Part shown: positions 1 through 38,494 of the stretch, in pieces | How the letters are laid out: each line of letters starts with the position of its first letter | Position numbering within the stretch: position 1 is the first letter of the stretch | Assembly (NCBI GenBank): GCA_020723345.1 | Contig: DYJA01000063.1 | Coordinates: forward strand, 1-38,494 | Direction: 5' to 3' | From: Candidatus Aquidulcis sp. | Lineage (GTDB): Bacteria > Chloroflexota > Anaerolineae > UBA4142 | Length of the DNA: 38,494 nucleotides | Position numbers and translations under genes: made by a program | Notes under the pieces: model-generated | The model's input: only the letters and a program-made list of their open reading frames with translations | What the model was told of the DNA's origin: nothing | Databases searched by the model: none

Positions 1-982
<982 letters not shown>

Positions 983-1046
983 GGGATATTGATGAATTGA
1001 AAACATAACCTTCTATTCAGTTTTCTTTACAACCTAATCGTCAATC

Positions 1047-1190
1047 AAAAACAGATTCCTCTGGTGATTTGAGCGACGGGGAAACACCCGGTCCCATGCC
1101 GAACCCGGTAGTTAAGCCCGTCAGCGCCGATGGTACTGGCGGTACGCACCGCTGGGAGAGTAGGTCATTGCCAGGACGGATTCTGTTTTT
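1047..1190 (+). other. Extended precursor stem around 5S rRNA
   Basis: The arms AAAAACAGATTCC (1047-1059) and GGATTCTGTTTTT (1178-1190) flank the 5S gene and pair at 12 of 13 positions with one U-U mismatch. They extend helix I outward. Such stems in rRNA precursors are substrates for double-strand-specific processing nucleases (RNase III or RNase M5 type). That role here is inferred. Confidence 0.6.
1060..1176 (+). rRNA. 5S ribosomal RNA
   Basis: A 5S gene of normal length (about 117 nt) follows the 23S by some 75 nt, and no tRNA lies between them. Helix I pairs CTGGTGAT (1061-1068) with ATTGCCAG (1167-1174). The conserved core CCCGAACCCGGTAGTTAAGCC and the segment GCCGATGGTACT are both present. 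The order 23S-5S is that of a standard rrn operon. Confidence 0.96.
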
Positions 1191-1199
1191 GTTTCCACG

Positions 1200-1234
1200 A
1201 AAAATCGCGACGCGCAACTGTGTCGCGATTTTTT
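1200..1234 (+). terminator. Intrinsic terminator of the rRNA operon
   Basis: The arms AAAAATCGCGAC (1200-1211) and GTCGCGATTTTTT (1222-1234) form a perfect stem with a 10-nt loop, and the 3' arm ends in a run of T. It lies 24 nt past the 5S gene. A near-identical stem sequence recurs after the HEAT-repeat gene at 2023-2062. Confidence 0.9.
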
Positions 1235-1249
1235 GATCCCGATTCCTTG

Positions 1250-1258
1250 TGCTATAAT
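1250..1258 (+). promoter_or_regulatory. Extended -10 promoter for the HEAT-repeat gene
   Basis: TGCTATAAT is an extended -10 (TGnTATAAT) located just behind the rRNA terminator. No good -35 is seen at 17-bp spacing, which fits an extended -10 promoter. Transcription would start near 1265, which excludes the ATG at 1233 and favours the ATG at 1296. Confidence 0.6.
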
Positions 1259-1295
1259 CCGTATCGCCCTCATCTTTCATCTCTGGATTTCTGTA

Positions 1296-2012
1296 ATGCG
1301 TTGCCATGGTTTGACTGCTGATCGCCAGCGTTGTCCGCGCGACGCGCAAGACGCGACGAATTTCTGCGCCGAACATCAACCGCTGGCGCAAACTGAGCCG
1401 CCTGCCGAACCCGCGCCCAAAACGCGCGGCGGCATCGCGCGCCTCCTAAAACGATTGCAGCCCGCGCCCGCGCGAAACGTCGTGCCCGACGATGCAAATT
1501 TCGCGGTACCCGGCTGGCTCAGAAAAAGTTCGACGCCGCAGGTGATTGAGCGTTTGCTGAGCGATCCCAGTTGCATGATTCGCTGGTCAGCCGCGTTCGT
1601 CCTCCGCAAGCGCCGCGATCCTGTTGCGATTGAACCGCTCTGGCAAGTTCTGCGCGATGACCCAGTTAGTTTCGTGCGACAACAATCCGCTGTCGCGCTC
1701 GGCAAAATCGGTACGACGGCGACGCTGGGTCCGCTCATCGAATCGTTGTGGCACGATCGCGATGCCGGCGTGCGGCAAGCGTGCGCGATCGCGCTCGGCA
1801 ACCTGGGTTATGCTATCGCGACAAAAGAGTTGGCGGAGACGCTGGGACGCGATCACGCGGTTTTTGTGCGCTGGGATTGCGCGTCCGCGCTTGGTCAGGT
1901 GGGCGATCTGACGGTGGAACGATTGCTGGAGGAACGCGCAGAAAAAGATCAGAGTCAAGTTGTGCGCGGCGCGTGCCACGAATCGCTCGATGAAATTCGG
2001 CGGCGCAAATAA
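1296..2012 (+). CDS. HEAT-repeat protein with N-terminal Cys/His motif
   Basis: This is a 238-aa protein. The first 30 residues hold a Cys/His set (MRCHGLT..RC..FCAEH) that resembles a small zinc-binding knuckle. About 50 polar and proline-rich residues follow. From about residue 75 to the end there are at least four HEAT/PBS-lyase-like helical repeats, recognisable by recurrent VRxxxAxALGxxG signatures (VRQQSAVALGKIG, VRQACAIALGNLG, VRWDCASALGQVG). HEAT arrays are protein-binding scaffolds, and in bacteria some are linked to phycobilin lyases or DNA glycosylases. No catalytic motif is seen here, so a scaffold role is inferred. The start at 1296 is chosen because an upstream in-frame ATG (1233) precedes the promoter -10. 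The gene is monocistronic, between two terminators. Confidence 0.8.
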   Translation: MRCHGLTADRQRCPRDAQDATNFCAEHQPLAQTEPPAEPAPKTRGGIARLLKRLQPAPARNVVPDDANFAVPGWLRKSSTPQVIERLLSDPSCMIRWSAAFVLRKRRDPVAIEPLWQVLRDDPVSFVRQQSAVALGKIGTTATLGPLIESLWHDRDAGVRQACAIALGNLGYAIATKELAETLGRDHAVFVRWDCASALGQVGDLTVERLLEERAEKDQSQVVRGACHESLDEIRRRK

Positions 2013-2022
2013 TCGGAAAAAG

Positions 2023-2062
2023 AAAAAATCGCGACGAGGATTTTACCCCGCCGCGATTTTTT
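2023..2062 (+). terminator. Intrinsic terminator after the HEAT-repeat gene
   Basis: The arms AAAAAATCGCG (2023-2033) and CGCGATTTTTT (2052-2062) form a stem ending in T6, with an 18-nt loop. It starts 10 bp after the stop codon at 2012. The stem is A/T-flanked on both sides, so it could also stop leftward transcription. Confidence 0.85.
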
Positions 2063-2090
2063 GTGTACAAAATTCGCAGTTCTTTGTTCA

Positions 2091-2243
2091 CTACTTCGGT
2101 GGCGCGTCAATCCAGCCACAAATCTCACACAACAAACTGTTGAGTTCGGCGAGTGTGTTGAACTCGAACTTTTGCCCCGCGACGGTTTCGAGCGTGCCGC
2201 GAAAGATGGGCGAACCCGACTGCGAGTATTCTGACCGACGAAC
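2091..2243 (-). pseudogene. 3' remnant of a small hypothetical gene
   Basis: On the minus strand, about 50 codons read SGSPIFRGTLETVAG..., then FNTLAELNSLLCEICGWIDA, and end in TAG at 2091. This looks like the C-terminal half of the short proteins in which a beta-strand pair (FRGxLexVaG) is followed by a helix (LaELnsLLxxI). No start codon or ribosome-binding site is available upstream. The reading frame runs into the terminator at 2265-2300 and into unrelated coding DNA, so the 5' half appears to be lost. The interval 2013-2313 contains nothing else apart from the two terminators. Confidence 0.45.
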
Positions 2244-2264
2244 AGAAAGCAGTAGACGGCAAGC

Positions 2265-2300
2265 AAAAGGCAGAGACCTGGGCGGGTTCTCTGCCTTTTT
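2265..2300 (-). terminator. Bidirectional intrinsic terminator
   Basis: The arms AAAAGGCAGAGA (2265-2276) and TCTCTGCCTTTTT (2288-2300) form a long stem with an 11-nt loop and T-runs in both directions. It lies 14 bp beyond the stop codon (2314) of the minus-strand coiled-coil gene, which it most likely serves. Confidence 0.85.
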
Positions 2301-2313
2301 CGTCAAAGGGAAT

Positions 2314-2703
2314 TCAGCGGTCACAACTCGAACGCAGCGCGTTGCAGGTGATGGATGATGTGTCAACAGGGCTTCCCAAACTCTGCAAGGTCGTGTTCGA
2401 TTGATCGAGTCGTTCGCGCTCCAACTCTTGCATGACCATTCGCAGGTCTTGTTCGGCGGCGTTCCGCGCGCGCAGTGCTTGCGTGAACGCATCCGCATTC
2501 AGTTGGTCAAGTCGCTCGCGCTCCAACTCTTGCATGACCAGCCGCAAGTCCTGTTCAGCAGTGTTCGTCGCGCGCATTGGCGCCGAAGATTGCACAAAGT
2601 TCTGTGCACCAACCACGAACAAAACAACGGCAGTGAGCGTGATGGCAAGCGCGAGCGCAATCGCACTTGGCGAGACGTGGCGTAGAGTAGTTGAAGTTTG
2701 CAT
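2314..2703 (-). CDS. Small membrane-anchored protein with duplicated coiled-coil segment
   Basis: This is a 129-aa protein. The start at 2703 is fixed by AGGAGG seven bases upstream. Residues 13-33 form one hydrophobic segment, which could be a signal anchor. The rest is hydrophilic and helical. A 19-residue unit, AEQDLRLVMQELERERLDQ (49-67), is repeated at 83-101 with a single Leu-to-Met change. The repeat is also visible in the DNA. High Glu/Arg/Leu content suggests a short coiled coil outside the membrane. The C-terminus has two cysteines (TCNALRSSCDR) that could form a disulfide. I do not recognise a family. The gene is monocistronic with its own terminator. Confidence 0.7.
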   Translation of the reverse strand: MQTSTTLRHVSPSAIALALAITLTAVVLFVVGAQNFVQSSAPMRATNTAEQDLRLVMQELERERLDQLNADAFTQALRARNAAEQDLRMVMQELERERLDQSNTTLQSLGSPVDTSSITCNALRSSCDR

Positions 2704-2723
2704 TTTATCCTCCTGTTGGGTGA

Positions 2724-2739
2724 GTGAGATTTGTCTCAC
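2724..2739 (-). promoter_or_regulatory. Palindrome in the leader of the coiled-coil gene
   Basis: GTGAGA and TCTCAC are exact inverted arms separated by 4 bp, 21 bp upstream of the start codon at 2703. The size and position fit either an operator for a dimeric repressor or a small leader hairpin. This is inference from symmetry only. Confidence 0.35.
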
Positions 2740-2845
2740 CCTCTGACGCCATTAAACCACAAACGCTGACACTCGATAACGTGGAAAACACTTGGTTGGG
2801 GCGAGACAAGTACGGGGATTTTTGGAGAGGCAGTACGGGGAAAAC

Positions 2846-2870
2846 AAAAACCGCAGATTTCTGCGGTTTT
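2846..2870 (-). terminator. Intrinsic terminator of the LuxR-family regulator
   Basis: The stem ACCGCAGA/TCTGCGGT is flanked by A and T runs and directly abuts the stop codon at 2871. Read on the minus strand it ends in TTTTTGTTTT. Confidence 0.85.
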
Positions 2871-5531
2871 TCAGTTCTTTTCCAACCCTTTTTGCACTGC
2901 CCACGCCGCAATTTGCGAGCGTGCGTTGAAGCCGAGTTTGTTGAGGATGTTACTGACGTGTCCTTCGATTGTGCGCTCGCTCAACACGAGCGTGTTGGCA
3001 ATCTCGCGGTTTGATTTCCCCTGTGCGATCAGCGCGGCAATCTCGCGTTCGCGTGCGGTCAGCCCGCCGAATTTTTCTTTCGCTATTTGGCGCGGCGAGA
3101 GCGCGGGCGCATCCTGCGTATCCTGAATTTTGATTTCCGCGAGCGCAAACTCGATGGCTTGATCCAAGGTCATCACGCGACCAGCGTTCCATGCCACATT
3201 GAAGGTCGCGTCATCGAGTTGTGTGCGGGTGGAGGTAAGGTACGATTCATGCTCTTTGTGATGAACTGGCGGGAGCGGAGTGCCGAATTTATCGCGCAAT
3301 GCTTGCGTCGCACCGAAGAGCCGCGCCGCACGTTGTGCACTACCCAACGCCGAAAGCAGAAAGGAAAAGCTATCCAACAAATATGGAATAAAATATAACG
3401 CCTCAACCTCTCTGAACAAGACAAGTGATTCTTGCAACTCCTGATGTGCTCGGGTAGCCGATCCTTTATTCAAGTGTAGACGCCCCAAGTACATAAGCGC
3501 AAACGCAATATAGGCCTTGTCCCCCAATTCTCTTAGCTCGGAGATGGCTTGAAGGAGTAGCGATTCTGCTTCATCGCTCTGACCACGGACTTGGCAAATT
3601 ATCCCGAGCCGCAATAATCCACTGGCGAAATGATATTTGTTTCCCATCTCGCGTGAAATCGTTAGGGATTTTTCGCCCAATTCTTTCGCTTTTTCCAAAT
3701 CACCCTGATAGATATAGGACCATACCAGGTTGTTCATGGCGGCGGTCACACCGCGATTATCTCCGATTTCTTGATAAAGTGTTCTGCTTTCTTCGAGACA
3801 TTGTAGCGCGGCAGTGAAATCACATTTCCACCTGGCAACGATCCCCAAAACAATCAGCGCTTGCGCATAGCCTGCAATATTGCCGGATTCACGGCTCAAT
3901 TGTGCGGTTTCTTCGGCACAGGTGTGTGCAGTGTCCATGTCTCTGTGAATGAGCGAAAAGGCAAAAGTCCCCAGTGTGCTTTCCAGCCAGGGTCTGCCTT
4001 CTGCTCCAGTTTCTCTGAGAATGGAAACACTCTCTTCAAAAAGACGGCGCGATATCTCAGCCGATCCTGTCTTATTTGCAAAGTTCCCTGCGACGCTTAG
4101 CGCCTTGCCGCGTGCAAGGTTCCTTTTGTCTGCGCCTTTGATTTTCACCAGGTTATCTAATCGTCGGTACCCCTCATTCCAGTAGCCCCGCGTCAACCAA
4201 AAGCGATACAACGCCCCACCCAGCCGCAATCCTTTCTCAACGCGATCCTCGCCTGCCGACCAATCCAACGCAGTCTGCAGATTGTCGTTTTCACTGTCCA
4301 AGCGCTTGAACCAGGTCATCTGCTCTGCGCCGATTAGTTTCGGCTCGGCTTCCTCAGCCAGTTTCATAAAATATTCCAAATGACGATTCTGCACGCTTTC
4401 GTGCTTGCCTGCTTCGATCAACTTTTCACGCGCGTATTGTCGAATCGTTTCGAGCATCGCATAGCGCGCCTCACCCAGCTTGAGCGTTTCCGCCACGACC
4501 AGCGATTTGTTGACGAGGGAAGTGAGCGTGTCAAGGATGAAGGATGAGGGATGAAGGATGAAATGATTCGCCTGAGTCTCTGTTTCATCCTTCATCCTTC
4601 CGCCTTCATCCTTTTGCGCGCACACCGCCTCGACTGCTTCTAGCGAAAAACCGCCAGCAAACACCGACAGTCGTTGCAACAAGATTTGCTCCTGCACTGA
4701 GAGCGAATCGTAACTCCAATTGAGCGCGGCGCGTAGCGTGCGATGATGCGATGGCACGCTGTGCCGCGCGGAGGTAAGCAAAGCAAAACGATCATCGAGC
4801 CGCGCGGCAATTTGCTCGACGGTCAGCGCGTTCACGCGCGCACTCGCAAGTTCAATCGCCAGAGGAATTCCATCGAGGCGGCGACAAATGTCTGCGATGG
4901 CTGGCGCGTTGCTTGAGGTCAACTTGAAGTTGGGCAGGACATCACGCGCGCGTTCGACAAAAAGTCGAATCGAGTCAAACGGCGCAATGTCCGCGACTTG
5001 CGACTTGGGCGGCAGCGCGAGAGGAGCGACGGGGTAAAGCATCTCGCCTATCACGGCAAGCGGCTCGCGGCTCGTGGCAAGAATGTTGACTTGGGGCGCG
5101 TCACACAGCGCATCATGCACGAATTCCGCGCACGCGCTCGCCAGATGCTCGCAATTGTCCAGAACGAGCAAGAGGCGTTTGGTGAGGAGCAAATCCAAAA
5201 CCACGTCGAGGAGCGCGCACCCAGGTTGCTCCACCGCGTTCAGCGCTTTCGCGATGGCTTGCGGCAGGAGCGTCGCGTCCGCCAGTGGCGCCAGTTCGAC
5301 CCAGCGCACGCTATCGGCATAGTGATCGCGGAGATCGGACGCGACGCGCAGCGCGAGGCGCGTCTTGCCGCAGCCGCCTGCGCCGGTCAACGTGACCAGG
5401 CGCGACGACGCGAGCAATTGCTTGACCTCTGCAATCTCGCGCTCGCGTCCGATAAACGAGGTTAATTGAGTGGGCAGCGAAAAAAGGTCAAGGTTTTGAG
5501 GGCGCTCAACCGCGTCGTGTTGCTCGAGCAT
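2871..5531 (-). CDS. LuxR-family transcriptional regulator with NTPase and TPR domains
   Basis: This is an 886-aa signal-transducing NTPase of the large LuxR type. Residues 25-350 form an AAA/NB-ARC-like ATPase: Walker A GAGGCGKT at 50-57, a Walker B-like LLLVLDNCEHL, and the LDGIPLAIELA motif typical of the family. Residues about 380-790 are helical TPR-type repeats. Residues 822-886 are a GerE/LuxR helix-turn-helix (LTAREREIAALIAQGKSNREI). Ligand or partner binding to the TPR part is expected to gate ATP-dependent oligomerisation and DNA binding, but the effector is unknown. Between the ATPase and TPR parts (about residues 306-333) a low-complexity stretch (GGRMKDE...FILHPSSFIL) is encoded by an inserted palindrome (4533-4613) that keeps the frame. 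The start at 5531 has only a weak ribosome-binding site. The gene ends in its own terminator. Confidence 0.88.
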   Translation of the reverse strand: MLEQHDAVERPQNLDLFSLPTQLTSFIGREREIAEVKQLLASSRLVTLTGAGGCGKTRLALRVASDLRDHYADSVRWVELAPLADATLLPQAIAKALNAVEQPGCALLDVVLDLLLTKRLLLVLDNCEHLASACAEFVHDALCDAPQVNILATSREPLAVIGEMLYPVAPLALPPKSQVADIAPFDSIRLFVERARDVLPNFKLTSSNAPAIADICRRLDGIPLAIELASARVNALTVEQIAARLDDRFALLTSARHSVPSHHRTLRAALNWSYDSLSVQEQILLQRLSVFAGGFSLEAVEAVCAQKDEGGRMKDETETQANHFILHPSSFILDTLTSLVNKSLVVAETLKLGEARYAMLETIRQYAREKLIEAGKHESVQNRHLEYFMKLAEEAEPKLIGAEQMTWFKRLDSENDNLQTALDWSAGEDRVEKGLRLGGALYRFWLTRGYWNEGYRRLDNLVKIKGADKRNLARGKALSVAGNFANKTGSAEISRRLFEESVSILRETGAEGRPWLESTLGTFAFSLIHRDMDTAHTCAEETAQLSRESGNIAGYAQALIVLGIVARWKCDFTAALQCLEESRTLYQEIGDNRGVTAAMNNLVWSYIYQGDLEKAKELGEKSLTISREMGNKYHFASGLLRLGIICQVRGQSDEAESLLLQAISELRELGDKAYIAFALMYLGRLHLNKGSATRAHQELQESLVLFREVEALYFIPYLLDSFSFLLSALGSAQRAARLFGATQALRDKFGTPLPPVHHKEHESYLTSTRTQLDDATFNVAWNAGRVMTLDQAIEFALAEIKIQDTQDAPALSPRQIAKEKFGGLTAREREIAALIAQGKSNREIANTLVLSERTIEGHVSNILNKLGFNARSQIAAWAVQKGLEKN
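4533..4613. repeat. In-frame GGATGAA-type palindromic insertion
   Basis: Purine-rich tandem GGATGAA units (4533-4564) are followed after 18 bp by the complementary TTCATCC units (4583-4613), giving a stem of about 30 bp with a few mismatches. The element lies wholly inside the regulator gene and is translated without a stop. Confidence 0.75.
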
Positions 5532-5590
5532 CGGAGGGGTACTCCCTTCACAATCACCTTGGTTCCCGTATTGGTGCAGTGGTTTGTTTT

Positions 5591-5625
5591 GACCACGCGA
5601 CTAATTGACCAATTGACTACGTGAC
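5591..5625. repeat. GACTA-type short repeat next to a stop codon
   Basis: Repeated GACTA/GACCA units (GACCACGCGACTAATTGACC and onward) run up to the stop codon of the lipoprotein gene at 5626. The same unit type, with arms in both orientations, occurs at 10668-10758. Confidence 0.5.
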
Positions 5626-6540
5626 CTATTTGTAACTCATCACCATCACCGTCAACTCCGTCGGCAGTTTGAGCGACGAGATGGTGATCGTCTGCGCGGT
5701 CTGCGTCACCTTGGCGGACGCGCCGAACGCCGCGCCAAAGGGTCCCGCATCCGTCAAACGCGCGGCGGTGGATGCCACGAGCACGGGCGTGGTATAGTGC
5801 ATCGGAATCGCGATCTTGGGTTTCAGTTGCCCGATCACTTCTGCCGCGCCTTTGCCGTCCACCGTGAAGAATCCGCCGACAGGAATCATCGCAACGTCTA
5901 CCGCGCCGATCTGCTTGACCTGATCGTCGCTGAGTTTGTGACCCAGATCGCCGAGATGGACGATGCGAAGCCCGTCGAGATCGAAGACGAAAACCGCGTT
6001 CTTGCCGCGCGCCGATCCCTGCGTGTCGTCGTGGTATGTCGCGACCGTGCGAACGCGCACGCCTTTGATCGTCTGATCGATCTTCGCCCAGTCGTTGCCC
6101 GCGAGACCGCGCAAAATCGTCGGACTGCCGGTCGCGAGCGCGACGTTGTTGTGATCGGCGTGCTCGTGACTGACCGTGACGAGATCAACGCCGCCAATTG
6201 GCGTGAGCGTGTAGCCCATCGTCGTCGCGGTCGGATCGAGCAGCGCGGTCAAGCCCGAACTCGTTTTGAGAATGAACGTCGGATGACCGAGCCAGGTGAG
6301 CGTCGCGGTGACTTCTTTGGGTTGAGTCGCGGTTGGCGGCGCGGTGGGTGCAGTGGTTGGCGCGGGCGGAACCGCGGTGGGCGGAACTGCGGTCGCGGTG
6401 GGTGGCACGCGCGTCGGTACGGCAGTGGGCGGCGCTGCCGTCGGCGGCACAGGCGTCGCGGTCGGCGCGGGCGTTGCAGTTGGTGCCGCGCAAGCGACGA
6501 GCGCGAGCGCGATGATTAGAACGAGAAACAGTTTTTTCAT
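5626..6540 (-). CDS. Metallo-beta-lactamase-fold lipoprotein (UlaG-like)
   Basis: This is a 304-aa exported hydrolase. The lipobox LVAC (Cys17) follows a short basic, hydrophobic signal. Residues 18-75 are a Thr/Pro/Ala/Val linker of the kind that tethers a domain above the membrane. The catalytic domain (from about 78) has the HxHxDH metal motif HEHADH (125-130), a further His in ATYHDD, the metal-bridging Asp in HLGDLGH and a late His in IPMHY. This pattern matches the Zn-dependent hydrolases of the UlaG/UPF0173 branch. The substrate is unknown, and an extracytoplasmic location is inferred from the lipobox. The start is supported by AGGAGG at good spacing. The stop codon touches a short repeat. 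Confidence 0.85.
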   Translation of the reverse strand: MKKLFLVLIIALALVACAAPTATPAPTATPVPPTAAPPTAVPTRVPPTATAVPPTAVPPAPTTAPTAPPTATQPKEVTATLTWLGHPTFILKTSSGLTALLDPTATTMGYTLTPIGGVDLVTVSHEHADHNNVALATGSPTILRGLAGNDWAKIDQTIKGVRVRTVATYHDDTQGSARGKNAVFVFDLDGLRIVHLGDLGHKLSDDQVKQIGAVDVAMIPVGGFFTVDGKGAAEVIGQLKPKIAIPMHYTTPVLVASTAARLTDAGPFGAAFGASAKVTQTAQTITISSLKLPTELTVMVMSYK

Positions 6541-6579
6541 TTCAATTTCCTCCTTGCTTTGGGTTTGGTAAAGCAGACA

Positions 6580-7017
6580 TCAGTCACGCTCAGTTTGAAC
6601 ACCATCATTCTCCTCGGCGATTCGCTCGAACGGAGCGCGGGTCGAGCCACGGCGATGGTGTTCTTTTTGATTGCGAACGTATTCTACGACATCGTTCATA
6701 GCGCGATCGCCAAACGTCAACGCGCCGTAACCTTCTTGCCAACTAAAATTTTCCGATGCGTTCGGCTGATGATTCACATAGTGCGACGACGCGCCCTTGA
6801 AATGTTTGACGCAATCGGCGACGGCGATCTTGGGCGGAATCGAAACGGCAACGTGGATGTGATCTTCGATATTGCCGATCGCGTGGACGATGACGCCAAG
6901 TTCTTTGGCTTTGCCGAGAATTGTTCCGTAGATTTGTCGTTCCAATGACTCGGTGATCAAGGGCAAGTGTTGGTACGTTGCCCAAACGAGATGGTAGTGC
7001 AATCGCCAATATGCCAT
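6580..7017 (-). CDS. tnpA: IS200/IS605-type Y1 (HUH) transposase
   Basis: This is a 145-aa protein of normal length for a Y1 single-strand transposase. The HUH motif is HIH in NIEDHIHVAV. The conserved FSWQEGYGAL and the catalytic Tyr in VVEYVRNQKEHH follow. These enzymes cut and rejoin single-stranded DNA at hairpins. The start at 7017 is fixed by GGGAGGAG upstream; a longer frame starts inside the tandem repeat and is rejected. No tnpB lies nearby. Immediately upstream are a 14-bp tandem repeat and two cloverleaf palindromes, an arrangement like that of REP-associated transposases. It is therefore either a domesticated transposase serving the repeats or a plain IS200-like insertion. No frameshift is seen. 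Confidence 0.88.
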   Translation of the reverse strand: MAYWRLHYHLVWATYQHLPLITESLERQIYGTILGKAKELGVIVHAIGNIEDHIHVAVSIPPKIAVADCVKHFKGASSHYVNHQPNASENFSWQEGYGALTFGDRAMNDVVEYVRNQKEHHRRGSTRAPFERIAEENDGVQTERD

Positions 7018-7043
7018 TTTGCTCCTCCCGTTTTTGCGATGCG

Positions 7044-7099
7044 ATGGACGCCGCCGAATGGACGCCGCCGAATGGACGCCGCCGAATGGACGCCGCCGA
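7044..7099. repeat. 14-bp tandem repeat, four exact copies
   Basis: The unit ATGGACGCCGCCGA is repeated four times without change. It ends where the left arm of the first cloverleaf hairpin begins and contains the CGCCGA of that arm. It looks like local amplification of the hairpin's 5' half. It lies 27 bp upstream of the transposase start. Confidence 0.9.
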
Positions 7100-7207
7100 A
7101 TCAATTCGGCGTCTCACCGAGGTGGAAATCGGCTCAAGCCGATTGCGTGCGCGCTAACCCGATTTATCGGGTTTCCACCTGGTTAGCCCGCGAATTCATT
7201 CGTGGGC
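7094..7207 (+). repeat. Cloverleaf palindromic element, copy 1
   Basis: Hairpin A is CGCCGAA/TTCGGCG (7094-7111). A closing stem pairs AGGTGGAAA (7120-7128) with TTTCCACCT (7172-7180). It encloses hairpin B, AATCGGC/GCCGATT (7127-7144), and hairpin C, AACCCGA/TCGGGTT (7156-7173). Hairpin D is GCCCGCGAA/TTCGTGGGC (7186-7207). The copy is followed head to tail by copy 2. Confidence 0.85.
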
Positions 7208-7215
7208 GTTGTCGC

Positions 7216-7327
7216 CGCCGAATGAATTCGGCGTCTCACCGAGGTGGAAATCGGTTGGAAACCGATTGGCTTGCCCAACCCGATTCATCGGGTTTCCACC
7301 TGATTTGCCGCCGAATTTATTCGGCGG
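7216..7327 (+). repeat. Cloverleaf palindromic element, copy 2
   Basis: The architecture is the same as copy 1: A CGCCGAA/TTCGGCG (7216-7233), closing stem AGGTGGAAA (7242-7250) with TTTCCACCT (7293-7301), B AATCGGTT/AACCGATT (7249-7267), C AACCCGA/TCGGGTT (7277-7294), and D CCGCCGAA/TTCGGCGG (7308-7327). Hairpin D contains the last codons and the stop (7317-7319) of the PAP2 gene on the minus strand. Together copies 1 and 2 fill the 300-bp gap between the two genes. Confidence 0.87.
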
Positions 7328-8219
7328 AACGTTGTGCCAACCGCGCCGTCACAAACACCCACGGCGCGCCGAACGCAAACCACCAGCCGATGATCGCGTA
7401 CCGCGCAAAATTCATCGGCAACGCGTCGCCCAGGATCGGCTTGAGTACGACGCGCAAGCCCAAACCGATGCCGAGACCAATCGCGAGTTTGACGATTTGT
7501 TTCCACCACTCGCCCCGCGCCGAAAAGCGGACGTACTTTTCTTCCAACACCGCGCCGACGCCAAAGCCCAACAGCGCGCCCATCGTCACGGAAGTATTTT
7601 GCACGAGGAGAATCGCGGCGAGCGCGAGCGGCGTGATGATCGCAATCGCGAGTTTCAGCGCGAACGACGCGCGCGTCAGCCACGCGGCGACGCGCGGTTG
7701 CAGCGCGAGGTAGACCACGACGGCGACCGCGCCGATCACCCAGCCCGCGATCACATCTTGCGGAAAATGATCGCCCAGGTACATCCGCGCGACCCCGACG
7801 AGAATCGGAATGACGAGCGCGATGACCCACCACAGCCACGCGAACGCGCGCGTGAATGGTCTGCCAAGTTGCGTCGCGAGATAGCCCCACGTCACGATGT
7901 TTCTCTGCGTGTGACCGCTGGGAATGCCGTACCCCTCCGTTTTGATCGGCGCGTACAGTTTGTCGCTGACTTGATGCGGGCGCGGTTGCGCGAAAATGCT
8001 TTTGAGGAATTCGTTGGCGAATTCAGCCAGGAGGAACAGAAACGCAAAGCGATAGCCCAACGCTTTGTTGATGCACCAGTAGACGAAGGGGAGGAAGAGC
8101 AGAAAAAATTCTTCGTCGCCGAGGAAATTGATCGAGAAGATAAACTGATCGAGGATTGGGCTGCGGAATGTTTGAATCCATTGCACGACGCCGAGTCCCC
8201 ATTGAATCAAGCCGTCCAC
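7317..8219 (-). CDS. PAP2-family membrane phosphatase
   Basis: This is a 300-aa multi-spanning protein with the three PAP2/acid-phosphatase motifs: KSIFAQPRP, GIPSGHTQ and ARMYLGDHFPQDV (catalytic His in the second and third). About eight hydrophobic segments follow the usual fold, and a C-terminal membrane extension carries the length past that of minimal family members. Such enzymes remove phosphate from lipid or isoprenoid phosphates at the membrane; the exact substrate cannot be told. The start is GTG at 8219, with CTGGAGG just upstream. The stop codon lies inside hairpin D of a cloverleaf element, so the last residues (SAE) are repeat-encoded. Confidence 0.88.
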   Translation of the reverse strand: MDGLIQWGLGVVQWIQTFRSPILDQFIFSINFLGDEEFFLLFLPFVYWCINKALGYRFAFLFLLAEFANEFLKSIFAQPRPHQVSDKLYAPIKTEGYGIPSGHTQRNIVTWGYLATQLGRPFTRAFAWLWWVIALVIPILVGVARMYLGDHFPQDVIAGWVIGAVAVVVYLALQPRVAAWLTRASFALKLAIAIITPLALAAILLVQNTSVTMGALLGFGVGAVLEEKYVRFSARGEWWKQIVKLAIGLGIGLGLRVVLKPILGDALPMNFARYAIIGWWFAFGAPWVFVTARLAQRSAE

Positions 8220-8234
8220 GTTGCCTCCAGTTTT

Positions 8235-8258
8235 GATTTCAGATTTCAGATTTCAGAT
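8235..8258. repeat. Short tandem TTTCAGA repeat
   Basis: Three TTTCAGAT-type units stand in tandem, 12 bp beyond the stop codon of the toxin gene and 16 bp upstream of the PAP2 start. No inverted arm was found. Confidence 0.5.
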
Positions 8259-8269
8259 TGCGGCGAGTG

Positions 8270-8542
8270 CTACTTCAGTTGGCGGTATACGCTGCGCCGA
8301 TGTTCGACGCCGTACAGCGTGATCGCTTGCGCGGCGTGGTCAATCCACAATAGCACGCGATAATCGCCAATCTGATATTTCTGTAGCCCGCGCAAATCCT
8401 TGGGCATGTGTTTCAAGCCAAAGCGCAACACTTTGGGATTCTGGCAAAGCCACTTGATCTTCTTCGCAAGACGCAGGGCAACCATGGGATCAAGTGATTC
8501 GATATCTGTGTCGAATTGTCTCGTGGTTTCAAGCGAATACAT
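8270..8542 (-). CDS. RelE/ParE-family toxin
   Basis: This is a 90-aa protein with the layout of RelE/YafQ-type ribosome-dependent mRNA endonucleases. It has an N-terminal helix with DTDIESLDPMVALRLAKKI, then beta-strands with DLRGLQKYQIGDYRVLLWID, and a C-terminal HRRSVYRQ carrying the usual basic and aromatic residues. It lies 26 bp behind the smaller gene at 8569-8817 on the same strand, the standard antitoxin-toxin order. The expected role is growth arrest when the antitoxin is degraded. A ParE-like gyrase poison cannot be excluded from sequence alone. Confidence 0.85.
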   Translation of the reverse strand: MYSLETTRQFDTDIESLDPMVALRLAKKIKWLCQNPKVLRFGLKHMPKDLRGLQKYQIGDYRVLLWIDHAAQAITLYGVEHRRSVYRQLK

Positions 8543-8568
8543 CAGTGTTCTCCACGAATTGTGCAGCG

Positions 8569-8817
8569 TTATGCGCGTTGGCTGCGAGTGGTTCGTCGCG
8601 CCTTGACGCGCGCTGCGATCTTGCGCTCGATTTCTTCAAACGGACGCGTCTTGCCGCTGAGATGATCGGCGCGTGCCGCGCGCATCTTGGCGATGAATTT
8701 GGGGTCTCGGGCAAGCAAAAAATCTTCGAGTTCATCGCTGAATTGCGTGAACGACTCGCTGGCGGTGAGCATTTTTTCTACGAGCGACACAGGCAAAGTC
8801 ACAGTTCCTGTTCTCAT
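8569..8817 (-). CDS. Antitoxin of the RelE-type pair
   Basis: This is an 82-aa protein starting at the ATG at 8817, which has a purine-rich AAAGGAAC upstream. A longer frame starting at 8889 has repeat-derived residues at its N-terminus and is rejected. The N-terminal stretch (GTVTLPVSLVEKML) fits a ribbon-helix-helix DNA-binding antitoxin. The C-terminus is Arg/Lys-rich (RKIAARVKARRTTRSQ). Autoregulation of the operon is normal for such pairs but no operator was identified. The family assignment rests mainly on the linked toxin. Confidence 0.7.
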   Translation of the reverse strand: MRTGTVTLPVSLVEKMLTASESFTQFSDELEDFLLARDPKFIAKMRAARADHLSGKTRPFEEIERKIAARVKARRTTRSQRA

Positions 8818-8841
8818 TTCCCAGTTCCTTTCTTGATCTTT

Positions 8842-8912
8842 CATTCGCGTGATTCGCGTTATTCGCGGACGAACTGATTCACGTTTCACGCATCACGCAT
8901 CACGCATCACGT
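8842..8912. repeat. ATTCGCG and CACGCAT tandem repeats at the recN stop
   Basis: Three ATTCGCG units (8842-8865) are followed by CACGTTTCACGCATCACGCA and further CATCACG units to 8912. The recN stop codon (8907-8909) lies within the last unit. The block also forms the leader of the antitoxin gene. Confidence 0.6.
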
Positions 8913-10658
8913 CTTCTTCTGCTTTTTCACTTCACTCAACAGCTCCTCCGCATTCTGCCGCGTCGTCGCGGTGGCGGTGCCGAGCATGTTCGCGATTTCT
9001 TCGACGCGCGCCGCGTTGTCCAAGTCGTCAATTTTGGTGATGGTGCGCTCGCCGACGATTTCCTTGTGAATCTTGAAATGCGCGTCGCCGAACGCGGCGA
9101 TTTGCGGCAAGTGCGTGATGCAAATGACTTGGTGCTGCGGCGTGTTTGCAACTTGTCGCGCGGTCGGCGTCAGCGCCCACAATTTGTTGCCGACGATGCC
9201 GCCTGTGCGCCCGCCGATCCCCTGATCAATTTCGTCGAAGATCAGCGTCGGCGTGTTGTCGGCGACGGCGAGCACCGATTTCATCGCGAGCATCAAGCGC
9301 GACGTTTCGCCGCCCGACGCGATTTTCGCGAGCGGCTTCAACGGCTCGCCCGGATTCGGCGAGACGAGAAATTCGGCGCGATCAATGCCGGTCGCGTCTA
9401 CCGCGACGCGCCGCCCGTCGATTTCGGGACCGTCCGCGTCGTCCGCGCGTTCCAGCGCGACGCCGAACTTGGCTTTCGCCATTCCCAGGTCTTGCAGTTG
9501 CATTTCGATTTCGCGCGACAAATGCTCACCCGCGTCGCGCCGCGCGCGCGACAATTCACTTGCGCGCGCGGCGATCTCTTTCAGCAGTCGCGCCTCTTGC
9601 TGCTGCAATTCTTTCGTGCGCTCCTCGCTGTGCGAAATCGTCGCGAGTTCCGCCGCCGCGTTTTCGCCGTACTTTATGATCTCTTCAATCGTGTCGCCGT
9701 ACTTGCGTTTCAAGCGGAAAATCAAATCCACGCGCTCGTCAATCTGCGCGAGGCGCGCGGGATTGTGTTCCACGCCGTCGCGGTACGCGCGGAGCGAGCG
9801 CGCGAGGTCGTCCGCTTGCGCGGCGGCGCTCTCCGCTTCCTCGCGCGCGCTCTTCACCGACGCGTCGTACTTTTCCAAGCCGGTGACCGCTTGCAGCGCC
9901 TCGTTGAGCAAATCGATCGCGCCCTTTTCGTCCTCGCCTGCGCCGTAGAGCGACCGGTACGCGTGATCGGCGAGATTCGCGCGCAGTTCCGCGTTGCCGA
10001 GCAGTTCGCGCTCTTGTTTCAACGCCTCCTCTTCGCCGATTTTCAAATTCGCGTCGCCGATTTCTTCGACGACGTACGTCAGGCGATCCACGCGCCGCGC
10101 GGCTTCGCGCGCGTCCAGCATCAGCGCTTTGATTTCATTTCGCACTGCGCGCAGCGTTTTCACTTTTTCCGCGACGCGCGCGCGCTGTTCCCACAAATTG
10201 CCATAGCGATCCAAAAAATCTACGTGTTCGCGCACGCGCAAAAGCGAAAGGTGTTCGCTCTGTCCGTGAATGTCGATCAGAAATTCGCCGATGCGCTGGA
10301 GCGTGTGCATCGTCACGGTGCGCCCGTTGACGCGGCAGGTATTGCGCCCTTCGCGATGTATCTCGCGCGTGACGATCAGCGCTTCGTCTTCATGCTCGAT
10401 CCCGATTTCGTCGAGAATCGGCACGATGTTTTCGCGCGCCGAGTTGCTCAACGCGAATGTTCCTTCGACGCGCGCCTTGTCGGTGTCCGCGCGCACGAAT
10501 TCGCTCTGCGCGCGTCCGCCTAGCAGCATCCCGACCGCGTCGATGATGATCGATTTGCCCGCGCCCGTTTCGCCCGTCATCACGTTGAACCCGCGATGCA
10601 ACTGCAAATGCAAGTGTTCGATAATCGCGAAATTCGTAATATCAATTTCTGCCAGCAT
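8907..10658 (-). CDS. recN: DNA repair protein RecN
   Basis: This is a 583-aa SMC-like ATPase of full length. Walker A is GETGAGKS (29-36) after the diagnostic start LAEIDITNFAIIEHLHLQL. A long central coiled coil (about 150-350) follows. The ABC signature ASGGETSRLMLAMK, Walker B TLIFDEIDQGIGGR and the late CITHLPQIAAF motif close the head domain. RecN gathers and tethers DNA ends during recombinational repair of double-strand breaks. AGGAG precedes the ATG at 10658. The 3' end runs into a short tandem repeat, so the final residues KKQKKT may be partly repeat-derived. Confidence 0.95.
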   Translation of the reverse strand: MLAEIDITNFAIIEHLHLQLHRGFNVMTGETGAGKSIIIDAVGMLLGGRAQSEFVRADTDKARVEGTFALSNSARENIVPILDEIGIEHEDEALIVTREIHREGRNTCRVNGRTVTMHTLQRIGEFLIDIHGQSEHLSLLRVREHVDFLDRYGNLWEQRARVAEKVKTLRAVRNEIKALMLDAREAARRVDRLTYVVEEIGDANLKIGEEEALKQERELLGNAELRANLADHAYRSLYGAGEDEKGAIDLLNEALQAVTGLEKYDASVKSAREEAESAAAQADDLARSLRAYRDGVEHNPARLAQIDERVDLIFRLKRKYGDTIEEIIKYGENAAAELATISHSEERTKELQQQEARLLKEIAARASELSRARRDAGEHLSREIEMQLQDLGMAKAKFGVALERADDADGPEIDGRRVAVDATGIDRAEFLVSPNPGEPLKPLAKIASGGETSRLMLAMKSVLAVADNTPTLIFDEIDQGIGGRTGGIVGNKLWALTPTARQVANTPQHQVICITHLPQIAAFGDAHFKIHKEIVGERTITKIDDLDNAARVEEIANMLGTATATTRQNAEELLSEVKKQKKT

Positions 10659-10667
10659 AGTCTCCTA

Positions 10668-10758
10668 GTCCGATAGTCGCGTGGTCCGATAGTCGCGTGG
10701 TCGCCTAGTCATCGGGCGGGCGATTGACTATTCGACTACCCGACTACGCGACTATGCG
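10668..10758. repeat. Inverted and tandem GTC(C/G)GATAGTCGCGTG repeat
   Basis: The unit GTCCGATAGTCGCGTG occurs twice in tandem (10668-10683 and 10684-10699) followed by GTCGCCTAGTC. Complementary GACTA units (10725-10758) face it. Together they can form a long imperfect stem. It fills the 105-bp gap between recN and the next gene and ends 5 bp from that gene's stop codon (10764). Confidence 0.75.
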
Positions 10759-10763
10759 ACTTT

Positions 10764-11300
10764 TCAACTTCGCAATCGCGCATACACCGTGCTCGCGCCC
10801 AGCACGACGAAAATCCACACGCCGAGATTGAAGAACGCGCCGGACGCGAGCAGGAGATACTCGATGCGCCGCGCGCCGAGCGCGAAAAGAATCGGAAACG
10901 CGCTTGCGCCGATAAATCCGCCGACGACCAGGGTCGCGCACGCGACGAGCGAGGTGTACTTGCCGCGCCGTTTTTGAATCGCCCAACGAATGAGCTCCGC
11001 GATGATGCCGCCCGCGGCGGGCGCGTAAAAAATCGCAAAGAACCAAAAACCGCCCAACGCCGCCGCGATTCCGCCTGCGATGATCGAAGCAAGCGTGCCA
11101 ACTGCCGCGACAATCGCGTAATCGAGCGAGGTCGCGGTGTAGTATCCAGCGTGCTGAATGTTCAAACATTCTTTGCAGCGATAGCCGACCGGCGTGCGGA
11201 CGACGCATTTGATACACACGGGCTTGCCGCATTTGTTGCAGCGCAACAACGTTTCCGTTTTGGGATGATTGACGCAGAATACGGGAGCATCGGTTGACAT
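10764..11300 (-). CDS. B-box-like zinc-finger membrane protein
   Basis: This is a 178-aa protein. Residues 9-46 carry a Cys/His cluster (FCVNHPKTETLLRCNKCGKP, then VCIKCV and RCKECL) of the B-box-like or rhomboid-associated zinc-finger type. Four hydrophobic segments follow (about 57-100 and 120-172), rich in Gly and Ala. Such fusions appear in Chloroflexota and actinobacterial membrane proteins, and their role is not established. The ATG at 11300 has AGGATC upstream; longer upstream frames lack a ribosome-binding site. It lies downstream of nothing obvious and upstream of recN, across a repeat. Confidence 0.7.
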   Translation of the reverse strand: MSTDAPVFCVNHPKTETLLRCNKCGKPVCIKCVVRTPVGYRCKECLNIQHAGYYTATSLDYAIVAAVGTLASIIAGGIAAALGGFWFFAIFYAPAAGGIIAELIRWAIQKRRGKYTSLVACATLVVGGFIGASAFPILFALGARRIEYLLLASGAFFNLGVWIFVVLGASTVYARLRS

Positions 11301-11363
11301 TGATTTGATCCTGAGAACAAATTTTCGTGGCGCTATTTTACCACGAGGGGCGTAGGGAGACAA

Positions 11364-11470
11364 GTAGGGGCGAAGCATTTGCTCAACGCGTCTGATTGGA
11401 GACAATCGTTCTTCAAGCGGCAAACCACTTGGCTCAAGAAAAACAATTGCGGCAAATGCTTCGCCCCTAC
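11364..11470. repeat. 107-bp element with 19-bp perfect inverted ends
   Basis: GTAGGGGCGAAGCATTTGC (11364-11382) is exactly complementary to 11452-11470. The inside has weaker, nested inverted arms (CAAGCGG with CCACTTG). It ends 1 bp before the stop codon of the lipoprotein gene at 11472. A shorter relative with the same GTAGGGGCG start lies at 32710-32737. The interval 11301-11471 holds nothing else. Confidence 0.8.
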
Positions 11471-11471
11471 A

Positions 11472-12332
11472 TTAATGATACTTGATCGTCAGCGCGCTGT
11501 TGGCAACGGTGACCGAGTCCACGCAGTACGTTTGTTGTTGCGGCAATTGGTTTTTAAGCGCCTGTTCGATGGATTGCCCCAGCGCGGCTTTTTGCGCGTC
11601 GTTGAGCGTAAAGACGCCGAGACTTGCCTGAACCACCGTCACGCGCAGCGCGCAATTGCTCGCGCTCACGGTCAGGACGATCTTGCCGCTGATCGGTTTG
11701 AGTCCGGGCGGCGCGTAACTCGCCGTGATCGTGATCTGTCCATTTTGAAGCGAGACGTTCGCGTTGCTCACGTACTCGATCTGACCGGAGGCGATGGCGG
11801 CGTTGATGACCGCGTTGACTTGCGCTTCGGTCAGCGTGAGCGTGCGTTGCGACGCGCCCGGCGCAGTCGCTTTGGTTGGCGCGGGCGCGACGGGCGGCTT
11901 GGTCGGCGCGGCAGTCGGCGCGGGCGTGTTCGTCGGCTTGGGCGGTTCGTTGACCGTGAGCGAAATCGCGGCTTCGCCGGTCGCGCCTGCCTCATTCGTC
12001 GCGCGGACGACGACGATGCGCACGCCGGGCGTTGTCGCTTTCCACGTCTGCGCGATCTGGAACTGCGGTTGGCTCTTGCCGGTCGGAATCGTGTCGCTGC
12101 GAACGACTTGCCCATCGACGAGCAGATCGACGCGCGCGATCCCGCCCGCGTCCGTCGACGTGGATTGAACGACGACCTCCGCGCCGGTCGCGAACGCCGT
12201 ACCGCTGATCGGCGCGCCAATGATCACTTGCGGTTTGGTCGCGGTGGGCGTTGGCGGATTGAACGGCAGCGCTGGCGATGAACACGCGACGAGCGCGATC
12301 AACCCCATCGCGAACCCGATTGAACGATTCAT
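11472..12332 (-). CDS. Ig-fold lipoprotein, paralogue 1
   Basis: This is a 286-aa lipoprotein: hydrophobic signal, lipobox LVAC (Cys17), then an Ig-like beta-sandwich (about 33-125) with VDLLVDGQVV and the closing strand GVRIVVVRATNEAGATG. A Pro/Thr/Ala linker follows (about 130-160). The C-terminal domain of about 120 residues has no recognised name; it includes VNAVINAAIAS, a YAPPGLKPISGKIVL strand and two cysteines. The next gene upstream (12488-13411) is a paralogue along its whole length, so the pair arose by tandem duplication. The start at 12332 is supported by GAGGT; a longer frame from 12443 includes intergenic sequence. A surface-binding role is inferred. Confidence 0.8.
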   Translation of the reverse strand: MNRSIGFAMGLIALVACSSPALPFNPPTPTATKPQVIIGAPISGTAFATGAEVVVQSTSTDAGGIARVDLLVDGQVVRSDTIPTGKSQPQFQIAQTWKATTPGVRIVVVRATNEAGATGEAAISLTVNEPPKPTNTPAPTAAPTKPPVAPAPTKATAPGASQRTLTLTEAQVNAVINAAIASGQIEYVSNANVSLQNGQITITASYAPPGLKPISGKIVLTVSASNCALRVTVVQASLGVFTLNDAQKAALGQSIEQALKNQLPQQQTYCVDSVTVANSALTIKYH

Positions 12333-12354
12333 CAATTTACCTCTTTCGACCGTA

Positions 12355-12376
12355 GGACAAATTTGCAAATTTGTCC
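12355..12376. repeat. GGACAAATTTG palindrome
   Basis: The arms GGACAAATTTG and CAAATTTGTCC are perfectly complementary. The element lies in the leader of the first Ig lipoprotein gene. A close relative is at 35421-35447. Its A+T core is unusual for the surrounding GC-rich DNA. Confidence 0.75.
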
Positions 12377-12487
12377 AACCTTTGCGGCAGAGCATAACGC
12401 AGACGCGCATTTGGCGATAGTGCGCGGCGGAATGTTGCGGCAATGACCCAGGTCACTGTTTTCGACAAACAGTTTTTGGGATAATCG

Positions 12488-13411
12488 CTAGTGGTACTTG
12501 ATCGTCATCACGCCGCCGCCGACTGTGACGGAATCCACGCAAGTATAGTTGCGTTGTTGCGCGAGTTGGTACGCCAGGATTTGCTCGACGGATTGACTGA
12601 GATCGGTTTGCTGCGTTTCGGGCAGCGCCGAATAACCGAAAGTCGCGCCGACGACGGCGATGCTCAGTTTGCAATTTTTCGCGCTCGCCGCCAGGACCAC
12701 TCTGCTGATGCTGGGCTTGATGTTCGGCGGGTAATAATTCGCGGAGATGGCGATCTGGTTGTCCTGCAATTTCACCGTGGCGCTGTCTGCGGACCAGATC
12801 ACGCGCGGCGCAAGGGCGTCGTTGGCGACTTTGTTGAATTGTTCTTCATTCACCGTGAACGTGTACTGCATCGCGGTCGGCGCGACGGCGAGGGTCGGCG
12901 CAGGCGCGGTGGGCGCGGGCACGCTGGGCGTGGCGATTCTGATTGGTGCCGGGGTGTTCGTCGCGATTACCGCAATTGGCGGTCGCGTCGGCGAGATGTA
13001 CGGCGTGCGGGTCGGAACTGGAGTCGGCTCGACCACGACGAGCGATAGGGCGGCGTCGGCAGTTGCGCCCGTTTCGTTCGTCGCACGCACGACGATGGTG
13101 TGCGTGCCGGGCGTTGCCTTCCACGTCTGCACCACCTGGAAGTGCGGTTGACTCTTGCCGGATGGAATAGGATCGCTGCGAATGGATTGCCCATCCACGA
13201 GCAATTCCACGCGCACGATGCCGTGCGCGTCCGACGATGTTGAGTTGATTGAGATGTTCGTGCCCGCCCAATACTGCATGCTGCTGATAGGGGCGGTGAT
13301 GATCACTTGGGGTTTGGTTGCGGTCGGCGTGGGTTGGACCGGTGGCGGCGTTGGCGTTGCGCACGCGACGAGAACGATCAATAGGACGACAAGCCAGATG
13401 AAGCGATTCAT
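12488..13411 (-). CDS. Ig-fold lipoprotein, paralogue 2
   Basis: This is a 307-aa lipoprotein with lipobox LVAC (Cys17), a short Thr/Pro linker, an Ig-like domain (about 35-120, VELLVDGQSI and HTIVVRATNETGATA), a Pro/Thr-rich linker (about 122-175) and the same C-terminal domain as its neighbour. The shared ends are close: TYCVDSVTVANSALTIKYH there and TCVDSVTVGGGVMTIKYH here. Two cysteines in that domain are conserved between the paralogues and could form a disulfide outside the cell. AAGGAGGT gives a strong ribosome-binding site. The start lies 4 bp after the ferredoxin gene's stop, so the gene probably belongs to the same transcript. Function unknown. Confidence 0.8.
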   Translation of the reverse strand: MNRFIWLVVLLIVLVACATPTPPPVQPTPTATKPQVIITAPISSMQYWAGTNISINSTSSDAHGIVRVELLVDGQSIRSDPIPSGKSQPHFQVVQTWKATPGTHTIVVRATNETGATADAALSLVVVEPTPVPTRTPYISPTRPPIAVIATNTPAPIRIATPSVPAPTAPAPTLAVAPTAMQYTFTVNEEQFNKVANDALAPRVIWSADSATVKLQDNQIAISANYYPPNIKPSISRVVLAASAKNCKLSIAVVGATFGYSALPETQQTDLSQSVEQILAYQLAQQRNYTCVDSVTVGGGVMTIKYH

Positions 13412-13415
13412 GGTT

Positions 13416-14267
13416 TTACCTCCTTGGGGTTGTTGAACGTATCATACTCAATACCGAACTTTTGGTCAATCGTGTTGGGTGCGCTCGATTCGCTCGGAGT
13501 ACCATCTGATTCGCGCCGGTGGGACATACATCGACGCACAGACCGCAACCCTGACAATGGATTGTCGTCGCAAACAATTTGCCAACATCCAACTTTCTTT
13601 CTTCGAACGGGCACGCCTCAACACACTTGCCGCACGCGCGGCACTTGGCTTGATCGATCTGGACGATTGAAGCGGACGGGAGAAATCGAAAGCGCTCGCG
13701 TTTGAACAAACGATAAGTGATCAAAGGAATGCACGATTCTTTGCAGCAGTTACAGATGACGAAATAATTGCGCGAATCGCGCAGGTACAGATGGCGATCG
13801 ATAAACTGAACCAGTCCGGCGCGACGCGATCTTTGGCAAATCGCTTTGGCTTGGTCTTTCGTGATGACGCGATAATCTTGTGGAAACAGATCGGCGTACC
13901 AAATCGGCGCGGTTTGCATGATGACGATGTCGGTCATTATTTCGTGATCGCAGTTTCGGTTGCCAACGCGGCAACGACACGGACCTACGGCAATTTGATA
14001 CGCGTCGGAAAGCCGCTCGATGAATTCTTCGATTTCAGTCAAGGTGGTTGCCTGTCCTGTGATTCCTCGCGTGCCGAGCAGGTGGAGCAGCGCGTAGTAG
14101 AACGGTTTGCGAAACCACGCGGACTGCATGACGCGCCAGCGGCTCAGCGCAAAAAAAAGTCGCAGCAGTTCGACCTCTTTCCAAGCGTACAATTTGAGCA
14201 AGAGGTACCGCACTTTGCTGTTTTCGTCGTAGATCGGGCGGACGTGGAAACCTGACATCGTCGTCAC
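13416..14267 (-). CDS. Ferredoxin-like 4Fe-4S protein with extra Cys motifs
   Basis: This is a 283-aa cytoplasmic protein. The C-terminal third holds two [4Fe-4S] motifs of the bacterial ferredoxin type: CRACGKCVEACP and CQGCGLCVDVCP. Further upstream are two more Cys sets, GPCRCRVGNRNCDH and ICNCCKESC, which could bind another cluster or zinc. The N-terminal 80 residues are helical and aromatic with no clear match. The electron partner cannot be inferred from the neighbours. The start is GTG at 14267, overlapping the stop of the glycosyltransferase gene (GTGA), with an ATG three codons later as alternative. This implies translational coupling with the glycosyltransferase. Confidence 0.78.
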   Translation of the reverse strand: MTTMSGFHVRPIYDENSKVRYLLLKLYAWKEVELLRLFFALSRWRVMQSAWFRKPFYYALLHLLGTRGITGQATTLTEIEEFIERLSDAYQIAVGPCRCRVGNRNCDHEIMTDIVIMQTAPIWYADLFPQDYRVITKDQAKAICQRSRRAGLVQFIDRHLYLRDSRNYFVICNCCKESCIPLITYRLFKRERFRFLPSASIVQIDQAKCRACGKCVEACPFEERKLDVGKLFATTIHCQGCGLCVDVCPTGANQMVLRANRAHPTRLTKSSVLSMIRSTTPRR

Positions 14268-15346
14268 GCGCCCAAAATGAAATCCGCGATCTGCGCCGCG
14301 CCATTCGCGTCGCGACGCACGCGGCGCGGCAAGGCAAGCAAATCGGGCAAGCGCGCGACCCAGTGTCCGCTTTCGAAATCGGCGGCGGAAATTTCAAACC
14401 CGCCCATTTCCGCTTCGATGAAACGCGCCATCGTCGGCGCTTCGCGAAATTTCTCGCGCGGCACATAGCCAAACGGAATCCCCGCGCGATATGCTTCGGC
14501 GACGGTGCTGTACCCGGCTTTGCCGATCACCGCGTCGCTCGCGTTCACCAAATCGGGATGATAGAACGCGGAACGATGCGGCAACAAAACCAAATTGCCG
14601 CGTTTCTCGGCGCGGCGACTGTTGCCGGGCATGACAAAATACACGCGCTTGACTTGCGCCAGCCGATCCAAAAACGCGTGCTGCTGCGCGCTTGGCGTGC
14701 CGCCCATCGTGATCAAAACGACGCGCGCGCGCGGCGGGATTCCCAATCGCGCGCGAATTTGTTTTCTCGACGTGCGCGGTTCGCGGCTCACTGGTCGCGT
14801 GACGAGATCGGATGCGCGGTAATGGCACACCGGTTCGGTCTGGACGTGATAATCCGCGGCGCGAAAAATACCGCGCAGATACGCGATGTGTTTGTGAAAG
14901 CGCGCGTCGTCGCGCGCGTACCCGGCGTAAATCCAATCCCAGGTAAAGTTTTCGATCAGGATGGACGGAATACCCGCCGCGCGCGCGACCGCGATGCCCA
15001 GCGGCGCGATGTCGCACAGCGCGAGTTTGCACTTGAGTCGCGCGACGCGTTGCGCGAGACCGGAGATTAGGGATTGATTGAAGGGCAGAAATTCGCGCAA
15101 GTGTTTGAGCGTTTGCGGAATATTTTCGCTTAGCGCGTTTTCTTGCGCGAGTCCGATATCAGTTAGCGTGGAATGGTACGCGAACGCGCCGCCGACGGAA
15201 TCTTTGAAAAACCAACGCGGGACGCGCGTGAAAATTTCAAAGTGCAGTGTCGGATCTTGCGCGCGCAGCGCGCTCATCACAGCCGCCGCGCGCGCCGCGT
15301 GCCCGAAACCGTGCGGCGAAATAAAGTAAGCGATGGAGCGGTTCAT
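14264..15346 (-). CDS. GT-B-fold glycosyltransferase
   Basis: This is a 360-aa protein. It starts with YFISPHGFGHAAR, the Gly/His-rich loop shared by MurG-like glycosyltransferases and the N-terminal domain of arabinokinase-type proteins. The C-terminal half has VLITMGGTPSAQQ and the sugar-nucleotide-binding region DAVIGKAGYSTVAEAYRAGIP, as in family GT28. It likely transfers a sugar from a nucleotide donor, with unknown acceptor. No membrane segment or signal is seen. The 3' end overlaps the ferredoxin-like gene by 4 bp. The 180 bp upstream hold a cloverleaf element and a TCATTTCGAG-type repeat. Confidence 0.78.
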   Translation of the reverse strand: MNRSIAYFISPHGFGHAARAAAVMSALRAQDPTLHFEIFTRVPRWFFKDSVGGAFAYHSTLTDIGLAQENALSENIPQTLKHLREFLPFNQSLISGLAQRVARLKCKLALCDIAPLGIAVARAAGIPSILIENFTWDWIYAGYARDDARFHKHIAYLRGIFRAADYHVQTEPVCHYRASDLVTRPVSREPRTSRKQIRARLGIPPRARVVLITMGGTPSAQQHAFLDRLAQVKRVYFVMPGNSRRAEKRGNLVLLPHRSAFYHPDLVNASDAVIGKAGYSTVAEAYRAGIPFGYVPREKFREAPTMARFIEAEMGGFEISAADFESGHWVARLPDLLALPRRVRRDANGAAQIADFILGA

Positions 15347-15363
15347 AATAGTTTCGGCGTATT

Positions 15364-15405
15364 GTCATTTCGAGCAACGTTGTGTGTTGCGAGAAATCTC
15401 AGATG
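15364..15405. repeat. TCATTTCGAG-type imperfect palindrome
   Basis: TGTCATTTCGAGCAAC is followed by GTTGCGAGAAATCTCAGA, an imperfect inverted repeat of the TCATT(T/G)CGAG kind that is scattered through many bacterial genomes. Related starts occur at 28279 and 38254. Confidence 0.55.
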
Positions 15406-15409
15406 CCGC

Positions 15410-15519
15410 CGCCGATTGGAAATCGGCGTCTCAACAAGGTGAAAACTCGATCAATCGAGTTGGTCATAATCGGTTTCCAACCGATTTCCACCTTGCTGAG
15501 ACCCCGAATTCATTCGGGG
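15410..15519 (-). repeat. Cloverleaf palindromic element, copy 3 (inverted)
   Basis: This copy is reversed relative to the others. Its closing stem is the longest: GTCTCAACAAGGTGAAAA (15427-15444) pairs with TTTCCACCTTGCTGAGAC (15485-15502), with only two mismatches. It encloses AACTCGA/TCGAGTT (15444-15461) and AATCGGTT/AACCGATT (15468-15486). The outer hairpins are CGCCGATT/AATCGGCG (15410-15428) and CCCCGAA/TTCGGGG (15502-15519). It ends 7 bp from the alcohol dehydrogenase stop codon (15527). Confidence 0.87.
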
Positions 15520-15526
15520 GCGTTCT

Positions 15527-16567
15527 TCAGAATTGATCGATCACGACGACGCCCACGCCGCGAAAATCGCCTTGCGCGTACAACTCGGCGGGCGCTTCTT
15601 CGAGCGTCACCGTCTTTTTGATGAGCGCGCGCGGATTGAGCTGCTTGGACAAAATCATTCGCAGCAGCGGTTCGTACGCGTGCGCTTGCATCCCGTGACT
15701 GCCGACGATTTCCAATTCTTTCGCGATGACCGCGTTCATCGGCAGCGGCGCGTCTTTGTAATCCGCAACCATCAAGCCGACCTGGACGTGCCTGCCGCGC
15801 TTGCGGAGCGACAACACCGAATTGCGGCACGTTTCGCGCGAGCCGAGCGCGTCAATCGAAACGTGCGCGCCGCCGCCGGTCAAATCGTGAATCGCCGCCG
15901 CGACTTGGTTTTCGCGTCGCGCGTTGATGACGTGTTGCGCGCCAATCGTTTTCGCGAACTCGAGCGTTTCGTCTTTGATGTCCACGCCGATCACTTGCGC
16001 GCCGAGCGCGCGCGCGATCATGATTGTCGCCAAGCCCAAGCCGCCGCAGCCATGGACGACAACCCATTCGCCGGGCGCGACGCGTCCCTGCGCGACGACC
16101 GCGCGAAACGCGGTGATGAACCGGCAGCCCAGACTCGCCGATTCGACGAAATCCATTTCCTCCGGCAAGCGCACCAAATTCGCGTCCGCGTAACGAATCG
16201 CGACGGACTGCGCGAACGAACCCCACGCGGTAAAGCCGGGCTGAAAATAATTGTCGCAAATTTGTTGATTGCCGGAGAGGCATTGCGGACACGCGCCGCA
16301 GCCGCATGCGAACGGCACCGTCACGCGGTCGCCGATTTTGAAACGCCGGACATCTCTGCCGATTTCGGCGACGACGCCGGCGAGTTCGTGTCCCGGCACG
16401 TGCGGCAAGTGTACATCGGAATCGTGTCCCATCCAGCCGTGCCAATCGCTGCGGCAAATGCCGTTCGCTTTGACTTGCACGACGACGCCGTCGGCGGGCG
16501 CGATGGGATCGGGAACATTTTCGATTTTGATCGGTTGGCGAAATTCGCGAAAGATGGCGGCTTTCAT
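15527..16567 (-). CDS. Zinc-dependent alcohol dehydrogenase family protein
   Basis: This is a 346-aa MDR-superfamily oxidoreductase. Catalytic zinc ligands are Cys38 and the His60-Glu61 pair; structural zinc ligands are Cys90, 93, 96 and 104 (CGACPQCLSGNQQIC). The Rossmann motif GCGGLG (173-178) followed by VIGVDIKD, with an acidic residue at the end of strand 2, indicates NAD(H) rather than NADP(H). The enzyme should oxidise an alcohol or reduce an aldehyde; the substrate is not predictable. The ATG at 16567 overlaps the ywbE stop (ATGA), so the two genes are coupled. A cloverleaf element follows the stop. Confidence 0.9.
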   Translation of the reverse strand: MKAAIFREFRQPIKIENVPDPIAPADGVVVQVKANGICRSDWHGWMGHDSDVHLPHVPGHELAGVVAEIGRDVRRFKIGDRVTVPFACGCGACPQCLSGNQQICDNYFQPGFTAWGSFAQSVAIRYADANLVRLPEEMDFVESASLGCRFITAFRAVVAQGRVAPGEWVVVHGCGGLGLATIMIARALGAQVIGVDIKDETLEFAKTIGAQHVINARRENQVAAAIHDLTGGGAHVSIDALGSRETCRNSVLSLRKRGRHVQVGLMVADYKDAPLPMNAVIAKELEIVGSHGMQAHAYEPLLRMILSKQLNPRALIKKTVTLEEAPAELYAQGDFRGVGVVVIDQF

Positions 16568-16770
16568 TCCGTTTCTTCTCCAAGAATCTTTTGCACGCGT
16601 CCAACCTTGCCATCCTCCAACATCACTTTGATCCCGTGCGGATGTTTGGGGCTGCTCGTCAAAATGCGCGCGACGATTCCTTCCGTCAACGCGCCGGTGC
16701 GCTGATCTTGCTTTTGGACGATCTGCACGCGCAGACCGGGTTTGATTTCATTGCGTTTGGGAATTGGCAT
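16564..16770 (-). CDS. ywbE: YwbE-family small protein (DUF2196)
   Basis: This is a 68-aa protein that matches the YwbE/DUF2196 family across its length: RNEIKPGLRVQIVQKQDQRT, then LTEGIVARILTSS, HPHGIKVMLEDGKVGRVQ. Normal length for the family is 60-70 aa. It probably adopts a small beta-barrel; the molecular role is unknown. The start at 16770 has AAGG upstream. A longer frame begins inside the 33-bp palindrome and is rejected. It lies 10 bp after hsdR, beyond that palindrome, and overlaps the dehydrogenase gene. Confidence 0.88.
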   Translation of the reverse strand: MPIPKRNEIKPGLRVQIVQKQDQRTGALTEGIVARILTSSPKHPHGIKVMLEDGKVGRVQKILGEETE

Positions 16771-16780
16771 GGTTTGCCTT

Positions 16781-19700
16781 TCAGACCTTCGAGGTCTCCA
16801 AAACCTCGAAGGTCTTTTTGCGATACAATCGCTCAAACATCCAGTCGAGCAATGTTTTCGCGAATTCGGGATTATCGGTGACTTGCTTGTAAAACTTGAA
16901 ATCCGAATCTACGATCTCTTGCAAACGGTCGTTGAGCACGTGCTCAAAAGTGAGTCGCGCGTTGTCGCGCGTATTCGCGCGGAGACTCGCTTCCAACGCG
17001 GGATCACGCGCTAATTGTGCTTCCAATTGGTGAATAGACGCCCGCGTGTTCTCGCCCAGGTTTGCGCCGAACCGTTCATTCAATTCGCGAATGATTTGCG
17101 AGAGCGGTTCCATATCTTCGGGCAATGGGATTGCCGCGCCCTTCGGGCCTACCGGTTGCAACTCCGCTGTGCCGCGTGGTAGTTTGATTTTTCCGCGTGA
17201 GGTCTGCTTGACGGTGTACGATTCAATGTCAATGTTGCGTTGGACTTCGACCGGCAATTTGTCTTTGGTCACAGGTAACTTGCGGAGCAAAAGACGACCA
17301 AATACGTAAAGCCGTTCGAGATCGGCATCAGTAAAAGTAATGATTTGCGAAACAAACGCATAAAGGCGAACATAGTCCGCGAGTTTGCCGCGAAATTCGG
17401 TTTGGTCATCTTTGGTCGCGGCGTTGTAGCGGTCTATCGCCGGGGCAAGCGCGGCGTGCAGTTTGTCTTGCGTACCTTTCGGGTCAAAGTAGATGTTGGC
17501 AAAGCGATTGATTTCGGCTTCCGTGTAGAATTGGAACGCCGACAATTGCGTTTGCAGATCATACAGCAAATTGGGGTCGGTGGCTTCTTTGAGCAGGGTC
17601 TTGTCGAAGTACGGCTCGAACGCTTTCTGTATATCGTCTGCTTGGTTCGCGAAATCGAGTACCATCGTCTCGTCTTTGTTGGGATTGATGCGATTCAAGC
17701 GCGACAAGGTTTGAACGGCGTGAACACCGGCAAGCCGCTTGTCCACGTACATCGTGTGCAACAGCGGTTGGTCAAAGCCAGTTTGAAATTTCTCCGCGAC
17801 GACCATCAAGCGATACTCGTTTTGCTTGAACGTCTCGGCAGTCGCTTTCTCTGGAATATTCTTCTCTGGCGTCGAATTCATTTGCGCTTCAGTGTAGGTC
17901 AAGCCATTATCCGGGTCTTTGACCGTGCCCGAAAACGCGACGAGCGCTTTGAACGGATGCCCTTTCTCTTCTAGGTATTTGTCTACTGCCAGTTTGTAGC
18001 GAACCGCATGCAAACGCGAGCGCGTGACAATCATCGCTTTGGCTTTGCTGCCGATACGATGCGCGACCTGACTGGTAAAGTGATCGACCATGATTGCCAC
18101 TTTGGTCGCGATGCTATGTTCGTGCAATTCGACAAAGGAGCGGAGCAGGCGCGTCGCTTTTTCGCGGTCGTAGCGCGGATCGTCTTGGATTTTCTTGAGT
18201 AGCATCCAGTACGCTTGGTAGGTCGTGTAGTTCTCCAACACGTCAAGAATGAATCGTTCTTCGATGGCTTGGCGCATCGTGTACAGTGAGAACGCGCCGA
18301 AGCGTCCGTCGGGTTGGCGCGTGCCGAAGAGTTCGAGCGTTTCGCTCTTGGGTGTTGCGGTGAACGCGAAATAACTCGCGTTCGGCAGATGTCCGCGCTT
18401 TCTCATCTGCGCGTTGATGGCATCTTCCGAGTCTTCGGCTTCGCTTTCCTCGCGCTCGGCTTCTTCCAAACTTTTCGCCGCAAGTACCGCGTTTAATTTG
18501 AATCGTCCTTCTCCACCCTGCGACGAATGTGCCTCGTCAATGATGATCGCAAAGCGTTTGCCTTCCAGTTCTTTGATCTGATCGGTAATCATCGGAAACT
18601 TTTGGAGCGTCGTGACGATGATCTTTTTGCCTTCCGCGAGCGCGGTTTTGAGTTGGCGCGATGTCTGGTCAATGTTCTCGACGATGCCGAGCGTTTGCTC
18701 GAATTGGCGGACGGTGCGCTGCAACTGTCGATCCAGCACGCGGCGGTCGGTGATGACGATGATCGAATCGAAAATCGCTTGGTCGTTTGCGTCGTGCAAA
18801 CTCGTCAGTTGGTGCGCGAGCCACGCAATCGAGTTGCTTTTGCCGCTGCCCGCGCTGTGCTGAATCAGATAGCGTTGTCCCGCGCTTTTCGCGCGCGCGT
18901 CGTCGAGCAGACGGCGGACGCAATCGAGTTGATGATAGCGCGGAAAAATCAATTCGTACGTGCCGGTCTTTTTGCCGTCCTCGTCTTCCTTTTCGATGAA
19001 CTGGATGAAAGTCTGCACGAGGTCGAGCATACTGTCGCGCGCCCAGACTTGCTCCCAGAGGTACGCGGTCGCAAAACCTTGCCACGAGGGGGGATTGCCC
19101 GCGCCGCCCTCGCGTCCCTGGTTGAACGGGAGAAAACGCGTCTTGCCGCCTTCGAGGCGCGTCGTCATGTAAACGAGATCGGGGTCAACCGCGAAATGCG
19201 CGAGCACGCGCCCGAACGCAAAGAGCGGCTCGCGCGGCTCGCGCGTCGTGCGATACTGCTTGACCGCGTCTTCGACCGTTTGCCCGGTCAACGGATTTTT
19301 CAGTTCGGCGGTGATGATCGGCAAACCGTTGAGGAACAAAACGAGGTCAAGCGAGTTTTCGTTTTTCGCGCTGTACTTGACCTGGCGCATCACCGAAAAG
19401 AGATTTGCCGCGTAGAGGCGTTGCGTTTCGGGATTGATTTTGCTCGCGGGGCGAAAATACGCGAGTTGGAATTTGCAGCCATTTGCCTTGATGCCTTTGC
19501 GGAGAACGTCGAGCGTCCCGCGCTGGCGAATCTCGTGCGCCAGCCGGTGAAAAAATTTGTCTGGCGCGTCGTTGCCGTATTGCTTTTTGAATTTCGCCCA
19601 CGCTTTGGGTTGCGACGCGTAGACAAAATCGAGCGCGTCGCGGCGGATGAGCATAAGCGTTTTGTCGTACTCGTCCGGCGCGCGTTTGCAATAGCCGCCG

Positions 19701-19822
19701 GGCACAAAGCCGCTCGTTCGCGCTTCGCGCGCGATGTCTCCCGTCGCACCGTCGGGTCCACCAGCAAGAAGAGATGCTTCGATTGTCGCTTCAAAATTCT
19801 TTTCGGAATAGTCTACCGGCAT
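16781..19822 (-). CDS. hsdR: Type I restriction enzyme, R (motor-nuclease) subunit
   Basis: This is a 1013-aa protein of standard HsdR length. The N-terminal nuclease domain shows the PD-(D/E)xK set Asp159, then Glu173 and Lys175 in ITAELKNP. The DNA translocase follows: Walker A SAGSGKS (323-329), DEAH (429-432) and motif III TATPK. A C-terminal helical domain binds the methylase core. It cuts unmodified DNA after ATP-driven translocation, acting in complex with HsdM and HsdS. GGAGC precedes the ATG at 19822. Other genes lie between hsdS and hsdR. The C-terminal FEVLETSKV comes from a palindromic repeat. The reading frame is intact. Confidence 0.94.
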   Translation of the reverse strand: MPVDYSEKNFEATIEASLLAGGPDGATGDIAREARTSGFVPGGYCKRAPDEYDKTLMLIRRDALDFVYASQPKAWAKFKKQYGNDAPDKFFHRLAHEIRQRGTLDVLRKGIKANGCKFQLAYFRPASKINPETQRLYAANLFSVMRQVKYSAKNENSLDLVLFLNGLPIITAELKNPLTGQTVEDAVKQYRTTREPREPLFAFGRVLAHFAVDPDLVYMTTRLEGGKTRFLPFNQGREGGAGNPPSWQGFATAYLWEQVWARDSMLDLVQTFIQFIEKEDEDGKKTGTYELIFPRYHQLDCVRRLLDDARAKSAGQRYLIQHSAGSGKSNSIAWLAHQLTSLHDANDQAIFDSIIVITDRRVLDRQLQRTVRQFEQTLGIVENIDQTSRQLKTALAEGKKIIVTTLQKFPMITDQIKELEGKRFAIIIDEAHSSQGGEGRFKLNAVLAAKSLEEAEREESEAEDSEDAINAQMRKRGHLPNASYFAFTATPKSETLELFGTRQPDGRFGAFSLYTMRQAIEERFILDVLENYTTYQAYWMLLKKIQDDPRYDREKATRLLRSFVELHEHSIATKVAIMVDHFTSQVAHRIGSKAKAMIVTRSRLHAVRYKLAVDKYLEEKGHPFKALVAFSGTVKDPDNGLTYTEAQMNSTPEKNIPEKATAETFKQNEYRLMVVAEKFQTGFDQPLLHTMYVDKRLAGVHAVQTLSRLNRINPNKDETMVLDFANQADDIQKAFEPYFDKTLLKEATDPNLLYDLQTQLSAFQFYTEAEINRFANIYFDPKGTQDKLHAALAPAIDRYNAATKDDQTEFRGKLADYVRLYAFVSQIITFTDADLERLYVFGRLLLRKLPVTKDKLPVEVQRNIDIESYTVKQTSRGKIKLPRGTAELQPVGPKGAAIPLPEDMEPLSQIIRELNERFGANLGENTRASIHQLEAQLARDPALEASLRANTRDNARLTFEHVLNDRLQEIVDSDFKFYKQVTDNPEFAKTLLDWMFERLYRKKTFEVLETSKV
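16783..16815. repeat. AGACCTTCGAGGT double palindrome, hsdR 3' copy
   Basis: The arms AGACCTTCGAGGT (16783-16795) and ACCTCGAAGGTCT (16803-16815) are perfectly complementary. The hsdR stop codon (16781-16783) overlaps the first base, so the last ten or so hsdR residues (FEVLETSKV) are repeat-encoded. Confidence 0.88.
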
Positions 19823-19872
19823 GTTTTTGCTCCGCGTAATTCAAAGCGCGAACTAGTGTTCGACTCATACAA

Positions 19873-19900
19873 TTGACAAATGCCAGCAGGGGCATATAAT
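19873..19900 (+). promoter_or_regulatory. Near-consensus sigma-70 promoter
   Basis: TTGACA (19873-19878) and TATAAT (19895-19900) are exact consensus hexamers with a 16-bp spacer. Together they form the best promoter in the window. It drives the rightward 111-aa gene and diverges from hsdR. Confidence 0.85.
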
Positions 19901-19923
19901 CAAATTGTAGAAGGAGTTATCTC

Positions 19924-20259
19924 ATGGATGAGAATCGTTCCAGAATGACTGGCAGTGATTCCGGCGTTGCGCAGTCGTTTCAGGCAATTTCAACCTTTCG
20001 AGATACGCCCCGCGTGTACGTTGGTGACGCCCTGCGGGTTGTTGCTTTTGATTACGTCTCAACTCAACGCGAGATTGCGTTGATCGATCAAGTGGCTAGC
20101 GCGTTTGGGTCCATTCTTTCCACGCCGCTGCCGCGCGCGGCATATCTGGCTAGCGATGGTTGGGTCAGTGATGCTGATCTTGCTCTCGTGGATCGGATGA
20201 GAGAGGTACAACTCGAAGCATTTTACTTGATGAACCCCGAAACCCGCTCGGTCAGTTAG
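19924..20259 (+). CDS. Small hypothetical protein, convergent to the MazF-like gene
   Basis: This is a 111-aa soluble protein with no recognised domain. The first 25 residues are polar (MDENRSRMTGSDSG). The middle has a strand-turn pattern (RVYVGDALRVVAFDY), and a helical end contains DADLALVDRMREVQLEAFYL. It is the only plus-strand gene between 5 kb and 28 kb. It has its own strong promoter and AAGGAG ribosome-binding site. Its stop codon lies in the loop of a terminator shared with the opposing toxin gene, and the two coding regions overlap by 8 bp. A role as partner or regulator of the neighbouring toxin or RM genes is possible but not shown. Confidence 0.65.
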   Translation: MDENRSRMTGSDSGVAQSFQAISTFRDTPRVYVGDALRVVAFDYVSTQREIALIDQVASAFGSILSTPLPRAAYLASDGWVSDADLALVDRMREVQLEAFYLMNPETRSVS

Positions 20260-20274
20260 CCGAGCGGGTTTTTA
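20241..20274 (+). terminator. Shared terminator with two stop codons in its loop
   Basis: AACCCGCTCGG (20241-20251) pairs perfectly with CCGAGCGGGTT (20260-20270), and TTTT follows. The 8-nt loop holds the stop codons of both convergent genes: TAG at 20257-20259 on plus and TGA at 20254-20252 on minus. Confidence 0.88.
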
Positions 20275-20689
20275 CTATCTGGTCGAAGTTGAGCACGCGT
20301 AACAGTCGCTCGTATATGCGCTGCATGATCTGCGGAGAGAGGTGGGTCAAGAAATATTGGTCGGGCAATCCAGTTTGCACCGACACGCAATAGATTTGAT
20401 CCGTTTTCGCGATCGAGTCCTTGTCAAGTTTGGGACATTCGCGTCTGGTAATGATGACATGCGGAGTGTAATTGGGTTTGCGGTGTTCTGCGCCAGATAG
20501 CGGAAGAATCAGGACTGTTCCCCGCAATGTTAGCTCCGTATTGTTGATCACGACGGCGAGATGGGGTTCTGCCATCGTCCGATCTTGGTTTGAGCGAGCC
20601 GCCCCGAAATCGAACCAATACACATCACCCCACCGCGGATAGCGGTCAAAAGTAAAATCTCTGGGTAGAATGTGGTATGGAAAAGGCAT
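20252..20689 (-). CDS. PemK/MazF-like endoribonuclease toxin
   Basis: This is a 145-aa protein. WGDVYWFDFG is the diagnostic N-terminal strand of the MazF/PemK fold. The core beta-strand AEPHLAVVINN and LRGTVLILPLSG follow, then VIITRRECPKLDKDSIAKTD and QIYCVSV. It is somewhat longer than typical (110-120 aa) because of an N-terminal extension (MPFPYHILPRDFTFDRYPR). It would cleave mRNA at short sequences. No antitoxin of MazE type is seen on the same strand. The gene lies 11 bp after the ClpP-fold protease gene, with GGAGC upstream, so they are likely cotranscribed. Confidence 0.75.
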   Translation of the reverse strand: MPFPYHILPRDFTFDRYPRWGDVYWFDFGAARSNQDRTMAEPHLAVVINNTELTLRGTVLILPLSGAEHRKPNYTPHVIITRRECPKLDKDSIAKTDQIYCVSVQTGLPDQYFLTHLSPQIMQRIYERLLRVLNFDQIVKTRSAN

Positions 20690-20700
20690 TGCGACTGCTC

Positions 20701-21810
20701 CTATGAATGTGTCACATTGACGCGGTCAGGCGCGTTGGAAGTACCTTCTGCTTGCCAGGGCAGATCAAGCCATTGTGCCGCAATCGTTTGCCTCTTTTGA
20801 ATTAGGGGTTGTTCTTTCTCTTGTACGCTAACATAAACCTCTTCAAGAACCTGACGACGCGATGTACTATCTATCCACACAATGGGTCTGGCAATGTGCT
20901 GTGGATTGTCCCCGATCGGTCGCGCGATTCCGCCGAACGCGGCATAATGCTCGTACAACCGCCACATCGTTTCCCATAAAGCATCGTCCGCGTACGTTAC
21001 AGGCAACCCCAGGTCTTGCGCTTCCTTCCATCCGATTCGATAATGGTGTGAAAAGAATTCGTCAGAGAACGCGTCGACGATCTTTTTGATTTTTTCCGCT
21101 TCGGTTTCCGGGTTCATGTGTGTTTTCAGCGCCTGGGCTGAAATCAATCGCGCGAGCGCGTACGATTGTTCAATCGCGCCAAGCGCAAGGGGATGCACTT
21201 TGTCGAACAACGCGGAATAGATCGTAGCAAGTGATTCCGGTGTATACTCCCCGCCTTCGCGTTTGAGGAACTCGATACAGTGCCGCAAGTCCTGGACCGA
21301 TATGAGCAGCGATTGGTTATTCTCTTTGGGCAACAGGGGATGCGTCCGCGCGGGGTCAACGGGACCTAGTTCTGACATATCGCCCATCACGATTTCGTTC
21401 GCGCCCATCGCAATGTGGGTCGCCGCGCTGTACGCCATAAACGGAATGAGCACGCGAAATTCTTGGCAAAAGTTCCGAATGAGTGTGATCATTCGCCAGG
21501 GTACTTCGCTTTCACCGCCGGTGCTGTGGACAAACAAATCAATCTTGGGAACGCGCCCGATGCGCCTCAATTGCGCGTACAGTTGGCTGGGGATGTCTCC
21601 CCGCACGATCACGTCGGGATAGGCAAAAAAAGTGATAACGCGCGAGTCGCGGATCTTTTCGATTTCTTGAATCAGTGCCAGCGTTTCGGCTGGCGGGGGT
21701 AGTTTGACCACCGCGCCGGGCACCGGGATGCTTGGTTGAATTGGCGCGGGACCAACGTGCGGAATGTTTGGGCTTGACGTTTGCGCTTGGCGTTTCTGTT
21801 TTGAACCCAT
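20701..21810 (-). CDS. SDH-family ClpP-fold serine protease
   Basis: This is a 369-aa protein of the serine dehydrogenase proteinase (SDH_sah, PF01972-like) group, related to ClpP and SppA. Key segments are the oxyanion region LFVHSTGGESEVPWRM, the presumed nucleophile Ser in FMAYSAATHIAMGANEIVMG and MSELGPVDP. The N-terminal 40 residues are polar and Pro-rich. No signal or membrane segment is seen, so it is likely cytoplasmic. The start at 21810 (MGSKQKRQ) is chosen because GGGAGG lies five bases upstream; the adjacent ATG at 21813 is possible. It lies between hsdS and the MazF-like gene on the same strand. Confidence 0.78.
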   Translation of the reverse strand: MGSKQKRQAQTSSPNIPHVGPAPIQPSIPVPGAVVKLPPPAETLALIQEIEKIRDSRVITFFAYPDVIVRGDIPSQLYAQLRRIGRVPKIDLFVHSTGGESEVPWRMITLIRNFCQEFRVLIPFMAYSAATHIAMGANEIVMGDMSELGPVDPARTHPLLPKENNQSLLISVQDLRHCIEFLKREGGEYTPESLATIYSALFDKVHPLALGAIEQSYALARLISAQALKTHMNPETEAEKIKKIVDAFSDEFFSHHYRIGWKEAQDLGLPVTYADDALWETMWRLYEHYAAFGGIARPIGDNPQHIARPIVWIDSTSRRQVLEEVYVSVQEKEQPLIQKRQTIAAQWLDLPWQAEGTSNAPDRVNVTHS

Positions 21811-21870
21811 CATTGCCTCCCTCTGAATCATATCCGAATCTGTGGTGAATGCAAGTGCGAGAAACAAGCA

Positions 21871-23274
21871 TCAACCTGGCATTTCTCTCACATCCATCTT
21901 CCCCGTCACCGCCGCCGAAATCAGCGCGGTGCGGTACTCTTTCAGCGTTTCGATGGCTTGGCGCACTTTGGCGATGAGCGCGTCAATCTTGGCAGTCTCG
22001 CGGTCGAGGTACGCGGCGATGGCGCGTTGTTCGTCGAGCGACGGCACCATTACAACGAGCCGACCTAATTCTGCTTGGTTGTATGTTGTGTTTACCCTTG
22101 TCTTGGAGGAAGAAAAAAAATCCCTGTTCCTGAGATTGTTCAAAAACATCTGATAGTATCGCGATTCGAATTTGGACAAATCGAATCTGAGTCTCAACAA
22201 AAAAGAAACGTGGGTGTATTCACCCTCCGCGCCGAAGTACGCAGTTTTTCCAACATGATCTGCGCTGCCGTTTCGCCAATTGAAAAGCAAATCGCCCTTG
22301 TGGAGCAGAAGCTGTTTCTTTTGTTCTGGGGTTAGCGGAGTTTTAGGAACATCGTCCAAAACAAGTTGCCCTTCTTTTGTCACGTTCGGAAGCGAAAGAA
22401 TGCAAGTCCCTTCTGTTTCGGTTCTGTCCAATTCAAGCGTTAGTCCGTAATTTATCTCGGCAACATGTTTGAATTGACGCGCTTCCCAATGCTTCGGCAC
22501 ATTCCCCAACCACGCCACGCCGGAATCTTTCAGTGGCGCGTTTGTGTCCAATCCGCGCGTAACCGCGTGGCTAATCAGCGCGGTACGTTTCTCCTGCAAC
22601 AGTTCAATCAGTCGCTCATTCTTTGCCACCAGCGTATCAAGGCGCGCGGTCTCGCGGTCAAGGTACGCGGCGATAGCGCGTTGTTCAGGGAGAGGAGGAA
22701 TCCAGATAGGCAAACATGCCAACTCGGATGGGTTGATTGCCGGATAGCCAACGCCGACCGAATGCGCGACAACAGTTTCGATAAATTCTTTGGAGCGTAC
22801 CAAAGTGTGAAGAAATTTCGGCTCGATTTCTGGCTTTGGGCGTAACACCGCAAACCCGGTCGAGACAATCAAATTTTCTGACGGATTTTCAAAATAGGCA
22901 ATTGCTTTGAGATACGTGCGAACCGTTGAAAGAATTGTGTCTCCAGCACGAACGACGCGACGTGCACGGCTCGGCGCGCTTTCAAAACGCATTTCTTGTG
23001 GTGGATTCGCGCCGCTGACCTCTTCAACGTTACTGATGTCAACGTACTGCAGTACAAAATCGGGGTCGGTAGTCTCCGGCAACGTTTCAGGATTCAAACG
23101 AACAGCATTTTTCAACCGCTTGACTTCCCAATGCGCGGGAATATCGCCCAGCCACGTGACGCCGGAGGGTTTGTAGGTGGGGTAGGGTTGGTGGCGCGGG
23201 CGGGAGACCTTCGAGGTTTCCAAAACCTCGAAGGTCTGAGATGCCGTTTTTGCGGCTACTTGATTTTTATCCAT
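21871..23274 (-). CDS. hsdS: Type I restriction enzyme, specificity subunit
   Basis: This is a 467-aa protein with two target-recognition domains, each ending in a conserved helix. Repeats frame them: VTWLGDIPAHWEVKRLKN (about 38-55) is echoed by VAWLGNVPKHWEARQFKH, and LPEQRAIAAYLDRETARLDT is echoed by LDEQRAIAAYLDRETAKIDA. The two recognition domains differ strongly, as expected for recognition of a bipartite asymmetric DNA site. Residues 14-24 (TFEVLETSKVS) are encoded by an inserted palindrome (23205-23237), so the true ancestral start may have been further in, near MxxP. No good ribosome-binding site precedes the ATG at 23274. Confidence 0.92.
   Translation of the reverse strand: MDKNQVAAKTASQTFEVLETSKVSRPRHQPYPTYKPSGVTWLGDIPAHWEVKRLKNAVRLNPETLPETTDPDFVLQYVDISNVEEVSGANPPQEMRFESAPSRARRVVRAGDTILSTVRTYLKAIAYFENPSENLIVSTGFAVLRPKPEIEPKFLHTLVRSKEFIETVVAHSVGVGYPAINPSELACLPIWIPPLPEQRAIAAYLDRETARLDTLVAKNERLIELLQEKRTALISHAVTRGLDTNAPLKDSGVAWLGNVPKHWEARQFKHVAEINYGLTLELDRTETEGTCILSLPNVTKEGQLVLDDVPKTPLTPEQKKQLLLHKGDLLFNWRNGSADHVGKTAYFGAEGEYTHVSFLLRLRFDLSKFESRYYQMFLNNLRNRDFFSSSKTRVNTTYNQAELGRLVVMVPSLDEQRAIAAYLDRETAKIDALIAKVRQAIETLKEYRTALISAAVTGKMDVREMPG
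23205..23237. repeat. AGACCTTCGAGGT double palindrome, hsdS N-terminal copy
   Basis: AGACCTTCGAGGT (23205-23217) and ACCTCGAAGGTCT (23225-23237) are perfect inverted arms. The element is translated in frame as part of the hsdS N-terminus and gives the same peptide (FEVLETSKV) as the hsdR copy. Confidence 0.88.
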
Positions 23275-23342
23275 TTTCGTAGTAGTATGAGACTAGCCCT
23301 GCGACAGATGAACGTCGGCTCCATGCCGTGTGTTCTTGCGGT

Positions 23343-24186
23343 TTATCCGCTTGAACCTAGTCTGTTTGAGGGCTGTACTTTTTCCAGCGCCAGCGGGTTG
23401 GAGTCGCTGTACCATTCCCCGTACCGTTTGTTCCGCGTATCGTCAATGTCCATAATCAACCGGTAATCCTTCGCTAACAACAGAAAGAAACGCTCCTCGC
23501 CCACTTCGTACAATCGCTGCAACGCCCATAAGTAGTAATCCACCACCTGAAGCCCGGCAAATTCGGACGGATAAGCCGATTGGATATCGGTTGGCTTGTC
23601 ATGAAACTTGCCCCACCGTGTCGCAAAATTGCGTTTGGCTTTGGCGATGGCTTGCTCCAACGCGTCCTTGCGCGCCACTTTGCCACGCCGCGCAAAAACG
23701 ATGCGATTTTCGTCCGCCTTGTGGAGCAGGTTGCGAAACAATCGTTTAATCAAATCGTCGTAGATGCCATTGGGGTCGATCTTTTTGCCGTAACGAAAAA
23801 GCGATTGGGCTTCGCGGACAAGCATCTCTTTGCGGCGAATGACGATTTGAACCTCGGGGTTGAGCCCCGGCAAAACGGCGAGGACTTCGTCTGACCTCTG
23901 GTAAATCGTTCTTGGCATGGAACGTCATCGCCGTTTTCTTCTCGCTCGGTTGAAACGATGGCACATCTTTAAAGTACGGATCGGCGAGCAACCGCGCGCG
24001 CAGCGTTTCCAATTTGTCCCGTGCAAGTTCGGGCTCGGGCAAATGCGCTACGCCGACCATAAAAAAATTCGAGACGCCTTCTTTGCCGAGCAAAACCCGC
24101 CCCTTTTTGTCGAACAGGGTGAGATCACCGGCTTCATCAACAAAATAGTGCCGAATGGTTTTCGATTCTAGCGGCGTTTCCGTCAT
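23343..24186 (-). pseudogene. DUF3800-family gene broken by one frameshift
   Basis: The first frame starts at 24186 (ATG, overlapping the hsdM stop as ATGA) and reads HYFVDEAGDLTLFDKKG, the YxDExGD signature of the RNase H-like DUF3800 family, on to MTFHAKNDLPEVR near 23897. The sense then passes to another frame, which reads DEVLAVLPGLNPEVQIVIRR and continues to the stop at 23343 with family-typical segments (VVDYYLWALQRLYEVGE). Joined, they give about 280 aa, the normal size. A one-base change near 23893-23900 explains the break. It could be a true mutation, a sequencing error or a programmed shift. The gene lies between hsdM and hsdS in the operon, a position where DUF3800 proteins are known near defence genes. 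Confidence 0.82.
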
Positions 24187-26216
24187 CCCGCCACCTCGCG
24201 CAACATCTCCAGAATTTCCTTTTCCAATGTCTTGATGTCTGTTTCGATTTCTTCCAACGCGCGCGGCGGTTGGTACTTGTAAAAGTACCGGTTGAAATTG
24301 ATTTCGTACCCAACCTTGCCGATTTCCTTGTCTTTCAGGTCGCGCACGTCGGCGTTGATCCACGCGTCCGGCACGTGCGGTTTCACCTCACGATCAAAGA
24401 ACGCTTGCGCGTCTTCGCCGAGCGGCACGTTTTCGGTGTCGCGCAATTCGGGATCGGGTTCGGGATTGCCGTCCGCATCGCGGCAAATTGCCGTGGTCTC
24501 ATCGCGTTCGGAGAGCGCGGAGAGAATGGCTTTGCGGAGCGCGGCGGTCTTGATTAGACCTTCGAGGTCTTGGAGACCTCGAAGGTCTCTCTCGAATTCC
24601 GCGCGGTCTTTGAACACCGTTTGCGGCAACGTTGCCAACCGCGCCAGAATTTCTTCTTGCTTCTTGCGTCCGGCGGCAACTTCCGCGTCGTGTTCCTTGC
24701 CCTTTTTCTTTTTGCTTTCGGCAAGCACGACAAACGCGCGCTCGGTCTTCAAGCGCGCGATGCGCTCCGGACTTGCCTGGAAATTCAAGCGCAGCGGTCG
24801 CTCGACCGTGATCTTGCGATAGCCGAATGCAGTCGTCGGGAAAGTCTTGGAGCGCGCGCTTTCGGCGAATACTTCGTGGCTTTCGGCGATCTGCTTGATG
24901 TGTTCGTTTGCAATTTCGTGCCGCTTGTCGCCTAAACTTTTTCGCATTGGCGTCCACAGATCGGTCGCGTCGATCAACTGCACTTTGCCGCGTCGCGCTT
25001 TCGCTTTGCGATTCGTCAAAATCCAAATGTACGTCGCGATGCCGGTGTTGTAAAACAATTGCTCCGGCAGCGCGACAATCGCTTCGAGCCAATCGTTTTC
25101 CAGAATCCAGCGGCGGATTTCGCTTTCGCCGCTCCCCGCGTCGCCGGTGAACAACGGCGAGCCGTTCATCACAATCCCGATGCGACTGCCGCCTTCTTTC
25201 GCGTCCGCCATCCGCCCCAACATGTGTTGCAGGAAAAGCAATTGTCCGTCGCTGATGCGCGGCAGTCCCGCGCCAAATCGTCCGGCGAAACCTTTGTCCG
25301 CTTCCGCCTCGACTTTTTCCTGATCCATCTTCCATTCTTTGCCGTACGGCGGATTCGTCAGCATATAGTCGAAGCGTTTGTCGGCGTGTCGGTCGTTTGA
25401 AAGCGTACTGCCGAATGCGATGTTTTCCGCGTCGCGACCGTCGGGGCTTTTGATGAAGAGATCGGCTTTGCACATCGCGTACGTTTCAGGATTGACCTCT
25501 TGTCCGTACAGATACACTTCGGCGTTCGGATTAATTTCGCTGATGCGATCTTTGGCAATCGTCAACATGCCGCCGGAGCCAGCGGCAGGGTCAGCCACTT
25601 TGCGGACGATGTGATTCTTTTTGAGCATGTCGCGGTCGGGCGCGACGACCAATTCGACCATCAGATGGATGACATCGCGCGGGGTAAAGTGTTCGCCGGG
25701 GTTTTCGTTCAGCGCTTCGTTGAACTTGCGGATCAATTCTTCAAAGATCGTCCCCATCGTGTGGTTGTCCACCACCTCCGGGTGCAGATCAATATTCTTA
25801 AAGCGTTCCAGGACGAGGTAGAGCAAGCCCGCCTCGTCCAGTTTCGTAATCGTGTTCTCGAAATCGAATTTCTCCAACACCTCGCGCATGTTGTCGGAGA
25901 AACCGTTGATGTAATTTCGCAGATTTGCGGCGAGGTTGGGCGCGTCGTCCAGCAGTTTTTCAAAATCGTAACGCGAGGTATTGTAGAACGCGTAACCCGA
26001 TGCCTTGCGGAGTTGTGGCGCGAGGTTTTCCAGTTTGCCTTTTAGCGCGGCGTTGCGCTGCAACACCTTTTCTTTCGTCGGCTGCAAAACGCAATCGATC
26101 CGGCGCAAGACGGTCAACGGCAAAATCACGTCTTGATATTTGCTGCGCTTGAAACTGTCGCGCAAGAGTTCGGCAATCGTCCAGATGAAGATGACGTACT
26201 GGCTAAAGTTGTTCAT
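24183..26216 (-). CDS. hsdM: Type I DNA methyltransferase subunit
   Basis: This is a 677-aa N6-adenine methylase subunit. The N-terminal helical domain (10-130) is followed by the catalytic domain with AdoMet motif I DPAAGSGGM (209-217) and catalytic NPPY (288-291). Then comes a long C-terminal region that interacts with HsdS. It is longer than the common 500-530 aa, partly because of an added C-terminal segment. Residues about 543-554 (RGLQDLEGLIK) come from an in-frame palindrome (24556-24588). The leader upstream of the ATG at 26216 is almost entirely repeat arms. The stop overlaps the DUF3800 start. Together with HsdS it sets the modification specificity. Confidence 0.93.
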   Translation of the reverse strand: MNNFSQYVIFIWTIAELLRDSFKRSKYQDVILPLTVLRRIDCVLQPTKEKVLQRNAALKGKLENLAPQLRKASGYAFYNTSRYDFEKLLDDAPNLAANLRNYINGFSDNMREVLEKFDFENTITKLDEAGLLYLVLERFKNIDLHPEVVDNHTMGTIFEELIRKFNEALNENPGEHFTPRDVIHLMVELVVAPDRDMLKKNHIVRKVADPAAGSGGMLTIAKDRISEINPNAEVYLYGQEVNPETYAMCKADLFIKSPDGRDAENIAFGSTLSNDRHADKRFDYMLTNPPYGKEWKMDQEKVEAEADKGFAGRFGAGLPRISDGQLLFLQHMLGRMADAKEGGSRIGIVMNGSPLFTGDAGSGESEIRRWILENDWLEAIVALPEQLFYNTGIATYIWILTNRKAKARRGKVQLIDATDLWTPMRKSLGDKRHEIANEHIKQIAESHEVFAESARSKTFPTTAFGYRKITVERPLRLNFQASPERIARLKTERAFVVLAESKKKKGKEHDAEVAAGRKKQEEILARLATLPQTVFKDRAEFERDLRGLQDLEGLIKTAALRKAILSALSERDETTAICRDADGNPEPDPELRDTENVPLGEDAQAFFDREVKPHVPDAWINADVRDLKDKEIGKVGYEINFNRYFYKYQPPRALEEIETDIKTLEKEILEMLREVAG
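24556..24588. repeat. AGACCTTCGAGGTCT double palindrome, inside hsdM
   Basis: AGACCTTCGAGGTCT (24556-24570) and AGACCTCGAAGGTCT (24574-24588) are perfect inverted arms three bases apart. The 33-bp length is a multiple of three and the frame is kept. Confidence 0.9.
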
Positions 26217-26218
26217 GC

Positions 26219-26280
26219 AGACCTTCGAGGTCTCCGAGTGTCGAAGTAGACCTTCGAGGTCTTGGAGACCTCGAAGGTCT
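26219..26280. repeat. One and a half double palindromes in the hsdM leader
   Basis: A single arm AGACCTTCGAGGTCT (26219-26233) stands 2 bp from the hsdM start codon. A complete unit (26248-26262 and 26266-26280) lies 14 bp further upstream. Each 15-bp arm is itself a small palindrome (AGACCT...AGGTCT). Confidence 0.88.
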
Positions 26281-26294
26281 GAGTACTCGCAACG

Positions 26295-26323
26295 ATTATA
26301 CTTGTGCTTTACGATTTACGCAA
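26295..26323 (-). promoter_or_regulatory. Promoter for the hsd operon
   Basis: On the minus strand, TTGCGT (26323-26318) and TATAAT (26300-26295) are separated by 17 bp. The predicted transcript starts near 26288, just before the repeat arms, and reaches the hsdM ATG after about 72 nt. Confidence 0.65.
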
Positions 26324-26325
26324 AG

Positions 26326-26359
26326 AGACCTTCGAGGTTTCCCAAAACCTCGAAGGTCT
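26326..26359. repeat. AGACCTTCGAGGT double palindrome, upstream of the hsd promoter
   Basis: AGACCTTCGAGGT (26326-26338) and ACCTCGAAGGTCT (26347-26359) are perfect arms. The element ends 6 bp from the stop codon of the DUF6398 gene (26366) and adjoins the -35 of the hsd promoter. Confidence 0.88.
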
Positions 26360-26365
26360 GTGGAA

Positions 26366-26878
26366 CTATCCGCGTTCTCCCGGAATGTACGGAATCAAGC
26401 CCTTGCGAAACGCGATCTCCTGCACCTCGCGCGGCGCGTGACGCGCGTCGATCATCAAGCCGTTGACCGAAATCATCCACGCGAGCGGATTTTTATCCAT
26501 CATACTTGGCACCGTCCAGCGTGGATCCATCTGCATTATATCGAACATTTTGCGGATCGCCTGCGACTTGTTGCCGCCGGTGCTTTGATTCACGCCGAAC
26601 GCTTGGCACAATTCGTCCGCGCGGATGTGCGGCTTTTGCGTTTTGTCGAACAGAAAATTGACCATCCCGATCGTGTACGCGATCCCGCACGCCCACACTT
26701 CGGGCTTGCCGCGCGTGATCGGCGAGGGACGTTTGCGCGCGAGCGCGGCGGCAAGGCGCCGACACATTTCCGCGTACTCGTCGTTCAGGTGCTCTTGGCA
26801 CACCTTGTCGGTGAGCGCGACAATCGCGTCGTACGTCGCGCGCATTTCGTTTGGGACCGATTCGGATTTTTCTGGCAT
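26366..26878 (-). CDS. DUF6398-type protein
   Basis: This is a 170-aa soluble protein with the conserved segment ITRGKPEVWACGIAYTIGMV followed by NFLFDKTQKPHI, as in proteins of the DUF6398 group. A helix-turn-helix-like part (ADELCQAFGVNQSTGGNKS) comes next and resembles a DNA-binding helix pair. The function of the family is not established. AAGGAAAG lies upstream of the ATG at 26878. The gene sits between the MFS transporter and the hsd locus on the same strand, with palindromic repeats on both sides. Confidence 0.7.
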   Translation of the reverse strand: MPEKSESVPNEMRATYDAIVALTDKVCQEHLNDEYAEMCRRLAAALARKRPSPITRGKPEVWACGIAYTIGMVNFLFDKTQKPHIRADELCQAFGVNQSTGGNKSQAIRKMFDIMQMDPRWTVPSMMDKNPLAWMISVNGLMIDARHAPREVQEIAFRKGLIPYIPGERG

Positions 26879-26908
26879 GTGACTTTCCTTTCCGTGAAGT
26901 AACTTGTG

Positions 26909-26976
26909 GAGCGAGCGGCTCGCTCGCTAGGCAACGGGCGAGCGGCTCGCTCGCTTTGCCACGGGCGAGCCGCCCG
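26909..26976. repeat. GAGCGGCTCGCTC palindrome array
   Basis: Two copies of GCGAGCGGCTCGCTCGCT (about 26911-26928 and 26938-26955) and a third, variant palindrome CGGGCGAGCCGCCCG (26962-26976) stand in tandem. The array ends 2 bp from the MFS stop codon (26979). Similar GCGAGCC/GGCTCGC arms occur at 38453-38469. Confidence 0.8.
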
Positions 26977-26978
26977 TT

Positions 26979-28205
26979 CTACGATTTGAACTTTATCGCC
27001 CACGTCGCCATCGCCAGCATCACCGCGCCGCAGCCGACGTACAACGCGGGCAAGCCGGTGATCGGCAGCAGCGCGTACGCGACGAGTGGACCGATCGCGC
27101 TGCCAAGATCGCCCGACGTGTTGTAGATACCCAGGTTTTTGCCGTACTCTTCCTTCTTCGCCAAATCGCCGACGAGCGCGGTCGACAATGCCTGCGTCGC
27201 GCCGTACGCGAGCGCGGAAATGATCGTGCCGAAAATCAGAACGACGAAATTTTGCGCGGGCAGCAGCGCGGTGCCAATCGCGCCGACGAAGAGCGCGATC
27301 ACGAGCAATTTCCAGCGTCCGCCCGCGCGATCCGACATGCGACCGGCAATCGGCGCGCCGACGACGCTGATCAGCGTGCGCGAGCCGAGCAGTACGCCGC
27401 TCAAACTCGCGATCCCGATTTGTGCCGCGCCGATCTGTAAGCCCGTACCGAAAGTTTGCTGCACGATCAAACCGAGCGTCCCGGAAACAACTCCTGCCGC
27501 CGCGAGTCGATTGACGCCTTGCGCGGTCACCGCCGCCCACATCGCCGGAGAAATCGCGCGTATGCTCGTCCAGAAGGAATCGCGCGCGCGTGCGATGGGC
27601 GGCATCGGACGATGTTCGGCGCGCCGCGTGACGAGCGCGAGCAACGCGACGAGCGCGCCAAACGCGGAAATGCCCGCGCCGACCCACAACGCGCCGCGAT
27701 AGCCAACTGCATCGGTCAGCGCGCCGCCGGTGAACGACGCGAGCGCGGAGCCGAGAAAAAACCACATTTGCAAAATGCCGACCCACTGACCGCGCTGCGC
27801 TTCCGGCGCCATCTCCAGCACCAGCGCGTTTCCGCCGACCCATATACCGGACCACGCGAGTCCCCACAACAAGCGCGCGAGGAGCAGCGGCGGCAGATCG
27901 ACACTCGTCGCGTACATCGTCGTCGTGATCACGCCGAGCGCGAGTGAGCCAAGAAAAATCGCGCGGCGATTCGGCAAGCGGTCGAAGAACCAGCCCATCG
28001 CGTTATTCGTGAACAAGCGGATGAGCCGATTGATGCTCAAGATCACGCCGACAAAGCCGAGCGCGATCCCTGCATCGGCAAAGCGCGTGGGGAGGACGGT
28101 GTAAAGTGTGACATCGCCCATCAGCGACAGCGCGGTAGCAAAACCCATTGGAAAGATCGCCCACGCCGCGCTGACGCGATGTTGCGCGCGAATTCCATTT
28201 GGCAT
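26979..28205 (-). CDS. Major facilitator superfamily transporter
   Basis: This is a protein of about 408 aa with twelve predicted membrane segments. It has the MFS loop 2-3 motif (GWFFDRLPNRRAIFLGS) and a similar loop 8-9 in the second half (IAGRMSDRAGGRWKLLV). The substrate is unknown. It could export drugs or transport a carboxylate related to the divergent lyase and aconitase genes, which is inference from position. The ATG at 28205 is preferred because a promoter (-10 at 28221-28216) overlaps the earlier in-frame ATGs at 28244 and 28217. The mRNA would then have a very short leader. Confidence 0.85.
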   Translation of the reverse strand: MPNGIRAQHRVSAAWAIFPMGFATALSLMGDVTLYTVLPTRFADAGIALGFVGVILSINRLIRLFTNNAMGWFFDRLPNRRAIFLGSLALGVITTTMYATSVDLPPLLLARLLWGLAWSGIWVGGNALVLEMAPEAQRGQWVGILQMWFFLGSALASFTGGALTDAVGYRGALWVGAGISAFGALVALLALVTRRAEHRPMPPIARARDSFWTSIRAISPAMWAAVTAQGVNRLAAAGVVSGTLGLIVQQTFGTGLQIGAAQIGIASLSGVLLGSRTLISVVGAPIAGRMSDRAGGRWKLLVIALFVGAIGTALLPAQNFVVLIFGTIISALAYGATQALSTALVGDLAKKEEYGKNLGIYNTSGDLGSAIGPLVAYALLPITGLPALYVGCGAVMLAMATWAIKFKS

Positions 28206-28215
28206 GTTTAGTTTC

Positions 28216-28244
28216 ATTGTATCTGATGTTGCAAAAATGTCCAA
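28216..28244 (-). promoter_or_regulatory. Promoter of the MFS gene
   Basis: On the minus strand, TTGGAC (28244-28239) and TACAAT (28221-28216) are 17 bp apart. The start site would lie a few bases before the ATG at 28205. The element overlaps a promoter on the other strand. Confidence 0.55.
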
Positions 28245-28256
28245 ACTGGTTATAAC
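28229..28256 (+). promoter_or_regulatory. Promoter of the lyase gene
   Basis: TTGCAA (28229-28234) and TATAAC (28251-28256) are 16 bp apart on the plus strand and interlock with the MFS promoter. Binding at one should exclude binding at the other. Confidence 0.45.
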
Positions 28257-28278
28257 TGTACTGAATTTTTCGTCGATG

Positions 28279-28325
28279 TGTCATTGTGAAGAGTGCGAAG
28301 CGGTTACGACGAAGCAATCCCCGAG
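28279..28325. repeat. TGTCATTG-type dispersed repeat
   Basis: TGTCATTGTGAAGAGTGCGA followed by AGCGGTTACGACGAAGCAATCC is of the TCATTGCGAGNNNCGAAGCAATC type known as interspersed repeats in diverse bacteria. It lies in the leader of the lyase gene, 13 bp before the start codon. Confidence 0.6.
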
Positions 28326-28338
28326 GCAAGAGGTGAAT

Positions 28339-29232
28339 GTGGATCGAAAGCAAAAATTAGTTGATCTGATCAACCGTCCCGGAATCTTGATCGTGCCGGG
28401 CGCATACGACGCGCTCACCGCGCGACTAGTCGAGCGCGCCGGGTTCGAAACGGTCTTTGCGACCGGCGCGGGCATCTCGAACGCGCACCTGGGGCTGGCG
28501 GATGTCAGTCTCTTGACGTTCGATGAATTGTTGCGCGTCGTGACCCGGATGATCGAAGTGACGAAGATTCCATTGATCGTCGACGCGGATACGGGATTTG
28601 GCGGACCGCTGAATATTCAGCGCACCGTGCGCGAACTCGAACGCGCCGGAGTCAGCGCGATCATGCTGGAAGATCAATTGTTTCCCAAACGCTGCGGTCA
28701 TTTTCCCGGCAAGAAAATCGCGACGACCGCCGAAATGCTCGCGCGTTTGAGCGCGGCGTTGGATGCGCGCGTCGACAAACGAACATTGATCATCGCACGG
28801 ACGGACGCGCGCGCGACAGATGGTTTGCAGGCAGCAATCGATCGCGTCCATCGGTATTTTGAACTCGGCGCGGACATCGGCTTTATCGAAGCGCCGCTCT
28901 CGGTGGAAGAGATGCGCGCGATTGGCGCGGCGTTCAAGCGCAAGCCGATGGTGATCAACATGGTCGAAGGCGGCAAGACGCCGTTGCTTTCGGCGGCGGA
29001 ACTGGAGCGGCTCGGTTTCAAGATCATGTTTTGCGCGAATACCGTTTTGCGCGCGATGATCAAAAGCGTAAGCGATGTGCTCAAGGTGCTGAAACAAGAT
29101 GCAAGCCAGGCGCGCGTGCAAGAAATGATCTGCACCTGGGAAGATCGGCAGAGTCTCGTGGAAACGGATCGGCTGCTGAATCTGGGCGCGCGCTACGATC
29201 AGATCGCCGCGAACGAGTCCGCCGCCGATTAG
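28339..29232 (+). CDS. Isocitrate lyase / PEP mutase family enzyme (methylisocitrate lyase-like)
   Basis: This is a 297-aa TIM-barrel enzyme. The metal-binding DADTGFGG, then [15 protein letters not shown], whose KRCGH contains the catalytic Cys typical of lyases in this superfamily, and later RTDARA are all present. The length (about 300) fits 2-methylisocitrate lyase or oxaloacetate-type lyases rather than the 430-530-aa isocitrate lyases. A methylisocitrate lyase would split 2-methylisocitrate to pyruvate and succinate. The aconitase gene next door supports a methylcitrate-cycle role, but no methylcitrate synthase is in view. The start is GTG at 28339, with GAGGT upstream; GTG at 28333 is the alternative. 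The stop codon lies in hairpin A of cloverleaf copy 4. Confidence 0.82.
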
Positions 29233-29333
29233 AAATCGGCGTCTCAGTCAGGTGAAAATCGGTTGGAAACCGATTCACGCCAACTCGATTCATCGAGTTT
29301 CCACCTCATTGAGCCGTCGTTTTGAAACGACGG
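29224..29333 (+). repeat. Cloverleaf palindromic element, copy 4
   Basis: Hairpin A is GCCGATT/AATCGGC (29224-29240) and includes the lyase stop codon TAG (29230-29232). The closing stem pairs CAGGTGAAAA with TTTCCACCT (29298-29306). It encloses B AATCGGTT/AACCGATT (29257-29275) and C AACTCGA/TCGAGTT (29282-29299). D is CCGTCGTTT/AAACGACGG (29314-29333). Confidence 0.87.
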
Positions 29334-29357
29334 TGGGCAACGGCAAAAAACCTGTCC

Positions 29358-29386
29358 TTGCGCGATTTTGCCTTGTCGGATATAAT
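29358..29386 (+). promoter_or_regulatory. Promoter of the aconitase gene
   Basis: TTGCGC (29358-29363) and TATAAT (29381-29386) have a 17-bp spacer. They lie just past the cloverleaf element and 46 bp upstream of the aconitase start. Confidence 0.65.
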
Positions 29387-29431
29387 TTTGTCCGTCGACG
29401 CGGTTGCTACAAAATTCAGGAGGAGTTTGCT

Positions 29432-32125
29432 ATGCCCAACCAGAAAAATAGTTTCGGGGCGCGCGCGCGCCTGGGCGATCATTTCATCTATCGTCTCGAT
29501 CAATTGGCGAAGACCGGTGTTGCGCCCAATCTCGACAAACTTCCGTTTTCGATTCGCATCTTGCTCGAAGCGCTGGTGCGAAATGAAGACGGCTATCTCG
29601 TGACGAGTGACGACGTGAAACGACTCGCCGCGTGGAACGCCGCCGCGCCGGATGCCGGCGCGCTGCCCTTCATGCCGGCGCGCGTCCTGATGCAGGACAT
29701 GACCGGCGTGCCCGGCGTCGTCGATCTCGCCGCGATGCGCGACGCAGTCAAGCGACTGGGCAAAGACGCGAAGAAAATCAATCCGCTCGTCCCGGTCGAT
29801 CTGGTGATCGATCATTCCGTGCTGGTGGATTTTTTCGGCAGCGACGACGCGTTGCAGAAAAACGCGCAGCTCGAATTCGAGCGCAATCGCGAGCGGTACG
29901 AATTTCTGCGCTGGGGTTCGCAGGCGTTCCAGAATTTACGCGTCGTGCCCCCGGCGACCGGTATCTGCCATCAAGTCAATCTCGAATATCTTTCGCAAGG
30001 TGTGATCGCGCGTCCTGAGCGGAACGCAGCGCAGTCGAAGGAAAGCGAATTGTTCTTCGATACGCTGGTCGGCACCGATTCGCACACGACGATGGTGAAC
30101 GGACTGGGCGTGTTGGGGTGGGGCGTCGGTGGCATCGAAGCGGAAGCGGTGATGCTGGGTCAGCCGCTCTACATCGTCACGCCGCAAGTCGTCGGTTTCA
30201 AATTGACGGGCGCGCTGCGCGAAGGCGTGACCGCGACCGATCTCGTGTTGACGGTGACGCAGATGCTGCGGAAGAAAGGCGTCGTCGACAAAATCGTCGA
30301 ATACTACGGCGCGGGCGTCTCGACGATGTCGCTGCCGGATCGCGCGACGATTGCGAACATGTCGCCCGATTATGGCGCGACGATGGGCTTTTTCCCGACG
30401 GACGACGAAACGCTGCGTTACCTAAGACGAACTGGGCGCGGTAAATCCGCCGATTTGCTCGAACGCTACGCCAAAGAACAAGGCGTCTTCCGCACCGACA
30501 CAACACCGGATCCGATTTTCAGCGACACACTCGAACTCGATCTCGCAACAGTCGAACCCAGTCTCGCGGGTCCCAAAAAGCCAGAACAACGCGTCGTGCT
30601 GCGCGATCTAAAAACGCGTTTGCGCGAAACGCTGATTGCGCCGGTGATAAAGGGCGGCTACGGGCTTGATCCGCAATCACTAGTTACTAATCACCAATCA
30701 CCGATTACTCATGGCTCCGTCGTCCTCGCCGCGATCACGTCTTGCACGAACACGAGCAATCCGTCCGTGTTGATCGGCGCGGGACTGCTCGCGCAAAAAG
30801 CGGTCGAGAAAGGACTGACGGTCAAGCCGCACGTCAAGACATCGCTTGCGCCCGGCTCGAAAGTTGTGACCGAATATCTGGACAAAGCCGGGCTAACGCC
30901 GTACCTGCAAAAACTGGGTTTCTATTTGACGGGTTATGGTTGCACCGTTTGTATCGGCAATTCGGGTCCCTTGCCCGAACCGGTTGCCAAAGCGATCAAC
31001 GAAAACAATCTCGTCGCCGCGGCGGTGATTTCCGGTAATCGCAATTTCGAAGGACGCGTGCACCAACAGGTCAAGGCGAATTTCCTTGCGTCGCCGCCGC
31101 TCGTCGTCGCGTTCGCGCTCGCGGGCACGACCGACATCAATCTCGAAACCGATCCGCTGGGAGTCGGCAAGGACGGCAAGCCGGTTTATTTGCGCGATAT
31201 TTTGCCCTCGCAAAAAGAGATCGCGGACACGATTGCCGCGTCCGTTGATCCGGCAATGTTCGAGCGCGTGTACGCGAACGTGTTCGACGGCAATCCGATG
31301 TGGAACGCGATTCCCGTGAGCGGCGGCGACGCATTTACCTGGGACGCGCAATCGACGTACATCCAAAATCCGCCGTTCTTTGCGAATCTGAAACTCGAAA
31401 CCGAACCTGTCCGCGAGATTCACGGCGCGCGCGTGCTCGGCGTTTTCGGCGACGGGATCACGACCGATCACATTTCACCGGCGGGCGGCATCGCGAAAAA
31501 TTCTCCAGCGGGCAAATTCTTGATCGAGCGGGGCGTCGCGCCGGAGGATTTCAACCAGTACGGGACGCGGCGCGGCAATCACCAAGTCTTGATGCGCGGT
31601 ACGTTCGCGAATATTCGGATCAAGAACTTGATGCTCGGTGGCGAGGAAGGCGGCAACACGCTCCACCTGCCCGACGGCGCGAAGATGTCGATCTACGATG
31701 CCGCGATGAAATACAAAACGGAAGGCGTGCCGCTGATCGTCATCGCGGGCAAAGAGTACGGCACCGGCTCGTCGCGCGATTGGGCGGCAAAGGGTCCGAT
31801 GTTGTTGGGCGTCAAAGCCGCGATTGCAGTTTCGTTCGAGCGCATCCATCGATCAAATTTGGTGGGGATGGGCATTCTGCCGTTGCAGTTCAAGCCCGGC
31901 GAAAACGCCGAGACGCTAGGTTTGACCGGACGCGAGACGTTCGACATCCTCGGCATTTCGGGCGACATCAAGCCGCGCCAGGAACTGACCGTGATCGCAA
32001 TGAACGCGCAAGGCGAGCGTTTGAGCTTTCAAGTGATCGCGCGGCTCGATACGCCGGTCGATGTGGACTATTACAAAAACGGTGGAATTTTGCAAACGGT
32101 GTTGCGCGGATTGGTAAAACAATGA
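29432..32125 (+). CDS. acnA: Aconitate hydratase A
   Basis: This is an 897-aa enzyme of AcnA/IRP length. The [4Fe-4S] ligands are one Cys in [12 protein letters not shown] and two in [13 protein letters not shown]. The C-terminal swivel domain with [13 protein letters not shown] and [15 protein letters not shown] is complete. It interconverts citrate and isocitrate; some AcnA-type enzymes also hydrate 2-methylaconitate. Strong AGGAGG stands before the ATG at 29432. Two stretches look foreign: [12 protein letters not shown] (about 194-205) and [14 protein letters not shown] (about 414-427), each encoded by a short repeat. Both appear to fall in loops. The stop overlaps the next start (ATGA). 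Confidence 0.94.
30013..30042. repeat. TCCTGAGC...GTCGAAGGA repeat inside acnA
   Basis: TCCTGAGCGGAACGCAGCGC followed by AGTCGAAGGA is an in-frame copy of a dispersed repeat with ends TCCTGAGC and GTCGAAGGA. A 20-bp version with the same ends lies at 34326-34345. It gives the peptide [12 protein letters not shown]. Confidence 0.7.
30674..30711. repeat. ACTAATCACCAATCACC-type repeat inside acnA
   Basis: CAATCACTAGTTACTAATCA is followed by CCAATCACCGATTACTC, a degenerate AATCAC/TTACT run of low GC content inside a GC-rich gene. It is translated in frame and separates two conserved parts of aconitase. Confidence 0.6.
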
Positions 32126-32703
32126 CTCAATCCAACGTTCGCACCATGATCGGCTTTACGCTCTTCGGCGCGCTGATGGGCTCGTTCATTTCGTCCGCCG
32201 GATTCTTGATGTGGATCGTCAGCGAGTCAACCGGACTTGCCGTCGGCGTCGTGTTTTTCGCGCTCAGCGCGCTCGTGCTTGCGCGCAACGTCCCGTTCTC
32301 GCCGGTGCTTGGTTTGGGCGGCGGGCTTTTCGTCGGCGCGTTGATCGGCGCGCTGATCGGACTCGCATTCAATGCCGCGCGCGTGACGCTGGAAATTCCG
32401 CCGGGCGTCGTCGGCGCGATCACCGGCGGCGCGCTCTCGCTGATCGCGTGGGGCATCGTCGGTCTCGCGTTTGGCGACGCGGATCCGCAGAAGAATTTCC
32501 AGCCGCGTTTCAGTTTCGCGATTGCGCTGCTGTTTGCCTGGATCGTCGGATTTGGCGGCGCGCTGTTCTTTCCGCTGGTTGCCGGCATGTTGAATGCCCT
32601 GGGCGTTGGCACGATCACCGGGGGAGTCGCGGGGACGTTTCTTGGCTCGGCAGCGGCGATGGAATTGCAGAAACGCGAGAGCAAAAAACCGAAGAGGCGA
32701 TAA
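32122..32703 (+). CDS. Gly-rich multi-spanning membrane protein
   Basis: This is a 193-aa protein with six hydrophobic segments, rich in Gly and Ala with repeated small-residue patterns ([51 protein letters not shown]) of the glycine-zipper sort. The C-terminus is basic ([11 protein letters not shown]). No family is recognised. The ATG overlaps the aconitase stop (ATGA), implying coupled translation. A role linked to citrate or methylcitrate metabolism would be guesswork. Confidence 0.75.
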
Positions 32704-32709
32704 AAAATC

Positions 32710-32737
32710 GTAGGGGCGTTCAATCGAACGCCTCTAC
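32710..32737. repeat. GTAGGGGCGTTC palindrome
   Basis: GTAGGGGCGTTC (32710-32721) pairs with GAACGCCTCTAC (32726-32737) with one mismatch and a 4-nt loop. It lies 7 bp after the membrane protein's stop codon. The first nine bases match the end of the 107-bp element at 11364-11470. It could also serve as a terminator, although no T-run follows. Confidence 0.75.
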
Positions 32738-32766
32738 ACTATTTTGGACACCAATATAGTTGACTG

Positions 32767-33204
32767 TTACTCATTCTTGTTGTCTCCTCTATGGATGACA
32801 CGAATGGGATATTCAGCCATCGTAACCCACTGCCCATTCTGCTCTCTGAGGGCAAGTCTTACTATATGTTCTCCCGTCTGGTTTATTGGAAATCCGAATA
32901 TCCTAGCAAGGGTTCGATGCGTCCGCATAGATATTTGAAATTCGGCTGTCCCCGCAAGTGTCTCATCACCATTGGGTTGTATCACGCATGTTCGTTGCTC
33001 ATAAGTTTTTCCAATATCATCTGGGGTTTTCAGCCACACGGCTACAGCATACCAGTTCAGGGCAGCCGTGACCTTATCGTTCGTGGTAGCATTAGCAGGC
33101 ATCTCTCCCGTGACCTGTTCTAGCACAGTGACTAGGGAAAGAGTCTTACTAGTTTCATCTATGATGACCTTTTCGCAGGGAGCAAAGAATAGAAGTTTTG
33201 GCAT
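32767..33204 (-). CDS. DUF6941-type hypothetical protein
   Basis: This is a 145-aa soluble protein. The N-terminal segment CEKVIIDETSKTLSLVTVLE and the strand-rich remainder (LARIFGFPINQTGEHIVRLA) resemble the DUF6941 group, whose function is unknown. A+T content is clearly higher than in the genes on either side. It is the last gene of a minus-strand cluster that begins beside an IS1595 remnant. The 10-bp spacing to the upstream gene suggests one transcript. Confidence 0.65.
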   Translation of the reverse strand: MPKLLFFAPCEKVIIDETSKTLSLVTVLEQVTGEMPANATTNDKVTAALNWYAVAVWLKTPDDIGKTYEQRTCVIQPNGDETLAGTAEFQISMRTHRTLARIFGFPINQTGEHIVRLALREQNGQWVTMAEYPIRVIHRGDNKNE

Positions 33205-33214
33205 ATCTCAGTCC

Positions 33215-33604
33215 TCAGACCGCTGCGTAACTTAGTTTCTTTGTTGCTGCGGAACCTGTCGTTGCGTCCACTAGGCGTCCGCTCTTGGGCTGAAAGGAAA
33301 ACACGATAGCAGGGACTATGACAAAATCAGCAGGGTAGTTTATCTCGGATCGGGATACTGTTGACCTAATTGCCACAGGATTCAAGACACGCTCTAACTG
33401 TAAAACCGGATTCCAATTGCGTGGTCGCGGCAACACGCGACTGTGCCACGGGTATCCGTCTCGAATCCAACGGGCGCGCAATTCATCAATTGTGTAATCT
33501 ATATCATCATTTCCAAATTCAGTCCAGCAGGAAGGACAAATACTGTAGTTTTCAGGCGGTCGCACCAATTGGTCATAACCGCACACAGGACACTGATAGT
33601 TCAT
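33215..33604 (-). CDS. CPCC-like zinc-ribbon protein
   Basis: This is a 129-aa protein. The N-terminal 30 residues form a zinc-ribbon (YQCPVCGYDQL, then ICPSCWTEFGNDD) as in the small CPCC-type cysteine-rich proteins. Then IDELRARWIRDGYPWHS is shared with proteins found near contact-dependent toxins and phage-like genes. The C-terminal 70 residues are strand-rich and unassigned. The start at 33604 overlaps the stop of the upstream gene (ATGA), with AAGGAG upstream. An immunity or accessory role for the upstream gene is possible but not shown. Confidence 0.65.
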   Translation of the reverse strand: MNYQCPVCGYDQLVRPPENYSICPSCWTEFGNDDIDYTIDELRARWIRDGYPWHSRVLPRPRNWNPVLQLERVLNPVAIRSTVSRSEINYPADFVIVPAIVFSFQPKSGRLVDATTGSAATKKLSYAAV

Positions 33605-33939
33605 TTGCAAAACTCCTTCCATTTATCTAGAACCGAAGGAAACCTTCGTTTGTTTCGACTCCGAAAAAACGTTCCAATAAAACCATCTCTACGAAGAATT
33701 CCAATTGCTTCTGTACGCGTATTACAACGCACTAATGCGTGGTCACTACGCCGTATGCAATCATGCGTATTTTCATCCGCTGGAGTTCCCAGGAATTCAT
33801 CGGCAAGCGCGAGGTATTCCTCTCTAGTTGTCGCGCCAAATTCAAAACCATGTCTATCAAAGTGGTCGTTCCAGTCCAATTCATCTTTGAATCCACGCGT
33901 ATACGGCACGGCATTTACCCTGATACCGCAATTCTGCAC
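33601..33939 (-). CDS. Small protein with a toxin-like C-terminal module
   Basis: This is a 112-aa protein. The segment WNDHFDRHGFEFGATTREEY is followed by LALADEFLG. A later strand pair, ALVRCNTRTEAIGILRRDG, ends in FIGTFFR. This pattern recalls the C-terminal nuclease modules (BECR/RelE-like fold) carried by polymorphic toxins and phage head proteins. I cannot confirm this without a profile search. The start lies 8 bp after the broken IS1595 transposase, so the N-terminus may have been cut off by that insertion. The stop overlaps the next gene (ATGA). Confidence 0.45.
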   Translation of the reverse strand: MQNCGIRVNAVPYTRGFKDELDWNDHFDRHGFEFGATTREEYLALADEFLGTPADENTHDCIRRSDHALVRCNTRTEAIGILRRDGFIGTFFRSRNKRRFPSVLDKWKEFCK

Positions 33940-33946
33940 CCAGCAA

Positions 33947-34283
33947 CTATATCTTACTTGTTAAATCCTTGTGTGTCAAGCGATGCCCAAGTACTGAATT
34001 TGCCACCAAGAAGAACCGCCCCGCGTCGTCATTTTCGCGATTATCGGAGCGAAAGGTTTCTTCATCAAGTATCGTGTCATGTACTTGGGTCAAAGTGAAT
34101 ATGTGTCCTTTTGATGCGACGCTTCCAAAGCGACCAGAAATTTTCGATACTGTTTGTGTGAACTTTGCCGCACACATATTCTTCGGCAGAGTGGTCAACC
34201 GATTGATGATTGTATTCAGGAGCAAGCCCATTATACGACGGCATGGTATCTGTGTAAAGTTCCCGATGCTTGGATTCGACGCT
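33947..34283 (-). pseudogene. Decayed IS1595-family (ISXO2-like) transposase, 3' part
   Basis: In one minus-strand frame, from 34283 down to the TGA at 34077, one reads YTDTMPSYNGL, then VHTNSIENFWSLWKRRIKRT, the ISXO2-type transposase signature (HTNSxExFWSLxKR). The sense then jumps frame and continues as LDEETFRSDNREN, RFFLVANSVLGHRLTHKDL to a stop at 33947, which is the usual C-terminus of that family. So one frameshift near 34065-34080 and loss of the 5' half, which ends at an in-frame TAA (34286-34284), inactivate it. No terminal inverted repeats were identified. Confidence 0.82.
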
Positions 34284-34325
34284 TTAGCGGGTTTTTCCCT
34301 TGCGGCAAACCGCGCAAGCAGCCTG

Positions 34326-34345
34326 TCCTGAGCAAAGTCGAAGGA
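34326..34345. repeat. TCCTGAGC...GTCGAAGGA repeat, short form
   Basis: TCCTGAGCAAAGTCGAAGGA has the same ends as the insertion in acnA (30013-30042). It is located between the IS1595 remnant and the LysM gene. The gap 34284-34394 holds also GCGGCAAACCGC (34302-34313), a small palindrome, and no gene. Confidence 0.6.
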
Positions 34346-34394
34346 CTCAACTCTAAAACCGCAATCGGTACCCGTGAGCAGTATAATTCGCGAC

Positions 34395-35405
34395 TCACTT
34401 TGTCGGTATTTTCAGCACCTGTCCCGGTCTGATCAAATTCGGATTCGCGATGTTGTTCGCTTGAACGAGCGCGTTCACCGTGACGCCGAATTGCTTGGCG
34501 ATTTTTGACAGCGTGTCGCCGCTTTTCACTGTGTACGTTTGTCCCGATGGCGGAGGCGTCGGAGGTGGTGTTGGCGGCGTTGGCGCGGTAATGGGGTACG
34601 GCGCGATTTCGGGGCGCGGCTCCATGCACACCGCGTCGAACCAGACGCGATTTTCGCCGCCCGATCCGTCGCGCGCGATCACGCGCAGAAAAATCGTCGC
34701 GCGCTCCAACCGCGCCGCGAAAATCATTTGCATCTCCGGACGATTCACCGCGACATTCCCGTCGAACAAAGTGGGACCCCACAGCACGTTCGACGATTTC
34801 GGATCGCTGCCGCCGAACGGATCGACGCCGACTTGTCTGCCAATCGTGTTGACGCGCACGTTCGGACCGGCGTAACATTTCGCGGCGAGACTGTAGCCGA
34901 GGCGAAACATATAGTACGTTCCCGGATTCAGACCGCGGATCGTTTGACAAACTCCCGCGTCGAAAATTTCGGAAGAGAAAATTTGCTGCGATCCGCCTGG
35001 CTCGATTTGTTCGTTGTCGACCCATTGAAAGCGCGGCGGATTGCCGCTGACGACGAACGGTTCCCAGCCATCCACGACGGTGCCGTACGGCGTGTCGTGA
35101 TGCGCGGGACCCATGCCCCCGTTGGCGATCAAATTGTTTGGGTCTTGCGCGGTCGGGTCTTTCAAGTTAAAGCGTGGAAACGGCGGTCCGATCGTCGCGG
35201 GCGCGGTCGGTTGCGGTGTCGGCGGCGATGGTGGCGTTGGCGGCGCGGGCGGCGTCGAATCGGGAATCGTCAACACCTGTCCGGGTTTGATCAAATTGCG
35301 ATTTGCGATATCGTTTGCTTGGACGAGCGCATCGACCGTGACGCCGAATTGTTTCGCGATTTTCAACAGCGTGTCGCCGCGTTTGATCGTGTAGGTTTGT
35401 GCCAT
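34395..35405 (-). CDS. Protein with two LysM domains around a beta-sandwich
   Basis: This is a 336-aa protein. The N-terminal LysM (4-48, [20 protein letters not shown]) and C-terminal LysM (about 291-335, [20 protein letters not shown]) are near-identical copies, joined by Pro/Thr linkers to a central domain (about 78-255). This domain, with [20 protein letters not shown] and later strands, has the look of a jelly-roll carbohydrate-binding module. LysM binds peptidoglycan or chitin-like glycans. No signal peptide precedes the first LysM, so export would need a non-classical route, or the protein acts on released material. GGAGAA lies upstream of the ATG at 35405. The frame open further upstream overlaps the TPR gene and is discounted. 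Confidence 0.87.
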
Positions 35406-35420
35406 GGTGTTTTCTCCATG

Positions 35421-35447
35421 GGCGGACAAATTGGAAATTTGTCCGCC
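35421..35447. repeat. GGCGGACAAATT palindrome
   Basis: The arms GGCGGACAAATT and AATTTGTCCGCC have a 3-bp loop. The stop codon of the TPR gene (35447-35449) shares the last base. It resembles the palindrome at 12355-12376. Confidence 0.8.
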
Positions 35448-36478
35448 TAGCCGGGGATGAGCGTCAACCAAATCCAGATCGCGATCACGATTGCCAGCGT
35501 GATGATCGTGATTGCGATGGCGATGGAAAGTAACCGCCCGCGCGGACGCCGCGTGCGATTCGCTTTGCGCCACGCCGCTTGATTGTTGGGAGAACGTTCC
35601 GCGCGCTGCTCGGTCACGCGTTGCGCGTTCTCGCGCAGTTTTTTGATCCGGAGCAGCCACAACGCATCCTTCGCCGTCGCGTTTTGCGGGTTGAGCGCGA
35701 GAACGTGTTCCATGCTCGCGATCGCGTCGTCGAGGTTCGGCGCGGAACTGCCGCGCCAATACCACGCCGACTCGTGTTGCGGGTTGAGGTTCGTCGCGCC
35801 GCGAAAGAAATCGTACGCGCGTTCCATGCTGCCGGTGCGTAACGCGTGTTGACCTTGTTCGAAGAACGATTCGGATTCTTGCGCCGCGTCGGCGGTCACC
35901 GGTGCTTGGACTGGCATCGCGCGCGCTTCCGCCCAGGCAAGTCCGGCGCGCGCTTGCTGATTGTCGGGGTTGTTCAGCAGCACTTGCTTGAGGCAAAAAA
36001 TCGTTTCGTCGTTTTCTTCGGCGACGCCGGCGCGCCACAGCCACCCTTCTTCGCTGCGCGGATCCAGTTCCGTCGAACGCACCAAAAGCCGATATGCCCA
36101 GGGGCGCTGTCCCACTTGAGCCAGCGTGCGTCCGAGCGCGCCCAACACCGCCGCGTCGACGCGCCGCGCGCGCACGAGGCGTTCCTGCACGCACGTATCC
36201 AATTCGCCGCGCGCGTCCAGATTATCCGGCGCGAGCGCGAGTGTGTACGCCCAACTCATAATTGCTTCGTCGAGCGTGGGCGCGGTGGCTGCCAAGCCCG
36301 CCCACGCGCGCGCGTCGTTGGGATTCAGTTCGATGGCGCGCGCGAAAAAAGTGTGCGCGCGATTCAGATCGTTCGCGGCGCGCGCCTTTTCAGCGTGGCG
36401 CAAGACCGTGTCAAAATCGCCCCAGGGTTGGGTGATGATCGGAGTGGATTTGACTTCCGTGACGGTTTGATCTGCCAA
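35447..36478 (-). CDS. TPR protein with C-terminal membrane anchor
   Basis: This is a 343-aa protein. Several tetratricopeptide repeats are seen ([20 protein letters not shown] with [48 protein letters not shown]), most spaced irregularly. A basic segment ([12 protein letters not shown]) precedes one strong hydrophobic segment ([20 protein letters not shown]) at the end, which makes it a tail-anchored cytoplasmic scaffold. No ATG fits. TTG at 36478, eight bases after GAGGAA, is the most likely start and lies 5 bp after the stop of the HD-GYP gene. The two genes therefore form an operon. Confidence 0.75.
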
Positions 36479-36483
36479 GGGCT

Positions 36484-38226
36484 TTATTCCTCGCGCGGCG
36501 TAGATTGACTGGGCGTTTTCAAGCGTCCGCGGCGGTGGACGCCGAGCAGCGCGTCCACCATCTCTGGATCGAATTGGGTGCCGCGATTGTTGACGATTTC
36601 CTCCAGCGCGTTTTCCATGCTCAACGCATTGCGATAGGGGCGATTCGACGTCATCGCGTCGAACGTGTCGGCGACGGCGAGCAGACGACCTTCGATTGGA
36701 ATTTCTTCTCCGGCAAAGCCGAAAGGATACCCTTTGCCGTCGTAGCGTTCTTGATGAAACAAAATGCACGGCAAGACCGGGCGCAGCACCGCGACACCCT
36801 TTAACATTTGCGCGCCGACGACGGGGTGTTGTTGCATCAAGGAATATTCGTTCGTCGTCAGACTTTTTGGCTTGCGCAAAATCATATCGGCGATGCCGAT
36901 CTTGCCAATGTCGTGCAAGAGCGCGCCGATTTCCAGGTTCTCGATCCGTTCGCGCGACCAGTTCAATTCGCGCGCCATTTCCAGCGCGATTTCCGTGACG
37001 CGGTTCGTGTGCCCGGCGGTGTACGGATCGCGCGCTTCGACCGCATTCGCGATGACGCGCACCGTGTCGGTAAACGCTTGCTTGAGATCGGAATACAGTT
37101 TGGCGTTTTCCAACGCGATCGCGCTTTGAATCGCCAGCGAGGCGAGCGCGTCGAGATCGTCGTTGTGGAACGGCGTACGGTCGTTCTTGTTCATCACTTC
37201 GAGCACGCCGATGACGCGCCCTTTGTTGATGAGCGGCACGCACAACAGCGAAACCGTTTGCAGCGACGTTTGATGATCGATGCCCCGGTAGTGGCGCGGG
37301 TCGGATTTGGCGTCGTTCACGATCAGCGGTTTGCCGTCTTTGGCGACGCTCCCGACGATGCCGACACCGGGCGGCAGACGCGTGCCCAGCAATTTCTTGC
37401 TCGCGGGACCGACGACCACACGGAAAACAAGTTCGTCGGTCTGTTCGTCGGTTAACAGCAGCGAACCGGCTTCGCAGTGGAGCAATTCGACCGCAGTCGA
37501 CATGACCGAGTGCAGAACGTCGTCGAGGTTGAGACTCGTCGTCAGGTTGTGATTGATTTCGAGCAAGTGCTCCAAGTGCCGCGTACGCAGTTTCATGGTC
37601 TTGCACAGCCGCGCGTTGTGAATGACGTTTGCCGCGTTGGCGCAAAATGCCCGGATGAGTTGCAAGTCCTCATTGGTTAACGCCGGCGCTTGGACGTTGC
37701 GGCTGAGATTGAGGACGCCCAGACAGCGCGCGGCGGCTGTCTCTGAATCGCGCGTGAGGAGCGGTACGCACAGCGAGGAGCCGATGCGGTCGGGCTTGGG
37801 AAACGCTTTGGGATATTGCGCTGGGCTGAGTGGACCGATCAGAAGCAAGGGTTGTTGCTGCGCGGCCACCCAGCCCGCGACGCCTTCTCCGATCTTGACG
37901 CGCGTCGCGACGACGACGGTGTGGGTCAGGTTGTATCCTTCGGCGATGTACAAATCGTCCGTCGTGTCGTCCAGCAGCATCAGCGATCCGCCGTGCGCGC
38001 GCGTGAGATGTACGGCGGTCGCGAGCATTTCGTTGTACAGATTTTTCTCTTCGCGCGTCACGTCGAGCCGCGCGCCGGCTGTGTACATCGCGAGCAGATC
38101 GGTGTAGCGGCGTTGCAGGCGCGTGGTCACTTCGCGCGTCGAAACGGCTTCGGGGAGCGTTGGCGGTTCGGGTAGATTTTCCAAGAACGGCTCGTCATGC
38201 GGAGTCGTCGGATCTAAATCGGGCAC
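36484..38226 (-). CDS. GAF-GAF-HD-GYP phosphodiesterase-like signalling protein
   Basis: This is a 580-aa protein. It has two GAF sensor domains (about 60-200 with KIGEGVAGWVA, and about 220-370 with GVGIVGSVAKDGKPLIVND), then an HD-GYP domain (about 388-560). The metal and catalytic motifs HDIGKIGI, HQERYDGKGYP and DTFDAMTSNRPYR are intact. HD-GYP domains hydrolyse cyclic di-GMP or related cyclic dinucleotides, so it is expected to be active. No membrane segments are seen, so sensing is cytoplasmic. The start is GTG at 38226 (no ATG in frame nearby), with AGGTGAC upstream. It is followed by the TPR gene 5 bp later. Confidence 0.9.
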   Translation of the reverse strand: MPDLDPTTPHDEPFLENLPEPPTLPEAVSTREVTTRLQRRYTDLLAMYTAGARLDVTREEKNLYNEMLATAVHLTRAHGGSLMLLDDTTDDLYIAEGYNLTHTVVVATRVKIGEGVAGWVAAQQQPLLLIGPLSPAQYPKAFPKPDRIGSSLCVPLLTRDSETAAARCLGVLNLSRNVQAPALTNEDLQLIRAFCANAANVIHNARLCKTMKLRTRHLEHLLEINHNLTTSLNLDDVLHSVMSTAVELLHCEAGSLLLTDEQTDELVFRVVVGPASKKLLGTRLPPGVGIVGSVAKDGKPLIVNDAKSDPRHYRGIDHQTSLQTVSLLCVPLINKGRVIGVLEVMNKNDRTPFHNDDLDALASLAIQSAIALENAKLYSDLKQAFTDTVRVIANAVEARDPYTAGHTNRVTEIALEMARELNWSRERIENLEIGALLHDIGKIGIADMILRKPKSLTTNEYSLMQQHPVVGAQMLKGVAVLRPVLPCILFHQERYDGKGYPFGFAGEEIPIEGRLLAVADTFDAMTSNRPYRNALSMENALEEIVNNRGTQFDPEMVDALLGVHRRGRLKTPSQSTPREE

Positions 38227-38253
38227 ATGTCACCTGTCACAGGACTTGTTATG

Positions 38254-38469
38254 TGTCATTTCGAGAGTACATACCGCCGCGCGGTATGTTCGCGATCAGA
38301 AACTTGCGCGCGTGTTCGTCGTGGGCGATGCATCGCCGCCCCGTGCGCTGAAGCGCATACTGCGAACGCCAAGTTTCTGGGTAATTCATCATGAACTTGC
38401 GTTCACCAGCGTTCGGATGAAAATGTTGCGCGGGCGGCGCGCCCGTCGCAGCGCGAGCCAGCGGCTCGC
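38254..38469. repeat. Palindrome mosaic upstream of the HD-GYP gene
   Basis: The final 268 bp hold no supported gene. TGTCATTTCGAG (38254-38265) begins a run of palindromes: ACATACCGC/GCGGTATGT (38269-38289), GGCGATG/CATCGCC (38324-38337), GGGCGGCGCGCCC (38432-38444) and GCGAGCC/GGCTCGC (38453-38469). They match in type the families seen elsewhere in the window. Confidence 0.6.
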
Positions 38470-38494
38470 GCAACCGTCCATTTTCAGGAGAAAA

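Follow-up and report, generated by a model that had tools for sequence, protein, structure and literature searches.

A nearly palindromic unit of about 115 bp, built of four hairpins, occurs in 66 distinct copies in the 6.3-Mb source genome (Candidatus Aquidulcis sp.), lies beside a Y1 transposase gene both there and in other genera, and is present at some sites and absent from the same sites in relatives. The units are probably REP/BIME-like, non-autonomous DNA repeats that are served by this subclass 1.2 Y1 transposase acting on single-stranded DNA.

The Element and Its Fold

The window, meaning the whole stretch of 38,494 nucleotides that was analyzed, contains four copies of the element, the first two forming a tandem pair (7094–7327) located 75 bp upstream of the Y1 gene. 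The features concerned are as follows (scores are from cmsearch with covariance model R1, described below).

6580–7017, minus strand: Y1 (HUH, single tyrosine) transposase of the TnpA_Y1 subclass 1.2 type, 145 aa; PF01797, 5e-23
7043–7098, plus strand: four tandem GAATGGACGCCGCC-type repeats, apparent copies of the left arm of hairpin A, by direct reading of the sequence
7092–7208, plus strand: element copy 1; 86.7 bits; DNA fold z -8.07
Parts of copy 1: hairpin A 7094–7111; closing stem 7120–7124 with 7176–7180; hairpin B 7127–7144; hairpin C 7156–7173; hairpin D 7186–7207
7214–7329, plus strand: element copy 2, in tandem with copy 1; 105 bits; DNA fold z -7.92
15407–15521, minus strand: element copy 3; 125.4 bits; DNA fold z -8.43
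29221–29335, plus strand: element copy 4; 122.4 bits; DNA fold z -6.58

The unit opens with hairpin A, followed across a linker by a closing stem (AGGTG with CACCT) around hairpins B and C; after a second linker comes hairpin D. Only 2–4 nt separate the stems. A sequence-only reading of the window had described these four copies with hairpins A to D, and all were recovered where it had placed them, with folding energies as DNA of -32.7 to -39.9 kcal/mol, z of -6.6 to -8.4 and no shuffle of equal energy. The particulars it gave for the stems were borne out as well, namely ACCCGA/TCGGGT for C in two copies and ACTCGA/TCGAGT in two, four different D sequences and three forms of the A stem. Since the whole unit is nearly palindromic, both strands fold; the copy at 7214–7329 also has an alternative fold in which A is paired to D.

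All four copies lie close to genes. The D end of copy 2 overlaps the 3′ end of a PAP2 gene (7317–8219, minus strand), copy 3 is immediately downstream of an ADH gene (15527–16567, minus strand), and copy 4 overlaps the stop codon of a PEP-mutase-family gene that ends at 29232 on the plus strand. The GAATGGACGCCGCC-type repeats sit between the element and the Y1 start codon, and similar, degenerate repeats of the CCCGATT type occur beside the element in a related genome (G013). A different repeat, TCATTTCGAGCAACG..CGAGAAATCTC, occupies 15362–15405 between a glycosyltransferase gene and copy 3, and similar arms flank several other copies of the element. Elsewhere in the window, a Type I restriction-modification island (16781–26216), whose genes we take from reading to be hsdR, hsdS and hsdM, is missing in the sister genome G001, which has 18 bp between the two flanking genes.

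The sequence-only reading knew of no named element with this four-hairpin plan. That is also the outcome of a search of Rfam, where no family reached gathering and weak matches stayed at chance level, and of a search in the text of open-access articles.

A Y1 Transposase of the Subclass 1.2 Type

The protein encoded at 6580–7017 carries HIH at residues 53–55, Y113, Q117 and HH at 120–121, within the motif YVRNQKEHH. It scores 78 bits against the IS200 transposase profile NF033573 (cut-off 55), and the TnpA proteins of IS608 and ISDra2 are among its phmmer matches in solved structures. Across an alignment of 29 homologues there is no variation in the HUH histidines, in W-Q, or in the tyrosine, Q and final H, from which the motif Y---Q--HH is read. 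According to the text of the work by Quentin et al. that described it in 2018, Y---Q--HH is the signature of TnpA_Y1 subclass 1.2, a group near the IS200 transposases that lacks the properties of an IS and any associated DNA structure, with low copy number, no typical terminal IS200 structures and a distribution mostly in Cyanobacteria and Bacteroidetes (PMC6006769). The window protein has this signature together with HUH, and its gene is present once in the source genome, a low copy number as in the subclass. A further trait of the subclass is a conserved C-terminal domain behind the core; in the alignment, about 20 partly conserved residues come after HH.

Identity as a RAYT (TnpA_REP) was considered and rejected: the gene does not match the REP_Tyr_transpos profile NF047646, which matches 12 other places in the genome, and the protein has Y---Q--HH in place of the Y---NP motif. 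The sequence-only reading had missed this neighboring gene, and its interpretation found only partial support; it is the gene that places the element in the REP/REPtron kind.

Copies in the Source Genome and in Relatives

R1 was built from 18 copies with the structure stated in advance. It was used in place of RNAalifold, which gave a poor structure for 37 copies aligned with MAFFT because their spacers vary in length. A covariance search of this kind, over the genome and its relatives, had been proposed from the sequence, along with the rule that the idea should fall if no further copies existed. The search gave 130 matches in the source genome with both strands counted, corresponding to the 66 distinct copies, and more in relatives, where 20 of 79 had a match at E 1e-5. 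Within its own family, genomes carried up to at least 47 matches (both strands), while other families of the class mostly gave none, a count in which search filters lose weak matches. Many dispersed intergenic copies are a criterion for REPs, and only 3 of the 66 copies here are intragenic.

Some copies have been modified internally. At four loci (L187, L198, L199 and L200), a CCTGAGCnnAGnCGAAGG-type hairpin, another repeat common in bacteria, partly replaces hairpin B or C, and at L029 and L043 a different small structured insert lies within a hairpin loop.

Adjacency to Y1 Genes

The arrangement seen in the window recurs elsewhere. In four genomes (G000, G010, G013 and G007), the element lies less than 100 bp upstream of a Y1 gene whose proteins are 79–82% identical, and these loci have no nucleotide similarity outside the gene and the element and differ in gene neighborhood. 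Elements occur on both sides of the Y1 gene in G013, G024 (two per side) and G085. More distant Y1 homologues, of 37–62% identity, also have R1 elements beside the gene, in G024, G085, G162, G232 and others. A tandem array of 11 copies with a 139-bp period ends about 100 bp from the Y1 gene of G281; 2 kb beyond that gene lies a CRISPR-like array of about 61-bp period with the repeat GTATTCCCCACACGCGTGGGGGTGAACCG (L278, 11455–13954).

Adjacency was also measured independently of sequence, with a scanner whose criteria were four hairpins and a closing stem, applied within 400 bp of 50 Y1 genes from across the class. With strict settings, the 38 kb around Y1 genes held 25 structures and the 178 kb of control loci held 2, an enrichment of about 58-fold, with structures at 17 of the 50 loci. 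Looser settings gave 42 against 15 in controls, at 26 loci, and when perfect stems were demanded, the counts were 16 in 47 kb near Y1 genes and none in 178 kb. About half of the 50 loci had no four-hairpin structure, even under the looser settings. Outside Chloroflexota the enrichment was weaker, and 6 structures in 61 kb near Y1 genes against 1 in 151 kb far from them were counted with Chloroflexota included.

R1 itself had no match near the class 2, REP-type transposase genes of the source genome. The generic scanner did report hairpin clusters beside two of them, so Y1-linked hairpin clusters are in part a general theme and the four-hairpin plan is not all that the scanner responds to. Strict co-occurrence of element and Y1 gene across genomes was looked for among the 79 relatives and rejected. 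G004 has at least 47 R1 matches and no Y1 match, and the Y1 protein of G001 is only 50% identical and has no R1 match beside its gene; loci of this kind may, however, lie in assembly gaps.

Presence, Absence and Composite Elements

Sites with and without the element can be recognized between relatives. One copy lies in-frame inside a membrane-protein gene of G000 (C111:103464), and the orthologues in G001 and G002 are without it. In a gene that we read from its protein as RluD-like (L195 2616–3704, G000:C70), the in-frame element of G000 and G009 sits at one position and that of G001 and G006 at a different one, and the gene is free of it in G003, G004, G008, G012 and G013.

The clearest recent moves are those of larger composites, in which copies are carried passively inside unrelated inverted-repeat elements. 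At L012 (3160–3330, G000:C108) and L029 (2960–3170, G000:C11), copies are nested in a MITE-like unit that has GGGTGTGCGTCA at its ends and is bordered by target duplications of 9 bp (AAATGGCGA and GCGGTTGCG). At L027 (2870–3140, G000:C128), a unit with GACTCTGTTGGCGAA ends carries one copy and has inserted into hairpin A of another, with a 7-bp duplication, ATAGAAT. The sister species G001 has eight near-identical copies (L214–L221) inside composites of 200–340 bp with outer arms CAGAAACTTG/CAAGTTTCTG and differing flanks, which is a recent amplification. An element-only insertion with unambiguous junctions was not found among the source genome and the relatives compared.

Cases such as these would suit a unit that is only the core of MITE-like elements, with DDE transposases acting on the outer TIRs and the Y1 gene a bystander in repeat-rich places. 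Many copies, however, including those at 7092–7329 and 29221 in the window, have no common outer repeat around them, and it is the core that is common to the groups, whereas the outer repeats differ between them. Hitchhiking would also leave unexplained why, in many genera, Y1 genes have four-hairpin units on their flanks that are unrelated in sequence. This explanation, which has the composites in its favor, is on the whole unlikely.

Covariation and the Form under Selection

When MAFFT aligned the copies without regard to structure, 12 pairs changed on both sides against 7.0 in shuffles, and two-sided change cells numbered 37 against 10.9; the model-fitted alignment of 97 distinct rows had 600 such cells against 195, all of these being comparisons in which related sequences can beat shuffles even without structure. 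Because kinship alone can have this effect, changes between orthologous copies are the better evidence for covariation. Hairpin C of one orthologous pair reads CGATTCATCG in one of the two genomes compared (G000 and G001) but CGGTTTACCG in its counterpart, and a C-G pair in a hairpin D stem has become T-A between the same genomes. The claim that the stems change and yet stay paired therefore holds for the hairpins, where pairing across copies is 98–100% in A, B, C and the lower half of D. It does not extend to the closing stem, which is conserved as AGGTG/CACCT and shows no covariation within the element family of the source genome. In other families the closing stems have different sequences that are still complementary, and this, together with the complementarity seen here, suggests that the closing stem is paired.

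Some copies occupy orthologous sites in G000 and G001, which makes them old, and their outer flanks have diverged more than the element. Persistence of this kind, with compensatory changes, would suit a DNA structure that the host has co-opted for a chromosomal function, as a protein docking or supercoiling site, and that the Y1 enzyme copied long ago; such a role has been proposed for BIMEs. Orthologous sites are often without a copy, however, and gene conversion among copies could equally keep them alike, which leaves co-option by the host a decidedly unlikely explanation.

The gene context of the 66 copies was taken from a simple codon-usage gene finder, which placed 39 between tandem genes, 15 between divergent genes, 1 between convergent genes, 3 within genes and 8 at contig ends or with a neighbor on one side only. 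Both neighbors are thus known for 55 intergenic copies. With 39 of the 55 between co-directional genes, most of these copies would be transcribed, and covarying stems are what a structured RNA in untranslated regions would have, be it a leader, a processing element or a stability element. Selection on RNA should favor G-U pairs, but on the presumed transcribed strand of 30 copies between co-directional genes there were 12 G-U cells against 29 A-C cells. The divergent and convergent counts also tell against an RNA, as do the occurrence of copies in both orientations, the in-frame copies within proteins and the lack of an Rfam family, so that an RNA role is very improbable. A terminator or 3′-end role was likewise rejected, as convergent spacers hold only 1 of the 55, and the element does not behave as a 3′-end RNA element. 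The absence of a G-U excess and the tandem and divergent, not convergent, context favor action as DNA rather than RNA. The earlier proposal that a folded strand, RNA or single-stranded DNA, is what is kept can thus be narrowed toward DNA, but covariation in palindromes is by itself also compatible with selection as dyad-symmetric duplex DNA.

Two window sites involve a gene as well as the element. G001, G002 and G004 lack both copy 3 and the ADH gene, and their flanking genes lie almost end to end there; G002, G004 and G012 lack copy 4 together with the PEP-mutase-family gene. These sites, with the element directly 3′ of a single gene, prompted a reading as attC-like cassettes, in which a site-specific recombinase would insert gene and element as one unit, but it was rejected and deserves hardly any credence, since the 66 copies keep no consistent gene-then-element order or orientation, the flank at 15.3 kb holds another repeat and several events are therefore likely, and an integron integrase was not noticed within the window.

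Comparison with Known Systems

The closest parallel is with the REPtrons. The article texts describe REP, BIME and REPIN sequences with their RAYTs as tens of dispersed intergenic palindromes, alone or in tandem and sometimes in-frame in genes, beside a single-copy Y1 HUH gene (PMC3733652, PMC6006769, PMC8266576). The present element likewise occurs as tens of dispersed, mostly intergenic copies, has a single-copy Y1 gene beside it and can sit in-frame. It differs from REPs in having four hairpins in a closed plan of about 115 bp, where a REP has one or two, with a single-hairpin unit of 20–40 bp, and apparently in lacking a GTAG or CGTC foot at every hairpin. No GTAG-like guide tetranucleotide was identified in the element copies; many of them have GTGG or GTGA in front of hairpin B and a CGTC that spans the end of hairpin A, with no foot constant at all hairpins. 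Its partner protein is of class 1 (Y---Q--HH), unlike the class 2 RAYTs (Y---NP). Known REPs are described as preferring convergent and unidirectional spacers (PMC3733652), whereas this element is depleted between convergent genes.

With the IS200/IS605 elements of subclass 1.1 (IS608 and ISDra2), the system shares a homologous class 1 TnpA, the same catalytic residues and hairpin ends read as a single strand. It differs in that the Y1 gene is single-copy here, whereas IS200/IS605 elements have mobile copies of theirs, that many copies of the element are without a gene, and that multi-hairpin units flank the gene in place of one subterminal hairpin at each end (LE and RE). Further relatives in kind are the TIRtrons, whose Y1 (TIRYT) genes are described as flanked by unusual self-complementary repeats that recur at other places of the genome (PMC3733652), and class 3 TnpA_Y1, whose atypical structures can reach about 600 copies (PMC6006769). 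As in these, unusual self-complementary repeats flank the Y1 gene here and recur in the genome; their proteins belong to other subclasses, and the article text has no four-hairpin plan.

Rickettsia palindromic elements and ERIC/MITEs are palindromic repeats of about 100–150 bp, some of them in-frame in genes, and the in-frame insertions in the RluD-like gene resemble the Rickettsia elements. Their structure differs from that of the four-hairpin element, and we know of no Y1 partner gene for the Rickettsia palindromic elements.

A Proposed Mechanism and Its Meaning

In the mechanism that we propose, the Y1/HUH transposase encoded beside the units would recognize the hairpins in the single-stranded state, for example during replication, would cut next to them and would rejoin the strand, so that copies could spread between genes; some copies would additionally be carried passively in unrelated inverted-repeat elements. 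Cutting at the hairpins is predicted from the enzyme's family, and this enzyme, rather than another, would be the mover of the unit. A REPtron-like pair has its weak points in the patchy co-occurrence, the missing guide tetranucleotide and the want of a clean element-only insertion. It is nevertheless the simplest account to take in the architecture, an adjacency that is conserved across genera whose hairpins are unrelated in sequence, and a gene present only once.

The element is thus likely the DNA partner that subclass 1.2 had been missing until now. It is conceivable, and we suggest this more tentatively, that it represents a third system of single-stranded DNA transposition beside IS200/IS605 and the REPtrons. 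In such a system, subclass 1.2 enzymes would act on a composite, cloverleaf-like single-stranded DNA, whose closed inner hairpin pair and two flanking hairpins form one transposition unit, and non-autonomous copies would have spread across the Anaerolineae and perhaps other phyla.

The element gives subclass 1.2 a concrete candidate substrate, with which the activity of these enzymes becomes directly testable. It would widen the idea of REPs from repeats of one or two hairpins to a unit of four, and its copies provide a natural set of compensatory changes that shows how such DNA folds evolve.

Follow-up and report, generated by a model that had tools for sequence, protein, structure and literature searches.

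A candidate mobile palindromic repeat associated with RAYT-like transposases in Chloroflexota, and its copies in the leader of an hsdM gene

The window, a stretch of 38,494 nucleotides, is contig C94, one of the 132 contigs of a 6.34-Mb draft genome. It carries a type I restriction-modification operon whose methyltransferase gene, hsdM, is preceded by three short repeat arms. We consider it probable that these arms are a full copy and a half copy of a candidate mobile, RAYT-associated, REPIN-like palindrome of Chloroflexota, and that they brake hsdM. The palindrome forms a family of high copy number with covarying cores, lies predominantly 3' of genes and is associated with one transposase subfamily; the hsdM arms descend from a system that resembles REPIN/RAYT but lacks the GTAG tag. 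A guess about a single gene is thereby replaced by a general account that ties one palindrome to one subfamily of transposases in genomes of a bacterial class. In this account the element enters gene leaders, gene tails and reading frames, among them those of all three core subunits of the restriction system.

Repeat arms in the hsdM leader

The hsdM leader, the 72 nt upstream of an ATG at 26216 that is conserved in three close orthologs, contains a 33-nt palindrome and one lone half of it (Table 1). An earlier note on this DNA, made without database searches, had described it as almost wholly composed of three 15-nt arms that could fold alone or pair with an inverted neighbour; the arms were confirmed, and the leader is largely made up of them. 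In the mRNA sense arms 2 and 3 are identical and arm 1 is the inverse of both, and allowing up to three mismatches we observed 17 arm matches in the window against 0.72 expected, a count in which both strands were searched and one arm may score twice. Every single arm can form a 6-bp AGACCU/AGGUCU hairpin, and the pairings of arm 1 with arm 2 and of arm 1 with arm 3 are mutually exclusive. The GAAGG that the note had assigned to the last arm does belong to arm 3, at a distance of 5 nt from the ATG, and is the only well-placed Shine-Dalgarno-like sequence of the leader. The fold of a 141-nt segment had a z score of -4.7 relative to dinucleotide shuffles.

Two features had been missed at first reading. 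Arms 1 and 2 together make up one perfect palindromic element, and a second full element lies nearby, behind the upstream DUF6398 gene. The proposal that the leader arose by repeat insertion gains support from this, the arms being copies of a dispersed element. Arm 3 is probably a truncated second element, since the CTCGG directly before it matches the middle of an element copy on contig C79. Origin of arm 3 by tandem duplication was rejected, as the 29-nt units are only 79% alike, too weak a likeness outside the arms. A candidate -10 hexamer, TATAAT, is accompanied at a spacing of 17 nt by a -35 sequence, TTGCGT (26323-26318), that fits at three of six positions. A promoter scan reported nothing, and a transcription start near 26288 is only a guess.

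Table 1. Positions in the window of the repeat elements, leader signals and neighbouring genes
Feature	Position	Strand	Basis
Full 33-nt palindromic element, REPIN-like doublet, core TTCGA (arm 1, 26266-26280; arm 2, 26248-26262)	26248..26280	-	sequence
Lone half-element, 'singlet' (arm 3)	26219..26233	-	sequence
GAAGG, Shine-Dalgarno-like, in arm 3	26222..26226	-	sequence
TATAAT, possible -10, weak -35	26295..26300	-	read from sequence; absent from promoter scan
Full 34-nt element, 6 nt past DUF6398 stop codon	26326..26359	-	sequence
Upstream gene, DUF6398 protein, same strand as hsdM	26366..26878	-	domain match
hsdM, type I methyltransferase subunit, 677 aa	24183..26216	-	N6_Mtase 7e-61, HsdM_N 3e-25
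Element in frame inside hsdM, RDLRGLQDLEGL	24556..24588	-	sequence; translation
hsdS, specificity subunit	21871..23274	-	domain/family match
Element at 5' end of hsdS frame, QTFEVLETSKV	23205..23237	-	sequence; translation
hsdR, restriction subunit	16781..19822	-	domain/family match
Element forming C-terminal codons of hsdR, KTFEVLETSKV-stop	16783..16815	-	sequence; translation

A dispersed family of untagged palindromes

The family has the form AGACC-N5-GGTYT-spacer-ARACC-N5'-GGTCT. A search with AGACC-N5-GGTYT-N(1-8)-ARACC-N5-GGTCT, in which complementarity of the cores was not demanded, returned 111 copies from the genome of the window and 0 for the reversed control pattern; an initial search in which the spacer was set at 4 nt and the inner arm was fixed had the wrong spacing and matched nothing. 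Among 60 relatives, 36 carry the element, as do 131 of the 298 genomes examined from the class, with 0 control matches among the rows listed. We read 61 of the 111 copies, a non-random sample taken first by contig and comprising the window's five and others from stretches that had been examined. While N5 varies, N5' was perfectly complementary to it in 53 of the 61 copies, which yielded ten perfect core types. As in REPs and REPINs, the unit is an inverted doublet and singlets are rare: 61 doublets were counted against eight exact arms outside doublets, and of these eight only the arm at 26219 had no near-complete partner. A target-site duplication of 4-9 nt, as looked for in a MITE, was found at none of the 61 copies, nor was there a conserved flank around them. 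The end tags GTAG and CGTC were not enriched in the 122 flanks (GTAG 1, CTAC 2, CGTC 0, GACG 3).

The same 61 copies were placed relative to genes with a home-made codon-based gene caller, by which 84% of the sequence was coding. Between genes, 28 copies stood in tandem, 11 in convergent and one in divergent arrangement; three others ran across a gene end, one lay at a contig edge, and 17 were called within genes, a number to be taken as an upper guess. The upstream stop codon was at most 15 nt away in 29 of 53 distances and the downstream start codon in seven of 32, so the copy behind the DUF6398 gene occupies the family's usual site. Within the limits of this caller and sample, the element is a dispersed, mostly extragenic, 3'-biased short palindrome, like a REP or REPIN. 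The copies are not intrinsic terminators as a class, because only seven of the 32 copies behind genes had at least five T within the next 8 nt. Five full copies fall within 9.6 kb of the operon, a region picked after the fact, compared with 0.18 expected per 10 kb at mean density.

Association with a RAYT-like transposase subfamily

In the relative with the closest hsdM ortholog (G013), a small transposase gene (L092:13580-14179) stands directly behind hsdS, and elements are found before, inside and behind it. Its product matched Y1_Tnp (E 2.5e-5) and scored 52.1 bits (E 6e-14) against the REP_Tyr_transpos/RAYT equivalog NF047646, which is below the curated cut-off of 80; by this comparison it is related to the equivalog, with the cut-off missed. 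The sole match of the RAYT family profile in the PDB was TnpA_REP (4er8, E 5e-7). Structure prediction of the RAYT without an alignment gave a mean pLDDT of 39 and was left out of the argument. The genome of the window itself has one close RAYT copy (C102:89353-89952).

The total number of Y1_Tnp genes was rejected as the driver of copy number, as the two were unrelated in 20 genomes (rho 0.18, p 0.46), and the subfamily was therefore examined instead. Ten genomes with a close RAYT, defined as a match at E<1e-40, were compared with 50 genomes without one; eight of the former had at least 44 copies of the element, and the latter had 0-38 (p = 3e-6). Because this limit was picked after inspection of the first genome set, the test was repeated on 239 genomes outside it, where 36 genomes with a close RAYT again differed in copy number from 203 without (p = 2e-10), and at least one copy was present in 31 of the 36 and 65 of the 203. 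The genomes are related to one another, so both p values are optimistic. Exceptions occurred in both directions. Among the 36 added genomes that have a close RAYT, five hold no copies, and G193, G260, G266, G146, G242 and G150 hold 43-215 copies with no close RAYT found. Incomplete MAGs may explain part of these exceptions, and in the latter six genomes the transposase was possibly lost or unassembled, or another driver was at work.

At the loci themselves, 30 of 35 close RAYT genes were scored, the HUH motif not being found in the other five, and one mismatch was allowed in the frame. Arms were found before the gene in 23 of the 30, inside it in 22 and behind it in 23, against a background of six in 212 control windows; a RAYT gene flanked by copies of the element is also a feature of REP and REPIN systems. 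The internal copy is read in frame immediately after the HUH motif. Its core agrees with that of the copies flanking the gene at 21 of 22 loci, where the shuffle maximum was 12 of 22 and 12 distinct internal cores were represented. Among distant RAYT loci, 14 of 20 could be scored and arms were present before one gene, inside none and behind none; this set replaced an earlier one of 11 loci, in none of which the HUH motif had been found. The loop that houses the internal copy is missing from four distant RAYTs that were aligned. In one genome (G046, L198) the arms of the elements near the RAYT gene are tens of bases apart, with starts separated by 50-80 nt, rather than by 3-4.

These observations suggest a route by which the arms reached hsdM. 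The transposase would copy the palindrome while it is a hairpin of single-stranded DNA. The element may have entered the operon because the operon once had a gene of this transposase as a neighbour; in G013 one lies directly behind hsdS. A further reading, that palindrome and transposase specify each other and that the hsdM arms are offshoots of the version with the TTCGA core, strikes us as improbable. On this reading, when the 5-nt core of a lineage's element changes, the in-frame copy would alter the loop peptide of the transposase too, and the loop, which may serve in recognition, would change in step with its substrate. If the internal copy does have a role, about a dozen natural pairs of element and loop would be at hand for questions of RAYT-REP recognition.

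Systems of REPs with RAYTs are already known, as are REPs that are read in frame and REPs that follow stop codons, at least from the portions of PMC3733652, PMC3116915 and PMC12306157 that are cited here. Like the REPINs of Pseudomonas fluorescens and other bacteria, as outlined in part of PMC3116915, the present elements are inverted, hairpin-forming doublets with singlets as remnants, and they are mostly extragenic with copies beside a RAYT gene. They differ from that outline in their length of 32-34 nt and spacer of 2-4 nt (copies read), in lacking GTAG, in inner 5-nt segments that vary yet remain complementary, and in having a copy in frame within the RAYT gene itself. The GTAG- and CGTC-tagged REPs, in the account excerpted from PMC3733652, are likewise palindromes of 20-40 bp that follow genes and separate ORFs in tandem or convergent order; some are in frame in proteins, and the GTAG type flanks RAYTs; however, with neither tag enriched, the present family falls outside that superfamily. 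The Rickettsia palindromic elements of the same partial account also occur in frame in proteins, as this element does in HsdM, HsdS, HsdR and RAYT, whereas a transposase partner is evident here; this comparison is one of description. In the parts of the literature on palindromic repeats, REPs and RAYTs that were searched, Chloroflexi and Anaerolineae included, the family was undescribed and no REP within a RAYT gene was mentioned, and a search for the letters of the element found no such repeat in titles or abstract openings. Neither an untagged family whose cores covary nor a copy of matching core in the transposase gene was found in the literature so covered.

A second Y1_Tnp/RAYT-like gene (82 bits) is located in the window at 6580-7104 on the minus strand. 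A different repeat family, GCCGA..TCGGCGTCTCA, occurs near it at 7095 and 7217, with more copies at 15411 and 29224.

Leader folding and the operons of relatives

The best predicted fold of 26288-26190 pairs arm 1 with arm 3 (-48.9 kcal/mol) and leaves GAAGG with an unpaired probability of at most 0.001. The alternative pairs arm 1 with arm 2 beside a self-folded arm 3 (-40.3 kcal/mol), and the AGG of GAAGG is still in a stem. In a growing chain, the pairing of arm 1 with arm 2 is predicted to form first and to be displaced once arm 3 emerges. By folding, GAAGG stays closed for the 5' ends tried between 26400 and 26282 and becomes partly open only with a 5' end inside the arms, from 26264 on. 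In the stretches examined, 19 copies preceded a start codon by at most 50 nt. The gap before the start held another arm only at hsdM and ordinary, often purine-rich sequence in the other 18, and the predicted accessibility of the start region was lowest at hsdM (0.13; next 0.15).

The earlier note had proposed that the pairing of the arms decides whether the ribosome can bind, and that repeat insertion may thus have created a translational switch for the methylase. In terms of the two folds, arm 1 would select either arm 2 or arm 3 and so turn translation on or off. The mutually exclusive pairings and their order in the growing chain speak for such a toggle, as do the Shine-Dalgarno-like bases within arm 3 and a comparably placed copy in one relative (G005, below). 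However, each of the two states keeps all or part of GAAGG in a stem, so that arm pairing is predicted to provide no open and closed positions, and the arrangement is not conserved in orthologs or homologues. In the closest ortholog, that of G013 (87%), the leader has neither an element nor a Shine-Dalgarno sequence. In G014 (73%) an element with a different core precedes a promoter-like sequence and hsdM is almost leaderless, and G005 (77%) keeps one element, with an AGGG outside it; arm 3 is absent from all three. We also folded 38 homologous leaders, including those of G005 (L058) and G013 (L092); 47 of 80 loci were used, and nine were dropped without a start codon near the match. None had a comparable fold, the median z score being 0.1 against -9.7 for the present leader (mononucleotide shuffle) and the lowest -3.8, for G005. 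No arm was found within -200..0 of hsdM in 23 homologues of the class. In an Rfam search, matches were sub-threshold and no family reached its gathering score, and phage records gave no match. Since GAAGG is covered in both folds and the leaders of orthologs and homologues differ, a conserved switch is unlikely, and we regard the toggle proposed in the note as quite improbable.

Because both states hide the ribosome site at least in part, the insertion is more likely to hold hsdM translation down at all times than to switch it under regulation. On the transcript, arm 1 would pair first with arm 2 and then with the newly made arm 3, and coverage of the site in either pairing would steadily lower HsdM synthesis. 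According to the part of PMC12306157 considered here, E. coli REPs prefer sites behind stop codons, as this family does, and those at most 15 nt from stop codons are reported to lower translation. The hsdM element, in contrast, precedes a start codon, and its effect is a prediction of folding: the arms should reduce translation.

G005 supplies the main argument for an older hairpin. Arms 1 and 2 might be a long-retained leader structure that stabilizes the mRNA or insulates it from read-through, with arm 3 a recent accident. In the 70%-complete G005 genome no close RAYT was found, and the single matching copy lies in the hsdM leader at -61..-29, nearly the same distance as here (-64..-32); the gene order hsdM, DUF3800, hsdS, hsdR is also common to both genomes. 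Random insertion alone leaves this sole copy in the same leader unexplained, which counts against our preferred reading and favours retention of the leader element; the operon may have moved together with it. On the other hand, the element is absent from the closest ortholog, and the flanks of the two leader copies are not significantly alike, their score being reached by 104 of 2000 shuffles upstream and 389 of 2000 downstream; the same insertion in both therefore cannot be shown. We judge the older hairpin improbable and retain insertion of a mobile element as the preferred account of the arms.

Among the orthologs compared, only that of G013 shares the element at the same site within hsdM, the others having a different linker of similar length. 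The HsdR of G005 has a different C-terminal end, unlike the KTFEVLETSKV of the present protein, and the HsdS of G013 contains three in-frame copies. The segments 24555-24588 and 26247-26280 are 100% identical over 34 nt and, the unit being palindromic, would be usable in both orientations; recombination between them could invert or delete the first 1.65 kb of hsdM and so cause phase variation. However, 34 nt is a short substrate for homologous recombination, and we hold this to be extremely improbable.

The DUF3800 gene behind hsdM is apparently split into two frames at about 23746-24186 and 23343-23918 on the minus strand. One frame opens at an ATG overlapping the hsdM stop codon, the C-terminal part is in another, and the domain match begins only at profile position 62; a frameshift or an assembly error is possible. 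Between hsdS and hsdR, at 20252-21867 on the minus strand, are genes for a PemK/MazF-like toxin and a ClpP-like SDH-type protease.
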